A stretch of DNA of 64,000 bases, taken from the NCBI RefSeq assembly GCF_041346925.1, contig NZ_CP166840.1, positions 682,001 through 746,000 of the forward strand, given 5' to 3'. Shown here piece after piece: positions 1 through 64,000 of the stretch. Every line of letters begins with the position of its first letter. Position 1 is the first letter of the stretch. The notes beneath the pieces are model-generated. The model had not been told where the DNA came from. It searched no databases and saw nothing but the letters and a program-made list of their open reading frames with translations. A program made the position numbers and the translations under genes. Source of the stretch: Agaribacterium sp. ZY112 (lineage in GTDB: Bacteria; Pseudomonadota; Gammaproteobacteria; Pseudomonadales; Cellvibrionaceae).

Positions 1-406
1 ACGTATTTTGTAAGTCACTTATATTAAGTTCAGCAATACGCTCTTGCCCTTCTGCATTTAGGGCTGCATAACGCACAACTAACTTATCACCGTGTTTAGC
101 TTCAATAATTAGAGGCTCTGAAGCACTAACATTTTCACTAATATCTGTTTCTGAAACGGTGTTTTTGTGTTTACTTTTCGCAACAGCCAATAAGGGCAAT
201 GGCAGCTTATCAATTTCGGCCAAGCTAGCCTGTTCACAGTGCAAACCACAGAGTTCGGCTGCTCGTACAAACTCAGCCTGAGTCAGTAAGCCACCATCAA
301 GCGCCACCGCCGTTTTTAATTGGGCAGGATGGCGTTGCATCGCAAAGTGCTGAGTGAACCAGTATAAACTGGCGAGCCACTTATCCTCTGTGGGCGTTTG
401 CTGCAC
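1..406 (-). CDS. Type I secretion ABC exporter, N-terminal fragment (C39-like domain)
   Basis: The first 135 residues of a protein that runs off the left edge. The start is a GTG at 404-406, nine bases after the adhesin stop, with AAGGA upstream that overlaps that stop. The fragment (TEDKWLASLYWFTQHFAMQ, then LTQAEFVRAAELCGL and LPLPLLAV) matches the C39-peptidase-like domain that begins LapB/HlyB-type exporters of large adhesins. No cysteine sits where a C39 peptidase would have its nucleophile, so this should be the degenerate domain that binds substrate without cutting it. The transmembrane and ATPase domains lie outside the window. Tight coupling to the adhesin says this is its dedicated exporter in the inner membrane. 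The domain call is by recognition only. Confidence 0.75.
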   Translation of the reverse strand, partial: MQQTPTEDKWLASLYWFTQHFAMQRHPAQLKTAVALDGGLLTQAEFVRAAELCGLHCEQASLAEIDKLPLPLLAVAKSKHKNTVSETDISENVSASEPLIIEAKHGDKLVVRYAALNAEGQERIAELNISDLQNT

Positions 407-415
407 GTAAATTCC

Positions 416-3400
416 TTAGACTGTAATCAATAACTGATCAGTGATGAGTTTTTGTAAGATGTCGTCGTCATCAATGCCAGAGGTTGAACCGCCATAAAGC
501 TCATCTACCGTTTGCCCTTCAATTACGATATTTTGTACATCACCACCACCTAGATCGATCACTAAGGTGGTGTCCGTACCGTCATCACTGAAGTCCATAA
601 CCACATCGAGTTCCGCTCCGGTTGAGGACGCCACCCCCTGCAATAAATCACTGAGATCTATGCTATCGGTACTGATATCTGAGCCATCACGTGACGCATC
701 AAACGCGGCAATATGATCACTTGCCGGCGTGCCCGCAGGGCCAGCACCAACAAGATCAAAAACAAAACGGTCTTCTCCACCACTGCCCATTATGGTGCTA
801 TCACCTGCTGCGCCAACGACAACCTGTAAGCTAGCGACTGTACCAGTGTCTGTCTGACCATCGAGTTCAGAGTAAGGGGTTAAGCTAAGTACAAAATTAT
901 CATTGGCTTGCAGCCCCGTTACCTCAAGGCTAGCCACGTCGGCAGCGGCTATGGTCCAGATCGAGCCCTGTGGACTTTGACCAACAAAACTTGCGTGATC
1001 TGGCAGACCTTCAATTTTGACAAAAGCCTCTTCACCCGGTGCAGGATTTTGCAATTGCACACTTAAATCCAAGCTGTGCTCACCAGCCGATGAATCACCA
1101 TCAATAACAAGCTGATCGTAGCTTTGCGATAATAGAGGAGCATCAGGTAGCGGGCTTAAATGAAGCGTAATGGCCTCTTGAGCATCCGCAATGTCGCTGG
1201 TATCTGTGGCTAAACTGCCATCAACAACAGCTTCATCTTTGGCTTGCACAGCAACATTCATTTGCAAGTCACCAAAGGCCGTAGGCCCAGTGAGCAAGTC
1301 AAAACTCGCTAAGCTATCGCTATCACTTTCAAATACGGCAACTAAGTTACCTGTGCCTACATCAACAACAAAGTCGACGCTATGATCACCTACTTTAATC
1401 CCCTTAAGACCATCCAAGGCACTTGCGTCTGAACTAGCACTGACAACCTCAACAGTTAAAATCAGTACTTCGTTTGCATTCACTGTTTCAGTAGTACTTG
1501 CATTGATCGCGATATTAACTACATCCCCTTCACTGGCGTCTAACTCATCAAGGTCATTCGCCATTTGTGGCGTATCAGCTACAGGCAGGACATGTACGGT
1601 AAAGCCCTGTGTTGTCAGTAGGTGTTCATTTGTTTCACGCTCAACCGTCACCGCACTTAGGCTTAATTCGAAGTCACCACTGAAATCCAAAGGCGGTACA
1701 ATCACTAAATTATCGAGCTGGTCGGCTTGCACAGCAAAGGCGTAGGTAGGCTGGCCCATAAACGTACCGCCATCTTCACCATTATTCGGCAGCTGTGTGC
1801 TGCCGTTGTAATATATGACCGCCCCCTGTGGCACGCCGGTGATCTGTAGGCTCATATATTCCGAGCCATCGGTATCATAGAGCTCGGCATCTAAGCCGGT
1901 TAGCGCAATTTGGCTATCTTCATTACCGGTAATATCTACGGCGCTTAATATCGCATGATCTGTAACAGGTTCTAACTCAAAGTTGATATTGCCGCTACGC
2001 CATTGCTCATCCACATTACTCTGCCCAGTATCAGGTAGCGTTACCGTTGTGTCGCGAATATGGGCCCGAAATGCGAGACTTAAATCACCACTTAGATTAA
2101 GCGGCGGGGTGTAACTTAAAGTATTGAGTTTAGTAAGATCGCCCAAGACATACTCACCACCATCAATTGTTAAGACTCCTTCAGGGTCATTAATCGTGCC
2201 CTGTGCAGGGATAGTAAAACGCAGCTCAATAACCTCTTCAACGCCTCTGCTGCTATCTACATCTGGGTCACCAAGCAGGCTGTTGATATCGAAATCAAAA
2301 CGTGTAACTTCATCTTCTTTACTGCTGAAACCAGCAGGGCTGCTCATGTCATCCACAACAGGGGCAATTTCAAAGTGCAGGTTTTGCACTTCGGTAAAGG
2401 TGGCACCACTGGGATCAGTAGCTACCACGGTAATGGGTATATCCATAATGCCAGCAAAGTCTTCATTGATATTGCTGATGACCAAGCTATCTACCGAGGC
2501 TTGAGTAAAAACATAAGAAATAACCGAAGTACCATTGGCGGCATAATGCGCTATAACATCGGGACCACTTACACTGCCGCCTTCGGGCATATCGGCAGCA
2601 TCAATACGAAAGCTGATCACATCATTGCCGTCACCGGCAATATCATTATCTAGATAAGCCCCAAGACTAATGGCAGTGCCTTCTTGCCCCGGTATCGTAT
2701 TCACTTGTAAGTCATCTGGGTCTGATGCCGTACCACCAGTAGCCACATCAAAGCTAATATCTAACGTTGCCGTACGCATTTCGGCATCGTTATCATCCAG
2801 AACTCGGATACTTACCAAGACCTCAGCATTGGCAACAACATGATCACTAATAATCTCCGCGCCTTGCAATAATTCGGCTGCTGCCTCTTGCACCGAGTCA
2901 CTAGTGAGCCCCGTGGCCGGAATCAACCAGTTACCACGGCCGTCATGCACTGCGCCATTGGGGTGACTAAGGAACCAACCCGTGGCCTCTGGCATATTTA
3001 TTTGCAAGGAATAAACGTATTCAGAGCCATCAATATCATCATCAACAAACTGAGCAGCGCCATCGAGAGAAATAGCACTGCCATCGGTACTGACTAAAGG
3101 CCCCGTCGTTTCAATGCGCGTATTATTATCAAGTGCATTGTCGGGATCGACCTGAGCATCCACATTAACGTTTACATTACCCGTTACATCTTTACTAACA
3201 CTGACATTGGTTTCACTGGTATCGGTAATGGTCCAGGTAACTGGTAAAGCAAAATCACCTGATGCATCTAAAGGTGGCTGCCAAGTTAAGCGATTACTGC
3301 TAATAAGATCTGCAACCGTTGGGCTTGTGCCATCAACAAGGGTACTGAGCGTGATAGAGCCACTACCTATATCTACGCCGTCTAATAACAGGCTGCCCTG

Positions 3401-6400
3401 GCTAACATTTAAAACAAGCTCAGTGACTTCCTCACTGCCATCCACATCACTTAGGCTGGGTGTTAAATTCAGCACAACAGCAATATCTTCTGCTCCGCTA
3501 CTGCTGGTATTAAGGCCATCATTACTATCAACAATAGGCGCAACATCAATGACTAAAGTCATTGGGAAGGTGCCTGAAGCCCCATCTGGCTCAGTATTTA
3601 CTTGGCTCAAATTAAGCGTTATCTGACCACTAAAATCGGCTGGTGGCCTAAGTTGATAGGTCGCCAAGTCAGAAGCTTTAATTTGGTAAATAGGCTCATC
3701 ACCATTAAAACCAAAGATGGCTAGGTCGAGGCTCTCACCAGAGGCTCCTACAATTTCAGCGCCCTCGGGCACGCCCGTTAGCAGCATGTTGATTTGCTCG
3801 GAAGCATCATCATCTTGTGTAGCAACACTGAAGTTAAGCTTAATCAACTCATCTTCATCAAAAGCCGCCACACTACTAATGATCATACTGCCATCGTCAT
3901 AGGACCAATAGCCGTCTGGGCCTGGGCCTATATCCGGCTCATCAATCACGCCTTTAACATCAATTTTGATATCTTTACTGGCACTGCGCTGGCTTTCATC
4001 TCCAGCATCTGGAGCCACGCCATCTTGAGTGCTTTCGTGAGAGATGGCGGTCACCGTAATGGTAAAAGGGCCACCATTGGTATAAGAGCTAATATCTTCG
4101 AGGGGCCGCAGTACGACATTACCCGCATCAAGATCCGCCGCTTGAGCTTCGTAGCTTGTACCTGAACCTGTAACAATCGCACCATTAAGACCAACAACAC
4201 TCCACCCTGTGGGCACGATAAATTCAAAGCTAAGTGTTTCGGAACCGTCGTTATCAGAGAGAGAACCACTGACCAAACGGCTGAGGTCAATATCAACGTC
4301 TTCCAGACTGCGATAGTTAGGCGTCACAATTAAGCTAGGGTCATCAGCCACTGGGCTAACATCAAAATTAACTGTACGACTGTCTTCGGCCGTATCGTGG
4401 TTATCCCCTTCTGTGGCAATGGCACTGATGTCAAAGCTGGCCGTACCTGCAAAGTTGGCGACAGTGCTCGCATGCAACTGAGCCACTTGCGCCGCGCTAA
4501 GTACTGCACCCTCTGAGACTGCTTGGCCACTGTGCGTAAGCACAAGTCCTGTGCTGATATTACTAATACGAAAACTTAAATTTTCTGAGCCATCAACATC
4601 GTAGAGTGCCGCTTCAAGATCTAAATCAACACCACCATCGTCTTCTTTAAATTCATAAGAGTAAACTGAAGCGCCATCATCCCACACAGGGGTATCAGCG
4701 ACTGAAACGACCGTAATCGCGCCAAGCTCATTGATACTGACATCACCAATATCGGTGCTGATCGTCGCAGTCACATCCAGGGCTGGGCTGGTCGTGGCCT
4801 GACTCTGATTTAAAGCAGGGATGTATAACAAAGTACCATCGGGCTCGACTGAACCTGGGTTGGCCCCAGCAGGTAATACCCGTAACTGAGCTTGGCTCAA
4901 GAAAGGATTGCCATCACCATCAACCGCCAAAGCAATACCATTGAGGGTTAAGGTGCCTCCAGCCAGTGCAGCCAAATCAAAGGTAATCGAAGTAACGGTT
5001 TCGTTTTGATCCAAATCTCCTGGATTTACAACCAAGTCACTGATATCTAAGTGGGTATCTTCCTGTGTGTCTAAATCCGGCAGAATAATATTACCGTCGG
5101 CATCATGCACATTGATGGTAAAAGTATTACTACTCTCAACATCACCATCAAAATCCCGCGTCACATAAGTAATCACATCAGTATGCACATCACTTAATTC
5201 AAAGGCCGAACCAGCCTGTAAGACATATGAGCCATCTTGCTCAACAGTTAAGGTGCCATATGCCTGAGACATATCATCAAAGAGAGCAATCACAAACTGG
5301 CCACTGCCATTGGGGCTAAAGTCCGTACCCTCATAGCTCATTTGGGTAATTTCAGCACCATCACTACCACCGGCAGTACCAGGCAGTAAACTGCCACTAA
5401 CGGTTTTACCTTCATCTACATCTCGGATAATGGCCTGAGCCACAGGCACATCATCGGTCACCGTGAGTGTGAAATCTGAATTGGAGCTATCACCATCGGC
5501 ATCGGTGATATCAATAGAAAAATCAATCTCTTTATCGTTGCGGCCATTAGCATCATCGTGATCAATGGCTCGACTAAAACGCACCGTATATTCATTATCG
5601 GTCGTATTAAAAAATAGGCGGAAAACTTCATCACCACCGCTAGTTCTGGCTATCCACCAACCATTGCTATTGGGTGAATTCGCTAAAGTAACTGCCTCGC
5701 CACCGCTGCTCACGGCGGTATTCATCGTAGGCACAACCGCAAGAATGTCATCACTGTGGCCATCGCCGTAAGCAGACCCCTTATCGCTGTCATGATCATT
5801 GCTCTGCAGCACCAACTCATCCACTGCAACATCATCTAGCACATCAATTTGTGGGTCACGACCATCATCAATGGTGATATCTACGTTTGCCGAACCTGTT
5901 GTACCATCGGAGTCGGTAACTTGCACTGGTACGTTGAGCACAAGAGCATCACTGCTTCTATGATCAATAGCGCTGTGTAATACAAAACGCAGTTCGGCCG
6001 TGCCACCTGTGCCCGGGTCAATGTCTAATGAGTCGGGTAGGTGTAGAGTAAAGATACTGACATTATTGCTATCAACGGCATCAAGAGTTCCATCAAAGTT
6101 GTCTCGCCATATCAGCTGGCCGCCATTCTTAGTGATGTCATCACCATTGGCATCTTGCACAGTTGTGCCAGTAGCAAGATCGTAACCAATGGCAACGATG
6201 CGATCTTCGGCAGCCGATATAGTTAAATCGGTTCTTGCCTCATTGCTTAAGCTGTTGCCATCTTTAGCAGGTAACTCGGTGACTTCGAGACTTGCGCCAT
6301 CTAAATTGGGCGCATCACCGTCATTAATGGTGACTTCTAAGTCGATATTGCTTGTATCACCATCCACATCTGTTGCGACAACAGGTAATAACAGCTCTAT

Positions 6401-9400
6401 GTCGCCATCATTTACACCGTTTTCTAATTGATCAACCGCCTGAAATAGCTCAACGGTGTAGTTAGCTGCTGTGTCGAGCTCGGCGTTGATATTGGTGTCC
6501 AGAGTGACTTCAAGCACCTTGTTACTACGATCATTAGGATCACTTTGATTAACAAAGTAATACAGCAGGGTTTGGCTATCGGCAGCTGTACTGACATAAG
6601 TTGCAAGCTCGACACCACCACTGCTTAACGAAGGATAAACCGTTTCAACAAAAGCCAGACTAGCTATAGGGTCACTGCCAACCTCTAAGTTAACAGTACC
6701 GCTAGACATAGTGGATGGGCTCGCTGCCAAAGCGGTTTCTTCTAGAGCTACCGCCGGCACTAGGTCCATACTCGGATCTTGGCCATCGTCAAAACGCAGC
6801 TCTAACACAGCGTTATTGGTGGGCGTACCTGTATCAATATCGTGGGCAAGCACATCAGCATCAAAGACAATCTCATCACCACTTAGGTGGTCTAGAGGGC
6901 GCTCAACCTGAACACGCACACTCATATCAAGATCACGGCCATTAGATACGGCGCTTAAAGTCGCAGTGAAGATTGTGTGCGAAACAGTACTTGCGATAAT
7001 TTGGGCATCACTGGTGCCCATAGCAAAAGTAACTGCTTCACCATCGCTGGTTATTCCCATCGCATTCAAACGATCGATTAAAGCGTTGTCTGTGTTATCA
7101 AACTCAACACTGCCTGGGTCTAAAGCATCTGTACCAGCAGTGACGTTAAGCACACGAGTAATATCGGAATCAAGCTCACTTAAATCGAGTTCAGTATAAG
7201 TACGCTCACTGTCATCAAGTGTACCGCCTGCGCCATCATGGATAGTGATCCGTAGGTCAGCGGTATCCATATCACCATCGGGGTCTACTGCGGTATAACT
7301 AATCAGCACCTCAGGATCAGCAACGGAGTTGTCTAGATCCTCATTGGCAACGAAGCTCCAAGTACCGTCGTAGTTAACGGTAAGTTCGCCCTCTGGAAAG
7401 CTATGAATAGCAGGTGTCGTGGGAGTAACGGCGATATCCGTACCATTTACCGTAATAGACGTTAGGGTCAACGGACCTTCAAGCGAGCTATCGTTGTCAA
7501 ACACATTACCTGTCACGGTTAAGGCTTCGTCGACTTCAGCTCGGTCATTGAATAGGAAAGGATGTACATCACTGATGGTGATATTCACCGGTGCGGTTAG
7601 GGTTTCACTGGTGGCATCGGCATCGTTTTGTGTGGCATCGATCCAAATACTAGTCTCTAAAGAATCTTCACCAGCAGCTTGATCTACCCCCTCATGCAAA
7701 GTCACTGTCAGGCTTGCATCAGCATTAAGTTCAGCAGTAAAAACAACCGCGCTATCACCACTTCGCGTTGCCGTTAGGCTTTGACCATCAGCAGCCACCA
7801 TAACCGTAATAGCATGACCATTAGAAGTCAGAAGCTCTAAGTCAGCTTGAACGCTACTAATAGCGTATTCATCGGCTTCAGTAATATTAAGATCACTGGT
7901 GGCGGTCGCTAGTACATCAGGCAGAATAATACCCAACTCAAATAGACGTATGCTGTCGGGCATGGCTATGGTCGGCGTACTATCCGTCGCTTCGTTGCCA
8001 GCCACATCATTAACCGAGGCAGTTAAGGTCCAAGGCACACTTCTATTCAAACCGCTCAAAACACCAACATTGACACTCCAAGCACCGCCAGCTACATCTG
8101 CTGTGAAAGTATGTGAGTTTGCACCATCGCTGATAGTAAGACTCAGTTCTTGGTCGTCTTCAGCACTTGTTGTACCAGTGATAACCGTTGGGCGCAGTAA
8201 AATAAAGTCTGTAATATCAATCGCGTCTGGATCGATATCAATCATAAGCTCGGTATCAAGGGCGGCGGTATCCGAAGCACTGGCCGGGTTGCCAGCCTGA
8301 TCGCTGACACTGGCCACGGCGCTTAAGGCACCATCAATAAATCCGGCCGCCACAAGATCCTGAGCATCGGTCTGCCAAATGCCTCCAGCCTGTACCGTCG
8401 CTGTCACACTGAGCTCGTTAGCCGGTGAATCGCTGTCACTGATAAGCACCGTAACTTCTTGCCCTACCTCAACCCCCGTGACGGTACCACTAAGAGTAAC
8501 CGCTGTTGCTTCACTAGCGCTGTAATCTTTGTCACCATCAAAAACAACCGTAATCTCAGCAAGAGTATCTTTTGTTAGGCTGATGTCGTCTTCAGCAAAG
8601 TTACCCGGAGCATCGTAACCACTGACATCCACACTGAGCTCACCGTCAGCAAGGCCAGCAATGCTATTGGCGAAATTCCAAGTGCCATCCGCTTGTACAG
8701 TAGCGGTACCCTCTACGGTATCGCCATTAATATCGGTGATCACCACATCAAGCACTTGGTTCTGATCAATATCGATCGTTGTACCGTCGAGAGTAAAGCC
8801 TGCCACTTCTGCGGCGTTATAAACGGGCCCGGCTGCTGGGTCAGTGATATCGATTTCGGCAATAGGGTCGTATTCGATGGTGGTGCTAACAGACGCATCG
8901 TTACCTGGGCTATCGCTGACTGTCGCCGTTAATGTCAGCGTGCCTGGTTCAAGCCCCGCTAGGTTTAAGCCAGAGGCAGACCAAAGATCAGCCGCGACCA
9001 AAGCCGCACTAGGTACCTCAACCGTTGCCCCGAGGCTATCTTCAATCACTAAGCTAACAGCGCTGTTATCATCGACGTCAACGGTTGTCCCCTCGGCAAG
9101 TGCCGCCAAGGCTTCAGTCGCATTTAAGATATTGTCTGCATCATCAAATACAGCGGTGATTTCAGCGGTCTGATCAATAGCTTCAACTAAAGAAGCATTG
9201 GCAACAATGCCACGCGTATTGCTGCTTGTTGCCTCTATAGTCAGTGGACCATCAGCTAGGCCACTGAGATTTATATTGCTTACACTCCAAGCATTATTAG
9301 AGACTGTTGTTGTGATCGTGACTTCATCGCCATTGACATCCCGCCAAACCAGATCGACATCACGACCGTTTTCTATATTGGTGGTCACACCGCTAAAACT

Positions 9401-12400
9401 GGCCGAAGGCGCTTCGTATTCGTTGTAGATATGATCATTGTCGGCACTAACGATGGTGATGGTCGGTGCGTCGAGAATATCAATAGTCAAATCAGCGCTG
9501 CGTACATCGCCGTCGTGATCTTGCGCATTGTACAAAGCAACGACTTGCGGCAAAGCGCCACTGTGATCAAGATCGGGGTTGGCATCAAATTGCCAGCTAC
9601 CATCTTGATTGACTGTTAAACGACCCTCGGCGTAGTCATAAACAGCGGGCGTACCTGCCGAGATAGTAATCACATTACCCTCTGCCTCGATACTCACCAG
9701 GGTCAGCGGGCCTTCTAGGCTTGTATCGTTTGTTAAGACATTACCACTAACACTATAACCTTCGGTGATCTCATCACTATCGTCAACTAAGTTGGGGGCA
9801 ACGTCGGTGATCGTGATGTTAACTGGGGCTGTTACCGTTTCACTTGTGCCATCGGCATCATCTTGAGTTGCATCCAACCAAAGCTGAGCAACTAGGCTGT
9901 CTTCACCCACAGCTTGATCTAAACCTTGGTACAAACGCAGATCGACATTGCCGCCATTAATAGCCGCATCCAAGACCAACGTGTCACTGCCATCGTTGCG
10001 TGTGACTTGTAGACTCTGGGCATCGCCGGCAACCGTAACGGTGAGAGCAAAGCCCATGGATGTTAAGGTACTGAGTGCACTTTGATTGGCACTTAAATTA
10101 AATTCATCTGCATCGCTAATGTTGATACTGGCACTCGCGCTATCTGTACCACTCGTATCAAAGACAATTTGCTCTGATAGCGTCACGGCACTGGGTAGCA
10201 CTAAGCTCGGTGTTGCATCATTGGCAATATTGCCAGCCTCATCTTGAATCTGAGCATCGAGCTGCCACGCCACAGCATCCGACAAAGAACCACTTAATTG
10301 GACATCCACCGACCAAGAGCCATCGGATTGCACCAAACCACTAAATTGCTCTGTATTACTGCCATCACTAAAACTCAACGTGACACGTGTGCCCGCTTCA
10401 CTATTGGTACTGCTACCGCCAATAGTAAGAGCCGATAATGATCGAATATCGTCGATATTGATGGCATCGGGAGCTATATCTATGGTTACTTGCGTATCTA
10501 GCTGGGCCGTGGTGGAGGCACCAGCTGGATTACCAGCTAAATCGACGGTAGACACTTCAGCACTGAGCTGGCCATCAATAAAACCGGCGGCCTGTAAATC
10601 TAAAGCCTCGCTCTGCCAACGGCCACCATCAACTAACACCATCACTGAGATTTCATTGGCCGGATTTGCACTATCTCTTACGATAAGATCGATGCTTTGC
10701 CCATCTTCAACGCCAAAAACTAAACCACTTAGGCTAACTGCGTCGTATTCGAACACGCTGTAATCTTGGTCACCATCAAACTCAAGCGTAATCACAGCAC
10801 GGGTATCTTTTGTTAGTGAGATACTATTTTCGGCAAAGTTACCGGGTGCATCATAACCACTGACATCGACCTCTAGCTCACCATCGGCAAGCCTGTCTAT
10901 GCTGCTACTAAAAGCCCAAGTGCCATCATTTTGCACAGTTGCAGTACCACTAACCGAGTCGCCATTTTCGTCAGTGACAACAATATCCAAAATCTGGCCG
11001 GCATCGATATCAACCGTGGTACCGGTAAGTGTAAAGCCTGCTACTTCCGCGGCGTTATACACTGGCCCTTCGCTTGCAACGATACTGTCGATCTCAGCAA
11101 TCGGATCGTACATAACCGTGGTGACAACATCGGCATCATTGCCCGGGTTATCACGAGAACTCACCCTAAGCGTAAGCTCACCGGCAGCCAAGCTTGAAAC
11201 ATCTAAGCCCGAGGCCAACCATGCATCACTCTCAACTTCGGCTGTACGGAAGAAATTAAGGCTAACACCTAAGCTATCGGTCACGGTGATATTAACGCTA
11301 TTACCATCGTTAATATCCACCGTACTACCACTTACCTGCATGGCCGTTGCTTCATTGGCGTTCAGAATGGCGTCGTTGTCATCCACCTGAGCCGTGATTT
11401 CAGCCGTCTGATCAATCGCCTCTTCGATACTGTTAGAGGCCTCTAAGCCCTCTAAATTTGTGCTTCGAGCCGTCACAGTGATAGGGCCGTCAACAAGACC
11501 ACTTATATCGGGGCCATCGACCTGCCAACGCCCACTTTCAACAATACCGATTGCCTCAACTTGTGTGCCGTTGGCATCGGTGACGGTCAGTGTGACGCTC
11601 TGGCCATCTTCAATGTTGAGGCTTAAGCCTCTAAACAAAGGTGAAGGCGCTTCATATTCATTGTAAATGTGGTCGTTGTCGGTGCTCTGAACCAAAATAA
11701 GCGGCGAGATTTGCAATAAGGCCTCTCCACTCACCTCAGCGGGATTACCAGCCTGATCAATCGTGGATGCCGTAAACTGAATCTCGCCATCAGCCATTGT
11801 TGAAATATCAGCAGCAAGCGCCCAAGTACCATCAGCATTGAGCAAGGTCTCGAAGCTAAGCTGCCCGCCATTGACATCGGTAACAACAAGTTCAACAAGT
11901 GCACCTGCTTGTACATCTGAGAAATGACCACTAAAAGGCGCAGCGCGACTTTCGACTAGATCAACCCAAGGATCACCACCATTGTCGACCTCGACACTGT
12001 CACCTTCGGCCAAAGTATCAATCACACTTGTATCTTCTGAGTCGATACGATTGTCATAAGGATCCGTAATGGATGCAATGACCGTGATAGGACCCTCAGC
12101 AAGCTGACTAATATCGGCTTGCTCAAGTAAATAGCTGCCGTCGTCTAATAGAGGGGTCGTAAAAGCGAGGCTGCGACCTTGGCTATCGGTAACAAGCAAA
12201 TCTACGGTTCTGTCAAAGCCCGCCTTGACCGTTGTACCGCTGATATCAACATGAGTAATCTCAAAGCGGTTAATCCACTCATCACCACCATCTTGGATCT
12301 GTACAGTGATGCTCGCATTAGGATCTATCTTGCCAATGAGCTCATGTTGATCTGGCTCTGGAGCCAACTTTTCAGTATCAAAACCATGAGTTTGGAAGCC

Positions 12401-12742
12401 TGCTTCAGCCAAGGTTTCGCTGTTATCACGATCAATATCACTAAATTGCTGGGCTAAACTGCCAGAATTGGGCAGGGTATTGGCGCTGGATTTATTGAGT
12501 TTTAAGCTACTTACATTGGTGGGGGAAGGTGCGAGGCTATCTTGCCCTTGGCTATCACGCCCCTCTATTTGCTGAGCTTTACGGGCCTCAATATCTTTAA
12601 TTTGTTCTGGGTTTAAATCAGCCTCACCAAGAACCACGGCGCCATCTGGAATTGATTGCCCTGCTGGCAATAGGCTCATAGAACCATCGTCAGTTAGAAC
12701 CCAAACCTCTTCACCTATAACCAGATATATCGTTGAGTCCAT
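416..12742 (-). CDS. Giant type I secreted adhesin with Ig-like, T1SS-143 and cadherin-like repeats
   Basis: A 4108-residue acidic protein for export and surface attachment. Residues 1-60 form a small N-terminal module (MDSTIYLVIGEEVWVL). Residues about 140-1840 are Ig-like repeats, including a block of about 745 residues present twice, each copy carrying DNDHIYNEYEAPS. About 1840-2430 hold four repeats of the T1SS-143 type. About 2430-3970 hold VCBS/cadherin-like repeats with many DGD calcium-type loops. The last 130 residues have one degenerate RTX unit (MGSGGEDRFVFD) followed by a VCA0849-type secretion signal ending in LLITV. There is no Sec signal, as expected for type I export. The start at 12742 has GGGAAGAG upstream. 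I see no di-alanine LapG cleavage site in the first 150 residues. The ligand is unknown. Confidence 0.93.
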   Translation of the reverse strand: MDSTIYLVIGEEVWVLTDDGSMSLLPAGQSIPDGAVVLGEADLNPEQIKDIEARKAQQIEGRDSQGQDSLAPSPTNVSSLKLNKSSANTLPNSGSLAQQFSDIDRDNSETLAEAGFQTHGFDTEKLAPEPDQHELIGKIDPNASITVQIQDGGDEWINRFEITHVDISGTTVKAGFDRTVDLLVTDSQGRSLAFTTPLLDDGSYLLEQADISQLAEGPITVIASITDPYDNRIDSEDTSVIDTLAEGDSVEVDNGGDPWVDLVESRAAPFSGHFSDVQAGALVELVVTDVNGGQLSFETLLNADGTWALAADISTMADGEIQFTASTIDQAGNPAEVSGEALLQISPLILVQSTDNDHIYNEYEAPSPLFRGLSLNIEDGQSVTLTVTDANGTQVEAIGIVESGRWQVDGPDISGLVDGPITVTARSTNLEGLEASNSIEEAIDQTAEITAQVDDNDAILNANEATAMQVSGSTVDINDGNSVNITVTDSLGVSLNFFRTAEVESDAWLASGLDVSSLAAGELTLRVSSRDNPGNDADVVTTVMYDPIAEIDSIVASEGPVYNAAEVAGFTLTGTTVDIDAGQILDIVVTDENGDSVSGTATVQNDGTWAFSSSIDRLADGELEVDVSGYDAPGNFAENSISLTKDTRAVITLEFDGDQDYSVFEYDAVSLSGLVFGVEDGQSIDLIVRDSANPANEISVMVLVDGGRWQSEALDLQAAGFIDGQLSAEVSTVDLAGNPAGASTTAQLDTQVTIDIAPDAINIDDIRSLSALTIGGSSTNSEAGTRVTLSFSDGSNTEQFSGLVQSDGSWSVDVQLSGSLSDAVAWQLDAQIQDEAGNIANDATPSLVLPSAVTLSEQIVFDTSGTDSASASINISDADEFNLSANQSALSTLTSMGFALTVTVAGDAQSLQVTRNDGSDTLVLDAAINGGNVDLRLYQGLDQAVGEDSLVAQLWLDATQDDADGTSETVTAPVNITITDVAPNLVDDSDEITEGYSVSGNVLTNDTSLEGPLTLVSIEAEGNVITISAGTPAVYDYAEGRLTVNQDGSWQFDANPDLDHSGALPQVVALYNAQDHDGDVRSADLTIDILDAPTITIVSADNDHIYNEYEAPSASFSGVTTNIENGRDVDLVWRDVNGDEVTITTTVSNNAWSVSNINLSGLADGPLTIEATSSNTRGIVANASLVEAIDQTAEITAVFDDADNILNATEALAALAEGTTVDVDDNSAVSLVIEDSLGATVEVPSAALVAADLWSASGLNLAGLEPGTLTLTATVSDSPGNDASVSTTIEYDPIAEIDITDPAAGPVYNAAEVAGFTLDGTTIDIDQNQVLDVVITDINGDTVEGTATVQADGTWNFANSIAGLADGELSVDVSGYDAPGNFAEDDISLTKDTLAEITVVFDGDKDYSASEATAVTLSGTVTGVEVGQEVTVLISDSDSPANELSVTATVQAGGIWQTDAQDLVAAGFIDGALSAVASVSDQAGNPASASDTAALDTELMIDIDPDAIDITDFILLRPTVITGTTSAEDDQELSLTISDGANSHTFTADVAGGAWSVNVGVLSGLNRSVPWTLTASVNDVAGNEATDSTPTIAMPDSIRLFELGIILPDVLATATSDLNITEADEYAISSVQADLELLTSNGHAITVMVAADGQSLTATRSGDSAVVFTAELNADASLTVTLHEGVDQAAGEDSLETSIWIDATQNDADATSETLTAPVNITISDVHPFLFNDRAEVDEALTVTGNVFDNDSSLEGPLTLTSITVNGTDIAVTPTTPAIHSFPEGELTVNYDGTWSFVANEDLDNSVADPEVLISYTAVDPDGDMDTADLRITIHDGAGGTLDDSERTYTELDLSELDSDITRVLNVTAGTDALDPGSVEFDNTDNALIDRLNAMGITSDGEAVTFAMGTSDAQIIASTVSHTIFTATLSAVSNGRDLDMSVRVQVERPLDHLSGDEIVFDADVLAHDIDTGTPTNNAVLELRFDDGQDPSMDLVPAVALEETALAASPSTMSSGTVNLEVGSDPIASLAFVETVYPSLSSGGVELATYVSTAADSQTLLYYFVNQSDPNDRSNKVLEVTLDTNINAELDTAANYTVELFQAVDQLENGVNDGDIELLLPVVATDVDGDTSNIDLEVTINDGDAPNLDGASLEVTELPAKDGNSLSNEARTDLTISAAEDRIVAIGYDLATGTTVQDANGDDITKNGGQLIWRDNFDGTLDAVDSNNVSIFTLHLPDSLDIDPGTGGTAELRFVLHSAIDHRSSDALVLNVPVQVTDSDGTTGSANVDITIDDGRDPQIDVLDDVAVDELVLQSNDHDSDKGSAYGDGHSDDILAVVPTMNTAVSSGGEAVTLANSPNSNGWWIARTSGGDEVFRLFFNTTDNEYTVRFSRAIDHDDANGRNDKEIDFSIDITDADGDSSNSDFTLTVTDDVPVAQAIIRDVDEGKTVSGSLLPGTAGGSDGAEITQMSYEGTDFSPNGSGQFVIALFDDMSQAYGTLTVEQDGSYVLQAGSAFELSDVHTDVITYVTRDFDGDVESSNTFTINVHDADGNIILPDLDTQEDTHLDISDLVVNPGDLDQNETVTSITFDLAALAGGTLTLNGIALAVDGDGNPFLSQAQLRVLPAGANPGSVEPDGTLLYIPALNQSQATTSPALDVTATISTDIGDVSINELGAITVVSVADTPVWDDGASVYSYEFKEDDGGVDLDLEAALYDVDGSENLSFRISNISTGLVLTHSGQAVSEGAVLSAAQVAQLHASTVANFAGTASFDISAIATEGDNHDTAEDSRTVNFDVSPVADDPSLIVTPNYRSLEDVDIDLSRLVSGSLSDNDGSETLSFEFIVPTGWSVVGLNGAIVTGSGTSYEAQAADLDAGNVVLRPLEDISSYTNGGPFTITVTAISHESTQDGVAPDAGDESQRSASKDIKIDVKGVIDEPDIGPGPDGYWSYDDGSMIISSVAAFDEDELIKLNFSVATQDDDASEQINMLLTGVPEGAEIVGASGESLDLAIFGFNGDEPIYQIKASDLATYQLRPPADFSGQITLNLSQVNTEPDGASGTFPMTLVIDVAPIVDSNDGLNTSSSGAEDIAVVLNLTPSLSDVDGSEEVTELVLNVSQGSLLLDGVDIGSGSITLSTLVDGTSPTVADLISSNRLTWQPPLDASGDFALPVTWTITDTSETNVSVSKDVTGNVNVNVDAQVDPDNALDNNTRIETTGPLVSTDGSAISLDGAAQFVDDDIDGSEYVYSLQINMPEATGWFLSHPNGAVHDGRGNWLIPATGLTSDSVQEAAAELLQGAEIISDHVVANAEVLVSIRVLDDNDAEMRTATLDISFDVATGGTASDPDDLQVNTIPGQEGTAISLGAYLDNDIAGDGNDVISFRIDAADMPEGGSVSGPDVIAHYAANGTSVISYVFTQASVDSLVISNINEDFAGIMDIPITVVATDPSGATFTEVQNLHFEIAPVVDDMSSPAGFSSKEDEVTRFDFDINSLLGDPDVDSSRGVEEVIELRFTIPAQGTINDPEGVLTIDGGEYVLGDLTKLNTLSYTPPLNLSGDLSLAFRAHIRDTTVTLPDTGQSNVDEQWRSGNINFELEPVTDHAILSAVDITGNEDSQIALTGLDAELYDTDGSEYMSLQITGVPQGAVIYYNGSTQLPNNGEDGGTFMGQPTYAFAVQADQLDNLVIVPPLDFSGDFELSLSAVTVERETNEHLLTTQGFTVHVLPVADTPQMANDLDELDASEGDVVNIAINASTTETVNANEVLILTVEVVSASSDASALDGLKGIKVGDHSVDFVVDVGTGNLVAVFESDSDSLASFDLLTGPTAFGDLQMNVAVQAKDEAVVDGSLATDTSDIADAQEAITLHLSPLPDAPLLSQSYDQLVIDGDSSAGEHSLDLSVQLQNPAPGEEAFVKIEGLPDHASFVGQSPQGSIWTIAAADVASLEVTGLQANDNFVLSLTPYSELDGQTDTGTVASLQVVVGAAGDSTIMGSGGEDRFVFDLVGAGPAGTPASDHIAAFDASRDGSDISTDSIDLSDLLQGVASSTGAELDVVMDFSDDGTDTTLVIDLGGGDVQNIVIEGQTVDELYGGSTSGIDDDDILQKLITDQLLITV
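7215..11690 (-). repeat. Tandem duplication of a 2.24-kb module inside the adhesin gene
   Basis: Two adjacent copies of a module about 2235 bp long, roughly 9450-11690 and 7215-9445. Matching anchors are the YNEYEAPS codons near 11660 and 9425, and the FAENSISLTKDT / FAEDDISLTKDT codons near 10815 and 8577, both offset by about 2.24 kb. Each copy carries about five Ig-like units, a hydrophobic unit ending in DATQ(D/N)DADGTSE-type sequence, and a unit with SLEGPLTL. The copies are clearly diverged at the DNA level, so the duplication is not recent. Boundaries are approximate. Confidence 0.85.
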
Positions 12743-13022
12743 CCCACTCTTCCCTTATGCCAATACTTCAGAGCCATTGCGATAAGCCGCTTCAAGCTTA
12801 TGCCGATTAGATGCATACATTGTAAGGAAATTCTTGCTATTTATGCTATAGCCGACGGGCTAAATCGAGGAAGGATTAATCTTTTACAGGGCAAAGGACA
12901 TAAAAAAGCCCCCAAACCAGGGGGCTAAAAAGGGCAGAGCCTAAATCAAAACCCAATAAAAATCAGATCGTGATTACACAGCAACTGCGGTGGCGCAAAG
13001 GCCACCACAGTACACACAAAAA
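12743..13022. other. Intergenic region between TonB receptor and adhesin
   Basis: 280 bases with no gene. The receptor-proximal part holds the terminator at 12902-12925. The rest, up to the adhesin start, is the probable adhesin promoter region on the minus strand. I could not settle on one -10/-35 pair, and I see no recognisable c-di-GMP riboswitch in the orientation of the adhesin. Confidence 0.5.
12902..12925 (-). terminator. Rho-independent terminator of the TonB receptor gene
   Basis: Read on the minus strand: stem GCCCCC / GGGGGC with a six-base loop, followed by TTTTTT. It lies about 100 bases past the receptor stop and isolates the receptor from the adhesin operon. Confidence 0.85.
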
Positions 13023-15494
13023 TTAGAACTGATATTCCAACAATAAACGTACGTCACGACCAGGAAGTGGCGCTTGATCCTTAATATAAGAACTGTGCAC
13101 TCGACCTTCGACGTCGTTTAAGTTGTCACCAACCAAGGATACTCGCCACTCACTTGAAGGACCGTACCAGCGATAAGCAATGCTTGCATTCATCATCATA
13201 TAGGCATCGGTGCTGGTTTCGAATTCAGCCAAACGATCCTGCTCTAAATGCTGAGTAAAACCAATTTGACCCGACCATGCGCTGTCATCGTAGTGGAAAC
13301 GCAAACCCAAACGATCCGCTGGCATTCTTGGCAACCAGTCACCATCTACTAACTCGCCACGAACAGCATCTGCCCATAACTCAGCCTTTAAGGTACGAGT
13401 TAACGCTTGCATGACTTGAGCCTCAAAGCCCCACAGCAATACATCACCCTGCTGGGTAATATAAACGGGCAGCTCACCATGATCATCATGATGGCCGTGT
13501 TCTTCGTGTTCTTCGTGTTCTTCGTGTTCTTCGTGTTCTTCGTGTTCTTCGTGCTCTTCGTGCTCTTCGTGCTCTTCGTGCTCTTCGTGCTCTTCGTGCT
13601 CTTCGTGCTCTTCGTGCTCTTCGTGCTCTTCGTGCTCTTCGTGCTCTTCGTGCTCTTCGTGCTCTTCGTGCTCTTCGTGCTCAAGATCACTAGAGTGGAT
13701 ACCGGTATTCGCCTGATAATAAAAATCATCAATACGATTAACATACGCGTTTAATACAAAAGCCGTTGAACCTTCAAACTTCTTCAAACTCAACTCAAGA
13801 TTGTTTGAGCTCTCTTTTTTCACATCGCCCACGTATTCAACATGCCAATGATCACCTTCAGGAACCAACTCATACGCAGCACCTACCTCGTAGCTATTGG
13901 TGCCAATATGAGGCCCGTTAGCATAGAGCTCCGTTGAAGAAGGGCCACGCTCAGCATGACTAATTGCTATACCGGCGTTATAACCATCGGTAAATTCCCA
14001 TACACCACCAGCTGAAAAGCTTAAAGGCGTGAAGCTTTGCGAAGGCAAATCACCGTCGACATCAAAATCCATATGCTCAGCGCGAGCGCCTAACTGCCAC
14101 AACCAGTCGTTCCAGTGGTACTCTTCAAGTACTGCCACAGCCATTGATTGAGTCGTTGAATCTGGGCTAAAACTTTCTTCACCACGGCTTTTATATTCTT
14201 GCTGCTTTAGGTCTAAGCTCACAGCACCACGCCAGCCACCAATTAACTTATGACCCAAGTCGGCTCGATACTGCCAAGCATCGTTGTTAATCTCGGTTCC
14301 AAGCTCCTCAACACCATCAACAATGTGATATTCCTTGTGCTCATACTCGCTAAAGCTCAATTTACTCTGAAGAGAATTAAACACACCGTAGTCGAACTCA
14401 AGCTCAGTGAGCCACTGCCAGCGTGACTGCTTTAACTGCGCCTCAACACGGTCTTCGTGCTCATCTTCGTGCTCGTGCTCATCTTCGTGCTCCTCTTCAT
14501 GCTCATCATGATCTTCACCACCATGGGCATGACCAGGTACACCGTAGCGTTTATCAACTTGCTCATAAGCCAAACCACTGTAACCATTTTCAAATAAGCG
14601 ACTTAAGCCCAAAGTAAAGTTGGAGCTTTGTGATGCACTGTCGTCTAAGTGGCTTTCATCCAGCGAACTTGGCAAGCGGTAGTCTTCACCATCGCTGTAC
14701 ATGCCTTGAGCACGCCAAGCCCAATTGTCAGTGCCAGAAGCGACGGCCGCCTGAGCTTCTTTTTGCTCTGAGACAGAGCTGTATTTAAGATTAATTTGAC
14801 CTTCCGTTTCCGAAGACTGAGGCACACGCTTATCAACGACATTCACTACACCGCCGATCGCACCACTGCCATAAAATAAGGTGGCAGGCCCGCGTAATAC
14901 TTCGATCTGTTGAGCAGATGCTGAATCTGCAGATACCGCGTGATCCGCTCCGGTTCGACTGATGTCAGCCGCATCCAAACCATTAACGGTAATCAATACT
15001 CGAGGGCCATCTAAGCCACGAATAACTGGGCTAGAGCTGACTGGGCCGTAATAATTAGATTGAACACCAACTTCAACTTTTAAGGCCTCCCCCAGACCTT
15101 CTTGAGAGCGATCTTTTAACTTATCACCACTTAATACAGAGATAGCCTGAGCCGACTCCAATGTACTGGCATGCACAGGCAGGCCAATCACATCTAACTG
15201 CTCGATCAGTGCACGCTGCAGTTGCACCTGCTGAGCTTCAACACCGGGCTTTAACCACACATTTTTGTGGTTGTAGCTTTGAGCATTAACATGCACTTCA
15301 AGCTCATCGGCATCGGATTCAAAGCGAAAGAGCCCTTGCTTATCACTGTATACTCGTTGTTTTTGGCCAACGATACTAAGGCTAGCGCCTTCTATCGGTT
15401 TGCCTTGTTCATCAATTAACTGCCCGTGAAACTCCGCCGCATAGCTCGTGCTCGCCAGCAGTAAAAAACCAGATAAAAACAATATTAACTTCAT
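13023..15494 (-). CDS. TonB-dependent receptor with His-rich tracts, ZnuD-like (zinc uptake)
   Basis: An outer membrane gated channel of 823 residues. I chose the ATG at 15494, which gives a clean signal peptide (MKLILFLSGFLLLASTSYAA) and has GGGGGA upstream. A start 25 codons further out would place the inverted repeat at 15514-15533 inside the gene. Order: a carboxypeptidase-regulatory-like domain (about 20-90), a plug (about 98-225, with VLRGPATLFYGSGAIGGVV), then a barrel ending in F. Two loops are metal-binding in appearance: a His/Asp/Glu stretch near 321-350 and a 20-fold His-Glu-Glu tract near 604-666 followed by HGHHDDHGE. Zur follows upstream and an operator-like palindrome precedes the gene, which supports zinc as cargo. 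Nickel or cobalt cannot be excluded. Confidence 0.85.
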   Translation of the reverse strand: MKLILFLSGFLLLASTSYAAEFHGQLIDEQGKPIEGASLSIVGQKQRVYSDKQGLFRFESDADELEVHVNAQSYNHKNVWLKPGVEAQQVQLQRALIEQLDVIGLPVHASTLESAQAISVLSGDKLKDRSQEGLGEALKVEVGVQSNYYGPVSSSPVIRGLDGPRVLITVNGLDAADISRTGADHAVSADSASAQQIEVLRGPATLFYGSGAIGGVVNVVDKRVPQSSETEGQINLKYSSVSEQKEAQAAVASGTDNWAWRAQGMYSDGEDYRLPSSLDESHLDDSASQSSNFTLGLSRLFENGYSGLAYEQVDKRYGVPGHAHGGEDHDEHEEEHEDEHEHEDEHEDRVEAQLKQSRWQWLTELEFDYGVFNSLQSKLSFSEYEHKEYHIVDGVEELGTEINNDAWQYRADLGHKLIGGWRGAVSLDLKQQEYKSRGEESFSPDSTTQSMAVAVLEEYHWNDWLWQLGARAEHMDFDVDGDLPSQSFTPLSFSAGGVWEFTDGYNAGIAISHAERGPSSTELYANGPHIGTNSYEVGAAYELVPEGDHWHVEYVGDVKKESSNNLELSLKKFEGSTAFVLNAYVNRIDDFYYQANTGIHSSDLEHEEHEEHEEHEEHEEHEEHEEHEEHEEHEEHEEHEEHEEHEEHEEHEEHEEHEEHEEHEEHGHHDDHGELPVYITQQGDVLLWGFEAQVMQALTRTLKAELWADAVRGELVDGDWLPRMPADRLGLRFHYDDSAWSGQIGFTQHLEQDRLAEFETSTDAYMMMNASIAYRWYGPSSEWRVSLVGDNLNDVEGRVHSSYIKDQAPLPGRDVRLLLEYQF
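13497..13676 (-). repeat. 20 x 9-bp tandem repeat coding for (His-Glu-Glu)n
   Basis: Twenty uninterrupted 9-bp units inside the TonB receptor. On the plus strand the first six read GTGTTCTTC (13497-13550) and the next fourteen GTGCTCTTC (13551-13676), differing only by a silent change in one Glu codon. A partial unit follows. The array keeps frame whatever the copy number, so slippage would lengthen or shorten an external metal-binding loop without breaking the protein. Confidence 0.97.
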
Positions 15495-15513
15495 AAGATC
15501 CCCCAAAAGACCC

Positions 15514-15533
15514 AGATATGATACAACATATCT
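15514..15533. promoter_or_regulatory. Palindromic operator, probable Zur box
   Basis: A perfect inverted repeat with 7-bp arms: AGATATG, six bases, CATATCT. It lies 20 bp upstream of the chosen receptor start, where a repressor would block transcription. Zur is encoded just upstream, and zinc receptors are usual Zur targets. The sequence is AT-rich like known Zur boxes but is not a textbook match, so the assignment is inference. Confidence 0.5.
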
Positions 15534-15578
15534 TTTTGAGTGCGGTAGTAAGAATATAGGTAACTGCACAAATAGATA

Positions 15579-15603
15579 AGAGCCGCTAGGGTAAAGCGGC
15601 TCT
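15579..15603 (-). terminator. Hairpin downstream of zur
   Basis: A perfect 9-bp stem AGAGCCGCT / AGCGGCTCT with a 7-base loop, about 35 bases past the zur stop. On the minus strand it is followed by a T-poor tract (TATCTATTT), so it is a moderate terminator at best. Confidence 0.6.
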
Positions 15604-15637
15604 ATGACAGACTATTTAAGACAATACGAATTAAGGC

Positions 15638-16123
15638 TTAACCCGCTAGAGAGCACTCTTGACACAAACCACGTAACTCAAGCTGCTGATTGGAAAGCAC
15701 AAAGCCAGTACGCTCAACACTCCCCCTTAGTTCCTTAACAAGCTCAGCACGCAGAGCGATTTCCTCAACCTTATGGCATTTATCGCAGATAAGAAATTGT
15801 GGAATGTTATGTTCATGCTCACAGGTGATATGTGAACAAGCCAAGAACTGGTTGGTGGTTTCAAGCTTGTGTACAAGCTTGTGCTCAACTAAAAACTGTA
15901 AAATACGATAAACAGACATAGCTGGAAGCTTATCGCCATAAGCTTCGGTATAGGCATCAACCAACTCATAGGCAGTTAGGGCCTGATGCTCAATCAGCAA
16001 CAAAGCCAATAGGTGCTTACGCTTAGGGGTCAAACGTACACCGGCAGAAACACAGTCGTGCTCTGCTCTTAAAAGTGCTTTTTCTACATGGACTGGAAAA
16101 GTAAGAGGCACCACATCTACCAA
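15638..16123 (-). CDS. zur: Fur-family zinc uptake regulator Zur
   Basis: A 161-residue cytoplasmic repressor that binds DNA when zinc is bound. It has the Fur-family winged helix (about 30-85, with RLTPKR and MSVYRILQFL), then a metal-binding dimer domain with a CSHITCEHEH stretch and two CxxC pairs at Cys113/116 and Cys154/157, which in this family hold a structural zinc. The second pair at the very C-terminus is typical of Zur rather than Fur. It sits between its probable target, the His-rich receptor, and an acetaldehyde dehydrogenase gene that ends 61 bases upstream. Ferric or peroxide-sensing Fur relatives are less likely. Confidence 0.85.
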   Translation of the reverse strand: MVDVVPLTFPVHVEKALLRAEHDCVSAGVRLTPKRKHLLALLLIEHQALTAYELVDAYTEAYGDKLPAMSVYRILQFLVEHKLVHKLETTNQFLACSHITCEHEHNIPQFLICDKCHKVEEIALRAELVKELRGSVERTGFVLSNQQLELRGLCQECSLAG

Positions 16124-16184
16124 GATTCATTAAAACAAGTAGGCGCATTATGCACGCCCACTTGCATTAACAAAACCGCCTTAA

Positions 16185-17165
16185 TTAGGCATTTGCCAAC
16201 TGGCGGCCACCCACGATACGTGTAAATGGGTCAAACAACTTATTAAACAAGCTGGTTTTCTGTTCACTAAGCGAGAGGGCATAACGCTCAGCAACAGCAA
16301 TTGCAGCACAATTTATGATATCTAAGTTACCCGCATGAGCAGGAATCCAATCCCCCATGCCACTAACCGTTACTTTAACTAATAAGTGCTGGCCACCCAG
16401 TTTTGTTTCGATGCTTAAGCCAGGTACATAACGCTTTAATTCTTTCTCTCTCACTTCAAGAGCTTCCAGCGCTGTCATATGCTCAGACTCGTCGATAGAG
16501 AAATTTAAGGTAGTACACATGGTTGGCTGACGACCCGGCTCATCGACCTCCAAATCGATGCACACATTATCAACACCGGCAAACTGGTTAATCGCCTTGC
16601 TTGTCGTTGCATAATAATCGTCAATATTATCTAAAGTAGCTTGGCCAATGCTGTCATCACTCACTAGAGTATGAACACTGACTGACTTTAAGGAAGGTAC
16701 TGCTTTTTTGACAGCTTCACAAACGGGTACTGATGCTTGGCCACCACATGTCACCATATTGACATTTGACTCTTTTAATATGACCTGCTCATTTAAAGCA
16801 GGAATACAAAGAGGGCCCATTTTTGCTGGCGTTAGATCAATGGCCTTGATGCCTTTCTTAGCAAAAACCTTGGCATGCTCACGGTGGTGCTCAGCCCCTG
16901 TCGCATCAAAAACCAGCTCACATTGATGACTATCATCCTCAAAAGCTTTAATTCCTAAGTCACTAACACGAACGCCTAATTGTTGAGCTTTTTGCATACC
17001 TGGCGACTGCAAATTACGCCCAACGAACAATTCACAATCCATTTGTTCCGAGCGCAATACCTTCATTAACAAATCAGTACCAATCTTCCCTGTACCAATT
17101 ATGCCCACACGTAATTTTTGCCTTCCTTTCTCGTAGCTACTTTCTACCATGCGTACATCCTCCAT
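16185..17165 (-). CDS. Acetaldehyde dehydrogenase (acylating), MhpF/DmpF family
   Basis: 326 residues. The family converts acetaldehyde, NAD and CoA to acetyl-CoA. Visible are a Rossmann motif (GIIGTGKIG, about residues 22-30), the catalytic cysteine in MVTCGGQAS, and a late TTSKAI segment. The usual family sequence around SKSAGPGTRANIDEFT is replaced by SDDSIGQATLDNIDDYYATT, so the protein is divergent. Known relatives form a channel with a 4-hydroxy-2-oxovalerate aldolase, but no aldolase or meta-cleavage gene is in reach. It is upstream of zur on the same strand with a 61-base gap and may share its transcript. The substrate here is uncertain. Confidence 0.8.
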   Translation of the reverse strand: MEDVRMVESSYEKGRQKLRVGIIGTGKIGTDLLMKVLRSEQMDCELFVGRNLQSPGMQKAQQLGVRVSDLGIKAFEDDSHQCELVFDATGAEHHREHAKVFAKKGIKAIDLTPAKMGPLCIPALNEQVILKESNVNMVTCGGQASVPVCEAVKKAVPSLKSVSVHTLVSDDSIGQATLDNIDDYYATTSKAINQFAGVDNVCIDLEVDEPGRQPTMCTTLNFSIDESEHMTALEALEVREKELKRYVPGLSIETKLGGQHLLVKVTVSGMGDWIPAHAGNLDIINCAAIAVAERYALSLSEQKTSLFNKLFDPFTRIVGGRQLANA

Positions 17166-17571
17166 CTAGACCGCATAAAAATTCGTCCCCCTTATCTAAA
17201 CAAAACCTCAAGAAAATAACAGAGGAGAAAAGCGGAATTAGGACTCAAAAATAAAATAAATACGCGACTATCTTTTTATTGGCACCTTAAACAACCTCAC
17301 TAATAAAACTGAAACAGACAAAATAGATAAAGTAATTACGCCGCTTTAAAGACACAGCTAAAAGCGAGCAATAAGAAGTGACCTCAATCAAAACCAGACC
17401 TAAATGGCGCCCTTATCGACATAATGGTACGTATATATAAAAAGGTTATAGCCCCGCTGTAACAAGTAGAAAATCATTTAACAAACATGCAAGATCAGAT
17501 TGATTTTTTGTGTATCATGCCGCATCTTAAAATGACACATTTATACAATCTTTCTTACAAGGCGGCACTCA
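17166..17571. other. Divergent intergenic region
   Basis: About 400 bases, AT-rich, between the acetaldehyde dehydrogenase gene (leftward) and the 412-residue unknown (rightward). It must hold two outward promoters. I see no clear operator, hairpin or small gene in it. Confidence 0.4.
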
Positions 17572-18810
17572 ATGGAAAGAATCGATCTCAAAAACATTGA
17601 AGAGATATTGGGAATTCAACCCCCTTGGCATATCAGCTCTGTAGAATTTGATGCTCATCGCCACATTGCAAACATCTATATTGAAAGCAAAGATAAGAAA
17701 AAACTATTTGGTTTTATAGAGAATAATAAAAACAACGATTTTGAAAAACATGCAGGCCAGTGGATTTATATGCCACTAGGAAACTATAAGTGTGTGATTC
17801 ATGCAGAAACGCCTGCACCGGGCAGTGACAATATTACCCTTACTAGCTTAAACACCCCCTCTTATTTGGGTAACCCAAGCCGTAACTACTCCAACTATTT
17901 ATTACAGCAAGTAGCTTTAGCGAGTATCAGTGGTGTTCCCGAGTCATTAACTTGTTCTCAGTTTCAAATCAGCTCCGAGCTTTATTCGCAAATTAAAGAC
18001 GACATCAATAAAGCACCAGCTCAAACACAGTCACTGGTTTATCTACCTACAGAAAGTGACCCAATCTGGGCAAGAGTTCTTAAAGACCAAATTCATGTAC
18101 GTACAAACTTGCTGCCATTAAAGTTATTACTCTCAAAACTAAAACTTGCAGCAGCAAAATCTAATGACGAAGAAGAACTGGTTGCTCTCGCCAGCAAGCT
18201 ACGACAGTTCTGTATTGCAAATATTAGTCAGCTGGATGACGAGATCGAACAGCTATGCGGAATTAACAATGAAAAAGCTCGCCGCCAAGCCGCAGCAAAG
18301 AAACAAAAGCAGCGCTTAGTACTACCCGCTTTAAAGAACCCTGTGTGGATAGACCTACTTACCGGCAAGCTCAGCCTAAATTCGCAAAGTGTACCACTTA
18401 ACCTGCTTATCTCTCGTCAGCGTATCGTCTTTTTACGCGGCCAAGATAGTGCCACACGCGTTGGTGCTATTGAGACCTTAAGAGAATATGTAAAACGCCA
18501 CCACCGTACACTTAAGCCTGAACTGGTACTGATTAACCGTGCCATGGCAATCAATGAAAAAACCAAAGTGCGTTTGCCCAACCCAGATCACACCATCTGG
18601 CAGCAAATTTTAACTAATGATGAAACCGTACCTAGCGATAATATCGCCTACAAACTATTAATTGCTAAATTACGCGCACAGGTCAAAAGCACCCAAGATC
18701 CGGTTATTAAACTAGAGGCCGCACGAAGCATCCGCAACTTTATGCAGCAAAACCAAAAAGCTCTAAAACGAGAATTGAATGCTGTAGTTACTCAAACAAA
18801 CGCCAGCTAA
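17572..18810 (+). CDS. Unrecognised protein with three internal W-45-R repeats
   Basis: 412 residues, no signal peptide or membrane segment, so cytoplasmic. Residues 1-90 (LGIQPPWHISSVEFDAHRHI, then WIYMPLGNYKCVIHAETP) recall the N-terminus of ISL3-type transposases, but the zinc cysteines and any catalytic domain are absent. That is memory-based and weak. From residue 157 on there are three units of about 70 residues (157-228, 249-320, 335-404). Each has a Trp (166, 259, 343) exactly 45 residues before an Arg (211, 304, 388) in an LRQF / LREY / IRNF motif. The units are Leu/Lys-rich and probably helical. The next gene starts 66 bases downstream, which suggests co-transcription. Function unknown. 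Confidence 0.8.
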   Translation: MERIDLKNIEEILGIQPPWHISSVEFDAHRHIANIYIESKDKKKLFGFIENNKNNDFEKHAGQWIYMPLGNYKCVIHAETPAPGSDNITLTSLNTPSYLGNPSRNYSNYLLQQVALASISGVPESLTCSQFQISSELYSQIKDDINKAPAQTQSLVYLPTESDPIWARVLKDQIHVRTNLLPLKLLLSKLKLAAAKSNDEEELVALASKLRQFCIANISQLDDEIEQLCGINNEKARRQAAAKKQKQRLVLPALKNPVWIDLLTGKLSLNSQSVPLNLLISRQRIVFLRGQDSATRVGAIETLREYVKRHHRTLKPELVLINRAMAINEKTKVRLPNPDHTIWQQILTNDETVPSDNIAYKLLIAKLRAQVKSTQDPVIKLEAARSIRNFMQQNQKALKRELNAVVTQTNAS

Positions 18811-18876
18811 GCACATTCGTATTAACACTGGCTACATATTGAAGTAGCTGCTGTATTGTTATCCTAGGAGAGAATC

Positions 18877-19890
18877 ATGGCCGGAGACGGAAATATCGCT
18901 TTTAATAATGAACTGCTTGATCGTGAAACGGTCATTCAAAAAATTGAACAGGGCGATTACTTAATCATTGCTGGAGACGAAAGCCAGCTTGAAGGGCTAC
19001 CATCAGGAAACTGGATTGCAGGTAGCATCCCCTATTTTATGTCTAGTGAAGGTGGTTTAACAGATCAAAATAAGCTTTACGTTAACACCCTCGAGGGCAT
19101 TAACAGTAAGCTACCTCGTGTCACCATGTACGATGTGAAGTCGATTTCACGTATCGCCAAAGAAAGCCCAGAGCATGGCTTTACGATTGTCATTCTTCCA
19201 GCATCTTCTGAAGTACATCTAAGCTACGCTCAAGAAGCGCCAGATTTTCCGAATATGTATTTCTCGCCCATTATCGGTTGGATTAGCGGTGTACACTTAG
19301 ATCAACTCGGCAGCCAAAGCCCTAAAGTTGGTTTTGGTCCCGCTTCAGGCATGCTAACAGGCAGCCAAGCTGTAGCGATGCATGTACCTCTGCACGAAAA
19401 CCAAGTTGCACAAGTTAAGACCTTAAATCTATTCACTCAAGGTAGTGGCCCTGCCATTTCTTTTAGTGAAAAAGGTTTTAGTACAAACGACTGTAACATC
19501 GGTGGCCAAACAGCCAAACTAGCTGACTACATTAAAGAAAACAATATTGATACACGCTTACCTTTAGTAGCCGATTACTGTGGCATGATGGTCAACGTCA
19601 GCATACAAGAAGTCCTGAGTGACGAGGTAAAACTTTACGCGCCCGTCTTCCCCGATATTGAATATCACTTCGCGACGCCGGTAGATAACTACGTTGAAGC
19701 ATTTAATAAAGAGCTTTCTCAGCACAACAATCATGCAACTACATTTTCTTGTAACTGTATCTTGAACTTCCTTTATTCTGAATTGGAAGGGCAAAAAACT
19801 GGGCAGTTCACAGGCCCTATGACCTTTGGCGAGGTTGCTTATCAACTAGTCAACCAGACTATGGTTTATCTCTCTATAGAAAGCAGTTAA
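18877..19890 (+). CDS. Conserved protein of unknown function (DUF6976-like)
   Basis: 337 residues, cytoplasmic by sequence. I believe it belongs to the family catalogued as DUF6976, but this is recollection. Visible features are an N-terminal segment (FNNELLDRETVIQKIEQGDY), a hydrophobic GFTIVILPASSEVHLSYAQ strand, a Gly-rich GFGPASGMLTGSQAVAMHVPL stretch, and C-terminal FSCNCILNFLYSELEG. The SCNCILN motif resembles cysteine motifs of FIST-type sensory domains, which is only a lead. AGGAGAG precedes the ATG. It follows the triple-repeat gene by 66 bases and ends before a strong terminator, so the two probably form one operon. Confidence 0.8.
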   Translation: MAGDGNIAFNNELLDRETVIQKIEQGDYLIIAGDESQLEGLPSGNWIAGSIPYFMSSEGGLTDQNKLYVNTLEGINSKLPRVTMYDVKSISRIAKESPEHGFTIVILPASSEVHLSYAQEAPDFPNMYFSPIIGWISGVHLDQLGSQSPKVGFGPASGMLTGSQAVAMHVPLHENQVAQVKTLNLFTQGSGPAISFSEKGFSTNDCNIGGQTAKLADYIKENNIDTRLPLVADYCGMMVNVSIQEVLSDEVKLYAPVFPDIEYHFATPVDNYVEAFNKELSQHNNHATTFSCNCILNFLYSELEGQKTGQFTGPMTFGEVAYQLVNQTMVYLSIESS

Positions 19891-19953
19891 AGCCATAAGA
19901 TAACTAGACACAAAAAGCTCTTAACTGAACCTTTAAACAGATCTAGTGCAAAC

Positions 19954-19987
19954 AAAAAGGCCGCATCACTTGTGATGCGGCCTTTTT
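19954..19987. terminator. Bidirectional terminator
   Basis: A near-perfect stem AAAAAGGCCGCATCAC / GTGATGCGGCCTTTTT with a two-base loop. T-runs on both strands serve the rightward unknown gene and the leftward pgm gene. Confidence 0.95.
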
Positions 19988-20030
19988 AATACTCAAGAAA
20001 CAATATTTTAATTAAACCTTCGCTACAAAA

Positions 20031-21668
20031 TTAAACTCCAGCCTGGGCGAAAGTGGCACTTACTATGTCTTGCGCCTCACTTAAAATACGTTGCAAATGC
20101 TCATCACCAACAAAGCTTTCGGCATAAATTTTATAGATCTCTTCGGTACCAGAAGGTCGCGCAGCAAACCAACCTTTGGCAGTCACCACTTTTAAACCAC
20201 CTACAGCCGCATTATTACCAGGTGCATGTGTAAGCTTAGCGGTAATAGTGTCTCCAGCTAAGGTTTCAGCTTGAACAGCATCCGCACTTAATGATTTAAG
20301 GACGTCTTTTTGTGGCCCCGTCGCGGCTGCATCAATACGAGTATAAACTGGGGCCGAATACTTCTCTGTTAGCTCTTGGTAGAGCTCACCGGGATCTTTA
20401 CCTGTGACTGCTTTAATTTCAGCTGACAGTAGCGCAAGGATAAAACCGTCTTTATCGGTACTCCAAACACTGCCATCTTTACGTAAAAAACTCGCCCCAG
20501 CACTTTCTTCACCGCCAAAACCATATGTGCCGCCATAGAGGCCATCAACAAACCATTTAAAGCCAACCGGCACCTCTGCTAATTTTCGCCCTAGATCTTC
20601 AACCACTCGGTCAATCATAGAGGAGCTCACCAAGGTTTTACCAACCATGAGTTGGTCAGACCACTGAGGACGATGAGTAAATAGATAATTAATGGCTACC
20701 GCGAGGTAATGGTTTGGGTTCATCAAGCCCACACTGGGTGTGACAATGCCATGGCGATCGTAATCAGGGTCATTTCCCAGAGCGACATCAAAGTCGTCTT
20801 TCATGTCGATTAAGCCGGCCATAGCTGAAGGGCTAGAACAGTCCATACGAATCTTGCCGTCTTTATCTAGACACATAAACGAAAAGGTCGGGTCTACTTC
20901 ATTATTAACCAGTTCAATATTCAAACCCCAAGTCTTAGCAATCACCGGCCAGTAGGCGATACCTGAGCCCCCAAGCGGGTCGACACCAATTTTCACACCA
21001 GCTTCGGCTATCGCCTTCATATCAAGAACTTGGTCTAGGTCATCAACATAAGGCTGAATAAAATCATATTCTTCAACTTCAGCCCACGCTTCTGTAAATG
21101 ACATTAACTCAACAGCCTCAGGATCTGTAAGGATGATCTCATTGGCACGCTCTTGAATCAGCGAAGTGATATCAGTATCGGCTGGCCCGCCATTAGGTGG
21201 GTTGTATTTAAAACCACCGTCTTCAGGAGGATTATGCGAAGGAGTAATAACGATACCATCGGCCAAACTTTCAGTTCGCCCTTTGTTATAAGCCAAGATA
21301 GCATGTGAGATAACCGGTGTTGGCGTATAACCACGTCCTTCTTGCACCACGACCTTTACACCATTGGCAACCAAGACCTCAATGCTTGTCATAAACGCAC
21401 ATTCACTTAGGGCGTGCGTATCTATACCGATATAACATGGGCCATCTATTTCATTTTTTTGACGATATTCGACTAGCGCTTGGCAAATGGCCGCAATATG
21501 CGCCTCAGTAAAAGAGCCATTATTAGAGCTACCGCGATGGCCAGAGGTACCAAAACTCACCAAGCTATCTTCGCTAGGGTCCTGTACATAGTAGTTACTT
21601 ACTAGGCGGGGGATATTACACAGGTCTTGGCTCTGCGCGCGCTGACCGGCTCGTTTGTGTAAACTCAT
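20031..21668 (-). CDS. pgm: Phosphoglucomutase (alpha-D-glucose-specific)
   Basis: 545 residues, matching the usual length of about 546. It interconverts glucose 1-phosphate and glucose 6-phosphate in the cytosol, feeding nucleotide sugars and glycogen. Visible are the active-site phosphoserine loop [12 protein letters not shown] (Ser about 145), the metal loop [10 protein letters not shown], the substrate motif GEESAGASF and the phosphate-binding [12 protein letters not shown] near the C-terminus. The ATG at 21668 (MSLHKRAGQ) matches family N-termini and has GGAAC upstream, so I reject a start 30 codons earlier. It also supplies glucose 1-phosphate for the NDP-glucose used by gpgS elsewhere in the window. 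Confidence 0.97.
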
Positions 21669-21796
21669 GGTATAGGTTCCATAACAATGAATGGCTCTGC
21701 CCGCTTGAATGCCAAGCACAATCGCTGGCTTAAAGCGCTGGGGACAGATGAAAAGCAAGGTTATTATATGCGAGTGCTTAAGTCTCGCGAAATCAG

Positions 21797-22744
21797 ATGC
21801 ATCAAATAAATCCTCAAGAACAGCAAAATCTTGCTATCAATCATGCCATTACTGGGGGTATTTCAGATTATTTTGAAAGCCTTGAGAAACAGCTAGATAT
21901 ATTTGTTAAACGCGAGTTCCTCTATCCCGGCTGCTGGAGAAATAACAAAGTGGCTTTTGGCTGGGATTTAATCAAAGCCCCTCTCAACCTCTTTTGGGCA
22001 CCATTCTACCTACTAATACTATGTCTGCTTGGTCTAGCAAAATACTGTGGTTTGAGCTCAGCGGGCAGATTGGCAAAAGCTCTTCCTAGCGGCTTTTATA
22101 CCCAAGTTCAAAAACAGCTTAACCGTAAGTTCAAACATACACTTTATAACAAAGCCGAACTACAACGCTCTATAGTAGCGCGTCTAGAGGCCATCAGCGG
22201 CACGGCCAAAATGCTAGAACCTGCAGCACAAGCAGAGCTGGAACAACAACTAGAGCGAATCATCAACGACACACTCGAGCAACTCATACTAAGTCGCACC
22301 GCCCATGCAGACATTGGCAATAGCCTTATAAGTACGGCGATAGGAGCGCTGGCATTTAAGAAGTTCAGCCCAGGTGGCATAGGTCTTGGACTGTTACTCG
22401 CCGCTTATTGGGCTCGCAGGCAAGCCGAGAGTGAATTTTGGCTCGGTCAGACGGCAGGCAAACTTTACTACTGGCTCTTCCCGCCTCAAGCAGAACTAAG
22501 CATACAGCTATCTGCCACAGCTATAGTTCTACTACTGCTTGCAGTCTTTGCCAGCTTCTCTGGTTTGATAAGTGACCCCATACTGGCGCTAACAGGCTCA
22601 CATAAACGCCGCTTATTACGCATACAAAAGCAAGTAAAACGAGACCTACTACAGCGCTGCAATAGTCGCTATCGCAGCCTAGACCCTTATATAGCTCGCA
22701 TTCTCGAACTCTTTGACAGTATCAAGGCACAACTGCCCATTTAA
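21797..22744 (+). CDS. Inner membrane protein of unknown function
   Basis: 315 residues. A hydrophobic stretch near residues 62-85 ([19 protein letters not shown]), a Gly-rich hydrophobic pair near 177-205 ([23 protein letters not shown]), and a strong segment near 240-258 ([19 protein letters not shown]). The C-terminus is basic and helical ([19 protein letters not shown]). It is divergent from pgm with a 128-base gap and no strong ribosome site is visible. I do not recognise the family with confidence, and the neighbours give no clear role. Confidence 0.7.
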
Positions 22745-22835
22745 GATGCCTGATTCATAGACAGCCAAAGCTCAATAACTGGCAAAGTAGAGCTGCAACT
22801 CCTATTGTAAATTTATATACAGTTTAGGTTTTGCC

Positions 22836-24083
22836 ATGAGTACTCTGCGGCATGTCATACGGCTCATTCCATTGAGCATGTTAACCATTACACCACTGCT
22901 AACCCTAGAGGCCAAAGCAGAGATCGATTTGCGCCTGTCCGGTTTTGGCAGCATAGGCGCACTGACAACCAACAGCGACAAACTAGGCTTTCGGCGAGAC
23001 CTTTCAGACCCTAAGGCGAGCTATCAAGGTGAAATCAATATAAGCTCATTAAGCCTACTTGGCTTACAGGCTAATCTTGAGTTCAGTGAGAACGTCGAAT
23101 TTGTTGGCCAAATAGTGTTACGGGAACAGCCCGTTCAAAATGCTGATACCATTTTAAAAATTGCCAGCCTAAATTGGCAAGCGAACGACAAGCTGGAGTT
23201 TCGTCTCGGCCGCAGTGCTCAACGTTTTTATATGCTCAGTGACAGCCGCCATATTGGTTTTGCCAACTTATGGACAATGCCCGTACAAGAGTTTTATGCA
23301 CCTACAGGTAATAATTATCTAGATGGGCTGACGGCACATTATCGCTTAGACTTAGCGGGTGGGCTGCTTACTAGCAATTTTGCTTATGGTGAAACCGTTG
23401 TTGTTATCGAGGATGAAATTAGTGGCGCCAGCAAGCTCAGCTTTAACAACTCCTTTGGGGTTAGCCTCGAATATGAAAAAGGCGATTGGCTCACTCGGAT
23501 ATCATGGACAGAAAGCTCCAACGGAAAAGACTGGCCACAAGTTGAGCAAGCTCAGCAGGCTTTATTATATCTTAGCCAAATTTGGCCTGGTGCCATCAGC
23601 CTTTCAAGAGACCTGTCTATTGAGAATAAGACCGTAAGATACACCAATGCAGGTGTTTATTATGACAATGGTAAATGGAGTGTTATTAGTGAAATTGGTC
23701 ATATAAAATCAGAGTCCTTATTGTTACCTACAACCAATAATGCTTATATTAGCCTCGGTCGTCATATAGACCTATTTACTCCTTATATTATTTTTGCAAG
23801 CTCACAAACTGAAACCCCTGATCAATTAACAAATATCCCTCCTGAAACAGGCCCGATGATAGCAGGCTTTGTAGATGTCTTTGGGCAAGGCTGGGATCAG
23901 GATACCTTTAGCGTAGGTACAAGATGGGACTTCCATTTCAATATGGCATTAAAAGCCCAGTGGGATTATAAACAAGTAGAAAAACAAGGAATGGGGCTTT
24001 GGTTTCGCGGAAAAGATGGCTTATACCCACAGCAAAATACAAACGTGCAAGTTATTAGCATTCGCTGGGATTTTACTTTCTGA
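22836..24083 (+). CDS. Outer membrane porin-like beta barrel
   Basis: 415 residues with a signal peptide ending near residue 29 (LEAKA) and a C-terminus SIRWDFTF with the terminal Phe used by outer membrane barrels. The body alternates short hydrophobic and polar strands (GRSAQRFYMLSD, WSVISEIGHI, FSVGTRWDFHF). Its stop TGA shares a base with the ATG of the next gene, so the two are translationally coupled. Porins paired with a small phosphate-binding-like protein and a GGDEF enzyme are a recurring arrangement in marine gammaproteobacteria as I recall. The substrate cannot be read from the sequence. Confidence 0.8.
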   Translation: MSTLRHVIRLIPLSMLTITPLLTLEAKAEIDLRLSGFGSIGALTTNSDKLGFRRDLSDPKASYQGEINISSLSLLGLQANLEFSENVEFVGQIVLREQPVQNADTILKIASLNWQANDKLEFRLGRSAQRFYMLSDSRHIGFANLWTMPVQEFYAPTGNNYLDGLTAHYRLDLAGGLLTSNFAYGETVVVIEDEISGASKLSFNNSFGVSLEYEKGDWLTRISWTESSNGKDWPQVEQAQQALLYLSQIWPGAISLSRDLSIENKTVRYTNAGVYYDNGKWSVISEIGHIKSESLLLPTTNNAYISLGRHIDLFTPYIIFASSQTETPDQLTNIPPETGPMIAGFVDVFGQGWDQDTFSVGTRWDFHFNMALKAQWDYKQVEKQGMGLWFRGKDGLYPQQNTNVQVISIRWDFTF

Positions 24084-24520
24084 TGAATGCACATAAACGC
24101 CACCTTAAATCTCTCGGCTTTGCTCTTCTCTTATTGAGCGACATCGCTCTTGCTGATATTTTTGTGATTACCCATCCACAATCTGAGCTTAATGAATTAA
24201 GTAAAAAAGAGTGTATCGATATCTTTATGGGGCGGGCAAGACGCCTACCTAATGGCGATAAATTTGAAGCGATAGATCAAGCTAAAGGAAGCGATATCCG
24301 AAACAACTTTTATACTAAATTAACAGGAAAGTCGGTTTCTTATATTAACGCTTATTGGGCACGTCTTTTTTATACTGGTCGAGTACAGCCGCCAGCAGAT
24401 AATTTCAAAAACAGCCAAGAGATTATTAAAGAAGTAACTGAAAACCCAAGTGCCATTGCTTATATCAGCAAAGAAGACCTATCATCTAAGGTCAAAGTAG
24501 TTTATACAATTAAAAATTAA
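24083..24520 (+). CDS. Small periplasmic PstS-like binding protein
   Basis: 145 residues with a signal peptide ending near DIALA. The remainder resembles the N-lobe of phosphate-type binding proteins (LSKKECIDIFMGRARRLPNGD, IRNNFYTKLTGKS, then AIAYISKEDL). It is about half the length of a transport PstS, so it more likely works as a sensor partner than as a transport protein. It overlaps the porin gene by one base. Its 3' end overlaps that of the convergent diguanylate cyclase by four bases, which suggests the three genes have long stayed together. Confidence 0.78.
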   Translation: MNAHKRHLKSLGFALLLLSDIALADIFVITHPQSELNELSKKECIDIFMGRARRLPNGDKFEAIDQAKGSDIRNNFYTKLTGKSVSYINAYWARLFYTGRVQPPADNFKNSQEIIKEVTENPSAIAYISKEDLSSKVKVVYTIKN

Positions 24521-26091
24521 TCGCCTCGATACATAAGCACAGCATTCTTACCTGATTTTTTAACTTGATACATGGCCTTATCAGCTTGATCAGATAAAGT
24601 AGAAAAATCACTTAAGTGCTCATGACTGATAGCAATACCGATACTAGCACCAACATATTGTTCACTTTCTTTACCAGACTCATCCTTCAACAAAATTGGC
24701 TGCACTATCGACTTTAATACTTTTTCGCCAACCATAATTGCTTGATTTTCATTAACACAAGATAAAGCGAGAAGAAACTCATCTCCACCCCACCTTGCCG
24801 CAATATCAGTTTTTCTAACTGAATCAGCTATACGTTGCGCAACCACTTTCAGTAACTGATCTCCGGCATCATGACCAAGGCTATCGTTAATCGCTTTAAA
24901 CCCATCCAAATCAATAAATACGATTGCGACTTCTTGCCCATCTTCATGGGCACTTAGCATATGCCTTGCTTTTCTTACCGCCGCTAAACGATTATAAAGT
25001 TGAGTCAAATCATCGTGACTAGCTTCGTATTCAGTTTTAACCAGCCTCTTTTTATCTTCTGTAAGATCAACAATATACACTAAGACACTGTCAAAATTCC
25101 CCTCAACAAATATCTTCACAAAGGTGAACTTATAGTATCGGGTTCCATCTTTTTCATTTTTTAAATCCACACTCACTTCAATAGAATGGGGATGTTCATA
25201 GTCATCATGCGCTTTAACACTTTTCTTAAGCTCTTCTTCTTGATCAGTAAACGCAGAAAGCCAACCATCTTTATTAAGCTCGAATACGTTCTCACCTAAA
25301 GCGGCTTTTACCAAAGATTCAAATTTTGGATTAGATGAACGTAACATTAAACGCTCATCACAGACAGCTAAATAATTATCTGAAAGATCAAATACAAGTT
25401 TTACATGCTTACTTATCTCTTCCGTTTTTCTTGCCAGTATTTGTTCCGTTATTATTTGTTTTTTTGCATTGACGAGCATTAAGTTGATTACCTTGCCAAT
25501 AACCCCCAGCTCATCTTTGCGCCCCCCCTCTTTTAGCAAATGAACATTGTGCTCAAAATCGACCATCCGTAATTGTGATGACATACGAGAAATGGGTTTT
25601 GTTACAAGCAGGTAAGTAATTAAAGATATTGACGCGCTAATCAACAGAATCACAGAAAGAAGAACTAGCGCTGCATAATAGACCTGATCTCGAGCTTGCT
25701 GTGCAACGTGTTTATGATTTAGAAAAACATCAAGACTGCCCACTTCTTCACTCTTATCCCAGGGAGAGCTAATAATAAGCCGGCGAAACGTTTTTTCGGC
25801 AGGGCATAGGGGAGAAGAGCTTACTGTCATGCTTTCCGTACTTAAACGAGCACATGAGATAAGATCATTTAAAGCGAGGCCCTCGATCACCTCTCGAGCC
25901 AGCTCAGAATCTTCGATATAAGCCGCAGTTGAAGCCATGCTATAAACCGTAGCGATCAGACTATCGATGCTGCTTTCACTGCTCAGAGCAACCCTCTTCT
26001 GCAACGAGACATATGAAACGGCACTCATCACTAGCGCAAACAGAATTGCGATAGCGGCAATATAAAGTGCCAGCTTAGGTCCTAACTTCAT
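24517..26091 (-). CDS. Membrane diguanylate cyclase (sensor-HAMP-PAS-GGDEF)
   Basis: 524 residues that make c-di-GMP. Order: membrane segment about 7-29, periplasmic sensor about 30-140, second membrane segment about 142-166, HAMP about 165-215 (KPISRMSSQL), PAS-like about 225-350, and GGDEF about 355-520. The catalytic motif RWGGDEF is intact near residue 437. An RxxD inhibitory site (RKTD) sits five residues before it, so product feedback is expected. The periplasmic domain could read the small PstS-like protein encoded tail-to-tail, in the manner of YfiR-YfiN. That pairing is inference. The product could feed adhesin control. Confidence 0.92.
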   Translation of the reverse strand: MKLGPKLALYIAAIAILFALVMSAVSYVSLQKRVALSSESSIDSLIATVYSMASTAAYIEDSELAREVIEGLALNDLISCARLSTESMTVSSSPLCPAEKTFRRLIISSPWDKSEEVGSLDVFLNHKHVAQQARDQVYYAALVLLSVILLISASISLITYLLVTKPISRMSSQLRMVDFEHNVHLLKEGGRKDELGVIGKVINLMLVNAKKQIITEQILARKTEEISKHVKLVFDLSDNYLAVCDERLMLRSSNPKFESLVKAALGENVFELNKDGWLSAFTDQEEELKKSVKAHDDYEHPHSIEVSVDLKNEKDGTRYYKFTFVKIFVEGNFDSVLVYIVDLTEDKKRLVKTEYEASHDDLTQLYNRLAAVRKARHMLSAHEDGQEVAIVFIDLDGFKAINDSLGHDAGDQLLKVVAQRIADSVRKTDIAARWGGDEFLLALSCVNENQAIMVGEKVLKSIVQPILLKDESGKESEQYVGASIGIAISHEHLSDFSTLSDQADKAMYQVKKSGKNAVLMYRGD

Positions 26092-26244
26092 TTACTGTGC
26101 TCAGGCAACGGTATTAGATGGAGGAAAGTGCGCATGACTTAACTATAGCTGGCTCTAGCAGCCTTGCTGACAACTATTTTTAGCTCAACTCAAGCCAAAA
26201 CCCACCACCGCTTAGGCCCCTCACCCAAATGAAAAACTACAAAC

Positions 26245-26270
26245 GAAAAAAAAGCCGCATAAGCGGCTTT
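26245..26270 (-). terminator. Terminator of the SapC-family gene
   Basis: Stem AAAGCCGC / GCGGCTTT with a four-base loop. On the minus strand it runs into eight T residues, about 28 bases past the stop. Confidence 0.9.
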
Positions 26271-26297
26271 ATATCTATCAACAGGCAATAAACAAGC

Positions 26298-27023
26298 TTA
26301 AGCTTCAGCCGCCTCATCAGCTTGAGCTGCTGTTTGAGCACGCTTAAAGACTTCGTTTACGCTACCTAGTGAATGTAAGTGAGCGTGAGACCAAGCCAAC
26401 CAACCTTTCTTAAACCACTCGTTGACGTCTTTTTCATCAAGCTTACTATGTAAAAGCTGTTCATCGATCACATATAGGTCATCCAAGTTGATCTTGCTCT
26501 CACCAACTTTAATACCGCCTTTAAATGGGCGAAGAATATCTTTCTCATTTAAGGCTGCACAAAAAGCTTCTGTCATTTGGTAACCGTGATCAACGGTTTT
26601 TAAGAAATCAACAATCGCCTTCAGAGTGTCTGTTGCCTCTGCCTCTTCACCTTCAAATAGGGCCTCACCCTCTTCTTCTTGCAGGTGTGGAGCGTCTGCA
26701 TCAAACAAAACAATACCGTCTGAACTCAACACAAAAGGATAACGACGCACATAAGCAGGCACATAAGCATCCTGCCATTTGTCACCCATGTCATGACTTT
26801 TATTCTTAAATGATAAGATAGCAATAGGAACGCTCTTGCCGTCAGCATTCTTCACAAAAAAGATCGGGAAACTACGACTTGCTTGGAAAAACTCAAAACC
26901 TGCCAACGGCAAGCTATTGCTTTCGGCGGTGAATGCATAGTTATCTTGGCGCTTAAGCTTAAGGTCTTTATGCTTCTTTTTGTCCAAAGGGGTGGGATTC
27001 GAGTAGTACATCATAGTGGACAT
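26298..27023 (-). CDS. SapC-family protein
   Basis: 241 residues, cytoplasmic. The N-terminal half (YYSNPTPLDKKKHKDLKLK, AFTAESNSLPLAGFEF, FPIFFVKNADGKSVPIAIL, YVPAYVRRYPFVL) is typical of the SapC family. In marine gammaproteobacteria these proteins often lie next to TonB receptors and tryptophan halogenases, and their function is unknown. Here it stands alone. The middle holds a Glu-rich linker (LQEEEGEALFEGEEAEA). The start could be codon 1 or the ATG at codon 4. It is divergent from a LysR gene 308 bases away, which might regulate it. Confidence 0.85.
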   Translation of the reverse strand: MSTMMYYSNPTPLDKKKHKDLKLKRQDNYAFTAESNSLPLAGFEFFQASRSFPIFFVKNADGKSVPIAILSFKNKSHDMGDKWQDAYVPAYVRRYPFVLSSDGIVLFDADAPHLQEEEGEALFEGEEAEATDTLKAIVDFLKTVDHGYQMTEAFCAALNEKDILRPFKGGIKVGESKINLDDLYVIDEQLLHSKLDEKDVNEWFKKGWLAWSHAHLHSLGSVNEVFKRAQTAAQADEAAEA

Positions 27024-27331
27024 AATTAGGGTCTTCTACTTATTGTGAGTGAAATGCTGGTAACCCATAGGCTTACCACGCCAAATAGCTGATCTTATCA
27101 GGCAAGTTTTGACTGCGGCAAGTACTGCTGGTTCCCATTTAAAGGCAAAGGAATAGTGGTTTATCAAAAAAACTACTTTCAGCGCCACTGCCCCTACAAA
27201 ACAAGTTATCCGAAGTTAGCTGGCACTCACAAGCTAAATGGATCTATGTTGCCTCAAAATCATCGAAGCACTACTATAGAAGCAAGATCGATAACTTCCC
27301 CAACATTAACCCGAAAAACAGATAGATAGCC
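27024..27331. other. Divergent intergenic region, SapC-type gene / LysR gene
   Basis: About 308 bases that should hold both promoters and perhaps the LysR operator. I see no decisive palindrome or hairpin in it. Confidence 0.4.
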
Positions 27332-28210
27332 ATGCGTTATAGCTTGCGTCAAATTGAAGTATTCCTAGCCATCGCCCACCATGAAAATGTTAGCCGGGCT
27401 GCAGAGCAACTTGCCTTAAGCCAAAGCGCGGCAAGTGGTGCACTAAAAGAGCTAGAGAATCAATTTGATGTACAATTGTTCGACCGGATCGGTAAGCGCT
27501 TAAAACTTAATGAGCAAGGCCGCTTACTGAGAACAAAGGCCGAGTCCCTTCTTGCTCTAGCAACCGAAGTTCAGGAAGAACTTAGCACCGACAAAGCTCT
27601 AGGGAACTTACAAGTAGGTGCCACCTTAACCATTGGTAACTATTTATGTGTTGATCTCATGGAAGCATATCTGCAAGCAGCACCAGAGGCTCATATCAAT
27701 CTGAATATCGCCAATACTGAACGTATTAAGCATGAGCTACTCAACTTTGATATCGATATCGGCATGCTCGAAGGTGAGATCCAACATCCTGATTTAGACA
27801 TTCAAGCTTGGCGTGAAGATAAGATGGTTTGCTTTTGCTCCCCCGAGCATAAACTCGCAAAAAAACAGCAAGTCAGTGCCTCAGAACTCAAGCAACAGAG
27901 CTGGATTTTACGAGAGATTGGCTCCGGCACCCGCCAAACCTTTGATAGAGCAATGGATAAGAGTGCTGGCAAACCCCAGGTTCGACTTGAACTAGAACAA
28001 ACCGAGGCGATCAAACGAGCTGTCAGTAAAGGCCTTGGTATCAGTTGCTTAAGTGAAATCTGCTTAGAAGAAGATTTTAAACATGGAAACCTTGTTCCCC
28101 TAGCCTGCAACGAACTCGATCTCAGCCGCACTCTCTATCTTGCTGTTCATAAACATAAATATCGCAATGCCAGTCTTGAACAATGGTTAAAACTTTGCCA
28201 AGAAGGTTAA
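27332..28210 (+). CDS. LysR-family transcriptional regulator
   Basis: 292 residues. The N-terminal winged helix is clear (MRYSLRQIEVFLAIAHHENV, then RAAEQLALSQSAASGALKEL) and is followed by the linker helix and a two-lobed effector domain (VGATLTIGNYL, DIDIGMLEGE, LGISCLSEI). The effector domain resembles the CysB/YeiE branch, but the ligand cannot be named. It points toward a convergent lipoprotein gene only 9 bases away and is divergent from the SapC-type gene. Confidence 0.93.
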   Translation: MRYSLRQIEVFLAIAHHENVSRAAEQLALSQSAASGALKELENQFDVQLFDRIGKRLKLNEQGRLLRTKAESLLALATEVQEELSTDKALGNLQVGATLTIGNYLCVDLMEAYLQAAPEAHINLNIANTERIKHELLNFDIDIGMLEGEIQHPDLDIQAWREDKMVCFCSPEHKLAKKQQVSASELKQQSWILREIGSGTRQTFDRAMDKSAGKPQVRLELEQTEAIKRAVSKGLGISCLSEICLEEDFKHGNLVPLACNELDLSRTLYLAVHKHKYRNASLEQWLKLCQEG

Positions 28211-28219
28211 AGCGGGAGG

Positions 28220-28999
28220 TTAGTGGTGATGGCCATCACCCATGGAGTGGCCTTCCGCATTATAAAAACCACTAGCACCGTGCTCGATAAAACCTAGGTT
28301 CATCATATTTAATAAAAAGGGATCGCTTTCATTATCCCCAATATCAGCAAAATCTGTAGCATGGTAGTTTTCACGTTTATCTAAACCCTGTTGAATTTTA
28401 TTAAAGTCTTTATCTAATTGAACAAGTGACCAAATAGTCGAATCTACATTACCTTCCGCTTTAACCTCATAACGTAAAGGTAACTTAAGTTCACTTAACC
28501 ACCACAACTTATACTTTTTATCGCCTTCCACCTCGGTATAATAATCTACATGCTTACAAGCTTGACCGTAAGAACCCTCTTTATCCATTGCAGCCACATC
28601 GTCATCACTTAATAACTGCGAATAGCGTTGCCAACGCTTTAAACTCTGTTTTTGATCTAAACGCTCTGCATCGTATTCTATTGCACGCTGATGCTTATCA
28701 AAATACTGAGTTCGCCAAATACCTGCTTTTTCATCAATCGCCCAATAGATACTAATCGCTGGAGGAAGGTACTCTTGCATGACTTTAGATCCAAATCGCC
28801 ACAAGTTTAATTGGCGATTATCTTTACCGCCTTCCGATTGTATATAGCGAGCTATAATTTGATCTTTATTTAATGCATCACAACTAAAATTGGCTTTAAC
28901 TTTTTTGAAATCATCTACTTCTTTCTTATCACTACACGAAACAAAAAAAACAAGACCAAAAAAAATGGCTATTACTCGATATAACAATGGGTATAACAC
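28220..28999 (-). CDS. Lipoprotein of unknown function with His-rich C-terminus
   Basis: 259 residues. The start is a GTG at 28999 with AGGATG upstream. A membrane segment and lipobox FFVSC mark it as a lipoprotein. The mature part is Trp- and charge-rich (LNLWRFGSKVMQEYLPP, ISIYWAIDEKAGIWRTQYFD). It ends in GHSMGDGHHH, which could bind metal. It lies just past the terminator of the tandem alkaline phosphatases, with almost no room for its own promoter, so it may depend on read-through. I do not recognise the family. Confidence 0.75.
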   Translation of the reverse strand: MLYPLLYRVIAIFFGLVFFVSCSDKKEVDDFKKVKANFSCDALNKDQIIARYIQSEGGKDNRQLNLWRFGSKVMQEYLPPAISIYWAIDEKAGIWRTQYFDKHQRAIEYDAERLDQKQSLKRWQRYSQLLSDDDVAAMDKEGSYGQACKHVDYYTEVEGDKKYKLWWLSELKLPLRYEVKAEGNVDSTIWSLVQLDKDFNKIQQGLDKRENYHATDFADIGDNESDPFLLNMMNLGFIEHGASGFYNAEGHSMGDGHHH

Positions 29000-29012
29000 G
29001 CTCTACATCCTT

Positions 29013-29046
29013 AAAAAAACAGCCCTACACAAAAGCGTGAAGGGCT
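29013..29046 (-). terminator. Terminator after the alkaline phosphatase pair
   Basis: On the minus strand: AGCCCT-t-CAC / GTG-t-AGGGCT with a six-base loop, followed by seven T residues. It ends the alkaline phosphatase operon, only about 14 bases before the lipoprotein start. Confidence 0.8.
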
Positions 29047-29078
29047 ATTTATTTTGTGACTTTTAAATGACAGTTTAA

Positions 29079-30749
29079 TTAAAGCGCAGCATCTGCTTTT
29101 GCCACTAAGTCACCTGCAAAATCCATCACGTGGAAAATAATGCTCTGCTCATTAGTACCTGTAACCAGTGATGCACCAGGACCGGAAGCATAAATCCCCA
29201 CATCTTCACCAGCGTGAGTCTCTGAGCTAGTTGGCACTAGAGCTTCTTGGTGAAAACCAGACGTTTTAGTATCAATCAAACTTAAATCCTTACGTCCCGC
29301 ATCAATATCTAAACCGTAACCTACGTCTGCATCAGTTTCTTCACCTAAATCACGAAAACCTCGACCATTAGTATATCCCAGAGTGGTATAAGGCATATCA
29401 TCACCTGCCAAACTAGGATCATCACTACCAACAGGAACTACTTTACCCAAGATAGGGTTACCACGTTTTGGATAACCTGCAATAGTAAACACATGGCTAT
29501 GATCTGCAGTCACAATAATGAGAGTTTCCTCTGGATTAGTCATATCCACTGCTTTTTGCACAGCATCAGCAAAAGCAATAGTATCCGTTAAAGCGTTATA
29601 CGCGCTTCCAGCGTGATGACCGTGATCAATACGCCCAGCCTCAACTGTTAGAAAAAAACCTTTATCGTTATTATCTAAGACACCAATAGCAGCTTCCGTC
29701 ATTTCACTTAAGGAAGGCTCACCAAGCACATCATTTTCTCGGTCAGCTTCATAAGCCATGTGACTTTCATTAAACAATGCAAATAAGTGATTGGTACTTT
29801 CAAGGTTAAGTGCATTTAATTCATCATGGCTATTGACATAAGCACCGTCACTATACGCTGCCTGCCATTCACTAATTAAATCACGGCCATCTGTACGATC
29901 GCCCTCAGCACCTGCTGCTGCATCTTTTTCAACATTAAAGGCTTCATCTTTAGGTAAAAAATGACGACGACCACCACCCATTGCAACTTCCAAACCATCT
30001 ACATCTAAGCCGCTATAACGTGCTTCAAGATTGTTTTCAAAGTTGACTAACTGACTGGCAATATCTTCACAGTTCTCACGCTCTGGATTCTCGTCAATTT
30101 TCATATCAGAGATATCTTCCCAGTTGCGATCTGCAGATTTTGCATAAGCTGCTGCAGGAGTTGCATGAGTAATACGTGCTGTACTTACAACACCAGTGCT
30201 TAGGCCTGCAATTTCAGCAAGCTCTAAGGCACTTACCAATTCATTGCCTGCTACACTTGCGCAATCACCGCGAATAATATCTTCATCAACGCCAATAACA
30301 CCCACATCAGTTTTTACACCGCTCATCATGGCTGTCATTGTGCCTGCGGAGTCTGGTGTTTGAGCATCAACATTATAAGTTTTAGCTAAACCAGAAAAAG
30401 GGAATTTACCAAAGCTAAGTATATTCTCTTCGCCCATCATGCCTTTATTTTGACCATCTAGAATACGAGCAGCTGTTACCGTACTCACCCCCATTCCATC
30501 ACCAACAAATAGAATGATATTTTTTGCTTTACCACGTATTTCTGCCGAATCATAAGTAACAGGACTTGCGGCATTAACGGAAGCAGCTTCATACCAAGCG
30601 TTATTAATTGTATTATCTAAAACAGCGCCTTCAATAACATTGCCTTGATTTGGATTCTTGTCTTTACCGTTATCATTATCGTTATCACCACCACATGCAC
30701 TTAAACCTAGCACGGCAACAGACAACAAACTCAAGCTAAACTTTTTCAT
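29079..30749 (-). CDS. Alkaline phosphatase, lipoprotein form (PhoA family)
   Basis: 556 residues. I chose the ATG at 30749: it has AGGGGG upstream and gives a lipoprotein signal with lipobox LSAC, followed by a low-complexity Asp/Asn/Gly linker. The PhoA-family active site is complete: GDGMGVST, nucleophile Ser in TPDSAGTMTA, zinc ligands in EAGRIDHGHHAG and ADHSH, and a late His in SETHAGED. It releases phosphate from organic phosphomonoesters, tethered to a membrane. It begins 10 bases after the preceding paralogue's stop and is very similar to it over nearly the whole catalytic domain. Confidence 0.93.
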   Translation of the reverse strand: MKKFSLSLLSVAVLGLSACGGDNDNDNGKDKNPNQGNVIEGAVLDNTINNAWYEAASVNAASPVTYDSAEIRGKAKNIILFVGDGMGVSTVTAARILDGQNKGMMGEENILSFGKFPFSGLAKTYNVDAQTPDSAGTMTAMMSGVKTDVGVIGVDEDIIRGDCASVAGNELVSALELAEIAGLSTGVVSTARITHATPAAAYAKSADRNWEDISDMKIDENPERENCEDIASQLVNFENNLEARYSGLDVDGLEVAMGGGRRHFLPKDEAFNVEKDAAAGAEGDRTDGRDLISEWQAAYSDGAYVNSHDELNALNLESTNHLFALFNESHMAYEADRENDVLGEPSLSEMTEAAIGVLDNNDKGFFLTVEAGRIDHGHHAGSAYNALTDTIAFADAVQKAVDMTNPEETLIIVTADHSHVFTIAGYPKRGNPILGKVVPVGSDDPSLAGDDMPYTTLGYTNGRGFRDLGEETDADVGYGLDIDAGRKDLSLIDTKTSGFHQEALVPTSSETHAGEDVGIYASGPGASLVTGTNEQSIIFHVMDFAGDLVAKADAAL

Positions 30750-30759
30750 GACTACCCCC

Positions 30760-32355
30760 TTATTTGTCGTCTTCGCTGTGAAGCTCAAGCGCTTCATTAA
30801 TTAAGTGATAAATAATATTTTGCTCAATTACACCCTGCGCCTTAAAAGCACCTGGCCCCATTGCATGTAAACTAATATCTTCACCTGCATGAGTTTCAGA
30901 ACTGGTGGGGATAAGTGCTTCTTGGTGAAATCCACTGTCTTCAGTATCAACTGTACTTAAATCTTTACGGCCATTATCGCTATCTATACCGTAGCGAATG
31001 TCCGCGTCTGTCTCGCCACTAAGCTCAGCAAAACCACGACCGTTGGTATAACCAAGTGTGGTATAAGGCATACCATCTTCAGCAAGAGCTACATCGTCTT
31101 GCCCCACAGCAACTACCTTTCCAAGAATAGGGTTGCCACGCTTTGGATAACCTGCAATCGTAAACACATGGCTGTGGTCTGCGGTAACTAAGATTAGTGT
31201 GTCTTCTGCACTAGTTGCATCAACGGCCGCTTGTACAGCATCAGCAAAAGCAATAGTGTCTGTTAAAGCGTTATAAGCACTGCCAGCATGGTGGCCGTGA
31301 TCAATACGACCACTCTCTACCGTTAAGAAAAAGCCTTTATCATTATTATCGAGAATATCAATGGCCTTGCTCGTCATCTCAGCTAGGCTTGGCTCACCAC
31401 CAACATCATTTAGACGATCGGCTTCATAGCGCATATGGCTTTCATTAAATAGCGCAAAAGCACGCTGGGTCTCTGCTGCATTAATTGCATCGAATTCGGC
31501 TTGTGTATTAACGTAGCTGCCTTGAGGGTAAAGTGTTTTCCACTCTTCAATCAGGTTTCGCTCATCACTGCGATCGCCTTCTGCACCTGCTGCTGCATCT
31601 TTTTCAACATTAAAGGCTTCGTCTTTAGGCAAGAAATGGCGACGACCACCACCAAAAGCGACTTCAATTCCATCAACATCACTACCTTCAAAACGCGCTT
31701 CAAGATTGGCTTCAAAGTGAATTAATTGACTAGCAATGTCTTCGCAGTTTACGCGCTCAGGGTTCTCATCAATACCCATGTCTGAGATATCTTCCCAGTT
31801 ACGATCTGCCGATTTTGCATAGGCTGCCGCAGGAGTTGCATGAGTAATACGCGCCGTACTCACCACCCCAGTGCTCAATCCTTTCAATTCAGCCAGCTCT
31901 AATGCAGTGACGACTTCGTTACCTGCCACAGTTGCACAATCACCACGAACAATATCTTCATCGACGCCAATAACACCCACATCCGTTTTAATACCGCTCA
32001 TCATTGCGGTCATCGTGCCTGCAGAGTCAGGGGTTTGAGCATCAACGTTATAGGTTTTTACCAAAGCGCTGTAGGGGAAAGTTTCGAAACTTAAATAGCC
32101 TTCTTCACCACTTTGACCATTCATCTGGCCTTCAAGGATACGCGCTGCGGTCAGGGTAGAAACGCCCATGCCATCACCGACAAATAAAATAACGTTTTTC
32201 GCTTTTGTCGCCTGTGAACGCTGCAATTTTTTTTCAACATTCATTTGCGCATCGCTATACCAAGGCGAATTGCTTTGTGAGGCCGGCAAGACTTGAGCCT
32301 GAACACTGGCACTTACGGCCAACGCTAGCGCACTTAAGGTGGCTATGCCTTTCAT
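30760..32355 (-). CDS. Alkaline phosphatase, secreted form (PhoA family)
   Basis: 531 residues with a cleavable Sec signal peptide (MKGIATLSALALAVSASVQA) and no lipobox, so free in the periplasm or exported. Same active-site set as its neighbour: GDGMGVST, TPDSAGTMTA, ESGRIDHGHHAG, ADHSH and SETHAGED. It is first in a two-gene operon. The pair arose by tandem duplication and now differs mainly in the N-terminus and thus in location. A possible Pho box lies about 150 bases upstream. Confidence 0.95.
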   Translation of the reverse strand: MKGIATLSALALAVSASVQAQVLPASQSNSPWYSDAQMNVEKKLQRSQATKAKNVILFVGDGMGVSTLTAARILEGQMNGQSGEEGYLSFETFPYSALVKTYNVDAQTPDSAGTMTAMMSGIKTDVGVIGVDEDIVRGDCATVAGNEVVTALELAELKGLSTGVVSTARITHATPAAAYAKSADRNWEDISDMGIDENPERVNCEDIASQLIHFEANLEARFEGSDVDGIEVAFGGGRRHFLPKDEAFNVEKDAAAGAEGDRSDERNLIEEWKTLYPQGSYVNTQAEFDAINAAETQRAFALFNESHMRYEADRLNDVGGEPSLAEMTSKAIDILDNNDKGFFLTVESGRIDHGHHAGSAYNALTDTIAFADAVQAAVDATSAEDTLILVTADHSHVFTIAGYPKRGNPILGKVVAVGQDDVALAEDGMPYTTLGYTNGRGFAELSGETDADIRYGIDSDNGRKDLSTVDTEDSGFHQEALIPTSSETHAGEDISLHAMGPGAFKAQGVIEQNIIYHLINEALELHSEDDK

Positions 32356-33675
<1,320 letters not shown>

Positions 33676-33689
33676 AGTCACAATGAAGG

Positions 33690-33712
33690 AAGGCTGAACC
33701 TAAATCAGCCTT
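33690..33712. terminator. Hairpin between convergent hemB and DUF4136 genes
   Basis: Stem AAGGCTGA / TCAGCCTT with a 7-base loop, immediately after hemB. No good T-run on either strand, so termination would be weak. Confidence 0.5.
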
Positions 33713-33734
33713 CAGCCTTAGCACCTAGAATCCT

Positions 33735-34289
33735 TTAAGACGCTGGTAATTTTTCAACCATACGTGTGATTGCACGCTCCAGGTTCTTGGTATTAGCATC
33801 TGGATCCTCTTTCACAATTGCGTGCGCACTACCTTGCCAGATCATTTGATTTTTCTTGGCATCGATCAAATCAACAAGCAACGTGCCATCCTCATACTGC
33901 TCAACGTCGACATCACCATAACCGCCCCAAGCCCCATAAAGGCCTGCGCGCAAAGGAAAGACTGGCATCATCGCAGGCTCAGTATCGACACTGGTCTTTT
34001 GTTTAGAGGTAGTTGTGAAGTTAACGAACATCGATGGGTTTTTCTCCTGATAAACATACCCCTTAGCCTCCAGTGCGCTGCGCATTGTAGATTTTAATGT
34101 TTGAGTCAATATCGATGAGTAGCCATTCTGATCTGTACTTAAAGGAGAGAAGAATGCAAAACTAGGATAACTAGACATGTCTAAATCATTTGAGCTCTGC
34201 GTCTCAACAACTGGACCTGAAGCACACGCAGACAAAAACAATATAATGACGGATTGCAGCCAAAAACGATAAACAATGCGACTCAACAT
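33735..34289 (-). CDS. DUF4136-type lipoprotein
   Basis: 184 residues. Signal with lipobox LSAC (IILFLSACASGPVVET). The mature domain has the DUF4136 pattern: SYPSFAFFSPLS near the start, then AMRSALEAKGY-like sequence (MRSALEAKGYVYQEKNPSMFVNF), a Gly-rich loop, and DGTLLVDLIDAKKNQMIWQGSA. Members are periplasmic lipoproteins of unknown role. Monocistronic by appearance and convergent with hemB. Confidence 0.88.
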   Translation of the reverse strand: MLSRIVYRFWLQSVIILFLSACASGPVVETQSSNDLDMSSYPSFAFFSPLSTDQNGYSSILTQTLKSTMRSALEAKGYVYQEKNPSMFVNFTTTSKQKTSVDTEPAMMPVFPLRAGLYGAWGGYGDVDVEQYEDGTLLVDLIDAKKNQMIWQGSAHAIVKEDPDANTKNLERAITRMVEKLPAS

Positions 34290-34620
34290 AATATTTCGTC
34301 CTCTCTGAGATATGGTAGATAATCAATGGTAATATCTGTTATTTAATCATCCACAAATGACGATGAAAAGACATTGATCAATTATTAAAAGAACACGCTA
34401 AGCTGCTCATTGCTCTTAACTGAAATTTACCTTAGGGATGAATTTTATACGTATTATTTGTACCATTGAGCATTTAAGATAATGCGGATTAATAATACGG
34501 TACTGCAGTTAGCATTTACCTTAGGCCCTGTTAATATGTTAATCATCTTTTAATATGCTCCCTTAGACCCAAGCTCTACTGATTCAATATACACTCGACG
34601 GTAATAAGAAAGGAAGTTTT
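34290..34620. other. Divergent intergenic region upstream of ktrA
   Basis: 331 bases, AT-rich. A 12-bp direct repeat ATTTACCTTAGG occurs at 34425-34436 and 34514-34525. No recognised riboswitch, hairpin or small gene is seen. Confidence 0.4.
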
Positions 34621-35271
34621 ATGGCTCAATACGCAGTGATAGGTCTTGGCCTTTTTGGCGCTCAGGCAGCCCGCGCTTTAAGTCAGCTTGGACACTCTGT
34701 GCTAGGAATAGATAAAGAGCCAGATATAGTTGACCTGCTGGCCCCCGAGCTTGCTCACGGCTTAATTGCCGACACTAGCAAGGAGGGCGTCATTAAAGAA
34801 CTTGATTTGAATAACTTTGATGCCGTATTAGTAGCTATTGGTGAGGACATTCAAGCCAGCCTACTAACCGTCCTTCACCTAAAAAGCCGAAACATTAAAA
34901 ATATCTGGGCCAAAGCCATTTCACGTGATCACCACCTTCTGCTAGCAAGCCAAGGGGTAACACGAATCATCCATCCAGAAGAAGAAATGGGTCAGCGTGC
35001 AGCAGAATTTATTAGTTATCCACTTGTGCAAGATTATTTAGCTTTAGGTAAGCACTGGTTTACGGTTGAATTAATTGTACCCAAAGAACGAGGTAAAAAT
35101 TACCAAAGCTTTCTTAGAAATACTAATGATGTACACCTCTTATTCATTAAGCGCGGTGCAGAAATGATTGCCAAGCCTATTAATGACTACCCTCTAGAAA
35201 GTGGCGACTTAATTTTACTTGCTGGCCCACGTGATCAACTTAAGCGTCTGGCCGCTTACAAAGAAAATTAA
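34621..35271 (+). CDS. ktrA: Potassium uptake regulatory subunit KtrA
   Basis: 216 residues. A cytoplasmic RCK ring subunit that gates the KtrB channel. An N-terminal Rossmann fold (VIGLGLFGAQAARALSQLGH, with acidic DKEP ending the second strand) binds nucleotide, and a C-terminal RCK-C domain (about 140-216) ends in SGDLILLAGPRDQLKRL. AGGAAG precedes the ATG. The stop TAA shares its last base with the ATG of ktrB. Confidence 0.95.
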   Translation: MAQYAVIGLGLFGAQAARALSQLGHSVLGIDKEPDIVDLLAPELAHGLIADTSKEGVIKELDLNNFDAVLVAIGEDIQASLLTVLHLKSRNIKNIWAKAISRDHHLLLASQGVTRIIHPEEEMGQRAAEFISYPLVQDYLALGKHWFTVELIVPKERGKNYQSFLRNTNDVHLLFIKRGAEMIAKPINDYPLESGDLILLAGPRDQLKRLAAYKEN

Positions 35272-36635
35272 TGCGTATTTGGGCAAGAAAAACTTACCAC
35301 CACAGGCATAAAAACCGACATCACAAGCCTCTGGCGGCCAGCCCACCAGCAATACTCGCTGGCGGTTTTTTTCTACTTATTATCATTGGCACCCTACTAC
35401 TCAAATTACCCGGAGCCACAAACGAGCCACTCAGCTGGCTACAAAGCTTATTTACCGCCACCTCGGCGGTGACCGTTACCGGCCTAAGCGTGGTTGATAC
35501 CGGCAGTGAATTTACCCGCCTGGGCGACATCATTATTATGGTGCTTGTGCAGCTTGGAGGTCTGGGCTTTATGACTTTTAGTGTTGTCACCGCCCTTGCT
35601 CTAGGTACACGTTTAGGCTTACGCCATAAAATTATCGCTCAAGAAGCGCTTAACCAAACATCCATTGCCGATGTGCATAAAGCAGCTAAAATTGTTGTTC
35701 TGTTTTCGCTTGTGATTGAAACCATTGGTTTTCTCATTTTAACTTTGGCGTGGCAGCAGCAAAAAGGTTGGGAAACAGCAAGCTTTGAAGCGCTGTTTTA
35801 TACTATCTCCGCATTTAATAATGCCGGCTTTGGTCTGGAACCCAGTAACTTAAGCAACTATGTCAGTAATGTCCCTATCAATTTAACCATATGCTTATTG
35901 TTTATTATTGGGGGCCTCGGCTTTGCTATTCTTGCCGACCTTTGGGCAAGACGAAATTGGAAAGATTTGCGCCCTTATACTAAGACCATTTTAATAGCGA
36001 CAGCCGTTATTAATCTTTTAGCCTTTATTGCAGTACTGGCTCTTGAAGCAAATAACCCAGCCACCTTAGGCCAGCTCGAACCAGGAACAAAAATAATTGC
36101 TGCTTGGTTTCATGCACTTAGCCCACGCACAGCAGGTTTTAATACTGTCGACATTGGAGCTATGAAAGACGCCACTTCTGTTTTTATGATGCTACTGATG
36201 TTTATAGGTGGTGGATCAATGAGTACTGCCAGTGGCATTAAAATAGGTACTTTTGTTGTACTGATTTTCGCAACCTATAGTTTTTTACGTCAACGCGATG
36301 AAGTTAATATCAACAAACGCCGCTTAAGTAATCAACAAGTTATGAAAGCACTTGCTGTCGCAGTAATGAGCATGGCGGTTATTTTTGTAGGCATCTTTGC
36401 TCTTAGCATTAGCGAAGATGCCAATTTCTTAGATCTGGCTTTTGAAGTGGTCAGTGCCGCAGGTACTGTCGGCCTATCTCGAGGATTAACTCAGAACTTA
36501 AGCCCCATCGGCCAATGCACTATTATGATGGTAATGTTTGCCGGAAGAGTAGGGCCACTCACTTTGATATGGTTGTTAGCTACTCCTAAAAAAGGCCACC
36601 TTCGCTACCCTAAATCTAACTTCCAAATAGGTTAA
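35271..36635 (+). CDS. ktrB: Potassium uptake channel subunit KtrB
   Basis: 454 residues. An inner membrane potassium channel of the Trk/Ktr/HKT superfamily, often sodium-dependent. Four selectivity-filter loops are visible in order: TVTGLS, NNAGFG, RTAGFN and TVGLSR. The N-terminal tail is short and rich in His, Arg and Lys. It is translationally coupled to ktrA. The stop directly abuts that of the convergent deacetylase gene. Potassium uptake is the first response to osmotic stress, and the glucosylglycerate genes in this window would serve the later response. Confidence 0.95.
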   Translation: MRIWARKTYHHRHKNRHHKPLAASPPAILAGGFFLLIIIGTLLLKLPGATNEPLSWLQSLFTATSAVTVTGLSVVDTGSEFTRLGDIIIMVLVQLGGLGFMTFSVVTALALGTRLGLRHKIIAQEALNQTSIADVHKAAKIVVLFSLVIETIGFLILTLAWQQQKGWETASFEALFYTISAFNNAGFGLEPSNLSNYVSNVPINLTICLLFIIGGLGFAILADLWARRNWKDLRPYTKTILIATAVINLLAFIAVLALEANNPATLGQLEPGTKIIAAWFHALSPRTAGFNTVDIGAMKDATSVFMMLLMFIGGGSMSTASGIKIGTFVVLIFATYSFLRQRDEVNINKRRLSNQQVMKALAVAVMSMAVIFVGIFALSISEDANFLDLAFEVVSAAGTVGLSRGLTQNLSPIGQCTIMMVMFAGRVGPLTLIWLLATPKKGHLRYPKSNFQIG

Positions 36636-37691
36636 CTATAAATGGTGCCACTGACCATCTTTACCCTTTTGTATAAAGGTTGTTGACCACCAGTGATAGC
36701 GGCCACTGTTTGAGCGCAAAGTACAGTTGTAACGGCTACGACCCACAGCAAGCTTTTTTTTGGCCTGAACTTTGGCCGTATTTTTGTTTATCAGATCAAG
36801 CTGAGCCCCTCCCTGTCCGGAAGCAAAGCAATTTAATGCCGAAGCTTGCAACTGCTCCCCTAGTTCGAGCACAACAACGGGGCGTTCCACGGATGAAGGC
36901 AGTAACGACTCCGACAACAACTGCCCATGCTCAGAATAAACTTTTTCTTTAAGCCCACTAAAAGGCAAGGTTTTTAACTTCAACAAAAAGTCGCTCTTTT
37001 CACCGTAAACACCACCAAAAGGAAAACGAGGAATCATCTCTTTTGAGACATCATTAGGCACGGCCCCACTTTGCTGAGCAAAACCGAGGTAACCATGTTT
37101 TATTAATTGCTTCTGTATCGCACTATCATATTCACCATAGGGATAGGCAAATAACTTAAGGCTATAGCCAAGTTGCTGCTCGATGCGTTTTTCAGTTCGC
37201 TCAATCTCTTCTTTAAAATACAAGCTTGCATCAATATCTTTAGTATCTCTGCGTAACACATGGGCATGGCTCCAACTGTGATTTGCAATGCTCGCTCCGT
37301 TAGCCGACATTTCCTTTAACTGAGCCCAACTCATATGGGTTTTGCGACCCACATCATGAGGCTCTGGATTAATGAACACGGTAAAAGGCCACTTTCGCTT
37401 TTTTAATTCGGGATAAGCCTGCTCATAAATGGAGTGATAGCCATCATCAAAAGTGATCACCACCGCTTTATCGGGCAAACCTACATTCTTGCGTAAAGCA
37501 TCAGCCAGTACATCAATACTGACGACCCGATAACCCAATTTTTCGATTTGCTGCATATGCATGCGAAAACGCTCAGGGCTGACCCTAGTACTCACTGGGC
37601 CAGTGTCGCTCACATGATGATACTGCAAGACCACCAAAGCCTGACTCTGCAAGCTCAACAAGAGAAATAGACTGATTATTATGCTTTTCAC
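36636..37691 (-). CDS. Secreted polysaccharide deacetylase (PgaB-N-like)
   Basis: 351 residues. GTG start with GAGGAA upstream, then a signal peptide ending near LQSQA. The NodB-homology domain (about 20-230) has the metal and catalytic motifs TFDDGY and NHSWSHAH and later FAYPYGEYD. The order LQYHHVSDTGPVSTRVSPE at the start resembles PgaB, which removes acetyl groups from poly-N-acetylglucosamine. The C-terminal 110 residues are not recognised. No pga-type synthase is nearby, so the substrate is open. Confidence 0.88.
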   Translation of the reverse strand: MKSIIISLFLLLSLQSQALVVLQYHHVSDTGPVSTRVSPERFRMHMQQIEKLGYRVVSIDVLADALRKNVGLPDKAVVITFDDGYHSIYEQAYPELKKRKWPFTVFINPEPHDVGRKTHMSWAQLKEMSANGASIANHSWSHAHVLRRDTKDIDASLYFKEEIERTEKRIEQQLGYSLKLFAYPYGEYDSAIQKQLIKHGYLGFAQQSGAVPNDVSKEMIPRFPFGGVYGEKSDFLLKLKTLPFSGLKEKVYSEHGQLLSESLLPSSVERPVVVLELGEQLQASALNCFASGQGGAQLDLINKNTAKVQAKKKLAVGRSRYNCTLRSNSGRYHWWSTTFIQKGKDGQWHHL

Positions 37692-38016
37692 TGTTTCTTC
37701 CTCTGCAGGCCTAGTTTTAACGATTACGAATTTTTAACAAGCAGCATAAGCGTGCAAAGTAGTTCTTACCAGCCTCTTATAAATAGCTTTATTCGAACTT
37801 AACGACATATCACGCCTTATGAGGCTGTACTTGCCCATTTTAACGGCAGTAAGATGGAATCGAGAGCCCAATTCTGCTATGGTTGCGGCCCCTCTCAGGT
37901 GGCCAGCCTGCTCGGATAGGAAACTGAGCAGGCACGTAGGAGCCGCTAGAAACGCCGACGTCTTACAGAGTATGGGTTCCAAAGCGTCGCATAACATAGG
38001 ACAGCAAGTTCTCGCT
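37692..38016 (+). other. Long, GC-richer leader of gnd with stable hairpins
   Basis: 325 bases with no gene. From about 37850 it is GC-richer than other spacers. It holds a perfect 7-bp hairpin CCTGCTC / GAGCAGG (37907-37932) and a CGACG / CGTCG pair close to the gnd start. The gnd ATG lacks a good ribosome site. This could be a structured regulatory leader. I cannot match it to a known riboswitch class. Confidence 0.4.
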
Positions 38017-39471
38017 ATGAAAGATAAGTCAGATATCGGCCTAATCGGCCTCGCCGTAATGGGCGAAAACCTCATTCTGAATATGGCTAGCAAAGGCTTC
38101 ACCGTAACAGCCTTTAACCGCTCTACTGAGAAAGTAGAAAAATTCATCAACGGTCGTGCCGAAGGCAAGAGCATTCGTGGTGCTTACTCCGTTGAAGAGC
38201 TGGTAAATTCTCTATCCAGCCCACGTAAAATTATGATCATGGTGAAAGCAGGCGCACCTGTTGATGCAACCATCGAATCATTATTGCCTCACCTCGATGA
38301 AGGCGACATCATCATCGACGGTGGTAATACCCACTACCCAGACACCATTCGCCGCGAAGCTTATTTACGCGAAAAAGGCATTCACTTTGTTGGTGCCGGC
38401 GTATCTGGCGGTGAAGAGGGCGCGTTAACTGGCCCATCAATCATGCCTGGCGGCAGCCAAGAAGCATGGCAGCACGTTAAGCCTATCTTCCAAGGTATCT
38501 CAGCCAAAGTTGAAGGCGGCGAGCCTTGCTGTGATTACGTTGGCGAAAACGGCGCCGGCCACTTCGTTAAGATGGTTCACAACGGCATCGAATACGGTGA
38601 CATGCAGCTTCTATGTGAAGCTTACCAAGTAATGACAGAAGTACTTGGCATGAGCGCCGATGAGATCCACGAAGTATTTAAAGAGTGGAACACCACCGAG
38701 CTAGATTCTTACCTCGTTGAAATTAGCCGTGACATCATGGCTTATAAAGACGAAGACGGTGAGCCTCTTGTTGAGAAGATCCTAGACACAGCCGGCCAAA
38801 AAGGCACTGGTAAATGGACAGGTGTTGTTGCCCTGGACTTAGGTGTACCTCTTACCCTTATCGCTGAATCTGTATTTGCTCGCTGCATCTCTGCACTTAA
38901 AGAAGAGCGTGTTGAAGCTTCTAAAGTGTTGACCGGTCCTGCAAAGTCTTTCACTGGCGACAAAGCCGCCTTTATTGAAGATCTACGCCAAGCAGTATTG
39001 GCTTCTAAGATCGTATCTTACGCCCAGGGTTATACCTTGATGCGTGAAGCCGCTAAAGAGCAAAACTGGAACCTGAACTACGGCGGCATCGCTTTGATGT
39101 GGCGCGGTGGTTGTATCATCCGCTCTGCTTTCTTAGGCGACATCAAAAAAGCTTTCGATAAGAACCCTGAACTTAACAACTTGTTACTTGATGACTACTT
39201 CAAGAACACCGTTGTTAACGCTCAGCAAGGTTGGCGTAACGTTGCAGCCACGGCCATCACCAACGGTGTACCCGTGCCTTGCTTGACCGCAGCCTTGAAC
39301 TACTTCGACGGCTACCGCACTGCTCGCTTGCCAGCCAACTTGCTGCAAGCCCAGCGCGACTACTTCGGTGCTCACACCTACGAGCGCACCGACAAGCCTC
39401 GCGGCGAGTTCTTCCACACCAACTGGACTGGTCGTGGTGGTGATACAGCTTCTACTACTTACGACGTTTAA
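38017..39471 (+). CDS. gnd: 6-phosphogluconate dehydrogenase (decarboxylating)
   Basis: 484 residues. It oxidises and decarboxylates 6-phosphogluconate to ribulose 5-phosphate, making NADPH. Visible are the Rossmann start GLIGLAVMGENL, the substrate motif GVSGGEEGALTGPSIMPGG, the catalytic lysine and histidine region GHFVKMVHNGIEYGDMQ, and the C-terminal tail with HTNWTGRGGDTASTTYDV. I chose the ATG at 38017 (MKDKSDIGLIG) because homologues start just before the Rossmann motif. The frame stays open upstream to 37819, but that part does not look like protein. Confidence 0.96.
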   Translation: MKDKSDIGLIGLAVMGENLILNMASKGFTVTAFNRSTEKVEKFINGRAEGKSIRGAYSVEELVNSLSSPRKIMIMVKAGAPVDATIESLLPHLDEGDIIIDGGNTHYPDTIRREAYLREKGIHFVGAGVSGGEEGALTGPSIMPGGSQEAWQHVKPIFQGISAKVEGGEPCCDYVGENGAGHFVKMVHNGIEYGDMQLLCEAYQVMTEVLGMSADEIHEVFKEWNTTELDSYLVEISRDIMAYKDEDGEPLVEKILDTAGQKGTGKWTGVVALDLGVPLTLIAESVFARCISALKEERVEASKVLTGPAKSFTGDKAAFIEDLRQAVLASKIVSYAQGYTLMREAAKEQNWNLNYGGIALMWRGGCIIRSAFLGDIKKAFDKNPELNNLLLDDYFKNTVVNAQQGWRNVAATAITNGVPVPCLTAALNYFDGYRTARLPANLLQAQRDYFGAHTYERTDKPRGEFFHTNWTGRGGDTASTTYDV

Positions 39472-39493
39472 ATCGTAAGTAGTTAGCTCTTCT

Positions 39494-39529
39494 AAAAGCC
39501 CGCCCTTGGAAACATCGGCGGGCTTTTTT
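39494..39529 (+). terminator. Terminator of gnd
   Basis: Stem AAAAGCCCGCC / GGCGGGCTTTT followed by a run of T, 23 bases past the gnd stop. Confidence 0.93.
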
Positions 39530-39549
39530 GCTTATAGGATATAAGTATG

Positions 39550-39591
39550 TCGCGGTCGCATGGATGCGATAGAGCGACTTGTTTAAATCTC
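39550..39591. repeat. Structured intergenic repeat, copy A
   Basis: 42 bases starting TCGCGGTCGCAT. Arms TCGCAT / ATGCGA with a two-base loop sit inside outer arms GTCGC / GCGAC. The block recurs at 39705-39754 with the same stem and the same tail (AGAGCGACTTG-TTAAATCTC). Confidence 0.85.
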
Positions 39592-39651
39592 ACGGCAATC
39601 TTGAATAATGCTTCGAATAAACAGGAGCGCATTTGTTTAGGATGAACCGCA

Positions 39652-39676
39652 CTGGTAATTGCTCCTGCATTACCAG
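39652..39676. repeat. Inverted repeat between the two copies
   Basis: Perfect 8-bp arms CTGGTAAT / ATTACCAG with a 9-base loop, between the two direct repeats. Confidence 0.75.
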
Positions 39677-39704
39677 CACTTCCACCATCCGTGGTGGTCG
39701 TATA

Positions 39705-39754
39705 TCGCGGTCGCATCGTTACATAGATGCGATAGAGCGACTTGGTTAAATCTC
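39705..39754. repeat. Structured intergenic repeat, copy B
   Basis: 50 bases, same stem and tail as copy A at 39550-39591. The loop between TCGCAT and ATGCGA is 10 bases in place of 2. Conserved stem with variable loop suggests the folded form matters. Confidence 0.85.
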
Positions 39755-39804
39755 CTACTAACCTTGATTAGCCCGCAAAGCTTCAGCTTCGATACGTCCA
39801 GCGC

Positions 39805-39894
39805 GGAGCAGTTTACTTTCCAAACCACATAAATACGTCCCTATAGCTGCCTCGATTCTTCCATGAATCGAAGCTTTGGAAAATAAACTGCTCC
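39805..39894. repeat. Large imperfect inverted repeat with nested hairpin
   Basis: 20-bp arms GGAGCAGTTTACTTTCCAAA (39805-39824) and its complement at 39875-39894 match at 19 of 20 positions across a 50-base spacer. The spacer itself has a 6-bp hairpin CGATTC / GAATCG (39853-39870). This could be a MITE-like remnant or a structured RNA. Confidence 0.8.
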
Positions 39895-40173
39895 CCACTG
39901 AACTTCTACTCCCATAGCCCGTATTAATTGCTTTCGACTTAGCCAATTAATCGAATATTCCGCCTGCTCAATAAGGCACTGAACCAAATCTGTGTATTTG
40001 CAAGCAGCCCCTCCCTATTAATCAGATCAAAGTAATGCGGGGTTCCGAAAAAAATAACTATGAAACACATAAAACAAAGCAAATATCTCTTTGCCTTTAA
40101 GCCTCTTACACTGAAACCGTTATCAAAAATTGTGGTCCAAATCATTACTAGGGACCAATAGGAGGAAAGCCTT

Positions 40174-40644
40174 ATGAATACTATTAATATTGGTATCAAT
40201 AGCGAAAAAAGAATCGAAGTAGCTAACGAGCTAAAAAAATTGTTAGCCGACTCTTATACTCTTTATTTACAAAGCCACAACTTCCACTGGAACGTCAGCG
40301 GCCCTCGCTTTCGAGAACTGCATTTAATGTTTGAAGAGCAGTACACTGAACTTGCCACAGCGGTAGACGAAATTGCTGAACGCATTCGCAGCCTCGGTGT
40401 TGAAGCTCCCGGCACTTATAAACAATTTGCCGAGCTCAGCTCCATCGCAGAGGTAGAACAAGTGCCCAGTGCCGACACCATGGTGCAGATACTTTGCGAC
40501 AGCCACGAAGCCGTTGTTCGCACAGCTCGCCACGCACTTCATGTTGCTCAAGATGCAGACGACGAAAGCAGCGCAGCACTTATAGGCGACAGAATGCGTG
40601 TGCATGAAAAAACAGCGTGGATGCTACGCTCTAGCCTAAACTAA
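40174..40644 (+). CDS. dps: Dps-type DNA-protecting ferritin
   Basis: 156 residues. It forms a 12-subunit shell that oxidises and stores iron and shields DNA during starvation or peroxide stress. The inter-subunit ferroxidase motif is clear: [20 protein letters not shown] followed by [18 protein letters not shown]. There is no Lys-rich N-terminal tail, so DNA binding may be weak. Start supported by a strong GGAGGAAA site at 40161. A 9-bp hairpin follows the stop. Confidence 0.95.
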
Positions 40645-40654
40645 GCAAGACAAA

Positions 40655-40679
40655 CGCCTAGGGTTAAGCACTCTAGGCG
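40655..40679 (+). terminator. Hairpin after dps
   Basis: Nine-base-pair stem CGCCTAGGG / CTCTAGGCG with one G-T pair and a 7-base loop. There is no T-run, so termination is probable but not strong. Confidence 0.5.
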
Positions 40680-40820
40680 CATTAGCTTCTTAGAACCTAC
40701 CCCGCTGTGATTCCAACCCCTTACCTACGTACCTTATACGTGAGACTTGCTCAGTTAATATCTAGCGTTACACTAATGCCCTGCACTATCCACACTAGTT
40801 ATTTACACCAAGGACATCTT

Positions 40821-41420
40821 ATGCAGCTGTATTACAGCCAAACCTCTCCTTTTGCACGCAAGGTCACCATGCTGCTGCATTACACAGGCTTGATCGACCA
40901 ATGCGAATTAGTATTAACCACCTTCACCAGTGAAGAGCTACGCCAGAAGAACCCACTAGGTAAAATCCCCGCGCTTGTTAAAGACGATTTAGTACTGACT
41001 GAAAGTGATCTAATTAATGAGTACCTCGATGACTTTTGGGCACTAGAAGGTAATTTAAGCTTACTCAATCGTGGCTCACGTTTTTATTACCTAGAGCGTA
41101 AAGCGGCAGCTCAAGCAAATGGCGTTTTAGAAGCCGCCGTGCAATCTATGTTTGAAAGTAAACGAGAGACAGAGCAAAGTGGACACTGGCTAGCTCGCTG
41201 GAAAGAAGCCATGCAAAAAGGCTTAACTGAACTTGATGTTAAGTACTGCGGTAAAATAAAAAAAATAAATATGACCAGCTTTACTGTAGCTGCGACCTTA
41301 GGCTATTTAGATTTTCGCCACCCTCAACTAAATTGGCGAGAATGGAACAGCGAGCTAGCAAACTGGTTTGATGAGATAAGCCAACAGGCTTGGTTTATAC
41401 AAACCAAGCCACCTTGTTAA
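40821..41420 (+). CDS. Glutathione S-transferase family protein
   Basis: 199 residues. The N-terminal thioredoxin-like domain has MQLYYSQTSPFARKVTMLL and the cis-Pro segment GKIPALVKDDLVLTESDLI, which bind glutathione. The helical C-terminal domain ends at TKPPC. The ATG at 40821 has AAGGA upstream and matches family starts, so I reject a start 38 codons earlier. Substrate unknown. Confidence 0.9.
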   Translation: MQLYYSQTSPFARKVTMLLHYTGLIDQCELVLTTFTSEELRQKNPLGKIPALVKDDLVLTESDLINEYLDDFWALEGNLSLLNRGSRFYYLERKAAAQANGVLEAAVQSMFESKRETEQSGHWLARWKEAMQKGLTELDVKYCGKIKKINMTSFTVAATLGYLDFRHPQLNWREWNSELANWFDEISQQAWFIQTKPPC

Positions 41421-41479
41421 CACAAAGTATCACAGCCCTTATAGGACCACTCGTTAACCCGCCATTGATAAAATCAGCA

Positions 41480-43471
41480 TTAAGGTTCACCAATGGCGGC
41501 ATTAACAAAGTCTAGAGCTTCTATAATAAAGCGTTCTCTCGAATCAGCCTTATTAAGATAATGCCCCTCACCCTTTAACTTAATAAATTCGACGTTCTTC
41601 TTACTTTTTTTCAATTTTTTGTACATTAACTTAGATTGATCGATATTGACAACATCATCATCCTTACCGTGTATTAATAAAATAGGTGACGTGAAATTTT
41701 CTGCATAATTAGCAGGTGACTTTTTATCTAAATCAGTTTTATCTAGACCACCGTCTTTAATAACACGATCCCAATAATTCAGAATAGAACTATAACGGCC
41801 ATGGTCACGCCTTTCCGTCTTTAGCATTTTATTTAGCTCACTGACACCCGCAAATGAAACAACGCACTTATATAACTCAGGAGTAAAAGCACCGCCTGCA
41901 AGTGCAGCATACCCACCATAACTAGCACCAACAATGCAAACTCTATTTTTATCGATAATACCCTGTTCAATCATCGCGAGTAGAGCGTCACTGATATCTT
42001 CCTGCATTTTACCACCCCACTCACCTCGCCCCGCTATTTTAAATGAATGGCCAAAGCCTGAGGAACCTCGAAATTGTGGCTGTAGTACAGCGTAACCCTC
42101 ATTAGCAAATGCTTGCGCCCACCAATCAAAACCAATTTGATCATAAGACTCTGGCCCTCCATGTGGCATTACGATAGCCGGCAGATTCTTTAAAGAATCC
42201 ACTTTATAACGAGGAACAGTTAATAACACCGGTATCACTAAGCCATCTCTAGCTTTGATATTACTTGCGACAATAGGGTGAATATCCTTTACATCAACAG
42301 CAGGCCGTGACGTCGTAAGAAAACGAGGTTTCTTATCCTTTGAAAATAAATAATAGTCGCCAGGACTCTGCACGCCCGACACATAAGCAATGATATGATC
42401 TGTATTGTCAACACTCGGCATAATACGAACATTCTGCCCCTTGAATGATGCTAAAATTTGCTCAATGCGTCCCTGCAACTCCGAATCAAAAAATTCATAC
42501 GTTGGTAAAAAGCCACTATAAGACAGGCCTATGACTTTTCGGTTGACTGTCTGGTAATAATCTTCGATAAGGCTTTTATCCCTCTTATAAAGCGGACCAG
42601 ATAAACTACCATCGATTAAAGACATCAAGCGATATTCTTCTGCCTCACTATTTTCAGGCTGTAACACAACTACTATCGAATCCTCATCGTTGCTTAAACC
42701 TATAAAACCAAGCTCGATCATTGCCGCTCGTTGCTTAAAAATACTTTCCCATTTTTTCCCGCGCTTAACCTGAAGCTCATGCAGATCATTAACCGAATCG
42801 TAAAGCTCTCGGGCGACCAATTCACCTTGGTCGTTCATAAAAAAATCGACAGCATTCTTGTGGCCAGAATCAAAAACAATAGGATGATCTGGATCACCCA
42901 AATCCACCTTCATCAATGAGTAGCGAGTTTTTTGATTACCACGAATACTATCGGTCTGTGTAAAGGCAGGCATAAATACGTACTTAGCATCTTTAGACAC
43001 ACCAACAACATGGCCCATACCATCCTGCCAACTATATATATTGTCACCACGAGTTAGTAACTGCTTAATAGTTGACTTTTTTATGTCCAGCACAAAAGCG
43101 GTACTATGATCGAGCCTCGACCGTAGATCACGAGCCAAAATAATGAGCCTATTTTCATCCAAAAACCAAAATTCCAAAGGATGAATATCAGACAAGTCAT
43201 ATGCACCAATAAGTGTATTTTTTTCAGTAGAAACGACATGTAAACGATCTATGTCTCGATCACGCTTGCGAAATGCGACTACCCCCCCAGTCTGAGATAC
43301 CGCCATGAGCGATACACTAGGTGGAGCAGCATAGTCTTCTCGACTTGGCTTAGCATCAACGTAGGAGACTGTAGCAACGAACAACAATACGTAAATACAT
43401 TTTTTTGCTATAAGACAAACTAAGTGCTTATACAATATGAACGGGCCTTCCATGAATAATTTACTTATCAT
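41480..43471 (-). CDS. Secreted S9-family prolyl oligopeptidase-like peptidase
   Basis: 663 residues. A signal peptide or anchor spans about 20-40 (CIYVLLFVATVSYVDA). Residues about 45-400 should form the beta-propeller that filters substrates. The alpha/beta hydrolase domain (about 410-660) has the triad: nucleophile Ser in GASYGGYAAL (about 517), Asp in HGKDDDVV (about 605) and His in GEGHYLNK (about 638). It hydrolyses short peptides, probably in the periplasm. The start is uncertain: ATG at 43471 or 43453, neither with a good ribosome site. Divergent from the glucosylglycerate operon. Confidence 0.88.
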   Translation of the reverse strand: MISKLFMEGPFILYKHLVCLIAKKCIYVLLFVATVSYVDAKPSREDYAAPPSVSLMAVSQTGGVVAFRKRDRDIDRLHVVSTEKNTLIGAYDLSDIHPLEFWFLDENRLIILARDLRSRLDHSTAFVLDIKKSTIKQLLTRGDNIYSWQDGMGHVVGVSKDAKYVFMPAFTQTDSIRGNQKTRYSLMKVDLGDPDHPIVFDSGHKNAVDFFMNDQGELVARELYDSVNDLHELQVKRGKKWESIFKQRAAMIELGFIGLSNDEDSIVVVLQPENSEAEEYRLMSLIDGSLSGPLYKRDKSLIEDYYQTVNRKVIGLSYSGFLPTYEFFDSELQGRIEQILASFKGQNVRIMPSVDNTDHIIAYVSGVQSPGDYYLFSKDKKPRFLTTSRPAVDVKDIHPIVASNIKARDGLVIPVLLTVPRYKVDSLKNLPAIVMPHGGPESYDQIGFDWWAQAFANEGYAVLQPQFRGSSGFGHSFKIAGRGEWGGKMQEDISDALLAMIEQGIIDKNRVCIVGASYGGYAALAGGAFTPELYKCVVSFAGVSELNKMLKTERRDHGRYSSILNYWDRVIKDGGLDKTDLDKKSPANYAENFTSPILLIHGKDDDVVNIDQSKLMYKKLKKSKKNVEFIKLKGEGHYLNKADSRERFIIEALDFVNAAIGEP

Positions 43472-43613
43472 TGTCTTATTTATTCTCTAGCTATTATTAG
43501 CAGATATTTTAACAGCGCAAAACACCCGCCTGTAATCTTTGCTCCGTTTTTTTAGTTTGCTCTGAATTTTTAATCACTTACACCTTCAACGGTGACAAGC
43601 CTCTAGAAGCAAC

Positions 43614-43630
43614 TTGGATCAATACTTGCA
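43614..43630 (+). promoter_or_regulatory. Sigma-54 promoter of the glucosylglycerate operon
   Basis: TTGGATCAATACTTGCA. GG (43616-43617) and GC (43628-43629) are separated by exactly 10 bases, as sigma-54 polymerase requires, and the flanks match YTGG and TTGCW. Transcription should begin near 43641, about 98 bases before the first start codon. Confidence 0.65.
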
Positions 43631-43685
43631 GAGTCTCTTAATCATTAAAGCCTTATATATACGTTAGGCTTTGGCGACCACAAAA

Positions 43686-43702
43686 TGCACCACAAGGGTG
43701 CA
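43686..43702. promoter_or_regulatory. NtrC-type palindrome in the leader of the glucosylglycerate operon
   Basis: TGCACC-ACAAG-GGTGCA, a perfect palindrome that fits the NtrC site pattern TGCACC-N5-GGTGCA. It lies downstream of the predicted sigma-54 start. A second pair, GGTGC / GCACC, overlaps it on the right, and CACCA / TGGTG arms reach almost to the start codon. The region can therefore also fold as alternative RNA hairpins. Confidence 0.6.
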
Positions 43703-43738
43703 ACCGTGCGCACCAAGGCTAGAAAGTGGTGAACCAAG

Positions 43739-44638
43739 ATGGCTCATAGCTATATAGAAAACCTGATAAAAGAAGAGAAGCTGCCCGCAAGCTTTGCCAA
43801 ACAGGTGGAACAATACTATCTACCGATAGCAGGACAGATTGGCCGATCCGCAAAGATTAAAAGTATGGTCTTAGGCCTACAAGGCTCTCAAGGGTCGGGC
43901 AAAAGCACAACAGCACTTTTTTTAAAAGCCATTCTAGAACAAGAGCACCAACTTAAATGCGCAGTACTATCTCTAGATGACTTTTACTTAAGCAAGTTAG
44001 AACGGCAGAGCCTCAGTCAAAAAGTGCACCCTTTATTAGCCACCCGCGGCGTGCCTGGCACTCATGATGTTGATTTTGCCATTCGCACAATTCAAAACCT
44101 TCTAAATTCTGAGCGTAAGCAAAGTGTCAAATTACCTCGCTTTAATAAAGCCATGGATGATCGTTACGACGAAAGTTTTTGGGATAAACAAAACCCACCT
44201 GTTGATATTGTCATCTTTGAGGGCTGGTGCGTAGGTGCTGAGGCTCAAAGCTTAGAAGAGCTAGCAGAGCCAATTAACAAACTCGAGCAAGATGAAGACA
44301 GTAATGGCTCTTGGCGCCGTTATATCAACAATAAATTGGAGCATGAATATCAACAATTATTCTCTCTGATTGATGCTCTTATTGTAGTCGAAGCACCAAG
44401 CTTCGACTGCGTATTTGAATGGCGATCACTACAAGAAAAAAAGTTAAGAGATAAAAGCCAGCAAGAACATAGCTTAGCGACCCAAATTATGGACGAGCAA
44501 GAACTGCTTAGATTTATTAGCCACTATGAGCGACTAACACGACACTGCCTTAAAACACTTGGCCCTAAAAGCCATTTTTTATTAAAACTACGCAGTGATC
44601 ATCAAGTTGAATCACTCCAAATTTCAAGGTCTCTATGA
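43739..44638 (+). CDS. D-glycerate 3-kinase (GLYK type)
   Basis: 299 residues, P-loop kinase. Walker A is GLQGSQGSGKST (about residue 45-56), followed by SLDDFYLSKLERQ and the GTHD motif of plant-type glycerate kinases, then IFEGWCVG and FEWRSLQEKKLR. It makes 3-phosphoglycerate from D-glycerate and ATP. In this operon it can prime glucosylglycerate synthesis or recover the glycerate released by the phosphorylase two genes downstream. Its stop overlaps the ATG of the next gene by four bases. Confidence 0.9.
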   Translation: MAHSYIENLIKEEKLPASFAKQVEQYYLPIAGQIGRSAKIKSMVLGLQGSQGSGKSTTALFLKAILEQEHQLKCAVLSLDDFYLSKLERQSLSQKVHPLLATRGVPGTHDVDFAIRTIQNLLNSERKQSVKLPRFNKAMDDRYDESFWDKQNPPVDIVIFEGWCVGAEAQSLEELAEPINKLEQDEDSNGSWRRYINNKLEHEYQQLFSLIDALIVVEAPSFDCVFEWRSLQEKKLRDKSQQEHSLATQIMDEQELLRFISHYERLTRHCLKTLGPKSHFLLKLRSDHQVESLQISRSL

Positions 44639-45414
44639 ACAAAAGTATCAAGCCCTTACTTATTTCAACAGACCTAGATGGTACTTTATTAGATCATCAC
44701 ACCTATAGCTGGAAGGCCGCAGAAGAAAGTATTAACAGACTAAAGTCACTCAATTACCCCGTGATAATCAACACAAGTAAAACTCGGGATGAAGTGATTA
44801 GCCTACAAAATAAAATCGGCCTAGTTAGCCCTTTTATCGTAGAAAATGGATCGGCCATTTATTATCCAGAAAATGGTGATTACAGAGAGATTGTACTAGG
44901 CTCCCTACGCCAAGATATCGTTAACTTTATTAACGATATAAGACAAGGAAAAAACTGGCAGTTTGAATCCTACAGCGACTGGGACATAGAAACATTGATA
45001 AGCCATACAGGATTGGACCTAGACGCTGCAAAAAAATCAATGTTACGCCGATTTTCAGAACCCTTTATATGGCATGACACTGACAGGGCTTTAAACGAAT
45101 TTAAACAGTGCATAGAATCCGCTGGTTTTCGCCTACTCAAGGGTGGGCGTTTTTTTCATATACTAGGTCAAAGTGACAAAGGCCAAGCCATTAAATCACT
45201 TGACGAAAATTACTCAAACAACACAACACTTGTATGCTTAGGAGATAGCTATAACGACTTAGATATGTTGGCAGCTGCCGACATCGCCGTACTCGTTCGA
45301 TCGCCAGCTTACGGCTTCCCTGAATTTAGTACAGACAAAGAATTAATACGAACGACTGCCATGGGGCCTGAAGGCTGGCACGAAGCAATGAATTCAATAA
45401 TAAATAGAGGTTAA
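44635..45414 (+). CDS. Glucosyl/mannosyl-3-phosphoglycerate phosphatase (HAD-IIB)
   Basis: 259 residues. HAD motifs: STDLDGTLLDHHTY (nucleophile Asp in DLDGT), INTSKTR, and CLGDSYNDLDMLAAAD. The length and the LVSPFIVENGSAIYYP segment match the mannosyl-3-phosphoglycerate phosphatase (MpgP/YedP) family. Next to gpgS, the substrate should be glucosyl-3-phosphoglycerate, and the product glucosylglycerate. It overlaps the kinase by four bases, and gpgS begins one base after its stop. Confidence 0.88.
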   Translation: MNKSIKPLLISTDLDGTLLDHHTYSWKAAEESINRLKSLNYPVIINTSKTRDEVISLQNKIGLVSPFIVENGSAIYYPENGDYREIVLGSLRQDIVNFINDIRQGKNWQFESYSDWDIETLISHTGLDLDAAKKSMLRRFSEPFIWHDTDRALNEFKQCIESAGFRLLKGGRFFHILGQSDKGQAIKSLDENYSNNTTLVCLGDSYNDLDMLAAADIAVLVRSPAYGFPEFSTDKELIRTTAMGPEGWHEAMNSIINRG

Positions 45415-45415
45415 T

Positions 45416-46636
45416 ATGGGTGATTTTTATCAAAATGGAATTATTACGACTCTGCATGATTTAAAGCAGCGTCCCTTAGAGCACATGGAAGATGAGCTGC
45501 GCCAGTTCTCCCAAACTAGACCGATGGGTCTTATTCTACCGTCACTTTTCAGTGAACTAGAAGGCGACGCACTTGCCAACATCGTTAACGAACTAAGTAA
45601 AGTTGACTACCTCAATGAAATTGTTATTGGTTTAGACAGAGCAACAGAAGAAGAATATCGCTATGCGCTCAAATTCTTCGAGCCTCTAAAACAAAATTTC
45701 AAAGTACTGTGGAATGATGGCCCCCGCCTGCGTGCTATTGATGAAAAATTACGAAATGAGGGATTAGCACCAACAGAACCCGGCAAAGGCCGCAACGTTT
45801 GGTATTGTATGGGGTATACCTTGGCTTCAGGTAAAGCTGAAAGTATCGCCCTTCACGATTGTGACATTGTCACTTATGATCGCTCACTGCTTGCACGCTT
45901 ACTCTACCCTGTTGCCAACCCTAATTTTAACTACGAGTTTTGTAAGGGCTATTACGCCCGAGTAGCCAGCGGCAAGATTCACGGTCGCGTCAGCAGACTG
46001 TTAGTGACACCATTAATTAGAGCGTTAAAACGCACTATCGGCCATAACGACTATTTAGATTTTATTGATAGCTTTCGCTACCCCCTCGCTGGTGAGTTTT
46101 CTTTCCGAGCCGATGTCATGACCGATATTCGTATCCCAAGTGACTGGGGCCTAGAGGTTGGCGTACTTTCAGAAATGAATAGAAACTATGCTAATAACCG
46201 CTTGTGTCAGGCCGATATTGCCGATGTCTACGATCATAAACATCAAGAGCTAAGCCCTGAAGATGCAGCTAAAGGCTTAAGTAAAATGTCCATCGACATT
46301 AGTAAAGCTTTATTCAGAAAACTCGCCACAAACGGTATTGTATTTAATAGCGAGACTTTCAGATCAATTAAAGCGACCTATTTCCGTATCGCTCTCGACT
46401 TTGTCGAAACTTACTACAATGATGCACGCATGAATGGCTTAAAGCTCGATGTACACAGCGAAGAAAAAGCGGTGGAACTATTCGCTAAAAACATTTTGGC
46501 AGCAGGCCAAAGCTTTTTAGACAACCCTATGGAAAAACCTTTTGTGCCTAGCTGGAACCGAGTAACAAGTGCCATACCTGATGTACTTGAACAAATTCAT
46601 ACTGCCGTAGATCAAGACATGGAAGAGTATTCCTAA
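45416..46636 (+). CDS. gpgS: Glucosyl-3-phosphoglycerate synthase (GT81)
   Basis: 406 residues. It transfers glucose from an NDP-glucose to 3-phosphoglycerate. The start MGDFYQNGIITTLHDLKQR, the IVIGLDRAT segment, the metal-binding IALHDCDIVTYDR and the late FRYPLAGEFSFRADV and WGLEVGVLSEM are all typical of GpgS. It is the committed step for glucosylglycerate, a compatible solute known to build up under salt stress with nitrogen shortage. The upstream context (sigma-54 and NtrC-type sites) agrees with that physiology. Confidence 0.93.
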   Translation: MGDFYQNGIITTLHDLKQRPLEHMEDELRQFSQTRPMGLILPSLFSELEGDALANIVNELSKVDYLNEIVIGLDRATEEEYRYALKFFEPLKQNFKVLWNDGPRLRAIDEKLRNEGLAPTEPGKGRNVWYCMGYTLASGKAESIALHDCDIVTYDRSLLARLLYPVANPNFNYEFCKGYYARVASGKIHGRVSRLLVTPLIRALKRTIGHNDYLDFIDSFRYPLAGEFSFRADVMTDIRIPSDWGLEVGVLSEMNRNYANNRLCQADIADVYDHKHQELSPEDAAKGLSKMSIDISKALFRKLATNGIVFNSETFRSIKATYFRIALDFVETYYNDARMNGLKLDVHSEEKAVELFAKNILAAGQSFLDNPMEKPFVPSWNRVTSAIPDVLEQIHTAVDQDMEEYS

Positions 46637-46729
46637 GGGTAAAACAAGGAAGTTAGTGCAAAGTTAATAGCAGTATTAATACTACTTATATCGAACAGAA
46701 ACTCTTTTACAGAAGCAACGAGTAAACGA

Positions 46730-48469
46730 ATGAATACTGAGGCGAAAAACGAATTACAGTTTGTTCTGACAAGTCACTTAAGTTTTATCTACGAAAGCCA
46801 CGATGCGGCGGCATTGAGTGATGAACTGATAAACATAATGGACTTAAATGCCAACTGTCAGAAGCCCAGTAGCCACCAAAGCACATGGGATGAGCAACAC
46901 GCTTATCTTATTTGCTATGGAGACTCCATTCGCTGTGAACACGAACAGCCTTTAAAAACCTTGTCACGCTTTTATGAGAAAGAACTTAAGGGCGTGATAA
47001 GTGGCATGCATATCTTGCCCTTCTTTCCTTACAGCTCTGATGATGGTTTTTCTGTCATCGACTACGCCCAAGTCAATGACAGCCTAGGCGATTGGGATGA
47101 TATCGAACAAATTGCCAAGCAGTGCCGTTTAATGTCTGACCTTGTTATTAACCATTGCTCAAGTCGGAGCCGTTGGTTCGATAATTTCAAACAAAATAAG
47201 CACCCTGGTGCCAATTACTTTTTTGAGGCCTCGACGGAAGATGATCTGAGCATGGTGGTTAGGCCAAGAACCTCACCGCTGCTCAGAGAAGTAGAAACCT
47301 TAGAGGGGAAAAAATACGTCTGGTGCACCTTTAGTCACGATCAAGTCGATCTAGATTTTTCAAACCCTGAAGTCCTTAAAGAGTTTGTAAAAATCATAAA
47401 ACTTTATCTCGACAAAGGAATACGAACTTTTCGTCTGGATGCGGTAGCCTTTATCTGGAAAGAAATTGGCCATGCAAGCATCCACCATGAAAAGACTCAT
47501 GAAATCATTCGCCTGCTACGTAATTTAATTGAGTACCACAGCCCAGAAGCAATCATCATTACTGAAACCAATGTTCCCAACCACGAGAACCTAAGCTATT
47601 TTGGTAACGCCAACGAGGCTCACGCTGTTTACAATTTTAGCCTACCACCACTTGTGCTCCATGCAATGGTTACAGGTAACAGCCAACATTTGAAGCACTG
47701 GCAGATGAGCATGCCCCCCGCTCAACTTGGCACTTTCTATTTTAATTTTCTCGCCTCTCACGATGGCATTGGCCTGCGCCCAGCTGAAGGCTTATTAGAT
47801 GAAGACGAAATAGGCACTGTCGTTAATTGTATGCAGCAATTCGGCGCCCGAATTAATTGGCGTAGTGCCGCCAATGGGGTTAGCAAACCTTACGAAATCA
47901 ACATCACCTATTTTGATGCGATGCAAGGCACACATAAAGGCCCAGACCAATGGCAATTACAACGCTTTTTGTGCGCACATGCGATAATGCTCAGCCTAGA
48001 AGGCGTACCAGCCGTCTATATTCAAAGCCTTGTGGGTGGACAAAACTGGGAGCAAGGTGTCGAACTCAGTGGCCAGAACCGAGCTATTAATCGCTACAAG
48101 TGGAACTTTGATGAACTTTGCGGCAAGCTCAATGATGAACATACACACCACAATAAAGTCTTCTCCAATCTGAAGAAGCTGCTTGGCATACGCTGCCAAC
48201 AGCCCGCCTTTCATCCTAATGCGACACAGTTTACCCTGCACCTCGGTGACCAAATTTTTGCATTCTGGCGCCAAAGCTTAAAACGCGATCAAAGCATTTT
48301 TTGTATACACAATATTAGTGATGAAAAACTAAGTATTCCGCTTTCATCGATCAACCTGATTCAACTGGATCAATGGTACGACTTGGTCAGCGGCAAGCCC
48401 TTTAATGATCTTCAACAAGACCTTGTACTAGCACCCTACGGTTTTGTTTGGTTGAGTAATAAGCTTTAA
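46730..48469 (+). CDS. GH13_18 sugar phosphorylase, probable glucosylglycerate phosphorylase
   Basis: 579 residues. Related to sucrose phosphorylase: HILPFFPYSSDDGFSVIDY near the start, the nucleophile Asp in TFRLDAVAF, acid/base Glu in ITETNVP, and the third acid in FLASHDGIGLRP. Several members of subfamily 18 split glucosylglycerate with phosphate to glucose 1-phosphate and glycerate. Placement 93 bases after gpgS, and the kinase at the head of the operon, favour that activity over sucrose. The operon would then hold both synthesis and recycling. Sucrose or glucosylglycerol as substrate remain possible. Confidence 0.85.
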   Translation: MNTEAKNELQFVLTSHLSFIYESHDAAALSDELINIMDLNANCQKPSSHQSTWDEQHAYLICYGDSIRCEHEQPLKTLSRFYEKELKGVISGMHILPFFPYSSDDGFSVIDYAQVNDSLGDWDDIEQIAKQCRLMSDLVINHCSSRSRWFDNFKQNKHPGANYFFEASTEDDLSMVVRPRTSPLLREVETLEGKKYVWCTFSHDQVDLDFSNPEVLKEFVKIIKLYLDKGIRTFRLDAVAFIWKEIGHASIHHEKTHEIIRLLRNLIEYHSPEAIIITETNVPNHENLSYFGNANEAHAVYNFSLPPLVLHAMVTGNSQHLKHWQMSMPPAQLGTFYFNFLASHDGIGLRPAEGLLDEDEIGTVVNCMQQFGARINWRSAANGVSKPYEINITYFDAMQGTHKGPDQWQLQRFLCAHAIMLSLEGVPAVYIQSLVGGQNWEQGVELSGQNRAINRYKWNFDELCGKLNDEHTHHNKVFSNLKKLLGIRCQQPAFHPNATQFTLHLGDQIFAFWRQSLKRDQSIFCIHNISDEKLSIPLSSINLIQLDQWYDLVSGKPFNDLQQDLVLAPYGFVWLSNKL

Positions 48470-48576
48470 GCTGGCTAAAACTGGCAAAATTAGAAATTTG
48501 TGCTAGTTACTTAGGTGTACGCTGTGCAGTAGAACTGCTCGGCACCCAGCCAAGACATAAGCTCCTAGGGCACGTT

Positions 48577-49809
48577 ATGGATAGCACGCTCAAAGTACTT
48601 GTCGTTGATGATAGCCTCAGCCAGTGTCAGCTACTGTGCAACTACCTTAGCCACTACGGTGTAAGCTCAGTTGAATACTGCCATGATGGTCAGGCCGCTT
48701 TAGATAAAGTTGATAAAGACAGAGCACGACCTTATGACGCCATCTTTATAGATTTACATATGGAGGGGATGGACGGGCTAGAGTTAATGCAACAACTCAA
48801 CAAGCGTTTTTATCGTGGTGGCGTGGTCATTGTGTCCTCCCTCGATAGCCGTATTATTGATTACACAATGGAGGTCGTCTCTGATTACAACCTGCGCTTA
48901 CTTGGCTCTATTGAGAAACCTATAGAACGCTCCTTAGTTGCCTTTATGGTACGCCGTATTCGCAGCTTTAATAACACCAAGATCAACCCTGAAAACCTCC
49001 CCAAGCGCAGAGACATTAACGTCGCCATGCTGAATAATCAGCTTGAAGTTTATTTTCAGCCCATTATCAATGCCGACAATAACACTATCTACAGTCTTGA
49101 ATGTTTATGTCGCTTGAATATGGATGGCCGAGGCTGCTTAACACCCAGCGATTTCTTACCAGTGATCGAGAAGTTCGACCTATTCCCTGTATTTATGGAG
49201 AAACTAATCGAAGCCGCCGCACAAGGTTTAACTCGGTTTGAAAAAAAAACCGGCTTAGCCCCTATTATATCGATTAACCTCAGCCCCAGGCAGTTACTAG
49301 ATGAGTGCCTACCAGAAACGTTGAATGAACTGCTAAAAAGCAAGCATATTGATAAAAGCCGAGTAAAATTTGAGATTACAGAGAATGACAATTTAAATGC
49401 CGACGTGCAAAAGAAGAATTTAAGCCGATTACGTATTCAAGGTTTTGATTTAAGTTTAGATGACTATGGCGCGGGTTATACCAACCTAAGACAAATTATT
49501 AAGATGCCATTTACAGAAATCAAACTCGATACTGAATTAATTAACGGTATGCATAAAGATAGAGTACTACGAATAATCGTAGAGAGCATTCAAAATCTCT
49601 GTGCAGAATTAAAGCTAGACCTCGTAGCCGAAGGTGTTGCCAATGCTCAAGACCTTATCCTATTAGATGACATTGGTGTGCGCTTATTTCAAGGTTATTT
49701 CTTTTCACGCCCCAAACCAATTGATGAGTTAATTCGCTGGTATCAAAGCTGGCAAAAAACAATAGAAGCCAGCTGCGATAGAGATAAACGCTTCTTCGAT
49801 AAAAGATAA
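48577..49809 (+). CDS. Response regulator with EAL phosphodiesterase domain
   Basis: 410 residues. Receiver domain 1-125 with acidic pair Asp11/Asp12 and phospho-acceptor Asp59 (FIDLHMEGMDG). EAL domain about 150-395. The EAL signature reads ECL, but Glu is kept, as are Asn in INLSP, Glu in FEITEN, the acidic pair in LDDYGAGYTN, Lys in EIKLD, Glu in VAEGVA, and Gln in FQGYFFSRP. The set looks complete enough to degrade c-di-GMP. No histidine kinase is adjacent. It would oppose the diguanylate cyclase at 24.5 kb. Confidence 0.92.
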   Translation: MDSTLKVLVVDDSLSQCQLLCNYLSHYGVSSVEYCHDGQAALDKVDKDRARPYDAIFIDLHMEGMDGLELMQQLNKRFYRGGVVIVSSLDSRIIDYTMEVVSDYNLRLLGSIEKPIERSLVAFMVRRIRSFNNTKINPENLPKRRDINVAMLNNQLEVYFQPIINADNNTIYSLECLCRLNMDGRGCLTPSDFLPVIEKFDLFPVFMEKLIEAAAQGLTRFEKKTGLAPIISINLSPRQLLDECLPETLNELLKSKHIDKSRVKFEITENDNLNADVQKKNLSRLRIQGFDLSLDDYGAGYTNLRQIIKMPFTEIKLDTELINGMHKDRVLRIIVESIQNLCAELKLDLVAEGVANAQDLILLDDIGVRLFQGYFFSRPKPIDELIRWYQSWQKTIEASCDRDKRFFDKR

Positions 49810-49951
49810 CATAGCGTATGCCAGCTCCCTTGGACTCACCGCCATAATGAAGCCGATAAGATTACAGTATCTATCTTTTTAATGGCAGCGCCGTGTTCCC
49901 CCTGACAAAACTAAACCTTATTGAAAACTAAGCGATTAAAGCAGAGCCCCG

Positions 49952-50491
49952 CTAAAAAGATGACCCAGGCTGTTCTAAAAAAAGTAACTCTTCGGGACTC
50001 GACTGCCGCCCCAATACCGGGTTCCTATGGGGGTAGCGACCAAAACGATCAATAATCTCTTTATGCCTTACTTCAAAATCTAAGTTATTTTCCATACCTT
50101 TACTCGAAAATAGAGACATTGCTTGTTCATGTATGACAACGCTTTCACTATGCATATAAGGCATGTACAAAAAACTACGCTGTATTGGTGGCAACTCTTT
50201 ATCCACCCCCAAAGTAACCGCTTCCTGAGCCAAGACTAAAGCTAGGGCATCACAAGAGAAGGCTTCGGCTTGATCGCGAAAGATATTTCGTGAGAACTGG
50301 TCTAGCACAATAATTTCTGCCAATCTGCCTTCCGGACTTCGTCGCCATAGATACAATTCACAGGACCTAGCCTGCTTATGCACAGCCATAAACCTATTAG
50401 CAATGAGTAAATCTAACTCAGCATCTTTTTGCCACCACTGCTTTAGCTCTAATTCCGAAAACCAAAAGTTAATTACATCTTTATAGCTCAT
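49952..50491 (-). CDS. DUF924 family protein
   Basis: 179 residues, cytoplasmic, helical. Family hallmarks are INFWFSELELKQWWQKD at the start, LAEIIVLDQFSRNIFRDQAEAF in the middle, PIQRSFLYMPYMHSE, and FGRYPHRNPVLGRQSSPEE near the end. Its structure-level relation is to TPR-like folds and its function is unknown. It lies 27 bases downstream of the TetR gene on the same strand, so probably in one transcript with it. Confidence 0.92.
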   Translation of the reverse strand: MSYKDVINFWFSELELKQWWQKDAELDLLIANRFMAVHKQARSCELYLWRRSPEGRLAEIIVLDQFSRNIFRDQAEAFSCDALALVLAQEAVTLGVDKELPPIQRSFLYMPYMHSESVVIHEQAMSLFSSKGMENNLDFEVRHKEIIDRFGRYPHRNPVLGRQSSPEELLFLEQPGSSF

Positions 50492-50518
50492 GCTAAATCC
50501 TTAATGTCATAACGGAAG

Positions 50519-51076
50519 CTAGGCTAGTGCTTCAAGTTGAAGGTTTTCTACCGCTTTCTGACAATTATCCAATATTTTAGCTTGTAAGGAATCGTCAGTA
50601 ACGGCACGAGACAAAGCCAAACCACCGACCAGCAATACTGTAGCCTGAATAGCAGCCGCATTCTCAAGCCCTGTATTTTCTATTAGGCCAATATAACCGT
50701 TAAGTATACGTGTATAAGTTTGCCTGATATCTTTATCACGCTGATTAATATCAGACACTAAAAACGCCAATACGCAAAACTCTTGAGCGCCCTCACCACG
50801 ACCAATATTAAGGTAGTGATTCGCCATCATCGTAGGTGTGAGATCTGGCACCGCAAGTATGATATCTCGAGCTTCCGCTGCTGCGCTTAATAAAGCCTCG
50901 CGATAAAGCTCCGATTTCGAAGAGAAATGGGAATAAAAAGCGCCTCGAGTAAGCTTAGCTCGTGTCATAACCTCATCAATTGTGACATCATCAAAGCCCT
51001 TATGAGTAAACAAATAAGCTGCCGCCTGCAGAATAAGCTTGCGTGATTCTAGTTTTTTCTCAGGTTTCCAGGCCAT
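50519..51076 (-). CDS. TetR-family transcriptional regulator
   Basis: 185 residues from the ATG at 51076 (MAWKPEKKLESRKLILQAA), which has GGAG eight bases upstream. A start 16 codons earlier would run into the large palindrome and is less likely. The N-terminal helix-turn-helix is clear (YLFTHKGFDDVTIDEVMTRA, then KLTRGAFYSHFSSKSELY). The C-terminal ligand domain resembles AcrR/NemR-like regulators. It is divergent from a GST gene across a perfect 34-bp palindrome, so it likely represses both itself and the GST in response to a reactive compound. Confidence 0.9.
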   Translation of the reverse strand: MAWKPEKKLESRKLILQAAAYLFTHKGFDDVTIDEVMTRAKLTRGAFYSHFSSKSELYREALLSAAAEARDIILAVPDLTPTMMANHYLNIGRGEGAQEFCVLAFLVSDINQRDKDIRQTYTRILNGYIGLIENTGLENAAAIQATVLLVGGLALSRAVTDDSLQAKILDNCQKAVENLQLEALA

Positions 51077-51117
51077 ACCTTCAACTCCCCGATTGCTGTT
51101 TAAATACATAATACAGG

Positions 51118-51151
51118 CAGCCAAAATATGTTCTTTAACATATTTTGGCTG
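51118..51151. promoter_or_regulatory. Perfect 34-bp palindrome, probable TetR operator
   Basis: Arms CAGCCAAAATATGTT / AACATATTTTGGCTG match at all 15 positions across a 4-base centre CTTT. It lies 42 bases from each of the two divergent start codons. The arms are unusually long for a TetR operator. Confidence 0.75.
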
Positions 51152-51192
51152 ACGTTTAGCCTAGTTGTGCTTGCCAAAATAGGAGTAAAGCA

Positions 51193-51843
51193 ATGCATAA
51201 CCTCAAACTCTACGGTCCAGATTTCAGCTACTTTGTACGTGTATGCCGCCTAATGTGCCAATACAAGAACCTTAACTACGAACTCAGTATGAGTCCTAAA
51301 GGAGAGTTTATTCAGCCCTTTAGTGCGGAGCATGAACGCATTCACCCGTTTAGGAAAATACCAACACTATTTGACGACAAATATGAAATTACAGAAAGCC
51401 TAGCCATTGCAAGCTATCTAGAAGATATTGCCAAGCCGAGTTTGTTAGCCAATAAGGCTGTGGCAAAAGCGCAAGACCTAGCCTTAGCGAACATGATACA
51501 AAGCTATATACACAGTAGTGTAATGCGCAATATTGTTTTGGAGATTGCCTTCCCCAAAGGAGACAACAACGAAATACGCTGGTCACTTATTGAAGACAAT
51601 AAGGCTCAGGCCCTTAAAGACTTAGCATGGCTAAACGAACGTCTAGGGCCAAACAAGCATTTATTCGGAAATAAACTGAGCCTCAGTGACTGTTATTTAA
51701 TCCCAATGCTTGATTATTTTACTTACCTTCCTAGCCAAATAAACCTGATAAAAGATTTGGAAAACTTACAGCACTACCTTACATTTCATAAGGAACAAAG
51801 TTATAGCAAAGGCGTATTAGAAAAACCTCAAATCAATAGATAG
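51193..51843 (+). CDS. Glutathione S-transferase family protein
   Basis: 216 residues. Thioredoxin-like domain with LKLYGPDFSYFVRVCRLMCQ, cis-Pro motif RKIPTLFDDKYEITESLAI and YLEDIAKP, then a helical domain with LFGNKLSLSDCYLIPMLDYF. AGGAG precedes the ATG. It should be controlled by the divergent TetR gene through the shared palindrome, which suggests an inducible detoxification role. Substrate unknown. Confidence 0.9.
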   Translation: MHNLKLYGPDFSYFVRVCRLMCQYKNLNYELSMSPKGEFIQPFSAEHERIHPFRKIPTLFDDKYEITESLAIASYLEDIAKPSLLANKAVAKAQDLALANMIQSYIHSSVMRNIVLEIAFPKGDNNEIRWSLIEDNKAQALKDLAWLNERLGPNKHLFGNKLSLSDCYLIPMLDYFTYLPSQINLIKDLENLQHYLTFHKEQSYSKGVLEKPQINR

Positions 51844-51855
51844 AGCACCACACAG

Positions 51856-51880
51856 AAGCCTAGTGAAAGTCGCTAGGCTT
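51856..51880. terminator. Hairpin between convergent GST and ligase genes
   Basis: Stem AAGCCTAG / CTAGGCTT with a 9-base loop. It overlaps the ligase stop codon on the opposite strand. No long T-run. Confidence 0.5.
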
Positions 51881-52727
51881 ACTTACGTTTACGCCAATAA
51901 GTAGCAAAACGTGGCAAACCTGTATTGGTTAAACCATAGTATTTAAAACTGACCGTTGAACCAATAGCAGGTGGTTTGACTCGATCCTCATCCGTAAACC
52001 CACTGCCCAGCTTAAAATTTCGAGTTTCACCAGATTCACTAAGCCAGCTTACAAGCACAGAGCCCATCATATTTTGATATTTTCCTTTGCCAGGATAATG
52101 CTTAAGAACGACAGCTTCGGCATCCCTATAGGGTTTTAATTTTAATAAATGATGAGTACGGCCTGCTATAAAGTGAGCGTCCGCTCTATGAAGCATAAGC
52201 CCTTCAGCACCCTGATCCAGTAAAGCCTGATACCAATGATTAAATTCAGACTCATTAATAAAGCGCCGCTGCTCCACTGCGTTTAAATGCTCGATACCCA
52301 AATTTTTAATTAACGTCGTATAATGCAAAACCCGCTGTTGAAAAGGGCCTGCGATACCTGGAGCATCAAAAACCATGTAGTGCACTTTTCGCCACTCACC
52401 GTCAACAGGCTCGTGCTTTGACACTACCGAACTAAGGCTTTCAAATTTGTTGCGCCCCAACCAAAGCTCGCCATCCAACCAAATATCAGGAAAACCTTCA
52501 GTAAACCAAGCTGGCGCGTTAATACGCTTTCCAGAGCGGCTTCTCAACTGACCATCACGCCACACTGCACGTATGCCATCGTATTTCTCAGAAACTAAAT
52601 AGTCACTTATATCTTGTTGCTTATAAACGTGTGCAAGCTGAACTTCTGAGGCTCTGAGTGAATTCGAAAAAGTAATAAAACTGAAAATACAAAACAGAAA
52701 AGATAAGTGAATACTCATCGATGTCAT
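51879..52727 (-). CDS. ligE: Periplasmic ATP-dependent DNA ligase (Lig E type)
   Basis: 282 residues. A minimal ligase made of only the nucleotidyltransferase and OB domains. The catalytic lysine is Lys48 in SEKYDGIRAVW. Other motifs are FPDIWLDGELWLG, MVFDAPG, GAEGLMLHR and LLKLKPY, and the OB domain ends in FATYWRKRK. A signal peptide (LSFLFCIFSFITFSNSLRA) sends it to the periplasm, as known for Lig E, where nicked DNA taken up from outside may be sealed. The start could be codon 1 or Met4. Apparently monocistronic. Confidence 0.92.
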   Translation of the reverse strand: MTSMSIHLSFLFCIFSFITFSNSLRASEVQLAHVYKQQDISDYLVSEKYDGIRAVWRDGQLRSRSGKRINAPAWFTEGFPDIWLDGELWLGRNKFESLSSVVSKHEPVDGEWRKVHYMVFDAPGIAGPFQQRVLHYTTLIKNLGIEHLNAVEQRRFINESEFNHWYQALLDQGAEGLMLHRADAHFIAGRTHHLLKLKPYRDAEAVVLKHYPGKGKYQNMMGSVLVSWLSESGETRNFKLGSGFTDEDRVKPPAIGSTVSFKYYGLTNTGLPRFATYWRKRK

Positions 52728-52941
52728 CCGCTAATCCTTTAGCATATTAAGATAGCCAGCATCCTTGTGGCTTTACAGCAGTGTAGATAGAAATAGTTAC
52801 TTATGCAGAAAAACTAGATATGCGCGGCTAAATATCGCTTGGGGAGTAATTTGAACGCACCCACTTTTCTAGCATACCAATTTATAACTAGTCACTAGAA
52901 AAGTGAGGCTTTGACTAACAGAGCTTTTAATAGAAAAGAGA

Positions 52942-53487
52942 TTAAAAGCTGAATCGATAACCTATCGAAAAATACACTTTTGAAGAGCCGCCATCGACAT
53001 CAAAACCTTCGGCCTTCAGCTCATCAAGCCTATCTTCTTTACCACCATCCGTGACGATATATAGTATGTCTGCTTCAAAGCCATGACGGAAGCGGCTTCC
53101 CCAACCAACAGACTGCCCCAAACCAAAAGAAGCTCCCTCGAAGGTCTCATATTCACCGTCACTACATATATCATCCCAAATACAGACTTTTCGATTGATC
53201 AAGCCGTTCGTACCGTAGTTAGCAACCAAGCGTGGACGCCAAACTCTATCCGAATCTGCTAAGTAATAACGTAAACCAAAATTGTATCCCAGCTCATCAC
53301 CTGCCGCACCTATACCTGCAGAGGCATAGAGTTTATCAACCAGTTTTAAGTCAAAACTACCGCCAATCACACCGTAAGAAGCGCCAACCCCTGCACCCAC
53401 AGAACCTGTATCACCGTGAGCAAATGCATTTGAAGCACATACGCTCAACGCCGCAATGCTAAGTCCTTGCTGAATCATTTTTTTCAT
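52942..53487 (-). CDS. Small outer membrane beta-barrel protein
   Basis: 181 residues from the ATG at 53487, which follows AGAGGG and gives a signal peptide (MKKMIQQGLSIAALSVCASN, cleaved after AFA). The mature chain has alternating strands (VGAGVGASYGVIGGSFDLKL, LGYNFGLRYYLAD, VYFSIGYRFSF) and ends in Phe, as in eight-stranded barrels. A short disulfide-type pair CIWDDIC sits in a loop. Function unknown. It lies between the ligase and typA, with its own spacer on each side. Confidence 0.82.
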   Translation of the reverse strand: MKKMIQQGLSIAALSVCASNAFAHGDTGSVGAGVGASYGVIGGSFDLKLVDKLYASAGIGAAGDELGYNFGLRYYLADSDRVWRPRLVANYGTNGLINRKVCIWDDICSDGEYETFEGASFGLGQSVGWGSRFRHGFEADILYIVTDGGKEDRLDELKAEGFDVDGGSSKVYFSIGYRFSF

Positions 53488-53555
53488 AGCTTGAATCCCT
53501 CTAATTAATTCCATCTATCTTGATTAAGTCTCTTCGCTCAATTTGTAAACATAAA

Positions 53556-53576
53556 AAAGGGGCTCTTAGCCCCTTT
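53556..53576 (-). terminator. Terminator of typA
   Basis: Stem AAAGGGGCT / AGCCCCTTT with a three-base loop. On the minus strand it continues into six T residues, 23 bases past the typA stop. Confidence 0.92.
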
Positions 53577-53598
53577 AAAACTAAAAACTCACATTAGC

Positions 53599-55404
53599 TT
53601 ATTTTGCGCGCTTACGTAGGTTCTCTGTCAATAATTTCTTACGAATACGAATACTTTCAGGTGTTACTTCCACAAGCTCATCATCTTCAATGAATTCCAA
53701 AGCTTGCTCAAGCGTGTGCTTGATAGGCGGAACCAAAGTAAGGGCTTCATCAGTACCCGAGGCACGGATGTTATTTAGCTGCTTACCTTTAGTAGGGTTA
53801 ACCACCATGTCGTTGCTGCGGCTGTGAATACCAACAACTTGACCTTCATAAACTTCAACAGCATGACCTAGGAACAAACGGCCACGGTCTTGTAATGAGA
53901 ATAATGCGTAAGCCAAGGTTTTGCCTTTAACCATGCTCACCAATACACCGTTATTACGCTTAGCAACATCGCCAACCTTAACAGGGCCATAGTGATCAAA
54001 TACGCTGGTCATGATGCCTGAGCCCGAAGTTAAGGTTAGGAACAAACCACGGAAACCAATCAAACCACGCGAAGGCACGATAAACTGCAAACGCACGCGG
54101 CCTTTACCGTCTGGCTCCATGTTCGTTAGCTCACCCTTGCGCAGGCCAAGCTCTTCCATAATGGAACCTTGGTGCTGATCTTCAACGTCGATAACAACGG
54201 CTTCGAACGGCTCTTGGATCTCACCATCAATTTCTTTTTGCACCACCTCAGGACGGCTAACACCCATCTCGAAGCCTTCACGGCGCATGGTTTCGATCAA
54301 TACACTCAAGTGCAATTCACCGCGACCACTTACTTTAAACTTATCGGCGGTATCGCCTTCCTCTACGCGTAGAGCCACATTGTGAATAAGCTCTTGATCT
54401 AAACGCTCTTTAATATTGCGCGAAGTAACAAACTTACCTTCTTTACCAGCAAAGGGGCTGTCATTAACAGAGAAGGTCATGCTTACGGTTGGCTCATCAA
54501 CACTTAAAGCAGGCAATGCTTCAACATTGTCTGGATCACAAAGCGTGTCTGAAATACTAAGTTTGTCGATACCATTAATACAAACGATGTCACCGGCTTG
54601 GGCCAGATCAGTATCGATACGCTCAAGGCCCAAATAACCTTTAACGTTTAGAACTTTGCCTTTACGCTCATTGCCATCAGCACTTTTCACGATCACTTGC
54701 TGATTTGGTTTTAACGTACCACGAGTAATACGGCCAACACCGATAACACCTACGTAGCTGTCATAATCCAAAGCAGATACTTGCATCTGGAAGCTGCCTT
54801 CTGGGTCAACATCTGGCGCTGGGCACTTATCAACAATCATCTGATAAAGCGGAGTCATGTCGTCAGCCATGGCCTCTGGATCATTACCAGCAATACCATT
54901 GATGGCAGAAGCGTAAATAACTGGGAAGTCTAACTGCTCATCCGTCGCACCAAGGCTATCAAAAAGGTCAAATACTTGATCCATCACCCAGTCAGGACGA
55001 GCGCCAGGACGGTCAATTTTGTTGATAACAACAATTGGCTTCAAACCCTGTTCAAAGGCTTTAGAGGTTACAAAGCGAGTCTGAGGCATCGGGCCATCAA
55101 CGGCATCAACCAACAAACAAACTGAATCAACCATAGACAGAACACGCTCTACCTCACCACCGAAGTCGGCGTGTCCCGGAGTATCTACGATGTTAATGCG
55201 GTAGTCGTTCCACTGAATTGCTGTGTTCTTAGCAAGAATGGTAATGCCACGCTCTTTTTCTTGATCGTTGCTATCCATGATGCGCTCAGCGCCTTCATCT
55301 TTGCGATCAAGGGTACCGCTTTGGCTAAGAAGTTTGTCAACGAGGGTAGTTTTACCGTGGTCAACGTGGGCAATAATGGCGATGTTGCGTAGATTTTCAA
55401 TCAC
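53599..55404 (-). CDS. typA: Ribosome-associated GTPase TypA/BipA
   Basis: 601 residues, normal length. A translational GTPase needed for ribosome assembly at low temperature and for stress responses. G motifs: [15 protein letters not shown] (G1), RGITILAKN (G2), [10 protein letters not shown] (G3) and [12 protein letters not shown] (G4). EF-G-like domains follow ([20 protein letters not shown]). The C-terminus [14 protein letters not shown] is typical of TypA. In Pseudomonas typA, thiI and glnA are close together. Here about 6 kb separates typA from thiI. Confidence 0.97.
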
Positions 55405-55630
55405 AGGATGGACTCAACGTAAGGCGATGGCTAAATAAGGGCGCGCATTATAGCTGAGCGTTGATTAAAAGTTATGCTTTATTTGAGCTGTAGCTATGAA
55501 AAACGACAAAGGGTGGCTTTTATTGTGCTAATTGCAGGCAAAATCTAAACAAAGGCACGATTTTATGCCCTCTAAAAGAAACTAAACGCCCACTTATTAA
55601 GAAGTCAGCGCCTAGCCTTAGCTCATAAAT

Positions 55631-55906
55631 TTAATGCCTAATTTTAAAATCGGCCTCGTTAGAAGGCTCTTCCTCTATCACCTCAACATCAATTTGCATG
55701 ACCTCAGCCTCTGAAGGTCCTTGCCACAACCAATGCTCTAAGGTTTCGAGGCGATCCACCGGACCACTCACCTCCAACTCAACATCGCCATTGTTAAGAT
55801 TTCGAACCCAGCCTTTAAGGCCCAGTTCTTTTGCATGTTCTTGGGTACCGGTGCGATAACACACCCCCTGCACCCGGCCACTGACTTGATATCGACATCG
55901 AGGCAT
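55631..55906 (-). CDS. acyP: Acylphosphatase
   Basis: 91 residues. Hydrolyses acyl phosphates. The signature is complete: YQVSGRVQGVCYRTGTQEHA (catalytic Arg) and GLKGWVRNLNNGDVELEVSG (catalytic Asn). The C-terminal VIEEEPSNEADFKIRH is typical. Monocistronic, divergent from a 51-residue membrane peptide. Confidence 0.95.
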   Translation of the reverse strand: MPRCRYQVSGRVQGVCYRTGTQEHAKELGLKGWVRNLNNGDVELEVSGPVDRLETLEHWLWQGPSEAEVMQIDVEVIEEEPSNEADFKIRH

Positions 55907-55973
55907 AGTTACTCCTTAGCTCAAACTGCGTCTGTGGATTAAGCTTAGACAGAAACTTTAAAAAGGAGAAAAA

Positions 55974-56129
55974 ATGAATAGCGGCGACTATGGAAACTAC
56001 ATGTTGGCCTGCTTAGGTATGGCCGCCCTGCTTTGGGCTTATATGACACTAATGAAGAAAAAGCGTAAATATGACGCGAAAAGACTCAAAAAGATGGAAA
56101 AACAGCTAAAAGACCTAAAGATCGATTAA
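55974..56129 (+). CDS. 51-residue single-pass membrane peptide
   Basis: A small gene with an excellent ribosome site (AAAAAGGAGAAAAA just before the ATG). The peptide begins MNSGDYGNYMLACLGMAALL, has one membrane segment (about 9-27), then a strongly basic helix rich in Lys and Arg (28-44) with heptad spacing suggestive of a coiled coil, ending KDLKID. The small size, N-out topology by the positive-inside rule, and basic tail recall phage-shock or CcmD-like small proteins, but I do not recognise it. Its 3' end overlaps the convergent radical SAM gene by four bases. Confidence 0.75.
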   Translation: MNSGDYGNYMLACLGMAALLWAYMTLMKKKRKYDAKRLKKMEKQLKDLKID

Positions 56130-57052
56130 GCACTTTTATAAACGTGGCTTGTCATTGATCCCTGTCCACCTTTTTCTTTTAAATTTTCCACAATCATTCG
56201 TGGCGCCTTCCAGCGATCAGTCGCCCAATCTGGCGCTAACAGGTTTGGCCTGCGGGCATAAGCTGAAATCCTGTGAAAGACAACATCGGCAGGGGTAAGC
56301 CGAATCAACTCTGCCGCAGAGGCGACATAACCTTCAACATGCATGGTACCTAGGCGATGATTGCGCCAACTGCGTGCCATAGCACTACCTTCAACAATCA
56401 ATAAAGGATGCAGTTTAATCCCCTGTGTACCAAGTGAAACGACTCTATCTAATGTTTCTAATGCGTGCGCATGGGTTTCGCGTGGCAAGCCCAAAATCAA
56501 ATGAGTACAAACCTTAATGCCGTGCAACTGAGCCCGGCGCAACGCATCTTCATAAGCACTAAATTCATGGCCGCGGTTAATGCGCTTTAAGGTGTCGTTA
56601 TGAGCCGTTTGCAAGCCTAATTCCAACCAAACTTCTTGCCCTTGATCTTGGTATTCTTGCAATAGCGCCAACACTTCATCGGGCACGCAATCTGGTCTTG
56701 TACCCACACACAAACCCACAACCTGCTTATCTGCTAGCGCTTCGTTATACAACGCTCGCAGCTGCTCTACTTCGGCATAAGTATTGGTGTAAGACTGAAA
56801 ATACGCCAGGTAGGCTGGAGCCTTCTGATTCAACTCTTGTTCACGCTCATTGAGCTGCTCAGAAATAGTGCGCTCCTGCGCCTGCTCGTCGGCAAACGAT
56901 GAGACATTACAAAAAGTACAACCACCGCGCCCAAGGGTTCCATCACGGTTTGGGCAGTTAAAACTGCCATGTAAGGCGAGCTTACGCACTTTGTGACCAA
57001 AGCGGTTTTTAAGGTAGTGGCTAAAGGTGTGGTAATACAGGTCTGATTGCAT
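56126..57052 (-). CDS. Radical SAM protein, YhcC/TIGR01212 family
   Basis: 308 residues. The iron-sulfur cluster motif is the family's own variant, with cysteines in NCPNRDGTLGRGGCTFCNVS. Further motifs are FQSYTNTYAEVEQLRALY, GLCVGTRPDCVPDEVL, and LGLQTAHNDTLKRINRGHEF. Relatives lie near the Elp3/oxygen-independent enzymes, and the substrate is unknown. A tRNA-related role has been suggested for the group but cannot be read here. Start at 57052 matches the family (MQSDLYYHTFSHYLKNRFGH). Confidence 0.92.
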   Translation of the reverse strand: MQSDLYYHTFSHYLKNRFGHKVRKLALHGSFNCPNRDGTLGRGGCTFCNVSSFADEQAQERTISEQLNEREQELNQKAPAYLAYFQSYTNTYAEVEQLRALYNEALADKQVVGLCVGTRPDCVPDEVLALLQEYQDQGQEVWLELGLQTAHNDTLKRINRGHEFSAYEDALRRAQLHGIKVCTHLILGLPRETHAHALETLDRVVSLGTQGIKLHPLLIVEGSAMARSWRNHRLGTMHVEGYVASAAELIRLTPADVVFHRISAYARRPNLLAPDWATDRWKAPRMIVENLKEKGGQGSMTSHVYKSA

Positions 57053-57203
57053 TCAGGCATTATCAAGCAGGCTGCCAGCATTAACCTTGTGCAGTATCAA
57101 ATGCCTAAGCACAAGCACAGGTAAAACTTATCGCCTCAAAAGCTCAATTCACCTATGCTAGGCAAAGGTATATAACCGCAAGAAATTAAAACAAGGGACT
57201 GTA

Positions 57204-57776
57204 ATGACAATAAACAAGCTAGCAACCTGCTTACTACTGAGCGGCCTTAGCCTGCCGACGTACGCAGAAATTGATAGAGCCTGGCTAGAGCTGGGCATGG
57301 GGACTTTAGGGCCAAGCGGAAAAATCAAGATCGCCAATAATAACTGGGGCTGGAGCATAGGCTTGACTAAATATAAAGATGAAATTGGTGGTTACCTGCA
57401 CAGCACGGAGTATTATGACAGCGACACTTTAGAAAGCTTTGAGCCCAAAATGCATGTTGTGGATATCTCACGCACATGGGGTAAAGCTGGCCGTTTCGGC
57501 TATATTGATCTTAGCACCGGCTTAGCTTTTGCCAACGGTGTGCACTCCGAGAACTGCGATAAAAACCGAGAAAAAGAATATTCAGGCTTTTTCAGCCGTA
57601 CAACAGAAAAACTTTGCGACAAACAAGAAGGCAACAAAGTCGGCATACCCCTGTCTGCAACAGCCGCATTTGGTAAATACGGCGGCCTTGGTTTGCAGGC
57701 TAATGCCTTTGTCAGTGACGGCTATATAAAAGGCCAAGTGGCCCTGATCATAAGCCTCGGCGCCTTCACCAAGTAA
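57204..57776 (+). CDS. Secreted protein, possible small outer membrane protein
   Basis: 190 residues with a signal peptide ending at LPTYA. The mature part is rich in Gly and aromatic residues with alternating strands (WGWSIGLTKYKDEIGGYLHS, GRFGYIDLSTGLAFANG, GLGLQANAFVSDGYIKGQVA). Two cysteines (CDKNREKEYSGFFSRTTEKLC) may form a disulfide loop. It is convergent with the next gene, one base apart. Family not recognised. Confidence 0.75.
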   Translation: MTINKLATCLLLSGLSLPTYAEIDRAWLELGMGTLGPSGKIKIANNNWGWSIGLTKYKDEIGGYLHSTEYYDSDTLESFEPKMHVVDISRTWGKAGRFGYIDLSTGLAFANGVHSENCDKNREKEYSGFFSRTTEKLCDKQEGNKVGIPLSATAAFGKYGGLGLQANAFVSDGYIKGQVALIISLGAFTK

Positions 57777-57777
57777 G

Positions 57778-58224
57778 CTACTGCGGCCACTCAATAAACT
57801 TCTCACCGCCTTTGCGAATCGCTTTGCTTTTATTGGCGGAAGAGTCACCTGTATCGATAAATTCAAACACTTTGATATTGCCAGTACGGGCCGATACCTC
57901 ACAGGTCACATATACGTCCGCAGCGTTTTTACCAGAACCGAGGCTAGCCACCATAAACACTTTAAAGGCGTTTTCGAGTTCGTCGTAACGCGAGCTGTGC
58001 ATATCAACGTAGTGCTGAGTTAAATCACTCGCAAATTCGGAGCGCAATTCATCTTCACAAAGAAGACTTGCGTCAGTAAAGGTGTGGTTTTGATAGGCTA
58101 CTTTCTCTAGTGCCTGACGTTTTTCAAGCTCAATATTTACCATCACCGTAACCGTACTGGCCAATACAACCAATACGGCACCTGCAATTACAAAAATACT
58201 CTGCTGCCTACGGCTTAAATTCAT
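57778..58224 (-). CDS. Membrane-anchored protein of unknown function
   Basis: 148 residues. A single N-terminal membrane segment (FVIAGAVLVVLASTVTVMV, about 11-29) with a basic start MNLSRRQQ, so the rest faces the periplasm. The exported domain has two cysteines (LLCEDELRSEF and VYVTCEVSA) that could pair, and a Ser/Lys-rich end. It is divergent from the kinase gene. No family recognised. Confidence 0.72.
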   Translation of the reverse strand: MNLSRRQQSIFVIAGAVLVVLASTVTVMVNIELEKRQALEKVAYQNHTFTDASLLCEDELRSEFASDLTQHYVDMHSSRYDELENAFKVFMVASLGSGKNAADVYVTCEVSARTGNIKVFEFIDTGDSSANKSKAIRKGGEKFIEWPQ

Positions 58225-58410
58225 TTATTTTCCAGCCTTTTAGGCTGCTTGGCCACGACGGCACAAGCTTTACCTATCCCTATTAACTGTAGAAGTTAAT
58301 TACAGCCCTTATCAAGCACATAAAACAAAGCGTAAATACTAAGACTATTACGCCAAGCCCAATTGTGTATAGAATCCCCTGATAACTAACGATGTTTAAA
58401 GGTGGCAAGT

Positions 58411-59349
58411 ATGCTCGAATTTCAGCAACAGGATGCGTGTGAGGCTCAGCTCTATATAGAAGAGACCGATGCAACTCTGCCAGGTAAGCTCAACCCAAAT
58501 ACTCGTTATGCCTTTTTTAGCACCATCGCCAAAGGCGGCAAGTCGCTGATTAAAAGCTGTCGCGATCTACACCTGCGCCGCACGGTTTGCTACAAAACCC
58601 TAAGGCCGGAATTTATCGACAACGAGATCGAGAACAAGCGCCTGCTGCGTGAAGCGCGTATATCGGCCCTGCTTCAGCACCCCAATACCATTCCAACCTA
58701 CGAGCTCGGGCGCGACAGTCGCGGCAACCTTTATTTCACCATGAAGCTTGTGCACGGTTACACCTTGCGTGAGATTCTCAATTACCGCGATCGCTATGAT
58801 CTAAGCCAGTTAATGGACGTCATTATGCAAGTCGGCCGCGCGCTGGCCTATGCGCATTCGCGCGGCGTACTTCACCGCGATATCAAACCCGAAAATATCC
58901 TAGTTGGCCCCTACGGCGAAGTACTGGTACTCGACTGGGGCCTAGCCAAAGTCTGGTCCAAAGACAAAGAACAGCTCGAAGACGACACCGAGGTAGACGA
59001 GGTTGAAGCCGAACCGGGCATGACGGGCGAAGGTAAATTACAGGGTACAGTGATGTATATGTCACCCGAACAAATAGATAGAGACCCAAAGATCAGCTTC
59101 AACTCAGATATCTACAGTCTGGGCGCAATTATTTACGAATCTTTGACCGGTGTTACACCTTTTCAAGGCGATATTGTGCAAAGCTTGTTACAACAGATTC
59201 GCGATGACTTACCAACAGACCCAAGGACAGCGAATAAAACTCGAGTGCCCGATGCCTTAGCCGAATTGTGCATGCAGTGCCTACAAAAAGACGCCGCAAC
59301 CCGCCCTAATGCCAATGAACTAATTCAACGACTACAAAGTGGCTGGTAA
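58411..59349 (+). CDS. Hanks-type Ser/Thr protein kinase
   Basis: 312 residues from the ATG at 58411, which has AAAGGTGG upstream; a GTG three codons earlier is possible. Kinase landmarks: Lys in VCYKTLRPEF, catalytic loop HRDIKPEN, DWG in place of DFG (VLDWGLAKVW), APE-type MSPEQIDRDP, and DIYSLGAIIYESLTG. The Gly-rich loop is degenerate (IAKGGKSLIKSC). No membrane segment or sensor domain, so it is a soluble kinase. It is followed 47 bases later by a PP2C phosphatase, forming a writer and eraser pair. The target is unknown. The next gene is glnII. Confidence 0.92.
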   Translation: MLEFQQQDACEAQLYIEETDATLPGKLNPNTRYAFFSTIAKGGKSLIKSCRDLHLRRTVCYKTLRPEFIDNEIENKRLLREARISALLQHPNTIPTYELGRDSRGNLYFTMKLVHGYTLREILNYRDRYDLSQLMDVIMQVGRALAYAHSRGVLHRDIKPENILVGPYGEVLVLDWGLAKVWSKDKEQLEDDTEVDEVEAEPGMTGEGKLQGTVMYMSPEQIDRDPKISFNSDIYSLGAIIYESLTGVTPFQGDIVQSLLQQIRDDLPTDPRTANKTRVPDALAELCMQCLQKDAATRPNANELIQRLQSGW

Positions 59350-59396
59350 TAACACCAAACTAGCACCTTACCAACAGTAACTAATATCAACAGCCT

Positions 59397-60170
59397 ATGG
59401 CCCATATCGACTTTCAAACCCTTGCTCATCTCGACCACGAGCAACCCTCGGGCGAACTGCATTGGGAAAGCGCCAGTGACACCCATGTTGGCCGTGTGCG
59501 CCACATAAATGAAGATGCTTATTTTGATGCCAGCGAGCTGAATATCTGGGCAGTAGCGGATGGTATGGGCGGTATGGGCCGAGGTGACTATGCCAGCAAG
59601 GCCGTCATCAAAGCCCTAATGCACTTTGCTTGGCAAGGCGGTATTTGCGCCAGCCTGGCAAACCTCGAAGAAAAACTTATCGACGCCCACTACACCTGCC
59701 AAACGGCTTTTAGAAACAAAAAACCCGGTAGCACGGTCGCCGCCTTAATGACCAAAGATCACTACTGTTTCTTTCTGTGGGCTGGTGATAGTCGTATCTA
59801 CCGCCTGAGAGATGGTCTGCTTGAACAACTTACAAGAGACCACAGTCTAGCCCAGCAGAAAGTCGACCAAGGTTTACTCAGCCCAGAAGAAGCTGTCAAT
59901 CACCCCTCGGCTCACAAGCTGACTCGCGCCATAGGAGCCAACCGAGAATTGAAGCTCGACTTGGGCTTTAGTCCAACGCAAGCAGGGGATCGCTTCTTAG
60001 TTTGCAGCGATGGTTTATATAACCATGTCTCGGATGAAGAAATTCAAAGCTATTTAGGGCAGAATACGCCCGCGGCTACGCTAGGAGCAATGATAGATCG
60101 GGCTCTAGACTGCGGAGGGCGAGATAACATTACCGCCATTGTTGTAGAAGCATCTGAACCGACAAACTAA
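59397..60170 (+). CDS. PP2C-family Ser/Thr protein phosphatase
   Basis: 257 residues. The metal-dependent phosphatase motifs are all present: VRHINEDAYF, VADGMGGMGRGDYAS, LWAGDSRIYRLRDG, LVCSDGLYNHVSDEEI and CGGRDNITAIVVEA. It should reverse phosphorylation by the adjacent kinase. Such pairs accompany type VI secretion loci in many gammaproteobacteria, but no such genes are seen here. The glnII control region begins right after its stop. Confidence 0.93.
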   Translation: MAHIDFQTLAHLDHEQPSGELHWESASDTHVGRVRHINEDAYFDASELNIWAVADGMGGMGRGDYASKAVIKALMHFAWQGGICASLANLEEKLIDAHYTCQTAFRNKKPGSTVAALMTKDHYCFFLWAGDSRIYRLRDGLLEQLTRDHSLAQQKVDQGLLSPEEAVNHPSAHKLTRAIGANRELKLDLGFSPTQAGDRFLVCSDGLYNHVSDEEIQSYLGQNTPAATLGAMIDRALDCGGRDNITAIVVEASEPTN

Positions 60171-60184
60171 GCACAGGTCAAAAC

Positions 60185-60220
60185 TGGTGCACCATAAACA
60201 GAGAGGCACCAATATGGTGC
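60185..60220. promoter_or_regulatory. NtrC-type enhancer sites upstream of glnII
   Basis: GCACC-AATAT-GGTGC (60206-60220) fits the NtrC core GCACC-N5-GGTGC exactly. A second palindrome, TGGTGCACCA (60185-60194), lies two helical turns upstream. They are about 135 to 160 bases before the sigma-54 promoter, the normal enhancer position. Confidence 0.75.
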
Positions 60221-60352
60221 TTACCTAATATAAAAATCCTCTTTACTACGCGCAGAGCTCGGAAATACAAGCCTATAAGTAATAAGGTCAAGTCAGTATT
60301 TGTGCGCCTTAACAGGGCGTTTTAGATAGATTGAAAACTGTTTAAGGAAAGT

Positions 60353-60368
60353 TGGAACAGAACTTGCG
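60353..60368 (+). promoter_or_regulatory. Sigma-54 promoter of glnII
   Basis: TGGAACAGAACTTGCG. GG (60354-60355) and GC (60366-60367) are exactly 10 bases apart, one base off the consensus TGGCACR-N4-TTGCW in the -24 part. The start of transcription should be near 60379. Confidence 0.75.
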
Positions 60369-60442
60369 ATTAAGAATCCCATTAACGACCGGGCCAGAGC
60401 CTAGTCAATCATTCAAAACCCCTTATTGGAGTGAAACTCAAT

Positions 60443-61468
60443 ATGAAAAGTAAGTTGGAATACATCTGGCTTGACGGCTACCAGCCAACCCAAAGCATGC
60501 GTAGTAAAACTATGGTACGCAACAACTTCGGTGGCACTTTAGAAGAATGTCCTATGTGGTCTTTCGACGGTTCTTCTACCGAGCAAGCTGACGGTAACGA
60601 CTCTGACTGCCTGCTTAAGCCTGTAGCGATTATCCCTGATCCAGACCGTTCTAACGCTTACTTAGTAATGACTGAAGTTCTTAACGCTGACGGCACTCCT
60701 CACGTAAGTAACGGTCGTGCAACCATCGACGAAGCAGAAGACGATGACGATTTCTGGTTCGGTTTTGAAGCTGAATACTTCTTGTGGGATACCACTACTG
60801 ACCGCCCACCTGGTTTCCCTGCCGGTGGTTTCCCTGACCCACAAGGCCCTTACTACTGCTCAGTCGGTGCTAAAAACGCTTTCGGTCGTGAAATCATCGA
60901 AGAGCACATGGACCTTTGTCTTGAAGCGGGCCTTAACCTTGAAGGTATCAACGCTGAAGTTGCTGCTGGCCAGTGGGAATTCCAAATCTTCGCTAAAGGC
61001 GCCAAGCGCGCTGGTGACGAAATCTGGTTGGGCCGCTACTTGCTAGAGCGCACTGCTGAGAAATACGGTTACGCAATCGAGTGGCATCCGAAGCCTCTTG
61101 GTGATACTGACTGGAACGGTTCTGGTATGCACGCTAACTTCTCTAACGGCGCAATGCGTGACAACGGTGACGAGGCTGTATTCACCGCGATCTGTGAAGA
61201 GTTCGGTAAAAACATCGAACGTCACATCAGCGTTTATGGTGCAGACAACCACCAACGCTTGACTGGTAAGCACGAAACTCAAGCTATCGACGAATTCAGC
61301 TACGGCGTATCGGACCGCGGCGCATCTATCCGCATCCCTGTTGGCACTGTTGAAGATGGCTGGAAAGGTCGTCTTGAAGACCGTCGCCCTGCTTCTAACG
61401 CAGATCCATACAAGGTTGCTGCTGCAATCGTTAAAACAACTAACGAAGCTATGGCTAAATACAGCTAA
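60443..61468 (+). CDS. glnII: Glutamine synthetase type II (eukaryotic type)
   Basis: 341 residues, the short length typical of GSII and well below the 470 of GlnA. It joins ammonium and glutamate with ATP. Start MKSKLEYIWLDGYQPTQ, then MWSFDGSSTEQADG, FGFEAEYFLW, YYCSVGAKNAFGREI, GINAEVAAGQWEFQI and NGSGMHANFS, all GSII features. GSII lacks the Tyr adenylylation loop of GlnA, so control should be at transcription, which agrees with the sigma-54 and NtrC-type sites. A GTG four codons earlier is less likely. Spacing from GGAG to the ATG is long (12). Confidence 0.96.
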   Translation: MKSKLEYIWLDGYQPTQSMRSKTMVRNNFGGTLEECPMWSFDGSSTEQADGNDSDCLLKPVAIIPDPDRSNAYLVMTEVLNADGTPHVSNGRATIDEAEDDDDFWFGFEAEYFLWDTTTDRPPGFPAGGFPDPQGPYYCSVGAKNAFGREIIEEHMDLCLEAGLNLEGINAEVAAGQWEFQIFAKGAKRAGDEIWLGRYLLERTAEKYGYAIEWHPKPLGDTDWNGSGMHANFSNGAMRDNGDEAVFTAICEEFGKNIERHISVYGADNHQRLTGKHETQAIDEFSYGVSDRGASIRIPVGTVEDGWKGRLEDRRPASNADPYKVAAAIVKTTNEAMAKYS

Positions 61469-61490
61469 GCGACCTTTAGTAGTTTTATAA

Positions 61491-61517
61491 AAAGCCGAGC
61501 CTAAGCTCGGTTTTTTT
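61491..61517 (+). terminator. Terminator of glnII
   Basis: Stem CCGAGC / GCTCGG with a CTAA loop and seven T residues, 26 bases past the stop. Confidence 0.93.
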
Positions 61518-61619
61518 ATGTCTGTAATTCCTATATTTATACCATTGATCACCGTTCAGCGAAGAACCTAGCACTAGCATCCTGACGACCAACAATGACT
61601 TAGCCCCTCATCAAGAGCA

Positions 61620-61642
61620 TAAAAAAAGGCCAGACAGGCCCT
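61620..61642 (-). terminator. Terminator of thiI
   Basis: On the minus strand: AAGGGCC-loop-GGCCTT followed by a T-run. It lies about 40 bases past the thiI stop. Confidence 0.8.
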
Positions 61643-61682
61643 TTTGCTTTAACCATATAATCACAAGGATCAGAGTAAAACC

Positions 61683-63137
61683 TCACTCAGGTTTATAAAC
61701 ACTCACTTGGGTAAAGCCCTCTTCTTGCATGTGCACTGCATGCAACTGGCTCATCACCCCTTTGTCACAATAAAGTGCGTAGGCTTGACCTTTATCCAGC
61801 TCATGCATACGGCTATTTAAGCTGTAAAAAGGAATATGTAACTGCCTTTCGAGCCTAAGCGGTTTTCTATCCACCTCGTCAGGGTGGCGAATATCAATAA
61901 TAGTTAGACCACTATCGACATCACTGGACACCGCAACCGGCTCAACACCTACTGCAACATCACTCATCACCTCGTCGATACTCTGAGCTTTACTATCGGC
62001 AATCGCTTGCTCAAGCACTGAGGGGTCCAATAAAGCTTCCTCGGCAAGTAATTTGCCCATGTTCACACTTGATGAAGGCTTAACTGAAATCACACCACAG
62101 TACTCGGGAATCGCCGCGCTGAATTCTTCGGTACCAATTTTACGACTCAGGTTGATAATCTCGGGCTTATCCATACAAATCAACGGGCGCAAAATCAATT
62201 TCTCGCTGACTTTTTCAATTGCCGCCAGATTGTGCAGGGTTTGTGAGCTGACCTGAGAGATAGCCTCACCAGTGACAATAGCGTTAATTTTGGCTCTATC
62301 AGCCACTTGACTAGCGGCCCTATACATCATTCGCTTGAGCACCACACCCATATTGGAAGGGCCAACATGCTGAAGAATTTGCTCAACCACACCTTCAAAA
62401 GGCACGCTAATAAACTTCACTCGGTGAGAGGAACCAAACTTATTCCACAGATAGAAAGCAACTTCTTTAACGGCTAACTCGTGCTCGCGCCCGCCTAAGT
62501 TAAAAAAGCAAAAATGGGTTTTCATACCTCGGCGCATCAACATATAAGAGGCCACCGTCGAATCAAAGCCACCACTGACTAGCGATAATACATCTTCATC
62601 CTGAGTACCAAGCGGAAAACCGCCGAGGCCTTGTGTTCGCTCTTCAACCACATAAAGCACATCGTCTTTAATTTCTAGAGCCACGCTCACATCGGGATTT
62701 TTTAGCTTCACCCCAACTGCTTCGGTATTTTGATTAAGACCACCACCCACATAGCGCTCTATCTCTATAGAGTTCCATTCATGCTGGCCACTGCGTTTTA
62801 CACGCACACAAAAGGTCTTACCCTTGAGCCTGTCTTTCCAGAATTCAAGCGCAACCTGATAGATATCATCAAGGGTTTCAAATTTGTGAGCACTAACCCG
62901 CGTAAAGTGAGCAATACCCGGAGTAGATGCAAGCATCGCACTGAGCTCGGCATCGAGATGAGGCCCCTGCCCCTTGGCCCGAACGACTATCCTGTCCCAA
63001 TCTAAAATCACCGCAGTATTTTCATCGATACGGCGAGCCAATATACGTAGATTGTCAGTGAGCTTTTTACACCAGCGCTTACGCACAGGCTTACTCTTAA
63101 TCATAATCTCAGGAAAAAGGCGAACGATATATTGCAT
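61683..63137 (-). CDS. thiI: tRNA 4-thiouridine sulfurtransferase ThiI with rhodanese domain
   Basis: 484 residues, the long gammaproteobacterial form. It puts sulfur on U8 of tRNAs and delivers sulfur to thiamine thiazole. Order: N-terminal ferredoxin-like and THUMP domains (about 1-170), the PP-loop adenylation motif SLVSGGFDSTVASYML (about 185), and a C-terminal rhodanese domain (about 400-484) whose active-site Cys is in ALYCDKGVMS. Divergent from glnA across 342 bases. Confidence 0.96.
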   Translation of the reverse strand: MQYIVRLFPEIMIKSKPVRKRWCKKLTDNLRILARRIDENTAVILDWDRIVVRAKGQGPHLDAELSAMLASTPGIAHFTRVSAHKFETLDDIYQVALEFWKDRLKGKTFCVRVKRSGQHEWNSIEIERYVGGGLNQNTEAVGVKLKNPDVSVALEIKDDVLYVVEERTQGLGGFPLGTQDEDVLSLVSGGFDSTVASYMLMRRGMKTHFCFFNLGGREHELAVKEVAFYLWNKFGSSHRVKFISVPFEGVVEQILQHVGPSNMGVVLKRMMYRAASQVADRAKINAIVTGEAISQVSSQTLHNLAAIEKVSEKLILRPLICMDKPEIINLSRKIGTEEFSAAIPEYCGVISVKPSSSVNMGKLLAEEALLDPSVLEQAIADSKAQSIDEVMSDVAVGVEPVAVSSDVDSGLTIIDIRHPDEVDRKPLRLERQLHIPFYSLNSRMHELDKGQAYALYCDKGVMSQLHAVHMQEEGFTQVSVYKPE

Positions 63138-63479
63138 GATAATTAGGGCTATAGATAAATAGAAAAAGGGGCCGACAAGGAGCCAAGTCGAGGAGCGCTA
63201 TAGTACCGAACTTGAAGAACGATGCGTAGCGTGAATAACAGCCTACTAGTGCAAGTTCATGCAATATATGACGCAGCGATAATACAGCTAGCTACAAATT
63301 TCACAAAAGAGACAACTAGGAGCCCCTCAAGAAGCCCCTGTCACAACAACAAATAAGTGGCGACGGAAACGGTTAACAGCGCCCTATCTTTGTTTTAAGA
63401 TGCACGCTCCTTAGGAGGTGGCGACGGCCACGTTCCATTTAATTAATCTTGACTAGGCCATAGTCTGTAGGAATCTAAT
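63138..63479. promoter_or_regulatory. Divergent control region thiI / glnA
   Basis: 342 bases without a gene. The 10-mer GTGGCGACGG occurs twice (63357-63366 and 63418-63427), the second forming a hairpin GTGGC-GACG-GCCAC. AGCCCCT is also repeated at 63330-63349. I found no GG-N10-GC promoter or GCACC-N5-GGTGC palindrome here, in contrast to glnII. Confidence 0.45.
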
Positions 63480-64000
63480 ATGTCAGAGAAAACTCTGAAT
63501 TTGATCAAAGAGAGCGAAGCCCGCTGGGTTGACCTGCGCTTCACCGATACTAAAGGTAAAGAGCAACACGTAACCATCCCTGTTTCTGAAGTAGGCGAGA
63601 GCTTCTTCGAAGAAGGCAAAATGTTCGACGGCTCTTCAATTGCCGGCTGGAAAGGCATTAACGAATCAGACATGATTCTTATGCCAGACGACGAAGCGTC
63701 ATTGCTTGACCCTTTCAGTGATGAGCCTACTGTTATCGTTCGTTGTAACATCGTTGAGCCAACCACTGGCCAAGGTTACGAGCGTGACCCACGTTCAATC
63801 GCAGCTCGCGCTGAAGAGTACTTGAAGTCAACTGGTCTTGGCGACGCAGCTTACTTCGGTCCTGAACCTGAGTTCTTCGTATTTGACGACATCAAGTGGG
63901 GCTCAGACATGAGCGGCTGCTTCTACAAAATCTCTTCTGAAGAAGCTGCTTGGTCTTCAGAGCGTGCTTTCGACGACGGCAACATGGGTCACCGCCCAGG
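63480..64000 (+). CDS. glnA: Glutamine synthetase type I, N-terminal fragment
   Basis: 173 residues of a protein that runs off the right edge. It starts [20 protein letters not shown] with TAGGAA upstream. Visible GSI features are [14 protein letters not shown], the latch [17 protein letters not shown], and the metal ligand region [13 protein letters not shown]. This is the dodecameric enzyme normally controlled by adenylylation of a Tyr further on, outside the window. With glnII, the cell has two unrelated-length glutamine synthetases within 3 kb of each other. Confidence 0.97.

Follow-up and report, generated by a model that had tools for sequence, protein, structure and literature searches.

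Genes of the Operon

The window, the whole 64-kb stretch of DNA that was analysed, contains an operon of four genes on the forward strand. The first gene (43739–44638) encodes a probable D-glycerate 3-kinase. It is a GLYK-like P-loop kinase that has no match in a Pfam search and resembles the glycerate kinase structures 7xpc (E 2.7e-19) and 6ckg (9.2e-19). The second gene (44635–45414) encodes a probable glucosyl-3-phosphoglycerate phosphatase of the HAD-IIB, MPGP family (TIGR01486, 225 bits with a cut-off of 164.75; 1xvi, E 1.9e-38). It is followed by a probable glucosyl-3-phosphoglycerate synthase, GpgS (45416–46636; NF040724, 376 bits, below the cut-off of 700; weak matches to GpgS structures, E 6.9e-5). 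The last gene (46730–48469) encodes a GH13 protein similar to sucrose phosphorylases (TIGR03852, 212 bits, below the cut-off of 334; phosphorylases 7qqj and 7xdq), and is probably a glucosylglycerate phosphorylase.

Together, these genes form a cluster for the synthesis and turnover of glucosylglycerate. Because the synthase and the phosphorylase score below their NCBIfam cut-offs, their specificities are predicted ones, and glucosylglycerate is the presumed substrate of the phosphorylase from its neighbouring genes. The initial annotation named the four genes correctly but placed the synthase before the phosphatase; the order is kinase, phosphatase, synthase, phosphorylase. The host bacterium is probably marine.

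Promoter and Leader

A sigma-54-like promoter, TTGGATCAATACTTGCA, precedes the operon at 43614–43630 on the forward strand (score 11.8). It has the GG-N10-GC form, with GG at 43616–43617 and GC at 43628–43629, and predicts a transcription start at about 43641. The TGGCAC/TTGC character of a sigma-54 promoter is recognizable, with a good -12 element (TTGCA) and an imperfect -24 element. Since the latter has two mismatches to TGGCAC, the earlier description of this promoter as “clean” was generous.

The promoter is shared by close relatives. Among the 20 nearest operon loci of the family, the window included, 18 have a sigma-54-like site (score at least 8.6) that lies 114–146 bp ahead of the kinase start, and 16 reach a score of at least 11. 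The -24/-12 block is the only strongly conserved block before the operon in this clade (1.0–1.2 bits per position); no second conserved promoter block is seen in the alignment, nor does any of the 20 clade loci have a sigma-54 site of score 11 in reverse orientation. A sigma-70 start for the operon was considered and rejected, given this lack of a further block and an empty consensus scan of 43450–43760, a weak scan that says little because shuffled sequences average just 0.7 sigma-70-like promoters.

Between the promoter and the kinase gene lies a perfect NtrC-type palindrome, TGCACCACAAGGGTGCA (TGCACC-ACAAG-GGTGCA; 43686–43702), just as the initial annotation reported. That annotation overlooked the fact that the palindrome sits 3′ of the predicted start, with its centre (43694) at about +53. 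TGCACC-N5-GGTGCA has this one exact match in the 4.28-Mb genome, and the reversed pattern has none. With up to two mismatches, there are 102 matches, compared with 45 for the reversed control. Within the window, only two sites reach an NtrC score of 9, namely this palindrome and one before glnII. A weak second NtrC-like site, TGAACCAAGATGGCTCA (43730–43746), overlaps the kinase start codon with its centre at about +97. Its score of 8.2 is below the counting threshold of 8.6, and some relatives have better sites at this place (for instance, 9.7 in each of the loci L237 and L243).

NtrC sites are classically found some 80–150 bp upstream of the promoter. An upstream site was ruled out for the window's promoter, as no NtrC-like site of at least 8.6 occurs in the upstream stretch. 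With the palindrome downstream of the promoter, the usual picture of an upstream enhancer does not apply here.

Nitrogen Genes of the Same Genome

The genome encodes both NtrC (763 bits, cut-off 558.6) and RpoN (494 bits, cut-off 277). Twelve proteins, NtrC included, match the NtrC model with more than 300 bits. Palindromes resembling that of the operon stand before glnII, urtA, and ntrB, as would be expected if all belonged to one NtrC regulon. The palindrome before glnII, a gene identified from its translation, is GGCACCAATATGGTGCT (60205–60221), and lies at -166 from the predicted start of a sigma-54 site at 60352–60368. Likewise, urtA has a sigma-54 site and an upstream palindrome at -172. 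No sigma-54 site of score 11 accompanies the ntrB palindrome. The upstream sites of glnII and urtA are a counterpoint, from the same genome, to a downstream enhancer.

Conservation

The region upstream of the operon was compared across 143 clusters of loci, obtained after merging near-copies, and 386 control genes. A sigma-54 site was counted at a threshold score of 11, and an NtrC site at a threshold score of 9 within -400 to +230. The initial annotation had made its case depend on conservation of the two sites in relatives. Both are conserved: the sigma-54 site occurs in 92 of the 143 clusters (17 of the 386 control genes) and the NtrC site in 81 (12 control genes), counts that are not independent because the loci are related, and that rest on assumed scoring weights and on thresholds fixed after first looks at the data. 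Both sites together are found in 54 clusters and in only two control genes.

Conservation is not universal. No NtrC site of score 9 within -400 to +230 is found in 62 of the 143 clusters; of the 92 that have a sigma-54 site, 38 are without the NtrC site. For instance, Marinomonas has near-perfect sigma-54 sites and is missing the NtrC site.

Position of the Enhancer

In the window's clade, NtrC-like leader sites (at least 8.6) occur in all 20 loci that have a sigma-54 site, a clade whose boundary was drawn after the locus scores had been inspected and whose half-sites are often degenerate. These leaders hold 26 such sites, compared with none in upstream stretches of equal length; shuffled leaders give sites in 0.24 loci on average and in two at most. 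None of 12 kinase genes of the family outside the operon has an NtrC-like site. Among 18 other operon loci of the family, just four have one of at least 8.6, three of these upstream.

The leader sites of the clade are mostly near +44, +54, +65, or +97, and favour one face of the helix (R 0.75 at 10.6 bp). For six position classes grouped by hand, R at the same period of 10.6 bp is 0.98, with a chance probability of 5e-5, a value that carries little weight as the grouping was post hoc.

Outside this clade, the NtrC site is found either upstream or within gene 1. Other lineages have the same operon with the usual upstream layout, and in many relatives the motif is outside the transcript. The best NtrC sites by place are 22 upstream, 19 in the leader, and 22 inside gene 1. 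Distant upstream NtrC sites (383–1400 bp) were considered for 27 named loci whose sigma-54 site is strong but which have no NtrC site nearby, and were found in only one. A stretch inside the gene, intended as a control, had NtrC sites in 11 of the same 27, and the intragenic sites were examined as a result; Alteromonas and Haliea are among the bacteria that have them. Synonymous-shuffle and codon tests show that codon use at these sites is under a constraint on the DNA itself.

It is somewhat more likely than not that the glucosylglycerate operon of many marine gammaproteobacteria is part of the NtrC regulon, and that its NtrC enhancer has moved repeatedly between upstream DNA, leader, and first coding sequence with the sigma-54 promoter staying in place. 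On this reading, a downstream or intragenic layout would be normal and selected in this system.

Models for Regulation of the Operon

The operon is probably a member of the NtrC/sigma-54 regulon, with phosphorylated NtrC acting at an enhancer 3′ of the start to switch it on in nitrogen-limited cells. In this model, when nitrogen is short, phosphorylated NtrC would bind the palindrome in the transcribed leader, perhaps helped by the weak site near +97. Bound NtrC would then contact sigma-54 RNA polymerase waiting at 43614–43630 by looping of the DNA, which would trigger transcription of the kinase, phosphatase, synthase, and phosphorylase genes. The cell could thus make glucosylglycerate, an anion without nitrogen, and the phosphorylase and kinase may allow its breakdown. 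The earlier proposal of NtrC/sigma-54 control is favoured by several sequence features, namely the conservation of the sites, the encoded NtrC and RpoN, and the palindromes of glnII, urtA, and ntrB. What has to be set against it is the placement of the site 3′ of the promoter and the 62 clusters that lack one.

In enterics, NtrC represses at ntrB by blocking polymerase. NtrC bound to the leader might likewise mainly repress or tune the operon by keeping polymerase from some promoter, with the sigma-54 site driven otherwise. A protein bound 3′ of the start is well placed to block, and the ntrB site of this genome stands without a sigma-54 partner that reaches 11. Such repression is nonetheless unlikely, since the clade alignment and the weak consensus scan offer no second or sigma-70-like promoter, classic upstream NtrC sites occur at the same operon in other lineages, and glucosylglycerate is favoured by low-nitrogen media, according to an excerpt of PMC11009771. 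Another enhancer-binding protein could instead drive the sigma-54 promoter, the NtrC sites being accessory or belonging to that protein. The other proteins that match the NtrC model above 300 bits provide candidates, and the clusters with a sigma-54 site alone would fit. The resemblance of the motif to the glnII, urtA, and ntrB palindromes, and the strong enrichment of NtrC sites at this operon, make such a protein quite improbable as the activator.

The remaining explanations dispense with a regulatory protein at the palindrome. An RNA hairpin in the leader, acting as an attenuator or in translation control, was considered because the predicted fold of the leader, which includes the palindrome stem, is somewhat more stable than those of shuffled versions (z -2.09, a level equalled by 6 of 200). 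It was rejected as very improbable: none of 39 changed pairs is Watson-Crick, albeit among sites whose choice by score makes compensation harder to find, and such uncompensated changes favour a DNA site. Moreover, the central unscored bases are A or T in 66 of 78, a bias shared by the glnII and urtA sites, and many relatives have the motif 5′ of the promoter, where it is not transcribed. That two short motifs stand here by coincidence is hardly credible either. Each does occur by chance in control genes (17 and 12 of 386), but all 20 clade loci carry sites, and the tests on gene 1, by synonymous shuffling and by codon use, speak against chance.

Relation to Known Systems

The promoter of glnA in E. 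coli is an NtrC/sigma-54 promoter with an upstream enhancer. The glnII and urtA promoters of the present genome share with the operon a similar palindrome, a -24/-12 promoter, and a regulator linked to nitrogen. The operon differs from them in that its targets are genes for a compatible solute, and in having the enhancer 3′ of the start, in the window's clade and in others. At flagellar sigma-54 promoters, FlrC, FleQ, and FlbD have leader sites shortly 3′ of the start. These are alike in the activator site just past the start, whereas the regulator, the signal, and the genes differ.

The activator of rocG in Bacillus subtilis is RocR. According to an excerpt of PMC3844500, rocG has a natural enhancer that lies 1.5 kb downstream. 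It resembles the operon in combining a downstream enhancer with a sigma-54-type promoter; most NtrC sites of the operon stand no more than about 250 bp away, either in the leader or in the first gene. Glucosylglycerate gene clusters with a phosphorylase, in which the same enzymes stand side by side, have been described (Franceus 2017, via an excerpt of PMC7178133), and the regulation is not named in that excerpt. Among the matches listed from open-licence PMC literature, there is no precedent for control of glucosylglycerate genes by NtrC or RpoN; where RpoN and glucosylglycerate are mentioned together, the excerpts draw no link between them. No natural downstream enhancer for NtrC was found among the matches listed either, and a limited literature search turned up no printed description of an NtrC-controlled glucosylglycerate operon with a downstream enhancer.

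Significance

Several bacteria accumulate glucosylglycerate when nitrogen is short, according to excerpts of PMC11009771, PMC3308980, and PMC9062515. A direct link to NtrC, if true, would provide a mechanism in gammaproteobacteria by which the nitrogen signal itself makes the cell replace an osmolyte that contains nitrogen with one that does not. It would also bear on the proposal, in an excerpt of PMC11631117, that Alteromonas may release glucosylglycerate to Prochlorococcus, perhaps under nutrient limitation. Finally, the different places of the enhancer provide natural variants with which to study sigma-54 activation from 3′ of the start, including from coding DNA with codons constrained by the site.

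Sites before the operon

The most likely model for the control of the predicted glucosylglycerate operon of Agaribacterium sp. ZY112, judged from sequence, is activation by NtrC-P from a site in the leader, the stretch between the predicted transcription start and gene 1. Under nitrogen shortage, NtrC-P would bind the leader palindrome and loop to sigma-54 polymerase at 43614-43630, and transcription of the operon would start.

Both sites lie 5' of the kinase gene: a sigma-54-like site (TTGGATCAATACTTGCA, 43614-43630) and an NtrC-type palindrome (TGCACCACAAGGGTGCA, 43686-43702). The initial annotation described the GG-N10-GC promoter as clean; the site is present, but its -24 element is imperfect. 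The palindrome is perfect, as claimed, and a whole-genome pattern search finds its exact form once in 4.28 Mb and the reversed pattern not at all. Allowing up to two mismatches gives 102 genome sites for the palindrome and 45 for its reversed control.

A search for the stricter form GCACCAWWWTGGTGC, with one mismatch tolerated, yields three sites (reversed control, one), which are found 5' of a GSII-type glutamine synthetase gene (glnII), ntrBC, and urtA. The names glnII, urtA, and ntrB are our reading of the translations, while ntrC was assigned by model match. The genome encodes NtrC (763 bits) and RpoN (494 bits), both passing their models. The palindrome lies at -166 (glnII) and -172 (urtA) from the predicted starts, and both genes have sigma-54 sites; no sigma-54 partner of score 11 was found for ntrB. 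Paired sites occur only at the operon, glnII, and urtA in the window and 17 other stretches of this genome, which were picked for motif matches, so that the tally is not a genome-wide count.

The stretch 60205-61468 comprises the eukaryote-like GSII gene together with its palindrome and sigma-54 site, at the classic distance (-166). A GSI-type glnA starts at 63480, followed beyond the window by ntrBC (names from translations). On the minus strand of 43686-43702, the palindrome is followed by TTTTGTGG, and the two together resemble a terminator.

Conservation in relatives

The comparison covers 80 named loci that encode a related GpgS (the best 80 of at least 587 confirmed), 80 stretches from order genomes (147 with a match, of 293 searched), and the window, giving 161 upstream regions, none left out. 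A sigma-54 site of score 11 precedes gene 1 in 104 of the 161, versus 6 of 225 intergenic upstream controls taken from those named loci. For NtrC sites of score 9 the counts are 49 versus 10, and for both sites together 36 versus 1. The score weights are approximations, and thresholds were fixed after first looks and applied identically to controls.

Adding 37 Cellvibrionaceae loci gives 198, merged from near-copies into 143 clusters, each scored by what most of its loci show over a region that extends 230 bases into gene 1. Sigma-54 sites occur in 92 clusters, NtrC sites in 81, and both in 54, against 17, 12, and 2 of 386 control genes, which are unmerged by relatedness and may include a few operon genes from truncated loci. 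The expectation that relatives carry the same sites is thus borne out, with kinship persisting among the merged clusters and first codon and transcription start being predictions.

Operon-borne kinase genes of the family have an NtrC site in 23/38 cases and a sigma-54 site in 29/38. For family kinase genes without an adjoining phosphatase gene, the counts are 0/12 for NtrC and 1/12 for a sigma-54 site of 11.

Sites in the leader

Many lineages carry the NtrC site upstream, usually between -75 and -175 relative to the predicted start. The clade of the window was taken as 22 loci, chosen after site positions in family loci had been seen: the 20 operon loci nearest the window in a family kinase search (window included), plus L005 and L129 from outside the family list. 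Two of these (L231, L242) lack a sigma-54 site of score 8. All 20 others carry NtrC sites of at least 8.6 in the stretch from the promoter to codon 4, 26 in total; equal upstream stretches of the same loci carry none, and 500 shuffles give 0.24 loci on average (maximum 2). Outside the set are 18 further family operon loci, of which four (L253, L261, L262, L268) have an NtrC site of at least 8.6, three upstream and one within gene 1.

The leader sites cluster near +44, +54, +65, +87, and +97, the last overlapping the start codon. Taken together, the 26 positions show a periodicity of 10.6 bp with R 0.75 (the loci are related, hence no probability is given), which suggests that the sites lie on one helix face. 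In a promoter-anchored alignment, conservation is strong only at -24/-12 (1.0-1.2 bits). The +40 to +49 bin reaches 0.28 bits and the +70 to +79 bin, which holds no counted site cluster, 0.20; no bin upstream of -40 reaches 0.1. Three loci (L229, L232, L243) have imperfect NtrC-like palindromes, scoring 8.3-8.7, that overlap the -24 element, perhaps by chance, since the -24 consensus resembles an NtrC half-site.

A palindrome in a leader could also be a hairpin, which here is very improbable. Of the 130 inner pairs in the 26 leader sites, 39 are off consensus: none of these is restored by a Watson-Crick change, 9 are G-U, and 30 are unpaired, although choosing sites by score works against doubly changed pairs and so biases this test against a hairpin. 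Of the 78 unscored central bases, 66 are A or T, which matches the glnII and urtA sites and fits a protein site.

Sites within gene 1

Intragenic NtrC sites surfaced in a stretch intended as control, the kinase gene of Haliea, Hahella, Alteromonas, and others. When gene 1 is divided into 100-base bins across 198 loci, the first bin holds 46 sites of at least 9, the second 24, and each later one 0-6. The first 230 bases hold a site in 50 loci (49/141 kinase-first, 1/57 phosphatase-first), versus a mean of 8.2 and a maximum of 13 loci in 60 rounds of synonymous-codon shuffling; none of the 386 control genes has one there.

At one common intragenic position, just 5' of the P-loop, 38 of 39 genes use CAC for the histidine, many of these genes being close kin, above all in Alteromonas; elsewhere in the kinase set, histidine is encoded 694 times by CAC and 745 times by CAT. 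The DNA is therefore under constraint, not the protein alone. Two NtrC-like sites 41 bp apart occur in the first 200 nt of the kinase gene in L024, L025, L026, L030, L032, L034, L037, L039, L042, L043, L054, L055, L063, L067, L068, L077, and L145. Because the first overlaps the codons of the conserved KWF motif, only the second is clearly DNA-driven.

For clusters with a sigma-54 site of at least 10, the best NtrC site is upstream in 22, in the leader in 19, and inside gene 1 in 22. An NtrC site of 9 accompanies a sigma-54 site of 8.5 in 102/169 loci, 97 of these with a single placement. On the kinase tree (133 rows), the downstream label concentrates in a supported set that contains the window; of its 28 rows, 20 are labelled downstream, 2 upstream, 4 none, and 2 NtrC only. 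At least 11 changes among the three placements are required, a rough figure since branches are partly unsupported.

Precedents and exceptions

The E. coli glnA enhancer is reported to have worked from downstream in experiments. A natural sigma-54 downstream enhancer, like the one proposed here, is described for rocG at a distance of 1.5 kb (PMC3844500). Since such enhancers exist, the leader mechanism is physically sound. Against leader activation, the window's -24 element is imperfect, many clade half-sites are degenerate, and glnII and urtA of the same genome are arranged classically.

Ten Marinomonas loci (L028, L041, L045, L048, L053, L056, L057, L059, L071, L076) have a near-perfect sigma-54 promoter upstream of the operon, CTGGCACCAG(A/T)TTTGCA. 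A search for NtrC sites of score 9 found none within 400 bp, so activation in these loci must depend on a different activator or on weaker sites. Alteromonas has TTGT instead of TTGC at -12, making the promoter class less sure.

Among the matches listed in open-licence papers, none was found on NtrC/RpoN control of glucosylglycerate genes, and a published prediction may exist elsewhere. Among papers naming glucosylglycerate, nitrogen, and NtrC, one only cites a mycobacterial study and another remarks on nitrogen-free solutes under nitrogen limitation; the others are mycobacterial, judged by title. Passages of papers naming both RpoN and glucosylglycerate contain no link between them. One of these papers describes a preference of Dinoroseobacter shibae for glucosylglycerate under limiting nitrogen. 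The NtrC/sigma-54 switch is known; new would be a target for which no description was found and an enhancer placed downstream, even within coding sequence.

Enzymes of the operon

All four genes are on the plus strand. The probable D-glycerate 3-kinase (43739-44638) matches solved D-glycerate 3-kinases (E 2.7e-19) and has no match in a Pfam search. The phosphatase (44635-45414) is above the cut-off of the MPGP-family model TIGR01486 (225 bits). The synthase (45416-46636) scores 376 bits with the GpgS model NF040724, short of its cut-off of 700. The GH13 phosphorylase-like enzyme (46730-48469) falls under the sucrose phosphorylase cut-off and is close to solved sucrose and glucosylglycerol phosphorylases by structure-chain match. 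Enzyme specificities are predicted from gene context. Glycerate kinase, synthase, or phosphatase genes often adjoin such phosphorylases, according to a passage of PMC7178133, so the pathway is ordinary. Directly 3' of the operon, on the same strand, lies a response-regulator/EAL protein gene (48577-49809), whose best match is the PvrR model, below cut-off.
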